64,000 nt of DNA from Prochlorococcus sp. AG-449-P16 (GTDB taxonomy: Bacteria > Cyanobacteriota > Cyanobacteriia > PCC-6307 > Cyanobiaceae), in the NCBI GenBank assembly GCA_003212175.1, contig QCQN01000001.1:1-64000 (forward strand), in the 5' to 3' direction. Positions 1 to 64,000 of this stretch are shown piece by piece; the stretch's first letter is position 1; the number at the start of each line of letters is the position of its first letter. Made by a program: the position numbers and the translations under genes. A model generated the notes under the pieces. The model ran no database searches and was not told where the DNA came from. It was given only the letters and a program-made list of their open reading frames with translations.

Positions 1-1107
1 GTCTATGATTTCAGTTTTTTCAAGAAGACTTGTTAAATGTATTTCTAACCATAGACGAGGATTATCACATGTTCTAATTTGATAATCAACGTTTTTTAAT
101 TTATCATGCCACTCTAAAATTTTTGATTTATTTACTCTACTTGAAAATTTGTTTAATTCAACTTGAAAATCTGTAGATGTATAGAAAATATCAGAATAAT
201 TTCCGTTTAGTGTTATAAGTAAAAGATCCCGCGTGATATTTAATAGGCCAATCAAAATTTCATGCGGCTCATTACCTGCATCGTATAGTTTATTGCAATT
301 AAATAACAAAGACTCTGGTTTATTATCGATTAGCGAATTAATTAAGCTGATCAATTCAGTTTCTGACACTTCACCAAGTAGGTTCTGAACATTTTTAGTG
401 TTTATCCCATCGGGAATAAGGCTTAGTTGTTCCAGTAAACTTTGAGCATCGCGCATTCCACCATTACATCTTTTGGCAATAAGTTTAAGAGCCTGATCTT
501 CAAATTTTATTGATTCTTTTTTGGCTATTTTGGAAAGATGTTCAAAAATTGCATTAGAATTTATCCTTTTAAAATCGAACTTTTGGCATCTGCTTTGTAT
601 AGTATTTAAAACTCTTTCAGGATTTGTAGTAGCAAGGATAAAAACTACGTTAGCAGGAGGTTCTTCAATAGTTTTCAGTAAAGCATTAGATGCAGCGGTT
701 GAGAGCATATGGCATTCATCAATCACATATACTTTCCATCTCGCTTGAGTAGGGGAAAATCTTGCCCTATCGATAATTTCTCTTATATTTTCAACCCCAG
801 TATTAGAAGCTGCGTCTATCTCTATAATGTCAAGAGCGTTTCCGTCTGATATTTGTCTACATAATTCGCAATTTCCACATGGTTTAGGAGTAGGTTGTGC
901 AGAAGATAAGCAATTTAATGATTTCGCAAAAATTCTTGCACTTGATGTTTTACCTGTTCCACGAGGTCCATTAAAAAGGTAAGCAGGAGCAATTTTTTTA
1001 GATATCAAAGCTTGTTTAAGTGTTATAGATATAAAGTCTTGCCCAACTAACTCATCCAGTTTATTCGGTCTATATTTTTGATGAAAAGGCTTATGAGTAT
1101 ATGACAT
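1..1107 (-). CDS. dnaX: DNA polymerase III subunit gamma/tau, partial (C-terminus runs off the window)
   Basis: Minus-strand reading from ATG at 1107: MSYTHKPFHQKYRPNKLDELVGQDFISITLKQAL...; DnaX N-terminus, AAA+ and Cys-cluster region; absent from ORF track because truncated by the window edge. Confidence 0.93.
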   Translation of the reverse strand, partial: MSYTHKPFHQKYRPNKLDELVGQDFISITLKQALISKKIAPAYLFNGPRGTGKTSSARIFAKSLNCLSSAQPTPKPCGNCELCRQISDGNALDIIEIDAASNTGVENIREIIDRARFSPTQARWKVYVIDECHMLSTAASNALLKTIEEPPANVVFILATTNPERVLNTIQSRCQKFDFKRINSNAIFEHLSKIAKKESIKFEDQALKLIAKRCNGGMRDAQSLLEQLSLIPDGINTKNVQNLLGEVSETELISLINSLIDNKPESLLFNCNKLYDAGNEPHEILIGLLNITRDLLLITLNGNYSDIFYTSTDFQVELNKFSSRVNKSKILEWHDKLKNVDYQIRTCDNPRLWLEIHLTSLLEKTEIID

Positions 1108-1165
1108 TTATTACTTTTAAATATAAAAAAATTGAAATTGAATTCTGGAATTTTAATCTTAATTT

Positions 1166-2533
1166 TTAGGCAGATTCCTTAATAACTCTATTTGACCCTG
1201 CAGGAAGTTTAACAATTTTTGAGAAAAACAGATTTTCAACCATTTTTTTTGTAATGGTGAACTCTTTAATTTCCTCTTGGGATGGAAGAGTATACATTAC
1301 ATCAAGCATTAATTCTTCAATTATTGATCTTAGGGCTCTAGCACCAGTTTTCCTATTAAAGGCTTCTTTCGCAATTGCTTCAACAGATTCAGGTTCAAAT
1401 TTTAGTTCAACATTATCCATACCTAAAAGAGTTGTAAATTGCTTAATTAGTGCATCTCTTGGCTCTGTCAGGATTGATTCGAGTGTTTCTTTTGTAAGAT
1501 GATCCAAAACTGCGCATACAGGAATTCTCCCTATGAATTCAGGTATTAGTCCATATTTAACTAAATCGTCTAATTCTAAATTTTTGAGTGCATCTCTTGA
1601 CTCAATCGATTTTTTCGAATGAATATTCGTTTGATCAGAGGTTGTAGTAAATCCTATGGAATGTTTACCTAATCTTTTTTGCACAATATCTTCTAGTCCT
1701 ATGAATGCACCTCCACATATAAATAAAATTTGACTTGTATCAATTTGAATGCAGTCGTGGTAGGGATGTTTTCTTCCTCCTTGTGGAGGCACATTGGCAA
1801 TAGTACCCTCTAGCATTTTGAGCAATGCTTGTTGTACTCCTTCACCAGACACATCTCTAGTAATAGATGGGTTTTCACTTTTTCTCGCTATTTTATCGAT
1901 TTCATCAATATAGATAATTCCTCTTTGAGCCAAATCAACATTCATCTCAGCTTTTTGTAGAAGTCTTAAAAGGATATTCTCTACATCTTCTCCAACATAT
2001 CCAGCTTCAGTGAGAGTTGTTGCGTCCGCTACTGCAAATGGAACATCTAGAAATTCAGCCAGAGTTTGGGCTAATAATGTTTTCCCACTACCAGTTGGAC
2101 CAATAAGCAAAATATTTGATTTCTGAAGTTTAGTTCCTTTACCTTCGTTAGAATTATTTTCTTTATTCTCTTCTTTTATTCTCCAAGCTAATCTTTTGTA
2201 ATGATTATAAACAGCTACTGATAATATTTTTTTTGCAGCATCTTGTCCAACCACTTGGTTATCTAGAAAACTTTTTATTTCTAGTGGTTTAGGGATAGTT
2301 GTTAATTCTAATGGAATGGATTTATCAGTGTTGTTAGGAGTTAATTTTTTCTTAACATGTTGAGAATTGTTGAGTTTTGTTTGAGAATCAATTAGCTCTT
2401 CGTCAAGGATTTCATTACAAAGATCAATGCATTCATCACAAATGTAAACTCCTGGTCCGGCTATTAGTTTCCTGACCTGATCTTGTGATTTACCACAAAA
2501 TGAACATTTTAGATGGGCGTCAAATTTAGCCAT
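1166..2533 (-). CDS. clpX: ATP-dependent Clp protease ATP-binding subunit ClpX
   Basis: N-terminal [12 protein letters not shown] zinc finger, GPTGSGKT Walker A, IDEIDKI Walker B; next to clpP and tig. Confidence 0.98.
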
Positions 2534-2630
2534 CGATTATCAAAGTTATTAAAAATAAAGGTAAATTATTCCTTACATACTAGGATTGCTCATAAAACAC
2601 GATTCGTCATCATTTTTTTAAGATATTAAT

Positions 2631-3281
2631 TTACTTGTCATTTTTAATTACCTTATCTATTAACCCATAATCGACTGCTTCATCGGGTGATAGAAAGTAA
2701 TCTCTTTCAGTATCTTCAACAATTTTTTCTAGAGGTTGACCAGTATGTTCTGATAAAAGAGAATTTAAAGTTTTTTTGAGAAATAGTATTTCTTTTGCTT
2801 GTATTTCAATTTCAACTGCTTGGCCTTGTGCACCTCCAAGGGGTTGATGAATCATAATTCTTGAATTAGGGAGTGCTAATCTTTTGCCTTTTGTTCCACC
2901 AGAAAGTAAGAAGGCGCCCATACTTGCTGCAACACCAAAACAGATTGTGACTACATCTGGAGAGATTTGCTGTATTGTATCGTAAATAGCCATTCCTGCA
3001 GTAACAGAGCCTCCTGGGGAGTTGATGTAGATTTGTATATCTTTTTCAGGATCTTCCGCTTCTAAAAATAGTAATTGGGCTACTAGGGAATCTGATACCT
3101 GGTCATTTATACCGGTTCCTAAAAATATTATTCTTTCCCTTAATAATCTTGAATAAATATCAAAAGCTCTTTCTCCTCTTCCTGATTGTTCTATGACAGT
3201 TGGTAAGGCTGAATTATTAGTGGAAAAGTTTTTATTAACGTAAATTGAGCTTGAAATTAAATGGTTTTGTTCAGATTTCAC
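2631..3281 (-). CDS. clpP: ATP-dependent Clp protease proteolytic subunit
   Basis: [48 protein letters not shown] motifs. Confidence 0.97.
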
Positions 3282-3354
3282 TAAATTGCCTGTTCGCTAT
3301 TACTAATTTAAGAGTTTTTTTAATAATTAGTTAAATTTTTTATAAATTATTTTT

Positions 3355-4770
3355 TTATTTTTTCTTTTGAGACTTACTTACTACTTTAGAGGGACTTTTA
3401 GTCTTGGCAGATTTTTTTGCAGTTTTAGTAGATTTTTTTTCAGTTTTTGTGGAATTTGTTTCTTTAATTTCCGAGTTCTCTTCAAGCCAAATTATTAATT
3501 TATCCTTGAGTAAGTCATTACGAATTACATTTTTTAATTTTTGAATATCAATTTGTTTTGGAGACTTAGAAATTTCATTCTCAAATTCTCTCATTTTTTC
3601 TTCGATTTCTTTGTTTTCGACTTTGATATTTTCAGAGTTTGATAGTGCTTTTAAAGCAAGATTTCTCTTTACATTTTTTTCGGCTTGGGGACGTGTTGAT
3701 TCTGCTAATGATTTAACTAATTCCGGAGTAAAAGTAGATTTAATATCCATTCCTTGTTGAGCGAATCTTTGTGCTGTCTCCTCAATGTTATTTCTAACTT
3801 CAAGATCAATCATTGATTTAGGAATTTCAGCATCTAATTCTTTTGCTAATGCTTCCATCAGTGCTTCAGTTCTTATATTTTTTTGAGTATTGTCAAATTG
3901 CTCTCTTAATTGCGTTTCAATATCTTTTTTTAATTCTTTTAATGAATTTTTGTTGCCAGATTGTTTCGCAAAATCATCATTAAGTTCTGGTAATTCTTTC
4001 TCTTTTAAATCCTTTAAAGTAACTTCAAAAATTGCTTCTTTACCTTTTGAGTCTTCATGTGAGTAGTCATCAGGGAACTTAAGGTTGAGTTTCTTTGTAT
4101 CGTCAATATTCATCCCTACTATACCTTCAACAAAACCTGGGATCATTTTATTTTTTTCTAATTCAAGGTCCATTGATTCAGAAGATCCTCCATCAATATC
4201 TTTTTTTGAGTCCTTATAAATACCTTTAAAACTTATGACCGCGATGTCTCCAATTTTTGCAGGCCTGTTATCAACAGGTACTATATTTGCTAATTGATTT
4301 CTTGATTTTTCTAATGCTTCGTCTATGGATTTAGGGTCAAATTTAGATTTTGCAATTTCTACGGATAATCCTTTTGTTTTTTTTAGTTTTAATTTTGGAG
4401 CAATATCAGTTTGAAGGGTAATTTTTAATGGCTTTTCCGGACTAAAACTTTTAAGCAGTGTTTCAAATCCATCAACTAATTCTGGTTCACTAAGAGGTTC
4501 AATAGATTCTATTTTCAAAGCTTCATTCCATGACTTGTCAATTATTTTTTCAAGGGCTGAGGCATGTAATTGTAAAATGCCGATTCGTTGTATTAAAACT
4601 TGCTTTGGAATTTTCCCACTTCTAAATCCTGGAATTTTAGCTGAACGACAGATTGAATTTATTGTTTCGTTGACGTATGACTTGCATGTATCAGATGGTA
4701 TTTCTAATTCAAGTGCAATTCTACTTTGAGGAAGTGAGGTCGTTTTTACTATTAATCCTTTTTGTGACAT
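3355..4770 (-). CDS. tig: Trigger factor
   Basis: Ribosome-binding GFRSGKIPKQV motif, PPIase and C-terminal domains, tig-clpP-clpX order. Confidence 0.97.
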   Translation of the reverse strand: MSQKGLIVKTTSLPQSRIALELEIPSDTCKSYVNETINSICRSAKIPGFRSGKIPKQVLIQRIGILQLHASALEKIIDKSWNEALKIESIEPLSEPELVDGFETLLKSFSPEKPLKITLQTDIAPKLKLKKTKGLSVEIAKSKFDPKSIDEALEKSRNQLANIVPVDNRPAKIGDIAVISFKGIYKDSKKDIDGGSSESMDLELEKNKMIPGFVEGIVGMNIDDTKKLNLKFPDDYSHEDSKGKEAIFEVTLKDLKEKELPELNDDFAKQSGNKNSLKELKKDIETQLREQFDNTQKNIRTEALMEALAKELDAEIPKSMIDLEVRNNIEETAQRFAQQGMDIKSTFTPELVKSLAESTRPQAEKNVKRNLALKALSNSENIKVENKEIEEKMREFENEISKSPKQIDIQKLKNVIRNDLLKDKLIIWLEENSEIKETNSTKTEKKSTKTAKKSAKTKSPSKVVSKSQKKK

Positions 4771-4894
4771 GTTTTTAGTTTTTAAATTATTACAATAAGC
4801 AGAAACTTAATTATTCCACATTAAGTGATTAACTTGAAAGTAAATTTTTTTGATACAGTAAGAAAAATATTCAATTTCATAATTTAACATTTCT

Positions 4895-5929
4895 GTGGCG
4901 AGTAAATCACTATTCTTGCCTAATAGGCCCCTAAAAGTAGTTATTTTAGGTTCGTCAGGCGCTGTTGGTTCAGAATTAATTAAGATACTTAGTGAAAGAG
5001 ATTTTCCTATTTCGGAATTAGTGCTTCTGTCTTCAGAGAGATCAGAAGGTACGATAATTAACTGGAAAGAGAAAGAAATTGTTACTAAAAAAGCAACTGA
5101 GCATGAATTTTTTGATGCTGATTTAGTTTTTGCATCTGCTGGAGGCTCTATTTCCAAAAAATGGTTACCCACGATTCAAGAACAAAATGCAATTTTGATT
5201 GATAATTCAAGTGCATTTAGATTAGAAAATAATGTTCCTCTTGTAGTTCCTGAAGTTAATGCTGATGATGCTTTTAATCACGATGGCATTATTGCTAACC
5301 CAAATTGCACAACAATATTGCTGACTTTAGCTTTGGCCCCTTTAAATAAAATTTCTCCCATTAAAAGACTAATTGTCTCAACATATCAATCTGTAAGTGG
5401 AGCGGGCCAAAGAGCAATGGAAGAGTTGAAGTTCTTGACTGAAAAATTTTTGAAAGGAGATCCACAAAAAAGTGAAGTTTTGCCCCACTCGTTAGCATTT
5501 AATTTGTTCTTGCATAATTCAAATATGCTTTCAAATAAATACTGCGAAGAGGAAATGAAAATGGTCAATGAAACTCGCAAAATATTAAATATACCTAATC
5601 TAAAAATCTCTGCGACATGTGTAAGAGTTCCAATTTTGCGAGCACATTCTGAATCAGTCAATATTGAATTTGAAAATGTTATTGAACCAAAAGATGCCCT
5701 TGAACAGTTAAAAAATTCTAATGGTATTGAAATATTAGAAGATTACGAAAAAAATAGATTTCCTATGCCATCTGATGTAATGGGCAAGGATAATATTGCA
5801 GTTGGAAGATTAAGAACTGATATTAGTAATCCTAATGGATTAGAATTATGGTTATGTGGAGATCAGATAAGGAAAGGAGCAGCTCTTAATGCTGTGCAAA
5901 TAGCTGAATTATTAATTCCAAGAAAATGA
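4895..5929 (+). CDS. asd: Aspartate-semialdehyde dehydrogenase (GTG start)
   Basis: [31 protein letters not shown] active site; ATGA overlap with dapA. Confidence 0.96.
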
Positions 5930-6828
5930 CTACCAAAGGGACTAAATTATCTAATCCATTATTTGGAAGAGTTTTAACAGCTATGGTCACACCATTTAAT
6001 AATCAAGGCGAAGTTGATTATGATTTAGCAATAAAGCTTTCAAATTATCTTTTTGAAAATGGTTCCGATGGAATTGTTCTTTGTGGCACAACTGGAGAAT
6101 CTCCGACTCTCTCATGGGATGAACAACATGATTTGTTTGTTGCAGTAAAAGGATCTTTAGACTCTACTTGTAAAGTTATTGTTGGAACGGGAAGCAACTG
6201 CACAAGTGAAGCAGTTGATGCGACTAGAAAAGCATATCAATTTGGAGCAGATGGTGCCTTAGTGGTTGTTCCTTATTACAACAAACCTCCTCAAGAAGGA
6301 CTTTATAATCATTTTAGTTCTGTAGCTAATGCGGCAAAGGATTTACCCTTAATGCTTTACAACATACCAGGAAGGACAGGGTGTAATTTATTATCAAAAA
6401 CTGTAAAAAAACTTATGAAATTTTCAAATATTCTCAGTATCAAAGCAGCAAGCGGTAGAATAGAGGAAGTAACAGAGTTGAGATCTGCTTGTGGATCGGA
6501 TCTGTCAGTATATAGTGGCGATGATTCTTTATTGCTACCTATGTTGTCCGTTGGAGCTGTTGGTGTTGTAAGTGTAGCGAGTCATTTAGTTGGTTTGCAA
6601 TTACGAGAGATGATTGAATTATTTCTTAAGGGAGATATGTCTAATGCTCTAATTATTCATGAAAGGTTACAACCACTTTTCAAAGCACTTTTTATGACAA
6701 CAAACCCTATTCCCGTCAAAGCTGCATTAGAGCTTTCTGGTTGGGATGTAGGTAACCCGAGGAGTCCATTATCTCCATTAACTACTGACATGAGAAAACA
6801 ACTCTCAATTATCCTGAAATCCCTATAA
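5926..6828 (+). CDS. dapA: 4-hydroxy-tetrahydrodipicolinate synthase
   Basis: [21 protein letters not shown] motifs. Confidence 0.97.
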
Positions 6829-6908
6829 TAGGGATTATATTTAACTTGATAATTAAATTTAAATAAACCTTATTTGATTACAAGCAGGCCTTCATAAATT
6901 TCAAAATT

Positions 6909-8894
6909 ATGCAATCCAGTACACATTCAACTGTAAATAGATCTACTGATAATTCATCTAGATCTAAAAGTAATACGCCAACTTTACGAGTAATACCTCT
7001 TGGAGGACTACATGAAATAGGCAAGAACACTTGCGTTTTTGAATATGGTGATGAATTGATGCTTGTTGATGCAGGCCTTGCTTTCCCATCTGATGGTATG
7101 CATGGCGTAAATGTTGTTATGCCAGATACAACTTTTTTAAAAGAAAATCAAAAAAGAATAAAAGGAATGATTGTCACTCACGGACATGAAGATCATATTG
7201 GAGGTATTTCTCATCATCTAAAGCATTTTAATATTCCCATCATTTATGGTCCAAGACTGGCAATGTCAATGCTTAGAGGAAAAATGGAGGAAGCAGGGGT
7301 ATCTGATAGAACAACTATACAGACGGTAAATCCAAGAGATGTTGTAAAAGTAGGACAACATTTTTCTGTTGAATTCATTCGAAATACCCATTCTATTTGC
7401 GATAGTTTTTCTTTGGCAGTTACAACACCTGTTGGCACAATTATTTTCACGGGAGATTTTAAGTTTGATCATATGCCAGTGGATGGAGAGCAATTTGATA
7501 TTGAAAGAATTGTGCATTACGGAGAGAAGGGCGTTTTATGCATGTTCAGTGACTCTACTAATGCCGAAGTTCCAGGTTTCTGCCCTTCTGAGAAGACTAT
7601 CTATCCCTCTTTAGAAAAACATATTGCGGAAGCAAAAGAACGAGTTATTCTTACTACTTTTGCTAGTTCTGTTCATAGAGTCACAATGATCTTAGAGTTA
7701 GCCATGAAACATGGAAGGAAAGTTGGGTTGTTAGGTAGATCGATGATAAATGTAATTGCTAAAGCTAGAGAAATAGGTTATATGAAATGTCCAGATGATT
7801 TGTTTGTTCCAATTAAACAAATAAGAGATTTACCTGATAGAGAAACTTTATTGCTAATGACAGGTAGTCAGGGTGAACCTTTAGCTGCTCTAAGTAGAAT
7901 TTCTAGGGGTGAACATCAACATGTTCGTCTAAAAACCACAGATACAGTTATATTTTCAGCTAGTCCAATACCAGGCAATACTATTGGTGTTGTTAATACA
8001 ATTGATAGATTGATGAAATTGGGAGCTAAAGTTATTTACGGAAAAGGAGAGAATATTCATGTATCTGGTCATGGATTTCAAGAAGATCAGAAATTAATGC
8101 TAGCTTTGGCTAAACCAAAGTTTTTTGTGCCGGTTCATGGTGAACACAGAATGCTTGTTTGTCATAGTAAAAGTGCTCAAACAATGGGAGTTCCAAAGGA
8201 TAATATTTTAATTATTGAGAATGGGGATGTTGTTGAACTTACCTCTGATTCCATTAATAAGGGAGATCCTGTAAAAGCAGGCATTGAATTGCTAGATAAT
8301 TCCCGTAATGGAATTGTAGATGCGAGAGTCCTAAAAGAAAGACAACAATTAGCTGGCGATGGAGTTGTCACTGTTCTAGCTCCAATTAGCACAGATGGGA
8401 AAATGGTTGCTCCTCCAAGAGTTAATTTAAGAGGAGTAGTAACTACGGCGGAACCTAGAAAAATGTCTATGTGGACTGAAAGGGAAATTAGTTGGGTTTT
8501 AGAAAATAGATGGAAGCAATTATCTAGACAAACCGGCCCAAATAATTTTGAGGTCGATTGGATTGGGGTACAAAGAGAAATTGAAAATGGTTTAAGTAGA
8601 AGAATGAGAAGGGAATTACAAGTTGAACCACTTATTTTGTGTTTAGTTCAACCTGCTCCAAGTGGAACTCGTGCTTATATTCCAAAGATTACCGAAGAGC
8701 AAAATTTTTCTAATAGAAATAGAAATAATAATAATTTTTATAAGAAATCAAATAATAATCATCCGAATAGTTCAAATAACCCTCACAATATCCAAAAAAA
8801 TCCAAAAGTTTCACAGAATCCATCAGCTGAGACTGCTTCAGAAGATTCATTTGAAGGCAGGACAAGAAGAAGAAGATCTGCTGTCACATCTTAA
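6909..8894 (+). CDS. rnj: Ribonuclease J
   Basis: Metallo-beta-lactamase THGHEDHIGG, beta-CASP region, GSQGEP; Asn-rich C-terminal tail. Confidence 0.93.
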   Translation: MQSSTHSTVNRSTDNSSRSKSNTPTLRVIPLGGLHEIGKNTCVFEYGDELMLVDAGLAFPSDGMHGVNVVMPDTTFLKENQKRIKGMIVTHGHEDHIGGISHHLKHFNIPIIYGPRLAMSMLRGKMEEAGVSDRTTIQTVNPRDVVKVGQHFSVEFIRNTHSICDSFSLAVTTPVGTIIFTGDFKFDHMPVDGEQFDIERIVHYGEKGVLCMFSDSTNAEVPGFCPSEKTIYPSLEKHIAEAKERVILTTFASSVHRVTMILELAMKHGRKVGLLGRSMINVIAKAREIGYMKCPDDLFVPIKQIRDLPDRETLLLMTGSQGEPLAALSRISRGEHQHVRLKTTDTVIFSASPIPGNTIGVVNTIDRLMKLGAKVIYGKGENIHVSGHGFQEDQKLMLALAKPKFFVPVHGEHRMLVCHSKSAQTMGVPKDNILIIENGDVVELTSDSINKGDPVKAGIELLDNSRNGIVDARVLKERQQLAGDGVVTVLAPISTDGKMVAPPRVNLRGVVTTAEPRKMSMWTEREISWVLENRWKQLSRQTGPNNFEVDWIGVQREIENGLSRRMRRELQVEPLILCLVQPAPSGTRAYIPKITEEQNFSNRNRNNNNFYKKSNNNHPNSSNNPHNIQKNPKVSQNPSAETASEDSFEGRTRRRRSAVTS

Positions 8895-9901
8895 CTTTTT
8901 TCAGAATTTATATAGTTTTTATTCCAAACAATTTTTAAAAACTCTTGTAAGTTAATTTGACCTTTACTATTTTCATAAATTGAAGTAGCTAATTTTGTCA
9001 GATTTTTAGAACTACATTGCTTTGCTGATATTTCTTTTAAAAATCTATTTAGGATTGTGCACCTGGCTTCAATACACATACTATTTAATAGATTCCTGTT
9101 GATACCTTTTACATCTTTACAATATAGGTATGCTAGTTCACCAAGATCATTACGTTCATTATTATAGTTACTCATTTTTTGGGAAAAATCATTTATCCTT
9201 TCAGAACAACCAGGATAGATAAACTCTAAGGTAGGAATAATTTTTTTTCTTACTAAATTTCTTTTTAATTTAAGATCTGAATTTGTAGGATCTTCCCAGA
9301 CTGGGATTTGCATATCATTACAAAATTGTTTTGTATCTTCTCTACTGAAAATTAATATAGGTCTTATTAAAAAAATTTGATTTTCTAGTAATCTTTTGCT
9401 CTCAATATTACTCAGACCGGCAAAATTGCTCCCTCTTGATAAATTGAGGATAAATGTTTCTGCGTTATCACTACTTGTGTGACCAGTTAACAAATAAATA
9501 TTATTTTTTTGCTGGTTTTTATTTAATAAAGTTTTTGCTCTTTCACATAATTTTTTATATCTCCATTTTCGTGCTTTCTCTTCTGAAGAAATATTTTCTT
9601 TATTTGCTTTATCAAAGGAGAATGAAATATTTTTATCTTCGCAATAACTTTTTAATTCAAGAGCATATAGTGAGGATTTTTCGTGCCACTGATGATCACC
9701 ATGCCAAACACTAATAGACCAATTATGTATTTTTTTTAGGTCATTAAATAGGGTTAATAAGGCCATTGAGTCTTGTCCCCCAGAAACACTGATTAAAATA
9801 TTCGATCCTTTGGGAATTAATATTTTTTTGGTAAGAATTTCCCTATGAAGCTTATGATGCCATGATGACCAATTTTTCTGAGTTAATTTTTTATCAGACA
9901 T
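8891..9901 (-). CDS. tilS: tRNA(Ile)-lysidine synthase
   Basis: SGGQDSMALL PP-loop motif, TGHTSSDNAETFILNLSRG. Confidence 0.95.
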   Translation of the reverse strand: MSDKKLTQKNWSSWHHKLHREILTKKILIPKGSNILISVSGGQDSMALLTLFNDLKKIHNWSISVWHGDHQWHEKSSLYALELKSYCEDKNISFSFDKANKENISSEEKARKWRYKKLCERAKTLLNKNQQKNNIYLLTGHTSSDNAETFILNLSRGSNFAGLSNIESKRLLENQIFLIRPILIFSREDTKQFCNDMQIPVWEDPTNSDLKLKRNLVRKKIIPTLEFIYPGCSERINDFSQKMSNYNNERNDLGELAYLYCKDVKGINRNLLNSMCIEARCTILNRFLKEISAKQCSSKNLTKLATSIYENSKGQINLQEFLKIVWNKNYINSEKS

Positions 9902-9986
9902 TTTGTGTTGCTCAGATAATATTTTTTAAAAAATGCACTGTTTTACTAAAACAATGTCACAATCGGGTTATAAATTCATTAAATAA

Positions 9987-10763
9987 ATGAGTCTGATTAA
10001 TCTTTTGCCACAAACAATTAAAAAAGAGTTAAGAAGCAAATCTTTACTCAAAGTTATTTCAGGATTGAATAATTTCGATGTTCAATCTGTGAAAAGAATT
10101 GTTGATGCTGCTTCATTAGGAGGTGCAGATTTTGTTGATATTGCTTGTAAACCTGAACTTGTTGATTTAGTACTTGAGAATACAACACTACCCGTGTGTG
10201 TTAGTTCAGTAGTGCCTCGATCTTTTCAAGATTCTGTAAAAGCAGGAGCATCATTAATTGAGATAGGAAATTACGATACTTTTTATGAAAAAGGCATTAA
10301 TTTTTCAGATGAAAAAGTTTTAAACATTACAAAAGAGACGAGGGATTTATTGCCTAATATTCCTTTATCAGTAACTGTTCCTCATACTATGCCTATTGAT
10401 AAACAAGTTGATCTTGCAGTAAAGCTAGTGGAAGAAGGTGTTGATATTATTCAAACAGAAGGTGGCACCAGTTCTACTCCTTACTCTCCAGGAATTCAAG
10501 GCTTTTTTGAAAAATCAGTACCAACTCTTGCAGCCACATATGCTATTCATCAAGAATTTAAGAAACAATCTCTGAATATACCAATTATGAGTGCTTCTGG
10601 ATTAAGTCAAGTAACTTGTCCACTTGCAATATCCTCTGGAGCCTCAGCAGTTGGCGTTGGATCTGCAGTTAATAAATTAGATGATTTAATATCAATGATT
10701 GCCGTTGTCAGGGGCTTAAAAGAATCTTTGAAAAATTCAATAATTGGAGAAAAAATTTCTTAA
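9987..10763 (+). CDS. DUF561 / Ycf23-like protein
   Basis: Sequence pattern of the Ycf23/DUF561 TIM-barrel family (GGADFVDIACKPELV, MSASGLSQVTCPLAISSGASAVGVGSAVN). Confidence 0.8.
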   Translation: MSLINLLPQTIKKELRSKSLLKVISGLNNFDVQSVKRIVDAASLGGADFVDIACKPELVDLVLENTTLPVCVSSVVPRSFQDSVKAGASLIEIGNYDTFYEKGINFSDEKVLNITKETRDLLPNIPLSVTVPHTMPIDKQVDLAVKLVEEGVDIIQTEGGTSSTPYSPGIQGFFEKSVPTLAATYAIHQEFKKQSLNIPIMSASGLSQVTCPLAISSGASAVGVGSAVNKLDDLISMIAVVRGLKESLKNSIIGEKIS

Positions 10764-10792
10764 TATAGCAATATCCTATAGCTACTAGCTTG

Positions 10793-12832
10793 ATGAATAA
10801 CTATAAGCTTCAAGCTCCTTATGAACCAAATGGAGATCAACCAAATGCTATCAAAAAATTAGTTAGAGGAGTAAATAGCGGAAAAGAGTTTCAGACTCTT
10901 TTAGGAGCTACTGGAACTGGTAAAACATTTACCATTGCGAATGTAATACAACAAACAGGAAGACCTGCGCTTGTATTAGCCCACAACAAAACGCTAGCTG
11001 CCCAGCTATGTAATGAATTAAGGGAATTTTTCCCAAAAAATGCTGTTGAGTACTTCATTTCTTACTATGATTATTATCAACCTGAAGCTTATGTACCAGT
11101 AAGCGATACGTATATAGCCAAAACTGCATCAATTAATGAAGAAATAGATATGCTTAGGCATTCTGCTACACGCTCATTATTTGAAAGAAAAGATGTAATT
11201 GTTGTAGCCTCAATAAGTTGTATTTATGGTCTTGGTATACCGAGTGAGTATTTAAAAGCTGCAGTTAAATTTGAAGTTGGAAAATTAATAAATTTACGTT
11301 CTTATTTGAGGTCTCTTGTTGAAAATCAATACACTAGAAATGACATTGAAATTACTAGAGGTAGATTCAGAATTAAAGGTGATGTTTTAGAAATCGGCCC
11401 AGCTTATGAAGATAGAATAATAAGAATCGAATTATTTGGTGAGGAAGTCGAGGCTATTAGATATGTTGACCCTACTACTGGAGAAATACTTGAAAGTTTA
11501 GAACAAGTTAGCGTTTACCCTGCGAAGCATTTTGTAACTCCAAAAGAGAGACTTGAGAGTGCAATAAGCGCAATTAGAAGTGAATTAAAAACTCAACTCG
11601 ATAAATTTACATACCAAGGAAAATTGTTAGAGGCTCAACGTCTAGAACAACGCACAAAATATGATTTAGAAATGCTTAAAGAGGTTGGTTATTGTAATGG
11701 AGTTGAGAATTATGCTCGTCATTTATCAGGCAGGGAGGAAGGTACACCGCCAGAATGCTTAATAGATTACTTTCCCAAAGATTGGTTGTTGGTAGTTGAT
11801 GAGAGTCATGTAACATGTCCTCAACTTCATGCGATGTACAACGGTGATCAATCTAGAAAAAAAGTTTTAATAGATCATGGCTTTAGATTGCCCAGTGCTG
11901 CAGATAATAGACCTTTAAAATGTGAAGAATTTTGGGAAAAATCAAAACAGACATTATTTATAAGTGCAACTCCCGGCCAATGGGAATTAGATCAATGTGA
12001 TGGTGAATTTATTGAGCAAGTTATTAGACCAACTGGGGTATTAGACCCTGTAATCGATGTAAGACCTAGTGAGGGTCAAATAGAGGATCTGTTATCGGAA
12101 ATAAGAATTAGAGCTGAAAAGAATCAAAGAGTGCTAGTGACAACACTTACTAAGAGAATGGCTGAAGATCTAACTGATTTTTTATCTGAAAATAAAGTAA
12201 GAGTTAGATATTTGCATTCTGAAATCCATTCAATTGAAAGAATTGAAATTATTCAAGACCTTAGAATAGGAGAATATGATGTTTTGGTAGGAGTTAATTT
12301 ATTGAGAGAGGGATTAGATCTTCCTGAAGTATCGTTAGTGGCCATTTTAGATGCTGATAAGGAAGGTTTTTTGAGGGCAGAAAGGTCACTGATTCAAACA
12401 ATAGGAAGAGCTGCTAGACATGTTGAAGGTGTTGCTTTGCTTTATGCAGATAACTTCACAGATTCAATGAAAAGGGCAATATCTGAAACTGATAGAAGAA
12501 GAACTATTCAAAAAAAATATAACGAGATCAATGGTATTACGCCAAAACCTGCAGGCAAAAAAATAGAAAATTCAATATTATCTTTTCTAGAACTTTCCAG
12601 AAAATTAGATAACGGTGGTTTATCTAAAGATTTAATAAATATAGTTAATAACAAAACTGACGCAATTCTCAATTCTAGCGATAATCAATGTTTGCTCGAA
12701 GAATTACCTAACTTAATAGAAAAGTTAGAAATTAAAATGAAAGACGCTGCAAAAGAGTTAAATTTTGAGGAAGCAGCGAATTTGAGGGATAGAATCAAAA
12801 AATTAAGACAAAAATTGGCAAGAAATAACTAA
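10793..12832 (+). CDS. uvrB: Excinuclease ABC subunit B (start set to ATG 10793; ORF track begins at TTG 10790)
   Basis: [32 protein letters not shown] motif at C-terminus. Confidence 0.98.
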
Positions 12833-12839
12833 AAAGAAC

Positions 12840-14600
12840 TTATTTCTCTAATTCGAAATAATTGTGAATCGCGTTTACTGCTCTATCACAATCCTTTTCT
12901 AACACGATACAAGATGTTCTAATTTCACTCGTAGCTATCATTTCAATATTTATTTTTTCATTTGCGAGAGCTCTAAATATTTTTCCGGCTGTTCCAACAT
13001 TAAAAGGCATACCAGCACCAACTGCACTTACTTTTGCTATTGAAGGACCGTCTTCAATAAATGATCCTGGTAGTTTTTTAGTCAAATTATTAAATACTTT
13101 ATTTGCTTTTTCTCTATCTTGTTTGTTCATAGTAAAGCTTATGTCTTTGGTTTTAAGAGATCTTTCTCTTGCAGATTGAACAATTGTGTCAAATATTAAA
13201 TTATTCTCTGCAAGAGCTAAACATATTGATGCTGCTACACCTGGTTTATCAGGGAGCTTTCTAAAACTTACTTGAACCTGATTTTTATCTAGTGCAATTC
13301 CTCTAACCTCTGGTTGATCCTGCTTTTTGTATGTTGGGTTAACAAAAATTTGTGAGTCAGATAACTTGAATTTATCCCCAATGAATCTAATAGCTTTTGA
13401 AATATTATTTATCTCAACTATACAGCTCACTTTTATTTCGCTAGTTGCTATTAACCTTACATTGATATTGGCTTGAGATAGAGTGTCAAATAAATCAGCC
13501 GAAACACTAGGCCTTCCCATTATTCCTGCACCCTGAATACTTAATTTTGTCATATTAGTTTTAAACTCATATTCACCACCTAATTCATTTGTTATGAGCT
13601 TACATTGTTCAATTGATTTGGTTATCTCAATTTCATTTACTGTAAATGCAATATCGTTATTATTTCCATCATGGGTAGCTTGAATTATTAAATCAACATT
13701 AATGCCATCTTTAGACAAACTTTCAAAGATTTGAGCTGCGATTCCTGGTCTATCTGGAAGATTTGAAATATTAAAGACTGCCTGTTTTTCTAAAACCTCT
13801 AGACTGTTGACTGTCTTTGTTAGTTCTAGGCGGCCTCTTTTAAGTTTTAGTGGTTTAATTTGGCTATGTAAAAGAGTACCATTTGAATAGTTTTGACTTG
13901 ATTTTACATATAATTTGATTCCATAATTGCGAGCTATTTCTACCGCTCTTGGATGCAGCACTGAAGCTCCAACACTTGCTAGTTCTAGCATTTCTTCACA
14001 ACTTATATTATCTAGAAGTTTCGCATTAGGTACTATTCTTGGATCAGTGGTAAGTACTCCTGGCACATCAGTATATATTTCGCAAGTTTCTGCTCCAAGT
14101 GCAGTTGATAAAGCTACAGCTGAAGTATCTGAACCTCCTCTACCTAAAGTTGTTATTTCCATTGATCCAGTGTGACTAAGTGTTGAACCTTGAAATCCAG
14201 CGACCACTACCACATAGCCTTGTTCTATATAGCTTTTTATTCGATCTGTCTTGATATCGAGAATTCTTGCTTTACCATGAATTGATTCAGTTACGATTCC
14301 AACTTGACTTCCAGTCATGGAAAGTGCAGGTATGCCATGTTCATTTAATGACATAGCAAGAAGAGCAATAGTTATTTGCTCTCCTGTTGAGAGGAGCATA
14401 TCTAACTCTCTGCTATTTGGATTTTGACTTATTGAAGATGCTAAATTATTTAACTTATCTGTAGAGTCCCCCATTGCTGATACCACAACAACAATATCGT
14501 TCCCAGCTTCTTTGCTTTCACAAATACTTTGTGCAATAGCCTGAATTTTGTTTGTATCCCCTACCGAAGTTCCCCCAAATTTTTTGATTAGTAAAGCCAT
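12840..14600 (-). CDS. lysC: Aspartate kinase with repeated ACT domains
   Basis: MALLIKKFGGTSVG N-terminus, TTLGRGGSDTSAVAL; long repeated ACT-type C-terminal half. Confidence 0.95.
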   Translation of the reverse strand: MALLIKKFGGTSVGDTNKIQAIAQSICESKEAGNDIVVVVSAMGDSTDKLNNLASSISQNPNSRELDMLLSTGEQITIALLAMSLNEHGIPALSMTGSQVGIVTESIHGKARILDIKTDRIKSYIEQGYVVVVAGFQGSTLSHTGSMEITTLGRGGSDTSAVALSTALGAETCEIYTDVPGVLTTDPRIVPNAKLLDNISCEEMLELASVGASVLHPRAVEIARNYGIKLYVKSSQNYSNGTLLHSQIKPLKLKRGRLELTKTVNSLEVLEKQAVFNISNLPDRPGIAAQIFESLSKDGINVDLIIQATHDGNNNDIAFTVNEIEITKSIEQCKLITNELGGEYEFKTNMTKLSIQGAGIMGRPSVSADLFDTLSQANINVRLIATSEIKVSCIVEINNISKAIRFIGDKFKLSDSQIFVNPTYKKQDQPEVRGIALDKNQVQVSFRKLPDKPGVAASICLALAENNLIFDTIVQSARERSLKTKDISFTMNKQDREKANKVFNNLTKKLPGSFIEDGPSIAKVSAVGAGMPFNVGTAGKIFRALANEKINIEMIATSEIRTSCIVLEKDCDRAVNAIHNYFELEK

Positions 14601-14639
14601 ATCCAAATAATAATAAAAATTATCAAACTTAAAACTTCA

Positions 14640-15638
14640 TTAAACTAAGTTAACTAGATTTTCCGTGAAAACACTAATTGGATTATTTCCTTTTTTTAGT
14701 AAAAATTCAATATTTAATAATTTACTCATTAACTTAATTAAGAAATATGAGGAAGTATTATTAATTTTTTGTTTAATAAAAAAAATTCTTTTTGGATTTG
14801 ATATATTTGCAATTTTACAAATTTGTCCTAAATCATGCTCGCCGGAATAACCTATTAATTTAACAATAGTATGAGTCCTGACTTGAGAAATTAATCCTGC
14901 GTTTAGTCTTAAAGGTGGTTCCCCTTTTTGTATTAAGCGATATATTTCATGCAAACTTTTTGCAATATTTTTTTCTAAGAGATAATCTATTATTTTAAAA
15001 ATGTTTGATTGATGATCATTAAAGATTTTTTTTATATCGTCACTTTTTAAAATAAGTTTTTGGTTATTATTTTCAATTGAAGACAAATATATCTTTGCTT
15101 TTTCTAATTCGTTCAGCAACTTGTAACTATCATTGCCAACTGAATTAATTATTAATTCGGCTGATCCATTATCAAGTATTAAATTCATTTTTTTAGCAGC
15201 CGATTCTATGAATCTTTTTTGACCTTCATAATCCCAAATATCAGGGAGTGAAAATGATTTTTCAATGACTAAATTTTGTTTAATTAATTTTTGGATGAAT
15301 TTAGTACTTTTTAGCCTGGAATCAGGTTTTTTTATATTCTGTAAAATTAACAAGGTGTTGTTTGGGATATTTTGATAAATTTTTTGAAATTTATTTATTA
15401 GTACTTCATTTTTTACTGAAAATATTGGATTATTTTTTAAAATTATAATTCTCGACCCATCTCCAAATGGAGGTGTAAGGCTTTCATCAAATGCTCGAAG
15501 AACTTGATTATCTTCTTCACCATTAAAGTTGCTTACATTTATTTCTTGCCAGTCTTTAGATACTTTTTTCTCAATTAATTCCTGAATAAAGTTATTACAT
15601 GTATTTAAATCATTTCCCCATAATATTTTTATTGGCAT
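14640..15638 (-). CDS. holA: DNA polymerase III subunit delta
   Basis: HolA-like length and pattern (ILWGNDLN..., GEPPLRLNAGLISQVRTHTIVK). Confidence 0.8.
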   Translation of the reverse strand: MPIKILWGNDLNTCNNFIQELIEKKVSKDWQEINVSNFNGEEDNQVLRAFDESLTPPFGDGSRIIILKNNPIFSVKNEVLINKFQKIYQNIPNNTLLILQNIKKPDSRLKSTKFIQKLIKQNLVIEKSFSLPDIWDYEGQKRFIESAAKKMNLILDNGSAELIINSVGNDSYKLLNELEKAKIYLSSIENNNQKLILKSDDIKKIFNDHQSNIFKIIDYLLEKNIAKSLHEIYRLIQKGEPPLRLNAGLISQVRTHTIVKLIGYSGEHDLGQICKIANISNPKRIFFIKQKINNTSSYFLIKLMSKLLNIEFLLKKGNNPISVFTENLVNLV

Positions 15639-15696
15639 ATTGTTTTAAGAAAAAGCTTATTATAATTATGCTTAATTTTGAGTTAAATAGAATTTA

Positions 15697-16323
15697 ATGA
15701 TAAAAGATCATCCTATTTTTTTAGAGAGTATTAGATTCATTAGATCTAAGTTAACTAAAAATAAATTTAATTATTTAGAAAATAAAGTTTTAGAAAGATT
15801 GATCCATACTTCAGGTGATTTTAATATTCAGAAACTTTTAGAGTTTAGTGATGGTGCATGTGAAAACGCTATCAAATCATTAAGAGAAGGTGCACCAATA
15901 TTAACCGATACTGATATGGCAGCAGCAGCTATACAATCTATGGCTGAAAATACAAATGGAAATAAAGTATACTCATCAAAGAAATGGTTAGATGATAATG
16001 TTTCATCAAATTTAACTAAAACTGCATATGGGATTGAAAAAGGATGGCTTGAATTGTCACAAAAAAATCTTAAAAATCAATCCCCAATCGTTGTTATCGG
16101 AAGTTCTCCAACAGCCTTGGTAAATTTAATTGATATTTTAAAAAATTCAAAGGGCATACCTAGTTTAATCGTAGGAATGCCAGTTGGATTTATTGGGGTT
16201 AAGCAAAGTAAAAAAAAATTACTTGATACAAATTATCCAAATATTGTAATTAATTCGACTAGGGGTGGAGCAGCAATGGCAGCAGCAGCCGTTAATGCAT
16301 TACTTAGAGAGTCAATTTATTAG
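15697..16323 (+). CDS. cobH: Precorrin-8X methylmutase
   Basis: [26 protein letters not shown] motifs of CobH/CbiC. Confidence 0.93.
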
Positions 16324-19064
16324 ACCTTTATTTGAGTATTAAAATTATTTTTCTTTTCCAAATAATTTAGAACTAAGTTTGCTTGATCTATAACTGTTGA
16401 AGGAACTCCTGCTAGTTTAGCAGCCTCTATTCCGTAACTTTTAGTAGAACCTCCTTTTTTAATTTTGTGACAAAAAAGTAGATGCCCATTTTTTTGTTCA
16501 ACTAAAACTTGAAAATTTTCTACGTTCTCATTTGAATTTTTAAGATAATTAAGTTCATGATAGTGTGTGGCAAAAATGGTATTACATTGAATTTCTTTCG
16601 CTAGATAATCACTTATTGACCATGCTAAAGAAAGTCCATCAAAGGTTGAAGTACCTCTACCTATTTCATCAAGTAATACTAGGGAGTTTGATGTTGCTTG
16701 ATTTAAAATTGATGCAGTTTCAGACATCTCAACCATAAAAGTGGATTGTCCAGATGACTGGTCATCAACTGCGCCAATCCTTGTAAAAATTCTGTCTGCA
16801 ATTTTTATTTCTGCTTTATCAGCAGGAATAAAACTACCGATCTGCGCCAATATTTGTATTAATCCAATTTGCCTAATGTAGCAACTCTTCCCACTTGCAT
16901 TTGGACCAGTTAATATTAATAATTTTTGGTTTTTATCAAACAACAAATCATTTGAAATAAAACTTTTTTCACTTAGTAATTGCTCAACAATTGGATTTCT
17001 TCCTGCAATAATTTTTGTATTTTTTTCATTTTTGGAATCATGAATAGCCCAAAGCTTAGGCTTTATAAAATTATTTTCTAGTGATGCAATTGCTAACCCG
17101 AGTAGAGCATCTAAACTAGCAATTGATTTTGAGATGGATCTAATTTTTTGAGTTTTTGCAGCAACTAAATTCCTAATTTCGCAGAAAATTTCATATTCTT
17201 TTGACGCTGCGCGATTTTTAACTTGAAATATCTTATTCTCCTTATTCTTAATATCTGTCGTAACGTATCTTTCTTCGTTAGTAAGAGTTTGTCTTTTAAT
17301 CCAATGACTTGGTGCTAGATTAACCTTTGATTTGTTAATTGAAATATAATATCCAAAGTTTTTATGGAATTGGATTTTTAAATTTGATATTTTACTGACT
17401 TTTCTTTCTTTAAGTTCCTCTTTTTTTAACCACTCTGAGTAATCGTCCATAACATTTCTCAAGCCATCAAGTAAGTTATTAACACCATCATGAATCAAGC
17501 CACCTTCACTAGTATTTAAAGGAGGATTTTCTACTAGTTTGAAACTTATCTGTTCTGATAATTCTAAAAGGTCTTTTTCAACATATTTTAATTGGTTTAA
17601 CCATTGTGGGAGCTCATACTTAAATAGGTCAACAACTGATTTTAATCTAGGTAATTTTTTAAGACCCTCTGAAATTGCAATTAAATCCCGAGGACTTGCA
17701 TGACCTGCACATGCTCTACCTGCAAGTCTTTCTAGATCGCCCATTGCTCTAAGTATATTTTGAGTTTCCAGTCTTAAATTTTTTGATTCTAAGAAATTTG
17801 AAATTACATTTTGCCTTTTATAAATCTCATCAATATTTAATAATGGAGAATCAACCCATCTCCTTAAACATCTTGCTCCCATTGATGTATATGTCCTATC
17901 TATACTCCAAAGTAGTGACCCAAAATAATTATTTTCTCTTTGAGTACTTTTAATTTCTAAATTTTTTTGAGTTTGATAATCAATAATTAAATGATCTCTT
18001 GGGAATTCAACCTGAGGAAAATCTAAAGAAATTTTTAGAGAGGATTCACTATTTGAATTTGCAGGATTAATTTTTTCTAAATAACTAAATAACCCTCCAA
18101 GAGACTTAGTCGCATTTTTTAAACTTTTTAGCCCTAGACCTTCTAAACTTGAAATTTTAAAATAATTTTTTATAGTAGAAGTCGCTTCATTAATCCCAAA
18201 AAAAGTCTCTTGAGTAACGGTATAATTTATCTTATTATTTTGTCTTTCTAATAAACATTTTTCTTCATTGCTTCCTACTATTACTTCTGATGAATCTAAT
18301 TTAACAATAGCGTCAAAGAGTTTTGAAAGGTCTTTACCCTCATTTGTTAGTAATTCTCCAGTACTGACATCCGCTCTCGAAACGCCCCATTCACAAATAT
18401 TGTCATTGTTGTTTTTGGATAAATAAATTGAGGTAATCCAGTTATTCTTTTTTGCTACTAACATTCCTTCTTCTATTACAGTCCCAGGAGTAATAATTCG
18501 TGTTATTCCTCTTTTGATAGGTGTTCCATAATTTCCTGAACTCTTTTCTAACTGGTCACAAATAACAACTGAATAATTTTTTTTAATTAATTCAGAGCAG
18601 TATCTTTCTGAAGCATGATGCGGTACGCCAGCCATAGGAATCTTACCAATTTCCTTACCAGCGTCTTTACTAGTTAATGTTATCTCCAGAAGATTGGATA
18701 TAAGAACTGCATCTTCAAAAAAACATTCAAAAAAGTCACCTAATCTATACAACAATAATCTATTTTTGTTTTCTTCTTTTAGTTGGACATAGTGTCTAAG
18801 AATGGGAGTTAATTTTTGTTTATCGACTGTTTTATAACTATAGGATTTCTCATTGATACAATCACTATTTTTTTTATCATTAAATTTGTTTTTAAATTCT
18901 TTGATAAAGTTTGTAGCTTTTTTTCTTTTTCTTGGCCTTTTTATTGAATCTTTTTTTAAATTTTCAGATGATAAATCCTCAGAAATATGATTTGTATTAT
19001 GAGGAATCTTATTCTCACTTTTTACTATAAATAAACTTTGTTGTATAAGTTTTTCCTCTTGCAT
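16320..19064 (-). CDS. mutS: DNA mismatch repair protein MutS
   Basis: [50 protein letters not shown]. Confidence 0.97.
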
Positions 19065-19179
19065 ATTTATGAATGACTTAAATAGATATTAGAGAGTTTT
19101 TTATCTTTTGCATTTTATAACTCGCTAAAAGTATGTAAATTTTCTCTAAAAAAAATCATTTTCATGAGATTATGGTATT

Positions 19180-19185
19180 TATAAT
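19180..19185 (+). promoter_or_regulatory. Candidate -10 element (TATAAT) for psbZ
   Basis: Exact TATAAT about 21 nt upstream of the psbZ ATG. Confidence 0.4.
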
Positions 19186-19206
19186 GTTTTCAATTCAATC
19201 AGTATC

Positions 19207-19404
19207 ATGCAGGCAGTTAACTTTTTCTTTGTAAATGCTCTTTTATTTGCTTCTTTAATAGCAGTGGTTGGAGTTCCAGTTTTATATGTAACTCAACCTT
19301 CTACAGAAGATGGTCAAAGGGAGAGTAGAAGGAAAATATATTCTATTGCTGCCGTTTGGGTGGTTCTAGTTTTTGTTACAGGTATTGTTTCTTCATTAGT
19401 TTGA
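19207..19404 (+). CDS. psbZ: Photosystem II protein PsbZ (Ycf9)
   Basis: 65 aa, two TM segments, VPVLYVTQPSTEDGQRESRRKI signature. Confidence 0.9.
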   Translation: MQAVNFFFVNALLFASLIAVVGVPVLYVTQPSTEDGQRESRRKIYSIAAVWVVLVFVTGIVSSLV

Positions 19405-19453
19405 ACTTAATCCCTTTTCATGAGAGTCTAGTTATATTCCTAAGAAAAATTTA

Positions 19454-19930
19454 ATGACTATCTTTGAGGGTTCTTTTACAAACGCCTCTGGCATGAGGGT
19501 TGGTATTGTAGTTGCAAGATTTAATGATTTGATTACTAGTAAAATATTATCTGGTTGTCTTGATTGTTTGAAAAGGCATGGAATAGATACCTCAGCAACA
19601 AGTTCACAACTTGATGTAGTTTGGGTTCCTGGATCTTTTGAATTGCCAATTGCAGCTAAGAAACTTTTAGCAAAATCTAGTTACGATGTGGTTATTGCTT
19701 TAGGTGCAGTGATTCGAGGTGAAACTTCACATTATGATGTTGTAATAGCTGAGTCAAGTAAGGGGGTTTCAAAAGTCTCTTATGATTACAATGTTCCTAT
19801 CATTTTCGGGGTTTTAACAACTGATACTATGCAACAAGCCCTAGAAAGAGCTGGTATAAAAAATAATTTTGGTTGGAACTATGCTCTTCAAGCAATTGAG
19901 ATGGGATCTTTAGTTAAAAAATTAAATTAG
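19454..19930 (+). CDS. ribH: 6,7-dimethyl-8-ribityllumazine synthase
   Basis: [33 protein letters not shown] motifs. Confidence 0.97.
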
Positions 19931-19991
19931 TTTTAAAAAAAAAATAAGTTTTTCCATTTTTGCAACCTTCTTTAGGATAAGATAAACATGT

Positions 19992-20063
19992 GCGGATGTA
20001 GCTCAGTGGTAGAGCATCTCCTTGCCAAGGAGAATGTCGAGAGTTCGAATCTCTTCATCCGCT
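19992..20063 (+). tRNA. tRNA-Gly (anticodon GCC)
   Basis: Full cloverleaf: GCGGATG/CATCCGC acceptor, TCTCC-TTGCCAA-GGAGA anticodon arm, GAGAG-TTCGAAT-CTCTT T arm. Confidence 0.97.
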
Positions 20064-20208
20064 TATTTAAATTTTATTTTTTATTTAAAGAATAATTAAC
20101 GAAAAATATCTAAGAATTAGCAAAAGATTTATTAGGGCTTAAAAATTCAAAAATTTCTTTTTTTGAAAATATTTTTTATAAAATAGTTATTACTATTATT
20201 GTTTTCTG

Positions 20209-20640
20209 ATGTCTCAGTCCATTTCTATAGAGGATCTAAAATCACTATTTACCAAACCCTATGGTGAAGATGCTCCGACAAAACAAAAATGGGCTCAATT
20301 TTATGATCAGAATGTTAAGTTTATTGATCCAACTCAGGAAAAAAAGGGATTAGATTCTTATGTAGAGGCGCAAGAAAAACTCGTTAAAAGATGCGATGAT
20401 GTTTATTTAGAAACTCATGCAATATCAATTACTGGAAATTGTGGATTTGTGGAATGGACAATGGGTTTAAAAATAATGGGTAAAGAATTTTTATATCCAG
20501 GTACAACACGTTTAATATTTTCAGAAGATGGTTTGATTAAAGAACATAGAGATTACTTTGATTTTTGTGGTCCTACATTTGGTCCTGTTCCAATTTTAGG
20601 CTCATTTATTAGGTGGATCTATTCAATATTTGTGGCTTGA
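20209..20640 (+). CDS. SnoaL/NTF2-like domain protein
   Basis: WAQFYDQNVKFIDP..., small cone-like fold pattern, HRDYFDF. Confidence 0.6.
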   Translation: MSQSISIEDLKSLFTKPYGEDAPTKQKWAQFYDQNVKFIDPTQEKKGLDSYVEAQEKLVKRCDDVYLETHAISITGNCGFVEWTMGLKIMGKEFLYPGTTRLIFSEDGLIKEHRDYFDFCGPTFGPVPILGSFIRWIYSIFVA

Positions 20641-20675
20641 TCATAAGAAAAATTCTTATTATTTATTTTCAAAAT

Positions 20676-20705
20676 TAAATAAAGCTTTTTGAAGCTTTTA
20701 TTTTA
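20676..20705. terminator. Candidate bidirectional terminator between convergent genes
   Basis: Inverted repeat AAATAAAGCTT..AAGCTTTTATTT (one bulge) with A/T flanks between convergent ORFs. Confidence 0.5.
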
Positions 20706-20714
20706 GATAAGATT

Positions 20715-21170
20715 CTAAATTTCCCTAATTAACAAATCCTGTGAAATAACCTCCTTAAAATCTACTTGAGAATAAAATAATTTTTTGTTTGTAGTCATTA
20801 AATATATTTTTTTGGTGTTCTTAATCTTTTTTGAATCTAAAAGTGTTTTTACTATCATTTTCCCATGCCCTTTACCTTGATGGCTTTGATGAATAACCAC
20901 GTCCCATAAAACTCCTCTAAACACCTCATCAGACAATGCCCTGCCAAAACCAACTATTTCATCTTGAAACCAAATGCTTACAATGACATCACTATTGGCT
21001 AGACATTTTTTTAGGTCTTTAATTGATCTATCTTTAGCCCAGAAAGCATTATTGTTTAAAAATGTTTGTAGCTTTAATAATCCATTGATAGGCCTTAAAT
21101 TGGGACCTAACCCAAACAACCTTAATCCAAGTGCTCCTTTGGAATGTTTAATTAAAAATACTTTCTTCAT
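20715..21170 (-). CDS. GNAT family N-acetyltransferase
   Basis: Acetyl-CoA loop-like HQSHQGKGHGKMIV followed by GNAT C-terminal strand. Confidence 0.8.
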   Translation of the reverse strand: MKKVFLIKHSKGALGLRLFGLGPNLRPINGLLKLQTFLNNNAFWAKDRSIKDLKKCLANSDVIVSIWFQDEIVGFGRALSDEVFRGVLWDVVIHQSHQGKGHGKMIVKTLLDSKKIKNTKKIYLMTTNKKLFYSQVDFKEVISQDLLIREI

Positions 21171-21345
21171 TAATTTTGGAATTCTAGAGCTTTCAAGAAT
21201 TTAATACTTTCTATGAAAATCTTGATTAATTACCCTAATAAATAACTTCAAAAAAAATAAAGAGATAGGGTAAATACTTATTTAGTTGTAACGCACTAAT
21301 TTATAATGAATGCAATAAAATAGTTTTTTAGAGGAAAAAACAATT

Positions 21346-24171
21346 ATGCTAAAACTTTTGTTGGGAGATCCGAATACACGAAAGTTAAAGCGCTATCAGC
21401 CACTTGTTGAAGAGATAAATTTATTTGAGGAAGAAGTTTCTAAATTTACAGATGAAGAATTAAGGATTGAAACTACTAACCTTAAATTAAAGGTTTCTTC
21501 AGAGTTAAATATTAAAAAGCAAAAGGAGTTACTTGATGAAATTCTTCCCAAAGCTTTTTCAATTGTAAGAGAAGCTAGTAAAAGAGTTTTAGAAATGCGT
21601 CATTTTGATGTTCAATTAATTGGGGGTATGGTTCTGCATGAGGGACAAATTGCCGAAATGAAAACTGGAGAAGGGAAAACTCTGGTTGCAACCTTACCCT
21701 GTTATTTAAATGCTTTGACCGGCAAAGGGGTTCATGTAGTCACAGTGAATGACTATCTAGCTAGAAGAGATGCAGAGTGGATGGGACAAGTTCATCGTTT
21801 TTTGGGATTATCTGTTGGTTTAATCCAGCAAGATATGAGTCCTGCTGAGAGAAAAGCAAATTATGCTTGTGATATAACATACGCCACTAATTCAGAATTA
21901 GGATTTGATTATTTAAGAGATAATATGGCAACTAGTATTGAAGAAGTCGTTCAAAGAAAGTTTAATTATTGTGTTATTGATGAAGTTGATTCTATTTTAA
22001 TCGATGAAGCTAGAACCCCTCTTATAATATCTGGTCAAATAGAAAGGCCTCAGGAAAAATATCAAAAAGCTGCAGAATTATCATTAGCTTTAGTTAAGGC
22101 AAAAGATTTAAGTAAAGATGGGATTGATCCTGAGGGAGATTATGAAGTCGATGAGAAACAACGCAGTTGCATACTGACTGATCAAGGATTTGCTAAATGT
22201 GAAGATTATTTGAAAATTAATGATCTATATAATCCAAAGGATCCATGGGCTCATTACATAACTAATGCATTAAAAGCTAAAGAATTATTTATAAAGGATG
22301 TCAATTATATAATAAAGGGCGATGAAGTAATCATAGTTGATGAATTTACAGGAAGAGTAATGCCTGGGAGAAGATGGAGTGATGGGCAACATCAGGCAAT
22401 TGAAGCAAAAGAAAAACTTACAATTCAACCAGAAACCCAGACATTGGCATCAATTACCTATCAGAATTTTTTTCTCTTATATCCAGGCTTGGCTGGTATG
22501 ACAGGAACTGCAAAGACGGAAGAAGTAGAATTTGAAAAAACTTATAAATTGGAGTCAACAGTTATCCCCACCAATCAAGTAAGAAAAAGGCAAGATTGGC
22601 CAGATCAAGTTTTTAAAACGGAATTAGGAAAATGGAAAGCTGTTGCAAATGAAACAGCAGCAATTCATAGCGAGGGTAGACCTGTTTTAGTTGGTACAAC
22701 AAGTGTAGAAAAGAGTGAATTATTAAGCTCCCTTTTGTCTGAAAAACAAATTCCTCATAATTTATTAAATGCCAAACCAGAAAATGTTGAACGAGAGGCA
22801 GAAATTGTAGCTCAGGCAGGAAGATCAGGAGCTGTCACTATCGCGACAAATATGGCTGGGAGAGGAACTGATATCATTCTTGGGGGTAATAGTGACTACA
22901 TGGCAAGACTTAAGTTAAAAGAGATACTAATGCCATTACTTGTAAAGCCGGATAACGAACATAAACCGCCAATACCTCAACAAAGAAGTTCAAAATTGCA
23001 AGGAGGTTTTTCTTCAAAAGGTAATTCAAAGAGTAAAAAGATTATCAAAAGTGGTAATCTTAGCCTCTTCCCTTGTGAGTTAGGAGAGGATATTACAAAA
23101 CAGCTATCTGTTTTATCTAAGGAACTTATCAAAAATTGGGGGGATAGAACCCTAACCGTTTTAGAACTAGACGATAAAATTGCTACTGCTGCTGAAAAAG
23201 CCCCAACTGAAGATAAACTTATAAGATCTCTCCGAGATGCCCTTTCAAAAGTAAAAAATGAATATGAGAAAGTATTGATTAACGAAGAAGAAAATGTAAG
23301 AGTTGCCGGAGGTCTTCATGTTATAGGTACAGAAAGGCATGAATCAAGGAGAGTTGATAATCAACTCAGAGGAAGAGCTGGTAGGCAAGGAGATCTTGGA
23401 AGTACAAGATTCTTTTTATCTTTAGAAGATAATTTACTCAGGATTTTTGGAGGTGATAGAGTTGCAAATTTAATGAATGCTTTTAGGGTTGATGAAGATA
23501 TGCCCATTGAGTCTGGAATGCTGACTAGATCATTAGAAAGTGCTCAAAAGAAAGTAGAGACTTATTATTATGATATTAGAAAGCAAGTTTTTGAATATGA
23601 TGAAGTTATGAATAATCAAAGAAAAGCAGTTTATAATGAGAGGCTTAGAGTATTAAAAGGTAATGAACTAAAAAACCAAGTTATTGGTTATGGTGAAAAA
23701 ACAATGGAAGAAATTGTTGAGGCTTATATTAATCCTGATTTACCTCCAGAAGAATGGGATATTGAACAGTTAATTTTAAAAGTTAAAGAATTTATTTATT
23801 TATTGAATGATCTGAAACCAGATGATGTTAATTCATTATCAATTGATGAATTAAAAAATTACCTTCAAGAGCAATTGCGAATTGCCTACGATCTGAAAGA
23901 ATCACAAATAGAACAATTTCGTCCTGGATTGATGAGAGAAGCTGAAAGATTTTTTATTCTTCAGCAAATTGATAATTTATGGAGAGAACATCTTCAATCT
24001 ATGGATTCATTAAGAGAGTCAGTAGGTTTAAGAGGTTATGGTCAGAAAGACCCACTAATTGAATACAAAAATGAAGGTTATGATATGTTTTTAGAAATGA
24101 TGACAAATATGAGAAGAAACGTTATTTATTCAATGTTTATGTTTCAACCTAAAAGTGAAAAAAATGCTTAA
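21346..24171 (+). CDS. secA: Preprotein translocase subunit SecA
   Basis: [43 protein letters not shown]. Confidence 0.99.
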
Positions 24172-24183
24172 TAATAAACATAG

Positions 24184-24918
24184 TTAATTATCCCCATAAA
24201 ATTCTATAATTTCCTTATCTTTTAAATTTTGTGCATCTCCAATCCCTGAAATATCGATAGATTCTGTATCAACTAAACCTTTTAGGGTATTTTGCAATTG
24301 AAGAATCTGACTTTCAAGATGGTCTATTCTATCCATTAAATTTTTAATGACATTTGCTTCGGCATCCGGTAACGCAGAGTGAGCTAATGGATTCACTTTA
24401 ACTCCACTTTGATGAACTACTCTGCCTGGTACTCCTACAACAGTACTATTTTCTTCGACATTACGTACAACTACTGAGCCGGCGCCAATACGTGTATTAG
24501 GTCCCACCACTATTGACCCTAGAACTTTTGCCCCTGCCCCAACGACAACATTTTCCATTAGAGTTGGATGCCTTTTGCCGTGACTTTTACCTGTTCCTCC
24601 CAAAGTTACGCCTTGATAAAGTAAGCAATTATTTCCAATCTCAGCTGTTTCACCAATCACTACTCCCATGCCATGATCTATAAAAACTTTTTTACCAATT
24701 TTGGCACCTGGGTGAATTTCAATTCCTGTGAATGATCTATTCAAATGGCTTAAGAATCTTGGGATTAGAGGTAATTTCAACTTCCATAACTTATGCGTTA
24801 GTCTGTGTATAACTATTGACTGAAAGCCAGGGTAACAAAGAAAAATTTCTAGTATTCCTCTTGCAGCAGGATCTCTTTCTCTAATTATTTCAATATCTGA
24901 TTTAAAAGTTCTAAACAT
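24184..24918 (-). CDS. cysE: Serine O-acetyltransferase
   Basis: Left-handed beta helix; IHPGAKIGKKVFIDHGMGVVIGETAEIG, GKRHPTLMENVVVGAGAKVLG. Confidence 0.96.
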   Translation of the reverse strand: MFRTFKSDIEIIRERDPAARGILEIFLCYPGFQSIVIHRLTHKLWKLKLPLIPRFLSHLNRSFTGIEIHPGAKIGKKVFIDHGMGVVIGETAEIGNNCLLYQGVTLGGTGKSHGKRHPTLMENVVVGAGAKVLGSIVVGPNTRIGAGSVVVRNVEENSTVVGVPGRVVHQSGVKVNPLAHSALPDAEANVIKNLMDRIDHLESQILQLQNTLKGLVDTESIDISGIGDAQNLKDKEIIEFYGDN

Positions 24919-24924
24919 AATTAT

Positions 24925-25914
24925 TTACTGTATCACTCCTATCTCTGCTTTTAATTGATTTATTGTTTCAGTACTTAAATAATGTTTTGCACATAGTATT
25001 TGAGGTACTCGTAATAATTGAGAACGATTTTTTAAGAGAGCATTTTCTACTACTGACAAACTTGGCCCATCACATACTACATAATTTGAAGATTTTAAGA
25101 GTGACAGCAATCTACCACTGTTTTCCGAAATAGTAGTCATAATGATAATATCATTCCCCCTCATGCTATGGACGATAATTTCTGCTGCTCGCAATAAACC
25201 AGGGCTTATGCTAACAATTCCTACACAGCTTCCGGATTTTAATTCTTTTATTATTTTTAATTCTTTCTTAAAGTCGCTCAAGTCTACCGCTATTGCCCTA
25301 ACTCCATGCTTTTTTGCTAGCTTTTCCAAAGGTTGCAAAAAATATCTACTGGTTACAATTGTTCCGTTGTTGGAGTTGAATAAAACTTTTTCTAATTCTT
25401 CCATAGGGACAACTTCTACTGGCACTTTAATTTGAGGGGAAAGTTCTTCTGCTATTAACATAGATGCTCCTATATCTTCTCTAGGTGTGCTGACCAGTAT
25501 TCTTGTACCGCATTTAAGTCGCCAATCAATTTCATTGGTGATTATTTTTCTTGATTCCTGAAGAGTGCATCCAAGTTTGATTAGTTTGTCAATTGCTTTT
25601 TTAGCTTCTAGATCAGGAAGTTCATTGTTATTATTTTTTGTTGTATGAAAAGATTTCTTGAATTCTTTTTTGTTGAGATTATCTCTTACGTAAATTCCAG
25701 AGCCTGCAATTGCCTCAACAACTCCATCAGTTTCTAATTGCCTATATACTTTACTGATAGTATTTCTGTGCAGACCTGTCTGCATGGCTAATTGTCTTGT
25801 ACTTGGTAGTCTGTGACCAGGAGGGTAATATCTGGCAGCAATTGCAAAACATATCTGATTATATAACTGAGTGGATGCAGGAATATCACTTTCTTGTTGG
25901 ATATGGTATCTCAC
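24925..25914 (-). CDS. GntR-family transcriptional regulator
   Basis: N-terminal wHTH: PPGHRLPSTRQLAMQTGLHRNTISKVYRQLETDGVV; about 220 aa effector-like C-terminus. Confidence 0.88.
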   Translation of the reverse strand: MRYHIQQESDIPASTQLYNQICFAIAARYYPPGHRLPSTRQLAMQTGLHRNTISKVYRQLETDGVVEAIAGSGIYVRDNLNKKEFKKSFHTTKNNNNELPDLEAKKAIDKLIKLGCTLQESRKIITNEIDWRLKCGTRILVSTPREDIGASMLIAEELSPQIKVPVEVVPMEELEKVLFNSNNGTIVTSRYFLQPLEKLAKKHGVRAIAVDLSDFKKELKIIKELKSGSCVGIVSISPGLLRAAEIIVHSMRGNDIIIMTTISENSGRLLSLLKSSNYVVCDGPSLSVVENALLKNRSQLLRVPQILCAKHYLSTETINQLKAEIGVIQ

Positions 25915-25951
25915 TGTGGGAAAACTTAATTTAAAAAATTGAATGTTCTAG

Positions 25952-25971
25952 TGACACTTTAACATTTGTCA
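25952..25971. promoter_or_regulatory. Candidate GntR operator (inverted repeat TGACA-N10-TGTCA)
   Basis: Perfect 5-10-5 inverted repeat 38 nt upstream of the GntR start codon. Confidence 0.35.
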
Positions 25972-26010
25972 TAAGATTTAGATAAGGTTCATATTAAAAT
26001 GTTGATTTGT

Positions 26011-26583
26011 TTACTCCTCCTCTTTTTTTATTAAAGGTGTTTTTCTTGGACTGAGAAACATGATCATATTTCTCCCTTCTCTTTTTGGCTTTTGTTGGAC
26101 CTCAGATTGTTCTTCTAAATCATTAGCCATCCTTAAAAGTAGTGTCTCAGCTAAATTTGAATGTTGAATTTCTCTCCCTCTAAAAATAACGGTACATTTT
26201 ACTTTATCTCCTGCTTTTAAAAATCTAACGGCTTGACCTATTCGAACGTCATAATCATGTTTATCTATTTTGTATCTCATTTTGACTTCTTTGACTTCAG
26301 TTTGGTGTGATTTCTTTCTTGCTTCTTTAGCTTTTTTTTCTTGTTCAAATTTGTATTTTCCATAATCCATAATTCTACAGACAGGAGGATTAGCTTTTTC
26401 GCTTACTAAAACTAAGTCAAGTTCCCTTTGGCTAGCTATCTCTAATGCTTTTAATCTTTCTAGCACCCCTAGTTGTTTCCCATCTGAATCAACTACTCTT
26501 AATTGAGGGTATTTTATTCTATCGTTAATATTGGGGAGCTCTCTCACTGGAGCGCGGCGATCAAAGCGTGGACGTGGTGGCAT
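26011..26583 (-). CDS. infC: Translation initiation factor IF-3
   Basis: [50 protein letters not shown]. Confidence 0.98.
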
Positions 26584-26637
26584 TCAGTTTTTTAAATAGT
26601 TGTTTTGATGATTAATTAGATCTAAAACTTTGAAAAG

Positions 26638-27537
26638 TTAGTTTAATACAGACTCTATTTTAATTATTGCATCTTTTAGTAGGTTTTTGTTATTAAGCCA
26701 TATAGGTTTATTTTTATTACGGAACCATGTTTTTTGTCTTTTAGCAAATTGTATTGTTTTTGTAGTCGCTAATTCGATTGCTTTATCAATTTTTAGATTA
26801 TCTATAATTACATCCTTTGCTTCTTTGTATCCAATAGTATCTAATAAAGTCAAATCTGATCCATAGTCATTAATAATATTTTGTGTCTCTTCAATCAGTC
26901 CATTATTAAACATATTTTTGGTTCTTTGAAAGATACGTTCTTTTAAGTTTTCTCTATCCAACCCTAACTCTAATATTTTCCAAGGAGGCGGATTCTGAAA
27001 TTGTTGAGATGATAATGGTTTGCCAGAAACATAAAAGACTTCAAGAGCTCTTATTGTTCTAACTTGATCAGCATAATTAAGTTTTTTTGCCGATAGAGGA
27101 TCACAAACTGTCAATAGATCCCAGCATTTTTTTTGACCCATTTTCTCGAACTGTTTTCTCAATAAATTTTGTGGAGGAACATTTGGTACAAAGAATCCTT
27201 TTATTAATGAATTCATATATAAACCACTCCCACCTACAAGAAATGGAATATTTTTATTTTTTATTTCTTTATCAATTGAACTCTTGGCAAATTCTTGAAA
27301 TTGTTTAACGTTCATGGGATTTGTTGGGTCTTTGATATCTATTAAGAAATGCTTGATTTTTTGTTGTTGACTTTGAGATGGTTTCGCTGTTCCAATATCC
27401 ATAGATCGATAAATTTGCCTAGAGTCAATATTGTGTATTTGGATATTAAAATGAGAAGCAATTTCTATTCCTAATTCTGTTTTCCCACTTGCAGTTGGTC
27501 CCATTAAAACTATTACTAAAGGTTGTGATGTAAACAT
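26638..27537 (-). CDS. miaA: tRNA dimethylallyltransferase
   Basis: [47 protein letters not shown]. Confidence 0.97.
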
Positions 27538-27688
27538 TTTTTTAATTTTTAAAATATCTTGGGAATAATATAAAAGTGATTAAATTTTGCACAGACTTAA
27601 AGCCTTTCTCGAATACCGATGTTAAGTTTAATTAAAGTACTTTTAAATTAACACTTTAAAAAGTTCAAATCTTTATTTTTTATATTAA

Positions 27689-29982
<2,294 letters not shown>

Positions 29983-29985
29983 ATT

Positions 29986-30357
29986 TTGAACTTAGAAGCA
30001 TTAATTTATATTTTAGTTGGCAGTTTCCTAGGGCTAATTTTAAGACTTTATATTAGAAATCACTATAGACAAAAGATAAGCAATAAAATTGACTCCTCAT
30101 CTATTGTAAATATTTTAGCTTCATTTTTTTTAGGAATTTTATTAGCAATCGAACCGAAAAATATTAATTTATTTTTATTATTTTATGTAGGATTTTTAGG
30201 ATGTTTAAGTACATTCTCATCCTTTATATATCAATTATTTAATTTAATAAAGGATGGTAGATATTTAAGTTCATTGGTTTATTATATTAAAGTTATTACC
30301 CTTTCTTTTTTATTTTTTTGCCTTGGAAATATTTTTATTTTAATTTTTAAATCTTGA
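29986..30357 (+). CDS. crcB: CrcB/Fluc-type fluoride channel subunit (first of tandem pair; TTG start)
   Basis: ILVGSFLGLILRLYIRN, NILASFFLGILLA, GFLGCLSTFSSF signature. Confidence 0.85.
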   Translation: MNLEALIYILVGSFLGLILRLYIRNHYRQKISNKIDSSSIVNILASFFLGILLAIEPKNINLFLLFYVGFLGCLSTFSSFIYQLFNLIKDGRYLSSLVYYIKVITLSFLFFCLGNIFILIFKS

Positions 30358-30382
30358 AAAAAAAAACTTTATAATTTTATTT

Positions 30383-30682
30383 TTGATTGCATATTTTGCA
30401 ACTATTTTACGACTTTATATAAACAATAATTTGATTATTTCGCTAGCCGGATCATTTATTTATGGGTTTGTAATAGCGAGATCTATATCGGGTTATAAAA
30501 AAGAAATAATATTAACTGGGTTTTGTTCTTGTTTTACTTCTTTTAGCAGTTTTGTCTATTTTTTATATACACTTTTTAATCGAGGTTACTATTTTAAATT
30601 ATTCATTTACTTGAATTTAATTGTTATTTTTAATTTGATAATGATGTATTTTGGTTTTATGATTAGTAGAAAAAGTAACTAG
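30383..30682 (+). CDS. crcB: CrcB/Fluc-type fluoride channel subunit (second of tandem pair), N-terminus uncertain
   Basis: FATILRLYINNN, SLAGSFIYGFVIA, GFCSCFTSFSSFVY signature; see finding on A10 tract. Confidence 0.75.
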   Translation: MIAYFATILRLYINNNLIISLAGSFIYGFVIARSISGYKKEIILTGFCSCFTSFSSFVYFLYTLFNRGYYFKLFIYLNLIVIFNLIMMYFGFMISRKSN

Positions 30683-30723
30683 TTTTTATATAATAGAATT
30701 ATTATTTGTTAAAGAGTAATATT

Positions 30724-32133
30724 ATGGACGAAAACAATAATTTTGAATATATTTCCTCTTTATCTTCAGATCTAACTAGTAGCGAAAAGATTACTATTCA
30801 ACTTGAGAAACTTCTCATAGCAGGAAATTACGATGAGGCAAAATTATTGTTAGAGCCTTCTCAACCTGTTGATATTGCTGATGCTATAGGTAGTCTTCCT
30901 TTAATCTTGCAAGCACTTGCATTTAGGTTGTTGAAAAAAAATGAAGCAATCGAGGTTTATGAGTATTTAGATCCGATAGTCCAACAAACATTATTAGACA
31001 GACTTAGATCTGGGGAAGTTTTGGAAATCGTAGAGAAAATGTCACCCGATGATAGGGTTCAACTTTTTGATGAGTTGCCCGCAAAAGTAGTGAGAAAATT
31101 CTTGTCAGCTTTAAGTCCTGGTGAAAGAAAAGTTACTGCAGAATTACTAGGTTATGAACCAGAAACCGCGGGAAGATTAATGACAACCGAATTTATAGAT
31201 TTAAAAGAGATGCAAACTGCAGAACAAGCATTATCTTTAGTTAGAAAGAGAGCCCCATTTACCGAAACTATTTATAGCTTGTATGTGACAGATCAAGAAA
31301 GACACCTTACTGGAATTTTATCTTTGAGAGATCTTGTAACCGCAGATCCTAAGAAACCGATTGGGGATGTAATGACAAAGGATGTGGTAAATATTTCTAC
31401 AAACACTAATCAAGAAGAAGTTGCCAGAGCTATTCAAAGATATGATTTTTTAGCTCTTCCAGTCGTAGACAAAGAAAAAAGGTTAGTAGGAATTGTTACC
31501 GTGGATGACCTCATTGATGTTATTGAGCAAGAAGCGACGAGAGATATTTATGCAGCAGGCGCTGTTCAATCTGGTGATGAGGATGATTATTTTCAAAGTA
31601 ATTTATTTACAATTACTCGCAGAAGGATTCTATGGCTCTTAATTTTAGTTTTAGCTAATGGCCTAACTACCAAAGTTATTGCAATGAATGATCAAATTTT
31701 AAAAGAAATAGTTTTATTAGCTGCCTTTATACCCTTACTAATTGGAACTGGTGGGAATGTGGGAGCACAAAGCTCTACTGTCGTTATAAGGGGTTTAAGT
31801 ACGCAAAAATTAAAGTCATTGGGCGCCTTTAAAGCAGTAATAAAAGAGGCTATTACCGGCGCGTTACTTGGTATTTTTATGATTTTGGTAGTTTTCCCCT
31901 TTGCATGGTGGCAGGGGGAAGGACCACTAATTGCAGCAGCAGTAGGAATTAGCCTTATATCTATCACGACCCTTGCAGCTACTGCTGGAGCAATTCTTCC
32001 TCTAATGTTTGATAGGATGGGCTTAGATCCTGCCCTAATGTCATCTCCTTTTATAACCACAGTGACTGATATTGCTGGTGTTTTTATTTACCTCAACACA
32101 GCTAACTGGCTATTAAATTCTTCCATTTTATGA
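30724..32133 (+). CDS. mgtE: Magnesium transporter MgtE (start set to ATG 30724)
   Basis: MgtE N domain, CBS pair, TM domain with PLLIGTGGNVGAQSSTVVIRGL. Confidence 0.95.
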   Translation: MDENNNFEYISSLSSDLTSSEKITIQLEKLLIAGNYDEAKLLLEPSQPVDIADAIGSLPLILQALAFRLLKKNEAIEVYEYLDPIVQQTLLDRLRSGEVLEIVEKMSPDDRVQLFDELPAKVVRKFLSALSPGERKVTAELLGYEPETAGRLMTTEFIDLKEMQTAEQALSLVRKRAPFTETIYSLYVTDQERHLTGILSLRDLVTADPKKPIGDVMTKDVVNISTNTNQEEVARAIQRYDFLALPVVDKEKRLVGIVTVDDLIDVIEQEATRDIYAAGAVQSGDEDDYFQSNLFTITRRRILWLLILVLANGLTTKVIAMNDQILKEIVLLAAFIPLLIGTGGNVGAQSSTVVIRGLSTQKLKSLGAFKAVIKEAITGALLGIFMILVVFPFAWWQGEGPLIAAAVGISLISITTLAATAGAILPLMFDRMGLDPALMSSPFITTVTDIAGVFIYLNTANWLLNSSIL

Positions 32134-32235
32134 AAATCCAATAGGTATTTATTCTTATTTTTGTTAAAATGTGGATTTTTTTGTTTAACTTTACATTTCT
32201 TAATGGTATTGTTTACAAAACAATATAAAGTATTT

Positions 32236-33237
32236 ATGTCCTCGGAATCCTTAATTGAAAATAAATTAGCGACTATCTCTTCTTTAAAATCAAGTAATGA
32301 TGTCGACTTAGTTAGGTCATATCTTAGAGATATTGGGAGAGTTCCACTATTATCACATGAACAGGAAATCACTCTTGGAAGGCAAGTTCAAGAGTACATG
32401 CATGTAGAGAGAACAGAGATTGAAATCATTGAATTAACAGGTGATAAACCATCAGTTGAAGAATTAGCTAATAAACTAAAGTTATCTCCGTCTCAAATTA
32501 AAAAAAGAACTAGAGCAGGTCAACGAGCAAAGGAAAGGATGGTAGCTGCAAATTTAAGGTTAGTGGTTAGCGTTGCTAAAAAGTATACAAAAAGAAATAT
32601 GGAATTACTCGACTTAATTCAAGAGGGTACCATCGGTTTAGTTCGAGGCGTTGAGAAATTTGATCCTGCCAGAGGTTATAAATTTTCAACATATGCTTAC
32701 TGGTGGATTAGACAAGGCATTACTAGAGCTATCGCTGAAAAAAGTAGAGCTATAAGATTGCCAATTCATATTACTGAAATGCTAAATAAATTAAAAAAAG
32801 GGCAAAGAGAACTCAGTCAAGAAATGTCTAGGACTCCTACAGTCAGTGAATTAGCTAAATATGTTGAATTACCCGAAGATGACGTGAAAGATTTAATGTG
32901 TAAAGCAGGCCAACCAGTCAGTTTAGAAACGAAAGTAGGTGATGGAGAGGATACTGTACTGCTTGATTTATTGGCTGGTGGTGAAGATTTACCAGATGAA
33001 CAAATTGAGATGGATTGTATGAGGGGGGACCTTCATTCACTTCTGCATCAACTTCCAGATTTGCAATGTAGGGTTTTAAGAATGAGATATGGCATGGATG
33101 GTGATGAACCCATGTCCTTAACAGGTATTGGACGCGTATTAGGTATTAGTAGAGATAGGGTAAGAAATTTAGAACGTGATGGCTTAAGGGGTTTGAGAAG
33201 ATTGAGTGATAATGTGGAAGCCTATTTTGTTTCTTGA
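32236..33237 (+). CDS. RNA polymerase sigma factor, RpoD-like group 2 (start set to ATG 32236)
   Basis: DLVRSYLRDIGRVPLLSHEQEITLGRQVQ, LIQEGTIGLVRGVEKFDPARGYKFSTYAYWWIRQ, region 4 HTH. Confidence 0.94.
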   Translation: MSSESLIENKLATISSLKSSNDVDLVRSYLRDIGRVPLLSHEQEITLGRQVQEYMHVERTEIEIIELTGDKPSVEELANKLKLSPSQIKKRTRAGQRAKERMVAANLRLVVSVAKKYTKRNMELLDLIQEGTIGLVRGVEKFDPARGYKFSTYAYWWIRQGITRAIAEKSRAIRLPIHITEMLNKLKKGQRELSQEMSRTPTVSELAKYVELPEDDVKDLMCKAGQPVSLETKVGDGEDTVLLDLLAGGEDLPDEQIEMDCMRGDLHSLLHQLPDLQCRVLRMRYGMDGDEPMSLTGIGRVLGISRDRVRNLERDGLRGLRRLSDNVEAYFVS

Positions 33238-34136
33238 ATAAAATCACAAATAAATTTGTTAGTTACTTCTGGATGCTCATCATGAGGACAGTGGCCAGCA
33301 CCTTTAACAATGTCTAATCTTTTAATGTTTTTAAATTGAGTTTTCCACTCTATTGCCTCATCTAAAGATTCCCAGGGATCTTTTTCACCCCATATTAGTT
33401 GAATCGATGAATCAATTTCACCAAATAAATCAGTAGCTAGACAGTCGTCAAATAAATTTATGAAACCGCGAAATGCTTCTTTTGAATTTTTTCTTTGAGA
33501 TGGTCTAAACAATATCTCTATCAATTCTTCATCAATATTTTCACCTGAAGGATAAGCTTTCATTAAAATTTTTTTTATTACTTTTGGATTAGCAGCTCTT
33601 TCAAAAAGTATGTTGCTGATAATTCTCTGTCTTACGATTGTTTTTAAAACTGGTCTTAAAAAATTCATTAAAACGCTGTTTTTTTTTAATCGTTTATCGT
33701 CCATTGTTCTTTGCGCACAATCAATCAAAGTAATACCAGAGCATTGACTCTTTAGGATTGAAGCAGCTTTTAACGCTACAACGCCACCAATTGAGTTTCC
33801 TACTAAGTGTACAGGTGAATTAATTACTTCAGAGCAAAAGGATGCAACTTGGTTACCCCATAATTCAAATGAATATTTAACAGAATTTTCTTTTTTAGTT
33901 TCGTAATCTAATAGAGCACTTGGTTGACTGCTTTCTCCGAAGCCAAGTAAATCTATTGAATAGCAATTAGTAATATCTCCTAAAAATTCTTGATTATGTC
34001 TCCAATGATATTTTGATGCTCCAAAACCGTGAACTAACAATATATTTTTCTGATTATCGCTATTGGATTGTTTAGATACTGACCATGATATATCCCAATT
34101 TCTCCACCTCCAAATTTTTGACTTTTTATTTACCAT
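33222..34136 (-). CDS. Alpha/beta hydrolase
   Basis: LLVHGFGASKYHWRHN, DLLGFGESSQP, VGNSIGG nucleophile elbow, GAGHCPHDEHP. Confidence 0.88.
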   Translation of the reverse strand: MVNKKSKIWRWRNWDISWSVSKQSNSDNQKNILLVHGFGASKYHWRHNQEFLGDITNCYSIDLLGFGESSQPSALLDYETKKENSVKYSFELWGNQVASFCSEVINSPVHLVGNSIGGVVALKAASILKSQCSGITLIDCAQRTMDDKRLKKNSVLMNFLRPVLKTIVRQRIISNILFERAANPKVIKKILMKAYPSGENIDEELIEILFRPSQRKNSKEAFRGFINLFDDCLATDLFGEIDSSIQLIWGEKDPWESLDEAIEWKTQFKNIKRLDIVKGAGHCPHDEHPEVTNKFICDFIQETK

Positions 34137-34222
34137 GTGAATCAAATAATTAATTAAACTTTAATTCAAAAAAAAGTTATTCGTTTTAAATTAATTATTC
34201 TTGGTTTAGTGGTTTTTGGAAA

Positions 34223-35221
34223 ATGGAAAAAACAAAAGTTGTATGCGTGGGTGAGGCTTTAATAGATAGAATTGGGGATCAAACTAATCAAGATTTTACA
34301 GATTTTTTTGGAGGAGCTCCTGCAAATGTTGCCTGTGCATTAAGAAAATTGCAAATTAAATCAGCTTTTATTGGTCGTTTGGGATCTGATGAATTTGGCA
34401 AAAAATTTATTCAACTTTTTAAAAAGTTAGAAGTTGATATAAATTTTCTTCAAATAGATAATGATTTGCCTACTAGGATCGTTAAGGTAAATAGAAATAA
34501 TTATGGAGATCGCTATTTTTCTGGTTTTGAAACAAGCATTAAGGGATTTTTTGCTGATGAAGCTATTAACAAGGATTTGTTATTAAAAAATTTTGATAGT
34601 TTAGAAAAACTTTTTTTAGAAACAAAATATTTAGTCACTGGCACAAATATTTTGTCCTCTTCAATCTCAGCAGAATCTATTAACTTTATATTTACTGTAG
34701 CTAAAAAGTTAGGTGTAAACATAATAATTGATCTAAATTGGAGAGAGGTTTTTTGGAATTATTCAACTTTTTCATCACAAATGTGTAAAAATAATAGATT
34801 TAATTTAGTGTTGGAATTTTTAAAATATGCTCATATCTTAAAGCTTGCAAAAGAGGAAGCAATTTTATTTTTTGATAATGTGAATCCTTTTGAAATTTCT
34901 AAAAAGTTCTTAAATAGACCTGACGTCATTATCACGGATGGAGCTAATCCTATATCGTGGTTTATAAATGGTTTTCAAGGGAAAACGACTGTATCTAATT
35001 CATATAAAATTGTAGATACGACTGGGGCTGGAGATGCTTTTTTGGCAGGATTAATTTCAAAATTAATTTCTTCTAATTACCCTAAAAATGAATTGGAGAC
35101 TTGTAATTACGTGAGGTTTGCAAGTATCTGTGGATTACTCACTTGTCTTGGAGAAGGTGCAATTGATCAACAGCCAGATTATTCAAAAGTTAGAGAATTT
35201 TTGGGGTCCCAAATTTTGTAA
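34223..35221 (+). CDS. PfkB-family carbohydrate kinase (fructokinase-like)
   Basis: GGAPANVACALRKL, VDTTGAGDAFLAGLI. Confidence 0.92.
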   Translation: MEKTKVVCVGEALIDRIGDQTNQDFTDFFGGAPANVACALRKLQIKSAFIGRLGSDEFGKKFIQLFKKLEVDINFLQIDNDLPTRIVKVNRNNYGDRYFSGFETSIKGFFADEAINKDLLLKNFDSLEKLFLETKYLVTGTNILSSSISAESINFIFTVAKKLGVNIIIDLNWREVFWNYSTFSSQMCKNNRFNLVLEFLKYAHILKLAKEEAILFFDNVNPFEISKKFLNRPDVIITDGANPISWFINGFQGKTTVSNSYKIVDTTGAGDAFLAGLISKLISSNYPKNELETCNYVRFASICGLLTCLGEGAIDQQPDYSKVREFLGSQIL

Positions 35222-35616
35222 TTTCTTCCAAAATCTTTTGCGTAACTAATTTCTATCTTCCAAAAGTTATCAATCATTGGTTTTACTAATTCTGGCCATT
35301 CAATTACTAAGATCGCATGATTTTGTATGGCTTCTTCCTCCTCTGATATATAAAGTTCTTTTGCTATAAAGCTATCCTTTAATCTATACAAATCAAGGTG
35401 AATAAGTGGAATTTTCCCCGAATTATAATGATGTGATAGAGCAAATGTTGGACTTGTTATATCTTCAGAAATACATAATCCTTTTGCAATGCCTTTAACA
35501 AATGAAGTTTTCCCGGACCCTATTGGACCTAGTAATAAAACAATTGATTCAGGATTTAATCTTTGAGCGAACGAACTTCCTAGATTAATAGTTTCTGATA
35601 AATTTCCAACAAACAC
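35179..35616 (-). CDS. tsaE: tRNA threonylcarbamoyladenosine biosynthesis protein TsaE
   Basis: LLGPIGSGKTSFVKGIAKGL, ITSPTFAL, HLDLYRL, VIEWPE. Confidence 0.94.
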   Translation of the reverse strand: MFVGNLSETINLGSSFAQRLNPESIVLLLGPIGSGKTSFVKGIAKGLCISEDITSPTFALSHHYNSGKIPLIHLDLYRLKDSFIAKELYISEEEEAIQNHAILVIEWPELVKPMIDNFWKIEISYAKDFGRNYKIWDPKNSLTFE

Positions 35617-35667
35617 AAATTTACCTAAAAATCATATATAGTTTAGTTGATAAGTTTTTTTTTAGAA

Positions 35668-37086
35668 ATGGTTATTGCTAACTCAATTAAAACCTCGATA
35701 CCAGATTACGTAATTGCAGATATTTTATTATCAGATTTCGGTCGCAAAGAAATCAAAATAGCAGAAACTGAAATGCCTGGTTTAATGGCACTCAGGGATA
35801 AATATAGTTCAGAAAAACCACTTGATGGAGCAAAAATAGCAGGCAGTTTACACATGACTATACAAACTGCAGTTTTAATAGAAACCCTTGTTGATTTGGG
35901 AGCCCAAGTCAAATGGGCTTCTTGTAATATTTTTTCAACACAAGATCATGCGGCTGCAGCTATTGCTGAAAGAGGTATACCCGTTTACGCTAAAAAGGGT
36001 GAAACACTTGATGAATACTGGCAGTACACTCATTATATTTTGGATTGGGGTAAAGATTCTCCCAATATGATTCTCGACGATGGGGGTGACGCTACAGGGT
36101 TATTGATACTTGGTAGTAAGGCTGAGATTGATTTGTCTGTTTTAGATAATCCGAGCAATGACGAAGAAATTGCTCTATTTAAATCTATCAAAAATAAATT
36201 GAAGGAAGACAATAGTTTTTACTCACGTGTCAAAAGCAATATTATTGGTGTTACTGAAGAAACTACAACAGGAGTTGCAAGACTTTATCAATTGCAAAAG
36301 CAAAACGCTCTACCTTTTCCAGCTATAAATGTTAATGATTCAGTCACAAAAAGTAAATTTGATAATCTTTACGGATGTAGAGAATCTCTTGTAGACAGCA
36401 TCAAACGTGCAACTGATGTGATGATTGCTGGTAAAGTTGCTTTAGTAATGGGTTTTGGGGATGTTGGTAAAGGATCTGCACAATCACTAAGAGGACTTGG
36501 TGCCATTGTAAAAGTTGCTGAAGTTGATCCTATTTGCGCTCTTCAAGCTGCCATGGAGGGTTTTAGTGTTGTAACTTTAGATGATGTTGTTCAAGATATA
36601 GATATTTTTGTTACTGCTACTGGTAATTATCAAGTCATAACTCACAATAATTTATTAAAAATGAAAGATGAAGCAATAGTCTGCAATATCGGACATTTTG
36701 ACAATGAAATTGATGTTGCTTCATTGAAAAATTATCCATGGGAAAATATTAAACCACAAGTTGATCACATAACTCTACCAAGCGGTAATAAAATTATTCT
36801 TTTAGCAGAAGGTAGACTTGTTAACCTGGGTTGTGCAACAGGTCATCCAAGTTTTGTGATGAGTAACTCTTTTACTAATCAAGTTTTAGCTCAAATTGAA
36901 CTTTTCAATAAGTCTGATCAATATTCAAAAAAAGTTTATGTTCTACCTAAACATTTAGATGAAATGGTAGCGAGATTACATCTTGATAAAATAGGGGCAA
37001 AATTAACCACATTAACTAAAGAGCAGGCTGATTATATTAATGTTTCAGTTGACGGTCCATATAAACCAGAACTTTATAGATACTAA
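35668..37086 (+). CDS. ahcY: Adenosylhomocysteinase (start set to ATG 35668)
   Basis: [47 protein letters not shown]-terminal YKPELYRY. Confidence 0.98.
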
Positions 37087-37088
37087 AT

Positions 37089-37748
37089 GTGAGTTTAATT
37101 TTTATAAATTTACTCACTTCAATTCCTGAACATATAAGTAAGGCAGTCGAAACAAATTCACTTTTAGCTTACATTACTATATGTCTGGCAATGTTTCTAG
37201 AAAATATAATACCCCCAATTCCATCTGAAATAATAATGCCTCTAGGGGGGTTTTTTGTATATCAACAAAAACTAAACTTTTATTTATTAGTTTTTTGGGG
37301 TCTTTTTGGCACTATATTAGGGTCTCTACCTTGGTATTTTCTGGGTAGATTAGTTAATGAAAAAAGACTTTCAAACTTTCTAGAGAAGCGAGGAAAATAC
37401 TTTGGAATTTCTCCCAATGATCTATCTAAAAGTAAAAAATGGTTTGATAGACACGGTGTTTCTTTAGTTTTTTGGGGTAGGTTAGTACCTGGTATAAGAA
37501 CTCTAATTTCAGTTCCTGCAGGTATAGAACTTATGCCATTAAAGAAATTTTTAATTTGGACAACGTTGGGGAGCTTAATATGGGTGTCGCTTTTGACATA
37601 TGCAGGATATGTATTTGGTGAAAATTATTCATTGATTGAAACTTACATAGATCAATTTAAACATTATTTGAAGCCCCTTTTGTTACTTATTTTTTTATAT
37701 ATTTTAATCAGGTTTTTTTTAAGGCTTAATAAAAAAAACAGAATTTAA
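37089..37748 (+). CDS. DedA-family membrane protein (GTG start)
   Basis: FLENIIPPIPSEIIMPLGGFFV, FWGRLVPGIRTLISVPAGI. Confidence 0.93.
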   Translation: MSLIFINLLTSIPEHISKAVETNSLLAYITICLAMFLENIIPPIPSEIIMPLGGFFVYQQKLNFYLLVFWGLFGTILGSLPWYFLGRLVNEKRLSNFLEKRGKYFGISPNDLSKSKKWFDRHGVSLVFWGRLVPGIRTLISVPAGIELMPLKKFLIWTTLGSLIWVSLLTYAGYVFGENYSLIETYIDQFKHYLKPLLLLIFLYILIRFFLRLNKKNRI

Positions 37749-38116
37749 AAGGGAATCTCATTTGAGTTTTTGTTATTTGAATATTGATTGTTTTCAGTTT
37801 CTTTTCTTGAGCCAAGTAGATTTAGGCGATCTACTCTGACCACAGGCTTAAATCGATCTTCACCTGAATTTTTATCTTTCCAACTATCAATTTTAAAGCT
37901 TCCTGTTATTCCCACTAAAGAGCCTTTTTTTACATAATCTGCAGCAATCTGAGCTTGTTTCCCCCAAATTTCCAAATTAAACCAATCAGGTTCTTCATCT
38001 CTGCTTCTTCTATTTACTGCAAGAGTGAAGTTAGCGACAATGCTGCCTGATTCAAAATATCTGACGTCAGGTTCTCTGCCGGCTCTTCCGACTAGATTAA
38101 TAGTGTTAATTGGCAT
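37745..38116 (-). CDS. ssb: Single-stranded DNA-binding protein
   Basis: MPINTINLVGRAGREPDVRYFESGSIVANFTLAVNR OB fold; C-terminal EIPF tip. Confidence 0.95.
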   Translation of the reverse strand: MPINTINLVGRAGREPDVRYFESGSIVANFTLAVNRRSRDEEPDWFNLEIWGKQAQIAADYVKKGSLVGITGSFKIDSWKDKNSGEDRFKPVVRVDRLNLLGSRKETENNQYSNNKNSNEIPF

Positions 38117-38251
38117 AATATTTTTTTTTATATATTAGACACTTATTTTGTTTTTGTTCAAAGTTTTGCGAGGTATTCATGACTAAATAATAGAATTTTG
38201 AGAGGTAAATATAAAATGGATATATTATTTACTTAAAAGTTTTCTTAAATT

Positions 38252-39304
38252 GTGATTTTTAACAGATTTAAATTTTCAAGAGATATTGGTATTGATCTAG
38301 GAACTGCCAACACTCTTATTCATGTTTCAGGAAAAGGTGTAGTTCTACAGGAGCCCTCAGTAGTAGCAATGGATCTTGAAGAGGGAGTTCCTATGGCTGT
38401 TGGTGAAGAAGCAAAATTAATGCTTGGCAGGACTCCTGGGAATATAAGAGCTGTTAGACCATTGCGGGATGGAGTTATAGCGGATTTTGATGCAGCTGAA
38501 CAGATGATTAAAACTTTCATTCAAAAATGTAATGAAGGTAGAGGAATTCTTGCGCCAAGAATAGTTATAGGTATTCCAAGTGGAGTTACAAGTGTTGAGC
38601 GAAGAGCAGTTAGAGAGGCTGGATTGGCTGGAGCTAGAGAAGTTCATTTGATTGATGAACCTGTGGCAGCAGCTATAGGAGCCTCACTGCCAGTAACAGA
38701 ACCTATTGGAACTATGATTGTTGATATTGGAGGTGGAACTACTGAAGTGGCGGTTCTGAGTTTAGGAGGAACTGTTTTAAGTGAATCCGTAAGAATTGCT
38801 GGAGATGAAATAAATGAATCAATTGTCACTTATTTGAAAAAAGTTCATAATTTAGTAGTTGGTGAAAGGACTGCAGAAGATATCAAAATAAAGATTGGAT
38901 CAGCCTTTCCTGATAATGATTTTGATAGTACCTCCATAGAGGTTAGAGGGTTACATTTATTGTCGGGTTTACCAAGATCAATTACTTTAACCTCTGGAGA
39001 AATTAGGGAGGCTATGGCTGATACTCTGAGTAAAATAGTTGAGGCTGTCAAAAGAACTTTAGAACGTACGCCTCCTGAATTAGCTGCAGATATAGTTGAT
39101 AGAGGTATAATGCTTGCAGGAGGAGGGGCTCTTGTAAGAGGTATAAGCGATTTACTAAGCCATGAAACTGGGATCTTTACTCACATAGCAGAAAACCCAC
39201 TTCTTTGTGTTGTTAATGGGTGTGGGGAGGTTCTCGATGACTTTAAAAAACTAAAAAGAGTTGTTGATACCCCAGATTTTATAAGAAATGCGATAAGAGA
39301 TTAG
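38252..39304 (+). CDS. mreB: Rod shape-determining protein MreB
   Basis: [57 protein letters not shown]. Confidence 0.98.
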
Positions 39305-39308
39305 TTGA

Positions 39309-40058
39309 ATGATCGATATTCGAAGAATATCAACTAATAGTTGGTGGAACAAAAAGAAAAATTGGTCTTTGTTTATTTTTTTTTGTTTTCTCGTTTTTGT
39401 AAGAATCTCAAAAGGATCTATTTATAAAGATTTTTATTATTTGATTTCAAAACCTTTTTGGCCTGGCCAGTTTCAAAGGGATGTTATTACTAGAAGTGTA
39501 GAAAAAGAACTTTTCATAAAACTAAATGCTCTTGAACAAGATAATAAAAGGCTACGCAAAATTTTAAACCTTCAAAGATCTGCAGATTCTGATATTATCT
39601 CAGCATCAGTAATTTCAAGAAAGAATGGCAGTTGGTGGAGGCAAATTGTTTTGAATAGAGGTGTGAAAGATGGAGTAGAGATCGGTAATTTTGTTGTTGG
39701 ACCGGGGGGATTAGTAGGTATTGTAAATAACACTTCTTTCTACACTTCTACAGTAAGATTGTTAACTTCTCCTGAGAGTAAGGTTGGAGTTTGGATTGAT
39801 AGAATTAAGACAAATGGCTTAATGGTGGGTTCTGGAACTGACTACCCAAAAATAGTTTTCTATAAAAAAGATGTTGATATAAAAGTTGGTGATTTTGTTT
39901 TATCCTCCCCTGCAAGTACTTTGCTACCACCAAATATACCTATTGGTGTTATTCAATCAATTGATGAAGGATTAGAAACAAAAAAAACTGCTAATGTGTT
40001 TCTTTTGGCGGAACCACAAGCAATTGATTGGGTTCAAATTTTAAAAGTTCAAATTTAA
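39309..40058 (+). CDS. mreC: Rod shape-determining protein MreC
   Basis: Position after mreB; NKRLRKIL coiled coil then VISRKNGSWWRQIVLNRGVKDGVEIGNFVVGPGGLVGIV. Confidence 0.94.
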   Translation: MIDIRRISTNSWWNKKKNWSLFIFFCFLVFVRISKGSIYKDFYYLISKPFWPGQFQRDVITRSVEKELFIKLNALEQDNKRLRKILNLQRSADSDIISASVISRKNGSWWRQIVLNRGVKDGVEIGNFVVGPGGLVGIVNNTSFYTSTVRLLTSPESKVGVWIDRIKTNGLMVGSGTDYPKIVFYKKDVDIKVGDFVLSSPASTLLPPNIPIGVIQSIDEGLETKKTANVFLLAEPQAIDWVQILKVQI

Positions 40059-40601
40059 ATGAGCAAGTTCTTTAAAAAAAATCTTGGTTTAATTTCGTTC
40101 ATATTTATCCCGATAATCTATCTTGGCAATCCTGCTTGGATGGGACTTCTTGGAATACAACCCTACTGGCCTTTATTCTGGCTATTACCTTGGGCAATGC
40201 TTTATGGACCAGTAAATGGTTTAATAGTTGGTCTATTTCTTGGCCTTGCTTTAGATTCTATTGGAACTGACACAACTTTTACACAAATTCCAGGGTTGAT
40301 ATTATGTGGAATATGGTTTGGAAATTTAGGAACTTGTCAAAATGCATTCATTGGTCACTTGAGATACGGATTAATTTGTTCATTTGGTAGTTTCTTGTGC
40401 AGTATGATTTATTTTGCTCAAATTTTGATAAAGAATTTATCATATCAAGTAATTTCTCTTTATTTTCATAGTATTCAGAATGTCTTAGCACAAGTATTTA
40501 TAACTGGTTTAATGGCTCCATTATTATGTACAATAATGTATGGAGTTTTTCAAAGATCAAAAGAAAACAGAAGAATCATAACCTTCTCAATTAATAAATA
40601 A
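40059..40601 (+). CDS. mreD: Rod shape-determining protein MreD
   Basis: Multi-TM protein directly after mreC; GLIVGLFLGLALDSIG. Confidence 0.85.
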   Translation: MSKFFKKNLGLISFIFIPIIYLGNPAWMGLLGIQPYWPLFWLLPWAMLYGPVNGLIVGLFLGLALDSIGTDTTFTQIPGLILCGIWFGNLGTCQNAFIGHLRYGLICSFGSFLCSMIYFAQILIKNLSYQVISLYFHSIQNVLAQVFITGLMAPLLCTIMYGVFQRSKENRRIITFSINK

Positions 40602-40767
40602 AAACAATGTTTTTGAAAATTTTTAAATAATAAAAAAAACTTTTAAATCTTTGGAATATATCTTTGAGGGTGCTTAATGTTATATTTTTAATTGTTAGAT
40701 TATATTAACAAGATATTCACTGCAAAATCATATTTGCTGTGTTTACCAGAGAAATCTTTTTTTATCA

Positions 40768-41514
40768 ATGTCAAAAGCAAGCATTTTAGTTGTTGATGAT
40801 GAACCAGCTGTATTGAAAGTTCTGGTTACTAGACTTCAATTGGCAGGTTATCAGGTTTTTTCGGCGACTAATGGTGAAGAGGCTATTGAGGCTTTTCATA
40901 GGGATTCACCAGATTTAATAGTTCTTGATGTGATGCTTCCAAAAATGGATGGCTTTGCAGTTTGTAGGAGAATTAGAGCTGAATCTGTTGTACCTATTAT
41001 ATTTTTAACTGCTTTGGAGGCTATCTCCGAAAGAGTTGCAGGTTTAGATTTAGGAGCTGACGATTATTTATCAAAACCTTTTAGTCCAAAGGAACTAGAA
41101 GCGAGAATTGCCACAATCTTAAGACGAATGGGGCCAAGTATTACAGTGGCCGAGACTAAAGAAGTTCCGTCTGGAAAAGGGGTAATGAAATTTGGAAATT
41201 TAATAGTTGATACTAATAGAAGACAAGTTTCAAGAGCCGGTGAAAGAATTAGCTTAACTTACACCGAATTTAGTTTGCTTGAACTTCTTTTTGATGAACC
41301 AGGTAAAGTAGTTCCAAGAGCCGAAATATTAGAACAACTTTGGGGATATCCTCCAAGACGGGCTGCCGATTTAAGAGTAGTAGATGTTTATGTAGCACGA
41401 CTGAGGGGCAAGTTAGAGCCTGATCCAAGAAATCCTGAGTTAATACTTACTGTGAGAGGTATTGGATACGCTTCCCAAAGAGTTGGCGAAAAAGCAACTT
41501 CTTTGGCAAGTTGA
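40768..41514 (+). CDS. OmpR-family response regulator, RpaB/Ycf27-like
   Basis: ILVVDDEPAVLKVL, VLDVMLPKMDGF, GADDYLSKPFSPKELEARI, winged-helix C-terminus. Confidence 0.93.
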   Translation: MSKASILVVDDEPAVLKVLVTRLQLAGYQVFSATNGEEAIEAFHRDSPDLIVLDVMLPKMDGFAVCRRIRAESVVPIIFLTALEAISERVAGLDLGADDYLSKPFSPKELEARIATILRRMGPSITVAETKEVPSGKGVMKFGNLIVDTNRRQVSRAGERISLTYTEFSLLELLFDEPGKVVPRAEILEQLWGYPPRRAADLRVVDVYVARLRGKLEPDPRNPELILTVRGIGYASQRVGEKATSLAS

Positions 41515-41565
41515 TCCTTATTCTGATAACTTGATTAAATAAATCATCAACAATCACATTAAGTT

Positions 41566-43077
41566 TTGTCAGAAATTAGAGAAGCTCGCTTACTTAAAGC
41601 TACCTCATTAGTTGATAAAGGATTCGAACCTTACGCAGGAAAGTTTGAAATATCTCATTCTACACAAATACTTTCCGAGAAATTTAGCTATTTAGATAAT
41701 GGTGAAGAGTTTAATTTAAGTGTTGCCATAGCAGGAAGAGTATTATCGAAAAGAGTAATGGGGAAAATTGCCTTTTTTACAATTAGTGATCAGGAAGGGA
41801 AAATACAACTTTATTTAGAGAAAAAAATAATTGATAGCTTCAAAGATGAAACAAGATTATTGACTTTTGAAGATCTAAAAGAATTTGTAGATATTGGAGA
41901 TTGGATAGGTGTTAATGGAATAATTAAGAAAACTAATAAGGGTGAGTTATCAATTAAAGTAATAAAATGGCAAATGTTGTCTAAATCATTACAACCATTA
42001 CCAGATAAATGGCATGGTTTAACAGATATAGAAAAAAGGTACCGTCAAAGATATCTTGATTTAATAGTTAATCCTCACTCAAAAAATGTATTTAAAATAA
42101 GAGCAAAATGCATAAGTTTTATAAGAAGATGGTTGGATGAAAGAGATTTTTTAGAAATAGAAACTCCCATACTTCAAGCGGAGGCTGGTGGGGCAGAAGC
42201 GAGACCTTTTATTACTCATCACAACACTTTGGATATTCCATTATTTTTAAGAATAGCGACCGAACTTCACCTAAAAAGAATGGTGGTGGGAGGATTTGAA
42301 AAAGTATATGAATTAGGAAGAATTTTTCGTAATGAAGGCATAAGTACAAGACATAATCCTGAGTTTACCTCAGTTGAGATATATCAAGCTTATTCCAACT
42401 ATATTGACATGATGGATTTAACTGAAGAGTTGATCAAAAAAGTATTAAACCATTGCTGTAGTGCTTTGGTTATTAATTATCAAGAAAGGAATATTGATTT
42501 TGGTAAAACTTGGAAAAGAATATCAATGAAAAATGTTGTCAAAGATAAAACAGGCATTGATTTTGATTCTTTTAATGGAGATTTCAATAGAGCTCTAAAC
42601 GCAGTAGATAAAATTAATATTGAAATTTCTCCAAAGATTAATACTTTAGGAGAGCTATTAAATCAGGTATTTGAGCAAAAAGTTGAGTCTACTCTTATAG
42701 ATCCAACATTCGTGATTGATTATCCAGTTGAAATTTCACCCTTAGCCAGGCCTCACTCTGACAATAAAAAGATTGTTGAGAGATTTGAATTATTCATAGC
42801 AGGTCGTGAAATAGCTAATGCTTTTAGTGAGTTAATTGATCCAGTTGATCAAAGAGAAAGAATGCAATTACAGCAGTCGATGAGAGATGCAGGTGATTTA
42901 GAAGCACATTGTATTGATGAAGATTTTTTGCAAGCTTTGGAAATAGGAATGCCTCCAACAGGGGGTTTAGGAATTGGTATTGATAGACTTATTATGTTGA
43001 TTACAAATAGTCCTTCAATTAGAGATGTAATACCTTTCCCATTGTTAAAACCAGAAATAACTTCTAGCAAATCGTAA
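41566..43077 (+). CDS. lysS: Lysyl-tRNA synthetase, class II (TTG start)
   Basis: [44 protein letters not shown]. Confidence 0.97.
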
Positions 43078-43131
43078 AAATTAACCTCGAATGAAGTAAA
43101 ATAGAAATTGATCCAATACGAAATTTTTTAA

Positions 43132-43383
43132 ATGAGTGGTGAACGTGTTGGTTTCCGCTTCAAGCACGCAGATGCAGTAGTGAAAAGAAATCCTCAAGGC
43201 CGATCAAGAAGAGGCTGGGTTATGGAACCAGTTGAACAAACTACGAGCAGAGGTACCAAGATGCCTGCTTATAAAATTCGCTGGAGAGATAGCGAAAGAC
43301 CTGAAACAGTTTTGCAGCATATGTTAATTGCTGATCCCGATCCTTCTCCTCCACCTAGCACAGTAAGTCTAGATTCTGATTAG
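43132..43383 (+). CDS. Conserved small cyanobacterial protein, function unknown
   Basis: 83 aa ORF with its own intergenic flanks between lysS and smpB; basic N-terminus, proline/serine tail. Confidence 0.7.
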   Translation: MSGERVGFRFKHADAVVKRNPQGRSRRGWVMEPVEQTTSRGTKMPAYKIRWRDSERPETVLQHMLIADPDPSPPPSTVSLDSD

Positions 43384-43407
43384 TAATCTGAGGAAGAATA
43401 AGTATTA

Positions 43408-43902
43408 TTATCTCTTAAGAGCTGAGTGAATTTCTCTCTTTATATCTTTTTGTTTGTCCGATTGTCTCTTATCATGCAGCTGTTTACCTTTACCTACTCC
43501 AATGGTTAATTTTATCCATGATCCTTTTAAATAAATAGATAGAGGAACAATAGTTAAACCTTTTTTTTCACTCTTTGATTTAAGTTTTATTATTTCCTTC
43601 TTATGAAGTAATAATTTTCTATTTCTTAGTGGTTCGTGATTAAAAAAAGAACCTACATTCGTATGTGGTGAAATGTGAACATTAAGTAGAAGTATCTCAC
43701 CATCCCTAAATGTACAAAATCCATCTCTTAAGTTAGTTTTGCCATTTCTTATGGATTTTACTTCAGTACCCAAAAGTTCAATACCTGCTTCAATTGTTTC
43801 AAGTATTTCATATTGAAATTTTGCATAACGATTCTCCGCAAGACGTTTTAAAGTGAGTTCTTTCTTTTTGTTTTTGTTTACTTTGTTTGAATCTTTTGCC
43901 AT
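43408..43902 (-). CDS. smpB: SsrA-binding protein SmpB (start set to internal MAKDSNK)
   Basis: [54 protein letters not shown]. Confidence 0.97.
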
Positions 43903-43955
43903 TGCAGTTGTAAAGAATCTTTCACCAAATAACAATTGCCATTAACCTTTGTATT

Positions 43956-45011
43956 ATGGCAATAATTTCTTCAAGTTTAGATGAATCTAATTCTCCTCGC
44001 TCAAGAAAAGAGCTGAAGTTAGTCAATTCAAATTTTAATATTGAAGTAAAAAATGATAAAAATGTAAACTTAGCTCGGCCAACATCTCTTCAAGAGTTTG
44101 TAGGTCAAGAACAAATTAAATCTGTTTTGAGAATAGCTATAGATGCTTCACTATTTAGAAGAGAGCCTTTAGAACATATACTTTTTTACGGTCAACCTGG
44201 TTTGGGCAAAACTACTTTAGCTTTATTATTAGCCTTTGAAATGAATGCAAAATGTAGAGTAACCAGTGCACCATCACTAGAAAGACCAAGGGATATTGTT
44301 GGATTGCTTCTAGGACTGAAAGAAGGGGATATTTTGTTCATTGATGAAATACATCGTTTAAATAAACTCGCTCAAGAACTTTTATATTCTGCGATGGAGG
44401 ATTTTAGATTAGATTTAACAATGGGAGCTAATAAAGGGGCGCGTTCTAGAACAATAAATTTGCCCAAATTCACTTTGATTGGAGCTACTACAAAATTGGC
44501 ATCTATCAGTCCTCCATTGAGAGATAGATTTGGAATTTGTCAGAAAATTGAACATTACACTAGTCATGAATTGCAACAAATAATTTTGAATTTTTCCAAA
44601 TTAATCAGCATTAATATTGAAAACGAGGCTTGTGAAGCTTTAGCTAAAATCTCTAGGGGCACTCCAAGAATTGCATTAAGATTACTTAGAAGAGTTAGAG
44701 ATTATGCTCAAGTCGTTAAAAAAACCAATCGTATTTCTATAGAGATTGTTAAAAAATCATTGAATTTTCAGAAAATTGATTCCAGAGGTTTAGATAACTT
44801 AGATAGAGACTTTTTGTCTTTTCTAAACCTAAATAATAATCCAACTGGCTTAGATTCAATTGCTGCTAGATTGGGTGAAGATTCATCAATGTTAGAGTTT
44901 GTAGTAGAGCCATATTTGATTCAAATTGGGTTTATCATAAGAACTCCTCGCGGAAGGGTTCTTACATCTTTAGGAAGAGAATACATTAATTCTAAAAATG
45001 AACAAAATTAA
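43956..45011 (+). CDS. ruvB: Holliday junction branch migration helicase RuvB
   Basis: [42 protein letters not shown]. Confidence 0.97.
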
Positions 45012-45777
45012 AAATTATTTCTTATTGATTTTTGTTTTATTAAATCTTGTTTATGTAACTCCAAGTTATGCATTGAATTCTAGGGAAGATTTATTTGACT
45101 ATGCATTAAACTTAAGCTCCAATGGAAACTTTAATTTAGCTTTGCAAGAATGGGATAGATATCTTGATTTGTATCCTAATGATTCTGCAGCCTTAAGTAA
45201 TAGAGGAAATATTAAACTTGTAAATGGTGACCCAAAAGGATCAATCTATGATCAAGATCAAGCAATTAGCTTAGATCCTGAGGAACTTGATCCTTATATA
45301 AATCGAGGAATAGCTGAAGAATCTTTAGGTTTATGGAATAAAGCCAAACAAGATTATTTGCTTGTTATTTCAAAGGATAGTAATAATTTTTCGGCCTTGT
45401 ATAATTTAGCCAATGTTGAAGGTACTTTATCAAATTGGCAAGGTGCTAGAAGTTTATTTCGCAAAGCTTCAGAATCAAATCCTGGATTTGCTATGGCTAG
45501 ATCAAGTATGGCTTTGGTAGATTACCAGTTAGGGAACATAGATGAATCCGAAAAAGAATTAAAAAAATTAATTAGGCGTTATCCAACTTTTGCTGATGCA
45601 AGAGCAGGACTCACAGCTTTACAATGGTCTAAAAAGAAATCTGGTGAAGCAGAAAGTAATTGGATTGCAGTAACTGAATTAGATCCCAGGTATGCAGATG
45701 AAGCATGGTTAATAGATATCCGAAGATGGCCTCCGAAGCCAGCTCAAGATTTAATGAAATTTATAGCTCTGAAATAA
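44998..45777 (+). CDS. TPR-repeat protein, likely secreted or lumenal
   Basis: Hydrophobic N-terminal signal-like segment, several TPR-like repeats; overlaps the ruvB end by 14 nt. Confidence 0.85.
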
Positions 45778-45780
45778 ACA

Positions 45781-46941
45781 ATGCAAAAAGATAAAATTTT
45801 CAAAAAAATTGATTCATTCGAAAAAGAACTTATAAACATAAGGAGGCATATTCATTCACATCCGGAACTAAGTGGATTGGAAAATCAAACTGCAATTTTA
45901 ATAAGTGGTTTTTTAAAAAATATTGGCTGGAGAGTAACAGAATCAGTAGGACGAACAGGAGTAGTCGCTGATTTTGGCCCTGTAGATAAAGGATATATAG
46001 GTGTGCGTGTCGATATGGATGCTCTTCCAATACCTGAAAAAACAAATTTAAGTTTTTCTTCAAAAATAGATGGTGTGATGCATGCTTGTGGGCATGATTT
46101 ACATATATGTATTGGATTAGGTGTTGCTAAAATTGTTAAGGATTTAGAACTTAAGATTGGGACAAGAATAATTTTTCAACCTGCTGAAGAGATAGCGAGT
46201 GGAGCTAAATGGATGATTAATGAGGGAGTAACTAATGGATTGAGGAAAATTCTTGGTGTTCACGTTTTCCCTGAATTATACGTCGGAACAATTGGTATTA
46301 AGGAAGGCAGTATGACAGCGGCTGCAGGCGAAATATCAGTTGAGATCATCGGGAAATCAGGACATGGGGCTAGACCTCATGAAGGAATTGATGCTATTTG
46401 GGCTGCATCTAAAGTTGTTGCTGGTGTGCAAGAAGCAATAACACGTAACTTAGATCCCTTGGAGCCTGTGGTGTTAACTTTTGGTAAAATCAGTGGAGGA
46501 AATGCATATAATGTTTTGCCTGAAAAGGTTAATTTAACTGGAACTGTTAGATGTACCAGTTACAAAGTATTTAAGGAAATGGGTAATTGGCTTAATATTA
46601 ATATCTCATCTATAGCTAAAAGTTGTGGCGCTGAAGCTAAAATCAAATTCAGAGAAATTACCCCTCCGGTTAATAATAATTTTGAATTAAATAAGGTTTT
46701 AAGAGGTTCGGCAACTGAAATATTAGGACATCAAAATGTTGTCGAATTACAGAAGCCATCATTAGGAGCTGAAGATTTTGCTGAGTTTTTAAATAAAGTC
46801 CCAGGAGCAATGTTTAGGCTTGGTGTATCAAGCCAGAGAGGCTGTGCCCCTTTGCACAGCTCTGAATTTGATCCTGATGAAAGAGCAATTGTAGTTGGAG
46901 TTAAAGTTATAACTGAATCAATAGTAAGATTAAATAATTAA
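45781..46941 (+). CDS. M20-family amidohydrolase (IAA-amino acid hydrolase/hippuricase type)
   Basis: RRHIHSHPELSG, VRVDMDALPIPE, MHACGHDLH, FQPAEE. Confidence 0.93.
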   Translation: MQKDKIFKKIDSFEKELINIRRHIHSHPELSGLENQTAILISGFLKNIGWRVTESVGRTGVVADFGPVDKGYIGVRVDMDALPIPEKTNLSFSSKIDGVMHACGHDLHICIGLGVAKIVKDLELKIGTRIIFQPAEEIASGAKWMINEGVTNGLRKILGVHVFPELYVGTIGIKEGSMTAAAGEISVEIIGKSGHGARPHEGIDAIWAASKVVAGVQEAITRNLDPLEPVVLTFGKISGGNAYNVLPEKVNLTGTVRCTSYKVFKEMGNWLNINISSIAKSCGAEAKIKFREITPPVNNNFELNKVLRGSATEILGHQNVVELQKPSLGAEDFAEFLNKVPGAMFRLGVSSQRGCAPLHSSEFDPDERAIVVGVKVITESIVRLNN

Positions 46942-46951
46942 TTTTAAAAAG

Positions 46952-47179
46952 TTGTTCTTTATGAAATTTGAATCAGTTTATATTTATTCTCTTGTAGCAC
47001 CTTTCATGATTCTTTTATCAATAATAGGTTTAATTATATCGCCTGATGAAACAAAAATTTTTTATCTGCCCGTGGGTATAATGGGGATTTTTATGATTAC
47101 TGAAAAAGAAGTTTTTAGGAGGCTTAAGAGACAAAATATTTTGAACAAAATAAGACACTATAAAAAAAACAAATACTAA
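46952..47179 (+). CDS. Small two-TM membrane protein, unknown
   Basis: 75 aa, two hydrophobic segments and a basic tail in an otherwise unassigned gap. Confidence 0.5.
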   Translation: MFFMKFESVYIYSLVAPFMILLSIIGLIISPDETKIFYLPVGIMGIFMITEKEVFRRLKRQNILNKIRHYKKNKY

Positions 47180-47240
47180 TATTTTCTTTATTTTTAGATA
47201 ACAATAGATGACTAATTTTTTAAAAAGAGCTATTTTTTAA

Positions 47241-47344
47241 CTAAAGCTAGGGGTGCTAAGCAGATTAGTTTAGCTGAGATCATACCCTTTGAACCTGAAT
47301 CAGTAATTCTGATTAAGGAAAGTGGCCTAGTGATCTAACTTTAG
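47241..47344 (+). promoter_or_regulatory. TPP (thi-box) riboswitch
   Basis: Conserved core GGGGTGCTAA...GCTGAGATCATACCCTTTGAACCTGA...; CTAAAG/CTTTAG P1 stem; directly upstream of thiC. Confidence 0.93.
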
Positions 47345-47367
47345 TAATACCCATTTACATTTTGTAA

Positions 47368-48741
<1,374 letters not shown>

Positions 48742-48754
48742 TTTTTCTAGCAAT

Positions 48755-50761
48755 TTATATTATTTCTTTAACCTTTTTGACTACATTTTCAACCGTAAAG
48801 CCAAAATTAGTCATACATTTTCCTCCTGGGGCTGAAGCTCCAAACCTATCCATCGTAATACAAATTCCATCAAAACCAGTATATTTGTGCCAGCCAAATG
48901 AATGAGCTGCCTCAACCACAACTCTTTTCGTTACGCTACTAGGCAAAATACTTTCTCTGTAGGCTTGTTCTTGTTCTTCAAAAAGTTCTACGCATGGCAT
49001 TGAAATCACTCTAGTTTTTTGACCTAATTTTGAGATTTCCTTACTAGCTTCGATGCATAGGTTAAGTTCGCTTCCAGTTCCAATAAAAATTATATCTGGA
49101 GTTCCTTCACAGTCTTCAACAATGTAACCACCTAATGCAACTTTATCTATTGAGGTGTTTTCTTGATTAGGCATACCTTGTCTGCTCAAGCAAAGAGCAG
49201 AAGGTCTTTTTCTATTTTGAATGGCCAGTTTATATGCACCGCTCGTTTCATTTCCGTCTCCTGGTCTAAAGACGAGCATATTAGGCATTGCCCTAAGTGA
49301 AGGTATAGTTTCTACAGGTTGATGAGTAGGCCCATCCTCACCAACGCCAATTGAATCATGAGTAAGTACATATATGACGCCGAGTTCACTGAGTGCAGAT
49401 AGTCTCATTGAACCTCTCATATAATCTGCAAAAACAAGAAAGGTTCCTCCATAAGGAATCAGGCCGCTGTCGTGGTAAGCAATACCATTTAATATTGCTG
49501 CCATAGCATGTTCTCTTACTCCAAAATGAAGATATCTTTTTTCTGGCGAATGTGCCTGAAATGATCCAGTTTCTCCTTTAATATCGGTGTAATTAGAGTG
49601 AGTTAAATCAGCTGAACCTCCAATTAGTTCCGGAAGATTAGGCCCAAGAGCTCCTAAGCAAATTTGAGAGTGTTTTCTAGTGGCTAAACCCTTGTCATCA
49701 GGTTTATAAGACGGCAAATCGGAGTCCCAGTTAGCGGGTAATTCGCCTTGTATCATTCTTTTTAATTCTGAACCTTCAGATGGATATTTATTCTGATATT
49801 CTTCAAATTTTAAGTTCCATTGTTTTTCTGAACTTTCGCCTTTTGTAATGGCTTGTCTAAACTGAGCATAAACCTCATCAGGTATCTCAAAAGGAGGATA
49901 TTCCCAATTTAAGAACTTCCTTGTTAAGACCGCTTCTTCTTCTCCAACTGCGGCTCCATGAATACCAGCAGTGTCAGACTTGTTTGGAGAACCATAACCA
50001 ATTGTTGTGGATATTTTAATTAACGAAGGCTTATCTTTAACAGATTTAGCATTTTCAATCGCTTTGGTAATAGCATTTACATCATGATTTCCATCCTCAA
50101 CATGCTGAATATGCCACCCATATGCTTCATATCTTTTTAAAACATCTTCTGTGAATGAAACATCAGTGCGGCCATCAATTGTGATTTGATTATCATCGTA
50201 TAATGCTATCAATTTACCTAGTTTTAAATGTCCAGCGAGTGAGCATGCTTCAGAAGCTATTCCTTCTTGGTTACAACCATCACCCATTATGACGTAAGTG
50301 TAATGATCAACAATTTCGAAATCTGGTTTATTGAATTTTGCAGCTAAATGAGCTTCTGCAATAGCTAAACCAACAGCATTGGAAATTCCTGCTCCTAATG
50401 GACCTGCTGTGACTTCTACCCCTTCAGTCTCGAATGTTTCTGGATGTCCAGGTGTTTTAGAACCCCATTGTCTAAATTCTTTTATATCATCAATAGAAAC
50501 AGACTTATAACCAGTCAGATGCAACAAAGAATATAACAACATGCAACCATGTCCAGCTGATAAAACAAAGCGATCTCTATTAAACCATTTTGGATTGTTG
50601 GGATTGTGATTGAGGATATTTTGCCATAATGCATAACCCATAGGAGCACAACCCATAGGTAAACCAGGATGTCCACTATTTGATTTATTTACTGCATCTA
50701 CAGCCAGCATTCTTATACTATTAACGCAGAGTGATTCAATTGATACAGGTGCAGCGACCAT
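48755..50761 (-). CDS. tkt: Transketolase
   Basis: [38 protein letters not shown]-binding motifs. Confidence 0.98.
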
Positions 50762-50803
50762 TGTTTTAAGTGAGGTAATTTTGGAATACAGAATTGGTTT
50801 TCA

Positions 50804-52048
50804 TCAATTAAGTTTGCTAAAAGCTAAACAAACATTGTGTCCGCCAAAGCCGAATGAATTGGAGAGAGCAACTCTTATTTGAGTATCTCTCGCATTGTTT
50901 GGTACATAATCGAGATCGCAATCTGGATCTCGATTGACGTAGTTAATTGTAGGAGGGATAAAATTATGTGTCAAAGAAAGTATACAGGCCACAGCCTCTA
51001 TACCTCCTGAACCCCCTAAAAGATGCCCAGTCATCGACTTAGTAGAGCTTACAGGAATAAGGTAAGATCTGTCTTTAAAAATGGATTTAATTGCAGAAGT
51101 TTCATTTTTATCATTTGCAGAAGTGCTCGTTCCATGAGCATTTATGTAATCAACTTGGTCTATATCGATTGAACTGTCCTCGATTGCAAGTTTAATTGCT
51201 TCTGATCCACCGACGCCTCCTGGAGAGGGGGCAGTAATGTGATGGGCATCGCAAGTCGTTCCATAACCAATGACTTCAGCATAGATTCTTGCATTCCTTT
51301 TCTTTGCATTTTCTAAGGTTTCCAAAATGAGTATTCCGGCACCTTCTCCAATCACAAATCCATCTCTCTCAGCATCAAAAGGTCTACTTGCTGTTTGGGG
51401 ACTGTCATTTCTAAAAGATAATGCTTTGGCACTTGAAAAACCTGCGACGCCGAGTGGAGTTATGCTTGCCTCTGCTCCTCCACATATCATTGCGTCAGCT
51501 TTCCCAAGTTGTAACAATCTAAAAGAATCTCCAATGGCATTTGATCCAGCAGCGCAAGCTGTTGATACAGCAGAACTGGGACCTTTTGCTCCTAAAGCAA
51601 TAGCAGTGAGTCCTGAAGCCATATTAGGAATCATCATTGGTACTGTAAATGGGCTAACTCTTTTGGGACCTTTGTAGCTCAATATTTGAGCTTGACTCTC
51701 CATCGTTAACAATCCGCCCACACCAGAGCCAATAATGACACCAATTCTTGAGGCATTAGCTTCATTGATTTCAAGACCAGAATCATTAAATGCTTGCTTT
51801 GCGGCTATCACTCCGAACTGAGAAAAGCGATCCCATCTTTTTGATTCTTTAGGCTCAATAAATTCTTCAATTTGAAGATTTTTGACTTCTGCGGCAAATT
51901 TGCATGGATGATTTTCAGGATTAAAAAGAGTTATATCTGATACTCCATTAGTTCCTTTTTGAAGACCGAGTAAATATTCATCAATGTTGTTACCAATTGG
52001 AGTTACTGCTCCGATACCAGTAACAACAACTCGATGGAAATTTGGCAT
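50804..52048 (-). CDS. fabF: 3-oxoacyl-[ACP] synthase II
   Basis: VSTACAAGSNAIGDSFRLL, INAHGTSTSANDKNET, KSMTGHLLGGSGGIEA. Confidence 0.97.
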   Translation of the reverse strand: MPNFHRVVVTGIGAVTPIGNNIDEYLLGLQKGTNGVSDITLFNPENHPCKFAAEVKNLQIEEFIEPKESKRWDRFSQFGVIAAKQAFNDSGLEINEANASRIGVIIGSGVGGLLTMESQAQILSYKGPKRVSPFTVPMMIPNMASGLTAIALGAKGPSSAVSTACAAGSNAIGDSFRLLQLGKADAMICGGAEASITPLGVAGFSSAKALSFRNDSPQTASRPFDAERDGFVIGEGAGILILETLENAKKRNARIYAEVIGYGTTCDAHHITAPSPGGVGGSEAIKLAIEDSSIDIDQVDYINAHGTSTSANDKNETSAIKSIFKDRSYLIPVSSTKSMTGHLLGGSGGIEAVACILSLTHNFIPPTINYVNRDPDCDLDYVPNNARDTQIRVALSNSFGFGGHNVCLAFSKLN

Positions 52049-52054
52049 TCTAAA

Positions 52055-52297
52055 TTAACCTTTTTTTTCTTCAATAAATTTAACAGCATCCCCAACTGTT
52101 GCTATACCTTCTGCCGCTTCATCAGGTATTTCGATATCAAATGCCTCTTCTAGAGCCATTACAAGTTCTACAGTATCCAGGGAATCGGCACCTAAATCAT
52201 TTTGGAAGTTTGAATCAGCTTTTACTTCGCCAGACTCAACACTTAGCTGCTCAGAAACGATAGAGCAGACTTTCTGGAGGATTTCTTCTTGTGACAT
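52055..52297 (-). CDS. acpP: Acyl carrier protein
   Basis: [27 protein letters not shown]. Confidence 0.98.
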
Positions 52298-52377
52298 AGT
52301 TTATAAAAATTACTAGTAACCTATAAGATTTTATGCCCTAGAGTTAACAAGAGTGAAGCATATCTTAATTTTTTTAA

Positions 52378-52677
<300 letters not shown>

Positions 52678-52759
52678 CTTTTTGTAGTGCAGTTTTAAGA
52701 GAGTCCATAACTTATTTAATAATTAAATTTTTTCAATATAATTGAAGAAAATTGTATCT

Positions 52760-54655
52760 ATGTGTGGAATTGTCGCTGTTACAGGTTATAAAAAAGCGAT
52801 TCCATTACTTATAGATGGCTTAAAAAAACTTGAATATAGAGGTTATGATTCTGCAGGTATTGCAGTTATAAATTCAGAAACCAAAGAAATAATTTGTAAT
52901 AAGGCAGAAGGAAAGCTTAAAAATCTTATATGTAATGTTAGTCACACTAATATTGAAGGTACTATTGGAATAGGCCACACACGTTGGGCAACTCACGGAA
53001 AACCTGAAGTTAAAAATGCTCATCCACATGTTGATAATTCAGGCAAAGTTGCAGTTGTTCAAAATGGGATTATTGAAAATTATCAGGAATTAAAGAATAG
53101 ATTAGAAAAGGATGGCGTAGTTTTTCATTCTGATACTGATACGGAAGTTATTCCGCATTTAATCCAAAAAGAATTGATTGCATTAAACAAATTAAAACTT
53201 GATAATAATGGCTCAACTTTATTAGTTGCCGTAAGAAACGTAATATCTGATTTAGAAGGATCTTATGCCCTAGCCATATTATGGGCAGGTGCTCCTGAGT
53301 CTCTTGTAGTTGCAAGAAAGCAAGCGCCGCTAATTATAGGAATAGGTGAGGGGGAATTTATATGCGCTAGTGATACCCCTGCAATAGCAAATTTGACGAA
53401 GATAATTTTACCAATGGAGGATGAGGAAATAGCACTTTTAACACCTCTAGGCATAGAAATTTATGACTCTAATAATGAAAGACAATATCGCAATCCAATC
53501 TCTTTACAAATTTCAGAACAAGTCATTGATAAAATGAATTTCAAACATTATATGTTGAAAGAAATTTATGATCAACCAGATACTGCTAAAAATTGGCTTG
53601 AAAAATATTTAGTTAAAGACTCGAATACTGGTAAGTTGGAGGTTAACTACCCCTTTGATACCAAATTTTTTGAATCTATTGAAAGGATTGAAATCGTTGC
53701 ATGTGGGACTAGTAAGAATGCTGCAATGGTAGGGAGTTATTTATTGCAACAATTCTCAGGTATACCCACCAATGTATTTTATGCGAGTGAATTTAGATAC
53801 TCCCCACCTCCTTTGTTGCCAAATACTTTAACTATTGGAGTAACACAGTCTGGTGAAACAGCTGACACTATTGCTGCTATTAATATGGAAATTAAAAGAA
53901 GATCATTAATGAGTGAGAAAAGATATAAACCAAATATACTTGCAATTACTAATCGAGTAGAAAGCTCAATTGGAAGAAAGACCTCTAATATAATCGATAT
54001 CTGTGCGGGAACTGAGATTGGAGTTGCAGCTACAAAAACTTTTTTTGCACAACTTCTTTCTTTTTATGGATTAGCCATTAAGTTTGCTCAAATTAAAGGT
54101 AGTCAATCTAATCAAAATATTAGAGAATTAATTTCTGATTTAGTGCAATTACCTCCCTTAGTAGAGGAACTTCTTGAAAAACATAATAAATCCTCTGCAA
54201 AACTTGCCCATGATTTTTTTAATGTTAAAGATGTTATTTTTTTGGGGCGAGGTATTAATTACCCAATTGCATTGGAAGGAGCATTAAAGCTTAAAGAAAT
54301 TAGTTACATTCATGCCGCCGGTTATCCAGCAGGTGAAATGAAACATGGACCCATAGCTTTGTTAGATAAAAAAGTGCCGGTTATTTCAATTGCCACTCCT
54401 GGTGAAGTATTTGATAAGGTCATTAGTAATGCTCAAGAAGCAAAAGCTAGAGATGCTTATTTGATTGGTGTAGCACCTGACTATAGTGGTACTGAGATCT
54501 TTGATTATTTAATGACAATTCCTTTAACTAGTGAGTGGATCTCACCATTAATTTCTATTATCCCTCTTCAATTGTTGAGTTATCATATTGCTGCTCATAG
54601 AGGGCTTGATGTAGATCAACCAAGAAATTTAGCTAAAAGCGTCACAGTAGAGTAA
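52760..54655 (+). CDS. glmS: Glutamine-fructose-6-phosphate aminotransferase (start set to MCGIV at 52760)
   Basis: MCGIVAVTGYKKA N-terminal nucleophile, GHTRWATHG, SIS domains, C-terminal KSVTVE. Confidence 0.98.
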   Translation: MCGIVAVTGYKKAIPLLIDGLKKLEYRGYDSAGIAVINSETKEIICNKAEGKLKNLICNVSHTNIEGTIGIGHTRWATHGKPEVKNAHPHVDNSGKVAVVQNGIIENYQELKNRLEKDGVVFHSDTDTEVIPHLIQKELIALNKLKLDNNGSTLLVAVRNVISDLEGSYALAILWAGAPESLVVARKQAPLIIGIGEGEFICASDTPAIANLTKIILPMEDEEIALLTPLGIEIYDSNNERQYRNPISLQISEQVIDKMNFKHYMLKEIYDQPDTAKNWLEKYLVKDSNTGKLEVNYPFDTKFFESIERIEIVACGTSKNAAMVGSYLLQQFSGIPTNVFYASEFRYSPPPLLPNTLTIGVTQSGETADTIAAINMEIKRRSLMSEKRYKPNILAITNRVESSIGRKTSNIIDICAGTEIGVAATKTFFAQLLSFYGLAIKFAQIKGSQSNQNIRELISDLVQLPPLVEELLEKHNKSSAKLAHDFFNVKDVIFLGRGINYPIALEGALKLKEISYIHAAGYPAGEMKHGPIALLDKKVPVISIATPGEVFDKVISNAQEAKARDAYLIGVAPDYSGTEIFDYLMTIPLTSEWISPLISIIPLQLLSYHIAAHRGLDVDQPRNLAKSVTVE

Positions 54656-54671
54656 AACATTTACAAATGTT
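54656..54671. terminator. Candidate short hairpin between convergent glmS and rimM
   Basis: Inverted repeat AACATTT-AC-AAATGTT straight after the glmS stop codon. Confidence 0.3.
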
Positions 54672-54693
54672 ATTTCTGCTTTAAATAAGTACT

Positions 54694-55233
54694 TTATAAG
54701 TCCATGAGACCGGATGGTGGATCAATAACCAAATAATCTTTCTTTATATCAATCATCGGAACAATTTCTTTAACGAAAGGGACTAGAATTTCTTTACCAT
54801 TTTTGAAAAGTTTTATAACTAGTAAGTTATTTTTTTCATTTTCAAAATTTATGACCTCCCCTATTATTTTTAATTCATTGTTTTCTAAGATTTTGACTTT
54901 GAGGTTTATTAATTGGTTAAAGTGAAATTCCCCTTTTTGTAATTTTGGGATATCATCAATTTTTACAAGCATTTTGAATTGTTTGAAATTTTCTGCTTGA
55001 TTTCTATTAATGATTTCTTTAAAAGAAATTATGTAATATTCTTTACCAGGCTGTTTATACCCTGATATAAGTTCTAACTCAATAGGTATTTCTTTATCTT
55101 TTTGAATCCATCTCTTCCCAGGTTTTGTAAACCTCTCTTCAAAATCACTAAGAGATTTAGCTTTGATCCTTCCATTTATTCCATGAGGGGATGTAATTAA
55201 TCCAACCACCATCCATTTATTATCATCTATCAT
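54694..55233 (-). CDS. rimM: Ribosome maturation factor RimM
   Basis: [48 protein letters not shown]. Confidence 0.95.
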
Positions 55234-55255
55234 AGTAAATAAGTAAGCAATTTCT

Positions 55256-55441
55256 ATGGAATTATCGAGTAAACCAATACTTCCAGGCTCAGTAGTAGTC
55301 GTTAGTGATGTTACATCTATTTATAGAGGATATAAAGGTTTTGTACAACGAGTTACTAATAAAAGTGCTGCAGTTCTTTTTGAGGGAGGCAATTGGGATA
55401 AGTTAGTTACTTTTAAATTATCTAATTTAGATCTGGTTTAG
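55256..55441 (+). CDS. ndhS: NAD(P)H-quinone oxidoreductase subunit S
   Basis: 61 aa SH3-like: [33 protein letters not shown], NdhS pattern. Confidence 0.82.
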
Positions 55442-56195
55442 GGATTTCTTTCCCTTCTTTTTTAAATATTTTTTGTATTAATATTAGTGCAGCATTTTTC
55501 TCAGCCTTTTTATGAGACTGTCCTAAAGAGTTGGCTTCTTTTTTCCCATTAATAAATACTTCACAAGAAAATCTTTCAGGATCTCCGTGATTTTTTGAAA
55601 CTTCATTAATTTTGTATATAGGTAAATCTAACCCTTTTTGTTGGCACCATTCTTGTAAAGCAGATTTAGCATTAAATTTATATGGTTCTTTCAGAAATAA
55701 TTCTGCATCTATTCTCCAATACTTATCGAGCAAAAGATTAACTTCTTCTATTGAATTAAATGTTTTATAAAGTGCACCTATTACAGCTTCTGTTGTTTCA
55801 GCAATAATTGTGTCCTGTGAATTTTTATCATTTGAGGCTTTTAAACCTTTAACTACAAATTTATCTATAAATATTTTTTTCCCTAATTTAGTTAACCATT
55901 CATCACTAACTATTTGAGATCTCAGTTCTGATCGTTTACCAACGCTAAAGAAACTATAGTTTCTCTCTATGAAATCTGACGCTGATAACCTCAGAACAGC
56001 ATCACCAAAAAATTCTAATTTTTCGTAATTATTTATATTGTCGCTAGAGGAATGTGTTAGTGCTTCATGAAAATTGATTATTATAGTTTCATCTTTTTTA
56101 TTGATAACTTCCACGAATCTATCTGATTTAATATCAAGAGAATTTAAAAACTCAATTATCTGGCTAGTTCTTTGTTCGTCAATTAAATTGGACAT
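55422..56195 (-). CDS. rnc: Ribonuclease III
   Basis: YEKLEFFGDAVLRL signature, C-terminal dsRBD. Confidence 0.95.
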   Translation of the reverse strand: MSNLIDEQRTSQIIEFLNSLDIKSDRFVEVINKKDETIIINFHEALTHSSSDNINNYEKLEFFGDAVLRLSASDFIERNYSFFSVGKRSELRSQIVSDEWLTKLGKKIFIDKFVVKGLKASNDKNSQDTIIAETTEAVIGALYKTFNSIEEVNLLLDKYWRIDAELFLKEPYKFNAKSALQEWCQQKGLDLPIYKINEVSKNHGDPERFSCEVFINGKKEANSLGQSHKKAEKNAALILIQKIFKKEGKEIPKPDLN

Positions 56196-56216
56196 ATAGA
56201 TAAATATATTGATTAG

Positions 56217-56598
56217 GTAGAAAGCAGGTCATAAGCCGGGTTCTGTTCATCTTAAATAAGATGGACAATCATCTATCTAGGACTGGAATTACTTCACAGT
56301 CTCAAGCGGCGCGAAGAAGTAGATTGTTTAATGGTCATAAATCTACTAAGCCTTGCTCCCAGCTGGGGTTTACCTAGCCAACACTTCTCAATGTTGCTGG
56401 TGCGCTCTTACCGCACCCTTGCACCCTTACCATACTATTAAGTATTAGGCGGTATGTTTCTGTGGCACTATCCTCACGGTTGCCCGCACTGGGAATTACC
56501 CAGCAAGCCTGACCATAGGGGAGCCCGGACTTTCCTCAAGAATGTTTTATTTTGGAAACAAAATAAAACATTCTCGCGATTGTCTCTCCTGCTCTTAT
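56217..56598 (-). ncRNA. rnpB: RNase P RNA
   Basis: Minus strand: AGAGCAGGAGAGACAATCGCG...GAGGAAAGTCCGGGCTCCCC...GTGCGGGCAACCGTGAGGATAGTGCCACAGAAACATACCGCC...GAACCCGGCTTATGACCTGCTTT; P1 pairing AGAGCAGG/CCTGCTTT. End points approximate. Confidence 0.95.
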
Positions 56599-56634
56599 TT
56601 AGCATAATGCTTATTATCTGAAAAAACATCCATT

Positions 56635-56708
<74 letters not shown>

Positions 56709-56787
56709 TTAAAGTTTATAAACTATATGTAGTATATGTGCAAAGTTGCTACTCTCTAGCTAGCGTGTATATAGTAATAAAGCTTTT

Positions 56788-57120
56788 ATGGCTAAGCTGC
56801 ACGATATGCGTTTGAAACTCTTAATTCAACAGGAGCATGAACGCATTTCAAAATCTCAACCTAATGATTTAGACCTTTCAATAGTTCAAGCAAGATGTCT
56901 ATGTTGGCTAGCTCTATTAGCTGAAGCACATGAAGACCAAGCAAATGATGCTGAAAAGAGAGGAGATACTGAACAGGCAATGGGATGGTTCGCTGACTCT
57001 ATGCGATTGAGAGATGTTATTAATTTGGTAACTAGTATTGAAATACCTTTACCTGATAGTCCTGACACCCTTGATGATAATGACGAATTATTGGATGGTC
57101 CTACATTTATGCCTAAATAA
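56788..57120 (+). CDS. Conserved hypothetical protein
   Basis: 110 aa ORF, helical and acidic; well separated from the upstream tRNA. Confidence 0.7.
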   Translation: MAKLHDMRLKLLIQQEHERISKSQPNDLDLSIVQARCLCWLALLAEAHEDQANDAEKRGDTEQAMGWFADSMRLRDVINLVTSIEIPLPDSPDTLDDNDELLDGPTFMPK

Positions 57121-57139
57121 TGTCATGATATAGATAGTT

Positions 57140-57604
57140 TTGAATATTATTTTGACTGAAGAACCATGTCAATGTCCAGATTGCCAGAGATTTTATAAAG
57201 AGCATGACCGTCTTATTAGAGAATTTCCTACTTTAAAGCAGCAACAAGAACTTAACTGGGCTTCCATACAATCTTTTAGAACATTAACTGGAAAAGTCAC
57301 TGAAGAGTTACAAAAACAGTTATCTGATAAGCACTCCGAATCTTCAACTGATGATACTCAAAAAATTGAGGAATCTGAAATTACTTCTGCTTTAGAAGAA
57401 CTTGATAATGTAAATGCCTATTTATTCTCAATAGAAGCATTAATGGAAAAAATTTTTGATATTAAAGTTTCTTCTAATATTGAAGAAAAATTTAAAGAGA
57501 TCTCTAAAGAGCTAGCACCAGATCCTCTAAACATTGATAGGCTAATACTAAATAGATTATTTCATCAAACTCCTGATTTGCCTGATAAGAGGGATTTTAA
57601 ATAG
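57140..57604 (+). CDS. Conserved hypothetical protein with CxCPxC motif (TTG start)
   Basis: 154 aa ORF; N-terminal EEPCQCPDCQRFYKEHDRLI then acidic helical segment. Confidence 0.65.
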   Translation: MNIILTEEPCQCPDCQRFYKEHDRLIREFPTLKQQQELNWASIQSFRTLTGKVTEELQKQLSDKHSESSTDDTQKIEESEITSALEELDNVNAYLFSIEALMEKIFDIKVSSNIEEKFKEISKELAPDPLNIDRLILNRLFHQTPDLPDKRDFK

Positions 57605-60143
57605 TTGCTTCTTTTATATCGCAGGTAATATCAACGGGCATAGGCGAAACTTTCCAAATAGAATTACAGTATTCACGGATTGATCTATCTGAGGAAAAAT
57701 AACCTGATCTAGCTGTATTTAACAATGCCATTTTATTCCATGATTTTTTATCTTTCCAACATTTACTAACTTCATCTTGTTTATTTAAATAGTCTTCAAA
57801 ATCAGCCATTACAAAAAACGGATCATGCCCAGTCAAGCTATTCAGTAGAGGCTTGAATAATTCTTTATCTCCGTTACTAAAGTGACCTATTTCTACCAAA
57901 CGAATGACTTCTTTTAATTCTGGTGATTTTTCAATGAATTTTTTTGGAGAATAACCTTTATTTTTCAAATCCATTATTTCACTCTCTGTTTTTCCAAAAA
58001 GGAAGAAGTTTTCTTTCTTAACTAGGTCTCTTAACTCAACATTGGCTCCATCAAGGGTTCCTATTGTTAATGCTCCATTCATAGCAAATTTCATATTTCC
58101 TGTTCCTGATGCTTCTTTTCCCGCTGTTGAAATTTGCTCAGACAGATCTGTAGCAGGGTAAACGATTTCTCCAAGCTTTACATTATAGTCAGGTAGAAAA
58201 ACGACCCTTAAAAGACCCTCCATATCTGGATCCGAATTGACAACGTCGGCTATTCCATTAATAAATCTAATCATTAATTTTGCCATAAAATATCCTGGTG
58301 CAGCTTTACCGCCAAATATTACCGTTCTTGGTGCTTTATAATCACTAATTCCATTTTTGATTCTTAAATATTGTGCAATAATTTGCAGCGCGTTTAAATG
58401 TTGTCTTTTATATTGGTGGATTCTTTTTACTTGCACATCAAATAAAGTTGTAGGATCAACCAATATCCCAGTCTTTGAATGAATAAAACCAGCAAGTTTG
58501 CGCTTTCCAATTAATTTTGTTTCTTCAAATTTCGCTAAAAAACTTTCATCATCCTTCTTTTTTTCTAAATTTTTCAATAATTCCATATTGCTTATCCAAG
58601 TTGGACCAACTTCCTGTTCTAACAAGTTTGATAATGATGGATTTGCTAAGGCTACCCATCTTCTAGGTGTTACACCATTGGTTACATTGGTGAATTTTTC
58701 AGGCCATATTTCCGCAAATTCTGGCAGAAGTTGTCTTTTGATTAAATCTGAATGCAGAGCTGCTACGCCATTGATATGATGAGCGCCTATTGTGGCTAAG
58801 TGAGCCATTCTTACACTTTTAGATCCTTCTTCGTCAATTATTGAAAGTTTTTTGAGTATTTTGTCGTCTCCAGGATAACGAAGTCTTAATTGCTGTAAAA
58901 ATCTCCAGTTGATTTCATAAATAATTTCTAAATGCCGTGGTAAAAGATCACTAAATAAACTTAGATCCCATTTTTCTAATGCCTCGGGGAGCAATGTATG
59001 GTTTGTATAAGCTACTGAGGAGGTTGTTATACTCCAGGCTTTATCCCATCCAATATGATATTGATCTATCAAAAGACGCATCAATTCTGCTACTGCAATA
59101 GCTGGATGAGTATCATTTAATTGCACAGTCCAATGCTTTGGAAATTCTGTGACAGGTATAGACCTTTTTTCAAGACTTCTCAACATATCTTGAAGAGAAC
59201 AGCTGACAAAAAAATGTTGCTGTTTAAGTCTTAATCTTCTGCCTTCATCGGTTCCATCATTCGGATAAAGGACTTTTGATAAAGTTTCAGATGCTACCTT
59301 CTCTTCAACAGCTCCATAGTAATCACCGATATTAAAGGCATAAAAATCAAAACTTTCCGTAGCATCTGCTCTCCATAATCTTAATCTATCGCATGTATTG
59401 ACTCTGTAACCAAGAACTGGAACATCATGGGGTACCCCTATGGCGTGTTCTGAAGGAATCCATCTTGATCGGTAGTTACCTTTATCATCTCTATAGCTTT
59501 CTGTTCTCCCACCAAATCCAACGAAACATGATTCATCTGGCTGAGGCAATTCCCAAGGCCATCCACCTTTTAGCCATTTATCAGTAACTTCTACTTGCCA
59601 ACCATCTCTAATTAATTGGTTGAATATTCCAAATTCGTATCTTATTCCGTAGCCAACAGCTGGGACCTGTAATGATGCTAAAGATTCCAAATAACACGCT
59701 GCAAGTCTACCTAGACCACCGTTGCCTAAACCTGGTTCCTCTTCAACTTCCAGTATTTCTGATAAAGTTTCTATTCCAAATCTCTTTAAGGCATTCTCTG
59801 CTTCTTGTGTAATACCTAGGTTGAGTAAGTTATTACTTAATTGAGGGCCAATTAAAAATTCAGCTGATAAATATGCAACAGTTTTTTGAGGTTTTTTTCT
59901 GATTATTTCTTGACTCGCTAAATATCTGGTCATTAATCTGTCTTTAACTGCATAACTTAATGCCATATACAAGTCATGAGGGCTTGCAGAAGTAGCTAAT
60001 TTGCCAAGTGTAAAAAATAAATGGGCTGTCATCCCTTTAAAGACAGCATCTGAATCCATGCCAGCTTTCTCAGGATCTAAATAGCAGCCAGGGGTAGGCA
60101 GTTTAAGATCAAATGGTTCGTTGGAGTTCATTGAAGATGTCAT
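57597..60143 (-). CDS. glgP: Glycogen/alpha-glucan phosphorylase
   Basis: GNGGLGRLAACYLESLASL, EASGTGNMKFAMNGALTIGTLDGANVE PLP-site motif. Confidence 0.98.
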   Translation of the reverse strand: MTSSMNSNEPFDLKLPTPGCYLDPEKAGMDSDAVFKGMTAHLFFTLGKLATSASPHDLYMALSYAVKDRLMTRYLASQEIIRKKPQKTVAYLSAEFLIGPQLSNNLLNLGITQEAENALKRFGIETLSEILEVEEEPGLGNGGLGRLAACYLESLASLQVPAVGYGIRYEFGIFNQLIRDGWQVEVTDKWLKGGWPWELPQPDESCFVGFGGRTESYRDDKGNYRSRWIPSEHAIGVPHDVPVLGYRVNTCDRLRLWRADATESFDFYAFNIGDYYGAVEEKVASETLSKVLYPNDGTDEGRRLRLKQQHFFVSCSLQDMLRSLEKRSIPVTEFPKHWTVQLNDTHPAIAVAELMRLLIDQYHIGWDKAWSITTSSVAYTNHTLLPEALEKWDLSLFSDLLPRHLEIIYEINWRFLQQLRLRYPGDDKILKKLSIIDEEGSKSVRMAHLATIGAHHINGVAALHSDLIKRQLLPEFAEIWPEKFTNVTNGVTPRRWVALANPSLSNLLEQEVGPTWISNMELLKNLEKKKDDESFLAKFEETKLIGKRKLAGFIHSKTGILVDPTTLFDVQVKRIHQYKRQHLNALQIIAQYLRIKNGISDYKAPRTVIFGGKAAPGYFMAKLMIRFINGIADVVNSDPDMEGLLRVVFLPDYNVKLGEIVYPATDLSEQISTAGKEASGTGNMKFAMNGALTIGTLDGANVELRDLVKKENFFLFGKTESEIMDLKNKGYSPKKFIEKSPELKEVIRLVEIGHFSNGDKELFKPLLNSLTGHDPFFVMADFEDYLNKQDEVSKCWKDKKSWNKMALLNTARSGYFSSDRSIREYCNSIWKVSPMPVDITCDIKEATI

Positions 60144-60297
60144 ATATATGACAATAGCTATTTTTCGAAAAAATTCTTTGTTGTAACTTCAGATCCACAC
60201 TTGTTGAGTATTTTTGCTTTTTTTTTACATATTTCTTAAAGTGGGCCCTTAATAAACTATCTTCCAATTATGTAGTTTATTTTTTCTCGCATTTTAA

Positions 60298-61665
60298 ATG
60301 TATTCTTTACTTGCTGAATTAAGTGCACATGATTTAGAAGTTGCTGAAACGTTGATAGGAGTTATAAGATTTCTATTGATATTTTTAGCAGCAAGAGCAT
60401 TAGCAGAAGTACTAGTAAGGCTTAGTTTACCAACGATTGTAGGCGAACTTCTTGCAGGAGTTGTTATTGGAGCATCAGGATTCCACTTGTTGATACCGCC
60501 ATCAGCAGGAACCGAACTAAATGAAGGACTTGTAAATGTTATTAGTTCATTAGCCTCAATTCCTCCAGAAGCTGTACCTGATGTTTATTTCGAAAGTTTC
60601 CCATCCCTCCAAGCTGTAGCAACACTTGGGTTATACGCACTTTTATTTTTAACAGGCTTAGAAAGTGAGTTAGAGGAATTAGTGGCTGTCGGTGCGCAGG
60701 CTTTTACTGTTGCGATGGCTGGGGTCATTTTACCGTTTGCCTTTGGAACTCTCGGATTAATGTTTATTTTCCAAGTAGATCTTATTCCAGCAGTTTTTGC
60801 TGGAGCATCTATGACAGCAACAAGTATAGGGATTACAGCAAGTGTTTTCGGAGAATTAGGATATTTGAAAACTAGAGAAGGACAGATTGTTATTGGTGCA
60901 GCAGTTCTCGATGATATTTTAGGGATTGTTATTCTTGCAGTTGTTGTAGCTCTTGCTGCAGGAGGTTCTTTAGAAATTGCTCCTATAGTTAAATTAGTTG
61001 CAGCAGCTGTAGTGTTTGTTATTGCAGCTATCGCATTAAGTCGAACAGCAGCCCCAGGTTTTGATTGGCTTCTAGATCGACTAAAAGCTCCTGGAGCTGT
61101 AGTGGTAGCCTCTTTTGTAATACTTGTATTATGTTGTTTTGTTGCTACAGCAATTGGATTAGAAGCAGCTCTAGGTGCTTTTGCAGCTGGATTGATCCTT
61201 AGTAGTTCTAAAAATAATCATGCAATTCAACAATCCGTTTTACCTTTAGTATCGTTGTTCGCAACTATTTTCTTTGTATTAGTGGGAGCCGGTATGGATC
61301 TTTCAGTTATCAATCCACTTGATCCAACAAGTAGATCAGCTCTTGTAGTCGCAGGATTTTTATTAGTTGTTGCAATTATCGGAAAAATTGCAGCCGGATG
61401 GGTATTTTCAAGTGATAAACCTACAAATAGATTAGTTGTAGGTTTGGGTATGATGCCTAGAGGAGAGGTAGGTTTAATTTTTCTTGGCCTTGGAACAAGC
61501 GCTAAGTTGTTAACTCCTTCTCTTGAAGCGGCTATTTTATTGATGGTTATTGGAACCACATTTCTTGCCCCTGTTCTATTGAGAATTGTTTTAAAAGATA
61601 AGCCCCCTAATGATGGCAATAAAATTTCAGATGATGTTGCTGCTGATCCTGTTGGTCTTCTTTAG
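60298..61665 (+). CDS. CPA2-type cation/proton antiporter
   Basis: LPTIVGELLAGVVIGASG, AGASMTATSIGITASVFGELG, GMMPRGEVGLIFLGLG. Confidence 0.92.
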   Translation: MYSLLAELSAHDLEVAETLIGVIRFLLIFLAARALAEVLVRLSLPTIVGELLAGVVIGASGFHLLIPPSAGTELNEGLVNVISSLASIPPEAVPDVYFESFPSLQAVATLGLYALLFLTGLESELEELVAVGAQAFTVAMAGVILPFAFGTLGLMFIFQVDLIPAVFAGASMTATSIGITASVFGELGYLKTREGQIVIGAAVLDDILGIVILAVVVALAAGGSLEIAPIVKLVAAAVVFVIAAIALSRTAAPGFDWLLDRLKAPGAVVVASFVILVLCCFVATAIGLEAALGAFAAGLILSSSKNNHAIQQSVLPLVSLFATIFFVLVGAGMDLSVINPLDPTSRSALVVAGFLLVVAIIGKIAAGWVFSSDKPTNRLVVGLGMMPRGEVGLIFLGLGTSAKLLTPSLEAAILLMVIGTTFLAPVLLRIVLKDKPPNDGNKISDDVAADPVGLL

Positions 61666-61709
61666 GAAATAAGTTTATTAGAATCTTTTAAAATAGATTT
61701 TCAATAATT

Positions 61710-62609
61710 ATGGAAAAATCAGCTCTGATAGATAGTGATGTAAATTATGACTGGAATTTTTTAAATTACCCAATACATACTATTTCTGCTAAACCTAGGC
61801 AGACATCAAAAGAATGTGCAATTTTACTAATTCATGGTTTCGGTGCCTCTACTGATCATTGGAGATTCAATATACCTATTTTGAGTGATAAATACGAAGT
61901 TCATGCTATGGATTTACTCGGTTTTGGAAAGAGTCCTAAGCCTCAAGATGTTGAATACTCAGGATCTTTATGGAAAGATCAGGTTGTAGCTTATATAAAA
62001 GAGAAAATAAAAAAGCCTACCATTGTAGTTGGGAATTCATTAGGTGGTTATGCAGCATTAGCAGCAGGTTCAGAATTAAATGAACTAAATGCAGGAGTGA
62101 TATTACTTAATGCTGCAGGATATTTTAGTGAAGAAAAAACTACTAAGAAAAATATGATTCAAACTTCAATTGAAACAGTTGCTGGTATATTTTTAAAAAA
62201 TGTTGTTCTTCAACGTTTGATTTTTGAGAATATGAGAAATCCAAAAAATATAAAAAAAACTTTGAATCAAGTTTATGTTGATAAGAAGAATGTTGATGAA
62301 TTTTTAGTAGAGTCAATAAGAAAACCTTCTCTAGATTATGGTGCATTTAATGTTTTTAGAAGTGTATTTAACCCCTCAGGTCCTCAGGGATTGCCCTTGG
62401 ATAAGTTATTTGCAAAACTTGATTCACCATTACTACTGCTCTGGGGAGGTAAAGATCCTTGGATGAATACTCCAAAAAAAAGAAATCTATATAAAAAATT
62501 TACACCAAAGAATACAAAAGAAATCATTCTCGATGCTGGTCATTGTCCTCATGATGAAATACCTGAATTAGTTAATCAGCATATTTTGGATTGGGTTGAT
62601 TCTCTTTAA
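61710..62609 (+). CDS. Alpha/beta hydrolase
   Basis: LLIHGFGASTDHWRFN, DLLGFGKSPKPQDVEYSGSLW, VGNSLGGYAAL, AGHCPHDEIPE. Confidence 0.9.
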   Translation: MEKSALIDSDVNYDWNFLNYPIHTISAKPRQTSKECAILLIHGFGASTDHWRFNIPILSDKYEVHAMDLLGFGKSPKPQDVEYSGSLWKDQVVAYIKEKIKKPTIVVGNSLGGYAALAAGSELNELNAGVILLNAAGYFSEEKTTKKNMIQTSIETVAGIFLKNVVLQRLIFENMRNPKNIKKTLNQVYVDKKNVDEFLVESIRKPSLDYGAFNVFRSVFNPSGPQGLPLDKLFAKLDSPLLLLWGGKDPWMNTPKKRNLYKKFTPKNTKEIILDAGHCPHDEIPELVNQHILDWVDSL

Positions 62610-62619
62610 GTAACATATT

Positions 62620-63474
62620 GTGCATATTAAATTCTTTAATAGAGATCAAGACATTCTTGTCTTTCAATTAGATGAAAATAACTATATTAAATTTTGTCCT
62701 GAAAGAGGAGGTATCATCACAGATTGGGTCGCCGATGGTAAAGAGATTCTTTATTTTGATGAAAAAAGATTTATGGATAAGACAAAAAGTATAAGGGGAG
62801 GTATTCCAATCTTGTTTCCAATTTGTGGAAATCTCGAAAACTCTAGTTCAGTATTTGGAAAAGATTATTTGCAGTTAATGCAACATGGTTTTGCAAGGGA
62901 TTTGCAATGGAAATATTATTTTAATGAAAATGACAAATCTTTATCTTTATTTTTAAATGAATCTCAAATAACAAAAAAATATTATCCATTTGATTTCGAG
63001 TTAAGAATAGAGGTTTTCTTAATGATTAACTTTTTAGAATTTAAAATTACTATTCAAAACAAGACAGATATCGCAATGCCTATAAATTTCGGATTACATC
63101 CATATTTTAATGTTTCAGATTTCAAAAATTTAGATTTTATTGATTATCCAGTAAATTGTCAGAATCAAAAGAGAAATCTTCTAAGTAATACTTTAGATGA
63201 ATTAAAAAATATTAATTTAGGGGTTGATTTACTTATGTATTCTTCAGGTAAAAGTTCTTTTATAGATAGAGTCTTTAAAAGACAGATCACTTTAAATCAT
63301 CCATTTCCTTTTGATCTAGGTGTTATTTGGAGTGAACCTAATAGAAAAATGATATGTCTTGAACCTTGGACTAGTCCCAGAAATTCTTTTGTTGATGGAT
63401 TTAGAAAGATTATTATCCCTCCAAATGATAGTCATAAGTTTGATGCTTCTATAAAAGTAAAATCTCTTGAGTGA
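62620..63474 (+). CDS. Aldose 1-epimerase-like (galactose mutarotase fold) protein
   Basis: GGIPILFPICGNLEN, QHGFARDLQW, NFGLHPYF, EPWTSPRNSF. Confidence 0.88.
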   Translation: MHIKFFNRDQDILVFQLDENNYIKFCPERGGIITDWVADGKEILYFDEKRFMDKTKSIRGGIPILFPICGNLENSSSVFGKDYLQLMQHGFARDLQWKYYFNENDKSLSLFLNESQITKKYYPFDFELRIEVFLMINFLEFKITIQNKTDIAMPINFGLHPYFNVSDFKNLDFIDYPVNCQNQKRNLLSNTLDELKNINLGVDLLMYSSGKSSFIDRVFKRQITLNHPFPFDLGVIWSEPNRKMICLEPWTSPRNSFVDGFRKIIIPPNDSHKFDASIKVKSLE

Positions 63475-63487
63475 TGATGGAATATTT

Positions 63488-64000
63488 ATGAAATTTGTTG
63501 TTATAGATGATGATCCAACAGGTTCTCAGACAGTTCATGACTGCTTATTACTTCTTAAGTGGGATTATTCAACTTTAGTTAAAGGTTTTGAATCCGAATC
63601 TAATTTATTTTTTATTTTGGCTAATACCAGGTCACTTTCGGAAAATGATGCGAAATTCACAATAAAAGAAATTTGTAAAAATCTTAAGACTGTTTTAGCT
63701 TCTAAAGCATATGCACAAGAAATTATTTTTATAAGTAGAGGAGATTCTACTCTTCGAGGACATAACTTTTTAGAGCCTAATGCTTTAAATAGTTGTTTAG
63801 GTCCTTTTGATGCTACTTTTCATATCCCAGCTTTTATAGAAGGTAAAAGATTAACAATTAATGGGTCACACTTTGTTGATAAAAAACTTATTCATAAGAC
63901 AATTTTTGCGAAAGATAAAATTTTTGGATACGAGACAAGTATTGTCAAGAATCTTTTATTTCAAAAGAGTAAATCACAAATAAAATTAGATGATATTCAA
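63488..64000 (+). CDS. Four-carbon acid sugar kinase family (DUF1537) protein, partial (runs off the window)
   Basis: Translated from ATG 63488: MKFVVIDDDPTGSQTVHDCLLLLKWD...ISRGDSTLRGHNFLEPNAL...HIPAFIEGKRLTINGSHFV; not in ORF track because no stop in window. Confidence 0.8.
   Translation, partial: MKFVVIDDDPTGSQTVHDCLLLLKWDYSTLVKGFESESNLFFILANTRSLSENDAKFTIKEICKNLKTVLASKAYAQEIIFISRGDSTLRGHNFLEPNALNSCLGPFDATFHIPAFIEGKRLTINGSHFVDKKLIHKTIFAKDKIFGYETSIVKNLLFQKSKSQIKLDDIQ

Follow-up and report, generated by a model that had tools for sequence, protein, structure and literature searches.

A ten-adenine tract sets the second crcB gene of a Prochlorococcus genome one base out of frame with its likely native start

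A-tracts of nine or more residues are prone to slippage in many bacteria, and coding regions avoid them (PMC1088944). Frameshifts at homopolymers within AT-rich genes that are otherwise intact form a described class, known from Blochmannia (PMC3017870). Slippage at the A11 tract of tssM1 in Citrobacter restored about 20% of the product (PMC4256274). In Buchnera, a survey of transcripts across the whole genome revealed no case in which slippage put a frame right (PMC5574713). During translation in E. coli, the heptamer A_AAA_AAA promotes shifting less strongly than A_AAA_AAG does (PMC5009743). The proteins concerned here belong to the Fluc/CrcB family of fluoride channels, in which pairs of the La1/La2 type need both proteins (PMC3755343) and drift of one pore in heterodimers has been discussed (PMC5636608).

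The crcB pair of Prochlorococcus sp. AG-449-P16 lies within a stretch of 64,000 nt, here called the window; among named sequences, the closest relatives of its crcB1 all come from Prochlorococcus. Five genes, all on the plus strand, follow one another in the order gyrB, a small SH3-like gene, crcB1, crcB2 and an mgtE-type gene:

27689..29656, plus strand: presumably gyrB, a name taken from the protein sequence and from general knowledge; at its stop it shares 4 nt (ATGA) with the gene that follows (open reading frame list)
29653..29982, plus strand: small gene between gyrB and crcB1 with a weak SH3-like match (Pfam SH3_3, E = 0.0013, below the cut-off)
29986..30357, plus strand: crcB1, fluoride channel subunit 1, 123 aa, with pore Asn42 and Phe77/Phe80 kept (Pfam CRCB, E = 7.2e-20; PDB 5A43, E = 2.3e-8; alignment)
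30356..30682, plus strand: body of crcB2, fluoride channel subunit 2, conserved, with the pore Asn replaced by Ser (Pfam CRCB, E = 1.4e-11; PDB 5A43, E = 0.0014)
30706..32133, plus strand: downstream gene, which we take to be an mgtE-type Mg2+ transporter, its family assigned from protein sequence and general knowledge (open reading frame list)

Both crcB genes score above the Pfam CRCB (PF02537) cut-off of 32.9 bits (71.7 bits for crcB1, 45.0 for crcB2) and both match the solved Ec2 channel (PDB 5A43); as judged from sequence, the pair is a two-gene Fluc/CrcB channel. Each subunit carries the two pore phenylalanines (STFSSF in crcB1, TSFSSF in crcB2) in columns that are conserved in the alignment. 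The pore asparagine, N41 of Ec2, is retained as N42 in crcB1 and is a serine in crcB2 (S29, codon 30440-30442), a replacement found almost genus-wide (69 of 71 relatives). About 14 residues are missing from crcB2 between helices 1 and 2. The sequences suggest that CrcB1 and CrcB2 of Prochlorococcus form a heterodimer with one working pore, and the serine fits the proposal that one pore may drift in such heterodimers (PMC5636608). A search of Rfam found no RNA element, returning a single sub-threshold snoRNA-like match.

The junction between the two genes contains the following features:

30354..30356, plus strand: TTG, the putative native start of crcB2, assembled out of frame with its body; the homologous NTGA start is in frame in most of the nearest relatives
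30357..30366, plus strand: A10 tract, site of the frame displacement, of a length unique among 71 junctions
30359..30365, plus strand: A_AAA_AAA heptamer in the zero frame of TTG 30354, read from the sequence and recognized from knowledge of slippery sites (PMC5009743)
30372..30374, plus strand: TAA closing the TTG 30354 frame
30383..30385, plus strand: TTG, first ATG, GTG or TTG of the crcB2 frame, without a start counterpart in relatives (open reading frame list, relatives and structure model)

crcB1 ends in AAA TCT TGA, its stop codon at 30355-30357 being overlapped by TTG 30354 as TTGA, and exactly ten As lie directly 3' of that TTG. Its frame runs for only 6 codons (TTG AAA AAA AAA ACT TTA TAA), and the body of crcB2 lies in the -1 frame relative to it, which is free of stop codons from 30344 until the one that ends at 30682. 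The original prediction, that the A10 tract leaves crcB2 one base out of frame with TTG 30354, is therefore exact. It held that one extra A would restore the frame, and 11 As do fit; two fewer (8 As) fit equally, because in relatives a conserved GCN-TAY follows the start after 11 codons in some cases and after 12 in others. The first ATG, GTG or TTG within the crcB2 frame itself is TTG 30383, and ATA 30371 is the sole start before it once the other starts of translation table 11 are allowed.

A family search found the crcB pair genus-wide, as the idea of a split gene pair had anticipated, and a DNA search gave a match in 236 of 266 Prochlorococcus genomes. The crcB1/crcB2 junctions were reduced to 71 distinct ones, the window counted among them. 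Each of the 70 others offers crcB2 an in-frame ATG, GTG or TTG from -11 to +8 nt relative to the crcB1 stop. In the nearest relatives this is mostly the NTG of an NTGA overlap with that stop (for example ATC TTG AAG AAG TTC in L046, AAA TTG AAA AAA AAT in L047 and AAG TTG AAT AAA AAA in L054). At the position of TTG 30383, the relatives that were read carry TTA, CTA or other non-start codons, and no start codon aligned there. Since the other junctions are without exception in frame near the crcB1 stop and no relative read starts at 30383, TTG 30354 is likely the native start on this homology, as proposed from the window by itself; a clean start at TTG 30383 in relatives, which would have spoken for the later codon, was looked for among the relatives read and was not present, and TTG 30383 was rejected as the native start. 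The window holds the sole out-of-frame junction of the 71, and its run of 10 As compares with runs of 2 to 8 in the other 70. A scan of viral contigs for further copies found none. Separately, L043 (G006:C26) has its two crcB genes on opposite strands, at 193-474 (plus) and 2249-2497 (minus), about 1.8 kb apart at a contig end, an arrangement that is possibly an amplification chimera.

The best explanation, to which we assign a probability of roughly 80%, is that a length change in a slippery A-tract, arising either as a private mutation or as an error of sequencing, amplification or assembly, displaced the native start, and that no dedicated switch is involved. An ordinary length change is favored over such a switch because every relative checked is in frame. 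In this reading, crcB2 would be an ordinary second subunit, probably coupled translationally to crcB1 through the TTGA overlap. The presence of 10 As where 11 or 8 fit the frame would have displaced the start by one frame, and the origin would be either a recent private slippage mutation in the lineage of the cell or an error in single-cell amplification or assembly. One point against this explanation in its version with an ancestral A11 is that A/T runs of 11 or more were absent from open reading frames of at least 100 aa, both in 388 kb of coding sequence of the genome and in 659 kb of a relative. A real indel and a technical error appear about equally likely as the source of the change.

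A purely technical origin, in which the true tract has 11 or 8 As and bases were lost or gained in amplification, short-read sequencing or assembly, stands somewhat below even odds in our estimation. Long A-tracts are the likeliest place for such errors. The uniqueness of the A10 junction among the 71 and the intact body of crcB2 both favor this reading. A Prochlorococcus single-cell workflow reports 3.0 indels per 100 kb (PMC6122165), a figure that may come from a data set other than the one to which this genome belongs, and the smallest contig of the assembly, at 2,053 bp, fits the 2,000-bp cut-off of that workflow (PMC6122165); error rates of this order lend credibility to the assembly indel that the original prediction listed as an option. 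A systematic artefact is opposed by other A10 tracts in clear genes: over about 820 kb of the assembly, at least five of them keep their frame, among them one at the very start (ATG-A10) of a CobW-type gene and those in genes for a glycosyltransferase, an acetyltransferase, a zinc-ribbon protein and a product longer than 1,000 codons, all named from sequence. The junction tract is more than a chance feature, since A/T runs of at least 10 number 12 in 460 kb of the genome and about 23 in 820 kb; within 388 kb of coding sequence only 3 were counted. An A9 "junction" in L183 reads as two separate genes.

Several other genes in the assembly are broken in frame. In a 110-aa SufA/IscA-like gene (L156:1025-1361, minus strand, G000:C4), which has 86% identity to G015, an 8-nt insertion together with a 1-nt change distributes the coding sequence among three frames; this is either a pseudogene or an assembly error. 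An ArfB-type release-factor-like gene (L161:14138-14543, plus strand, G000:C6) has lost its GGQ motif and contains several stops and frame changes, and its copy in G015 is intact. Compared with G015, a conserved 468-aa gene (L157, near 12076, minus strand, G000:C4) leaves its frame about 19 residues short of the end, at a site with no long homopolymer. These few frame-broken genes could be pseudogenes or errors. The hits of our homemade frameshift survey were mixed and several proved to be artefacts of start extension; no error rate was taken from it.

The other origin is a real, private indel whose effect is offset by non-programmed slippage, by RNA polymerase adding an A and/or by the ribosome slipping by -1, to give a reduced but functional amount of CrcB2. 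We hold this tentatively, at slightly lower odds than the technical origin. The tract exceeds the slippage threshold of about nine (PMC1088944), and the body of crcB2 is under normal constraint. Were the indel real, such slippage would probably still supply enough CrcB2: addition of one A by RNA polymerase would yield MKKKNFIILF..., and a -1 ribosomal slip at A_AAA_AAA would yield the identical protein, MKKKNFIILFLIAYFATILRLY..., so that on a reading of the sequence both routes converge on one product. Precedents exist in endosymbionts (PMC3017870) and in C. rodentium (PMC4256274). Weighing on the other side, the indel is seen in none of the relatives, the heptamer is the weaker of the two E. 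coli shift sites (PMC5009743) and the Buchnera transcriptome survey detected no restoration (PMC5574713).

A recent loss, in which crcB2 is a null allele taking its first step toward decay, is unlikely. The other broken genes in this genome lend it some weight, but crcB2 is otherwise intact and conserved and the pair is kept genus-wide. No stop interrupts the body, and of its 31 near-invariant residues 30 are retained; Gly65, replaced by Ser, is the one exception. The ratio of crcB2 to crcB1 divergence is ordinary (rank 60 of 72); the terminal branch of crcB2 is the longest of 72, as would be expected in a lineage whose crcB1 branch is the third-longest. Decay of one subunit, an option raised in the original prediction, is thus not supported by the sequence of the gene body.

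Equally doubtful is an alternative start at TTG 30383 (or at ATA 30371) following the 6-codon TTG 30354 frame, giving a slightly shorter, working CrcB2. TTG 30383 lies 8 nt past the TAA, near enough for reinitiation, and shortening the protein leaves its Pfam score as it was (45.3 versus 45.0 bits), but among the relatives read none has a start codon there. Such a start would also cost part of helix 1. In a structure model of low confidence (pLDDT 61.6), used solely for the rough extent of the helix, helix 1 spans residues 2-21 and TTG 30383 corresponds to residue 10, so that about 8 of 20 helix residues would be lost; the statement that this start removes most of helix 1 was too strong.

Programmed transcriptional slippage, programmed frameshifting or phase variation setting the ratio of CrcB1 to CrcB2 is very improbable. 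The tract and its A_AAA_AAA heptamer are placed exactly where a switch would act, but the 70 relatives are in frame with 2 to 8 As, and a second tract or control element was not seen. These options, also put forward from the window, gain no support because the long A-tract is not conserved: no relative has one and none is out of frame. A conserved tract with displaced frames, as programmed transcriptional slippage entails, was not found among the junctions, 70 of 71 being in frame. For -1 frameshifting of the dnaX type the heptamer is present, yet the relatives have no frame change to bridge. That A10 is fixed in the species, with CrcB2 made only by slippage and tract length setting the amount of the second subunit, is similarly far-fetched. 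A +1 slip at TCT-TGA that would join crcB1 and crcB2 into one protein was considered and dropped, as the relatives terminate and restart, and fusion of antiparallel Fluc subunits used a linking helix (PMC3755343).

If the preferred length change is a real indel, it would show that an AT-rich bacterium with a free-living habit and a streamlined genome can carry an intact gene frameshifted at a homopolymer, whereas most known examples of slippage making such indels tolerable come from insect endosymbionts. The locus also serves as a warning about single-cell genomes: short membrane proteins can be truncated when their start is called next to an A-tract, as would happen here with the automatic choice of TTG 30383. 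As it stands, the locus is a local annotation problem of low general interest.

Set against known systems, the displaced crcB2 start falls into a known class of homopolymer frameshift, in that it combines a single indel, genuine or technical, in a long A/T tract with a gene that is otherwise intact and normally constrained. The closest counterpart of the gene pair is La1/La2 of Lactobacillus acidophilus, likewise two adjacent homologous crcB genes expected to form an obligate heterodimer (PMC3755343), whereas in crcB2 of Prochlorococcus the segment that joins helices 1 and 2 is shorter and Ser takes the place of the pore Asn. The A11 tract of tssM1 in C. rodentium (PMC4256274), a case of transcriptional frameshifting, resembles the junction in having a displaced frame behind an A-tract of similar length that one added A restores. 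It differs in that both of its products are needed and their expression was measured, whereas crcB2 is known from sequence and its relatives lack a conserved tract. The poly(A)-tract frameshifts of Buchnera and Blochmannia (PMC3017870) occur in endosymbionts, whereas the host here is a free-living cyanobacterium, the tract falls at codons 2-4 beside the start, the case comes from one genome and rescue is a proposal. In both settings, an AT-rich genome carries one indel in a long A-tract of a gene whose body is intact and whose evolution is not accelerated.
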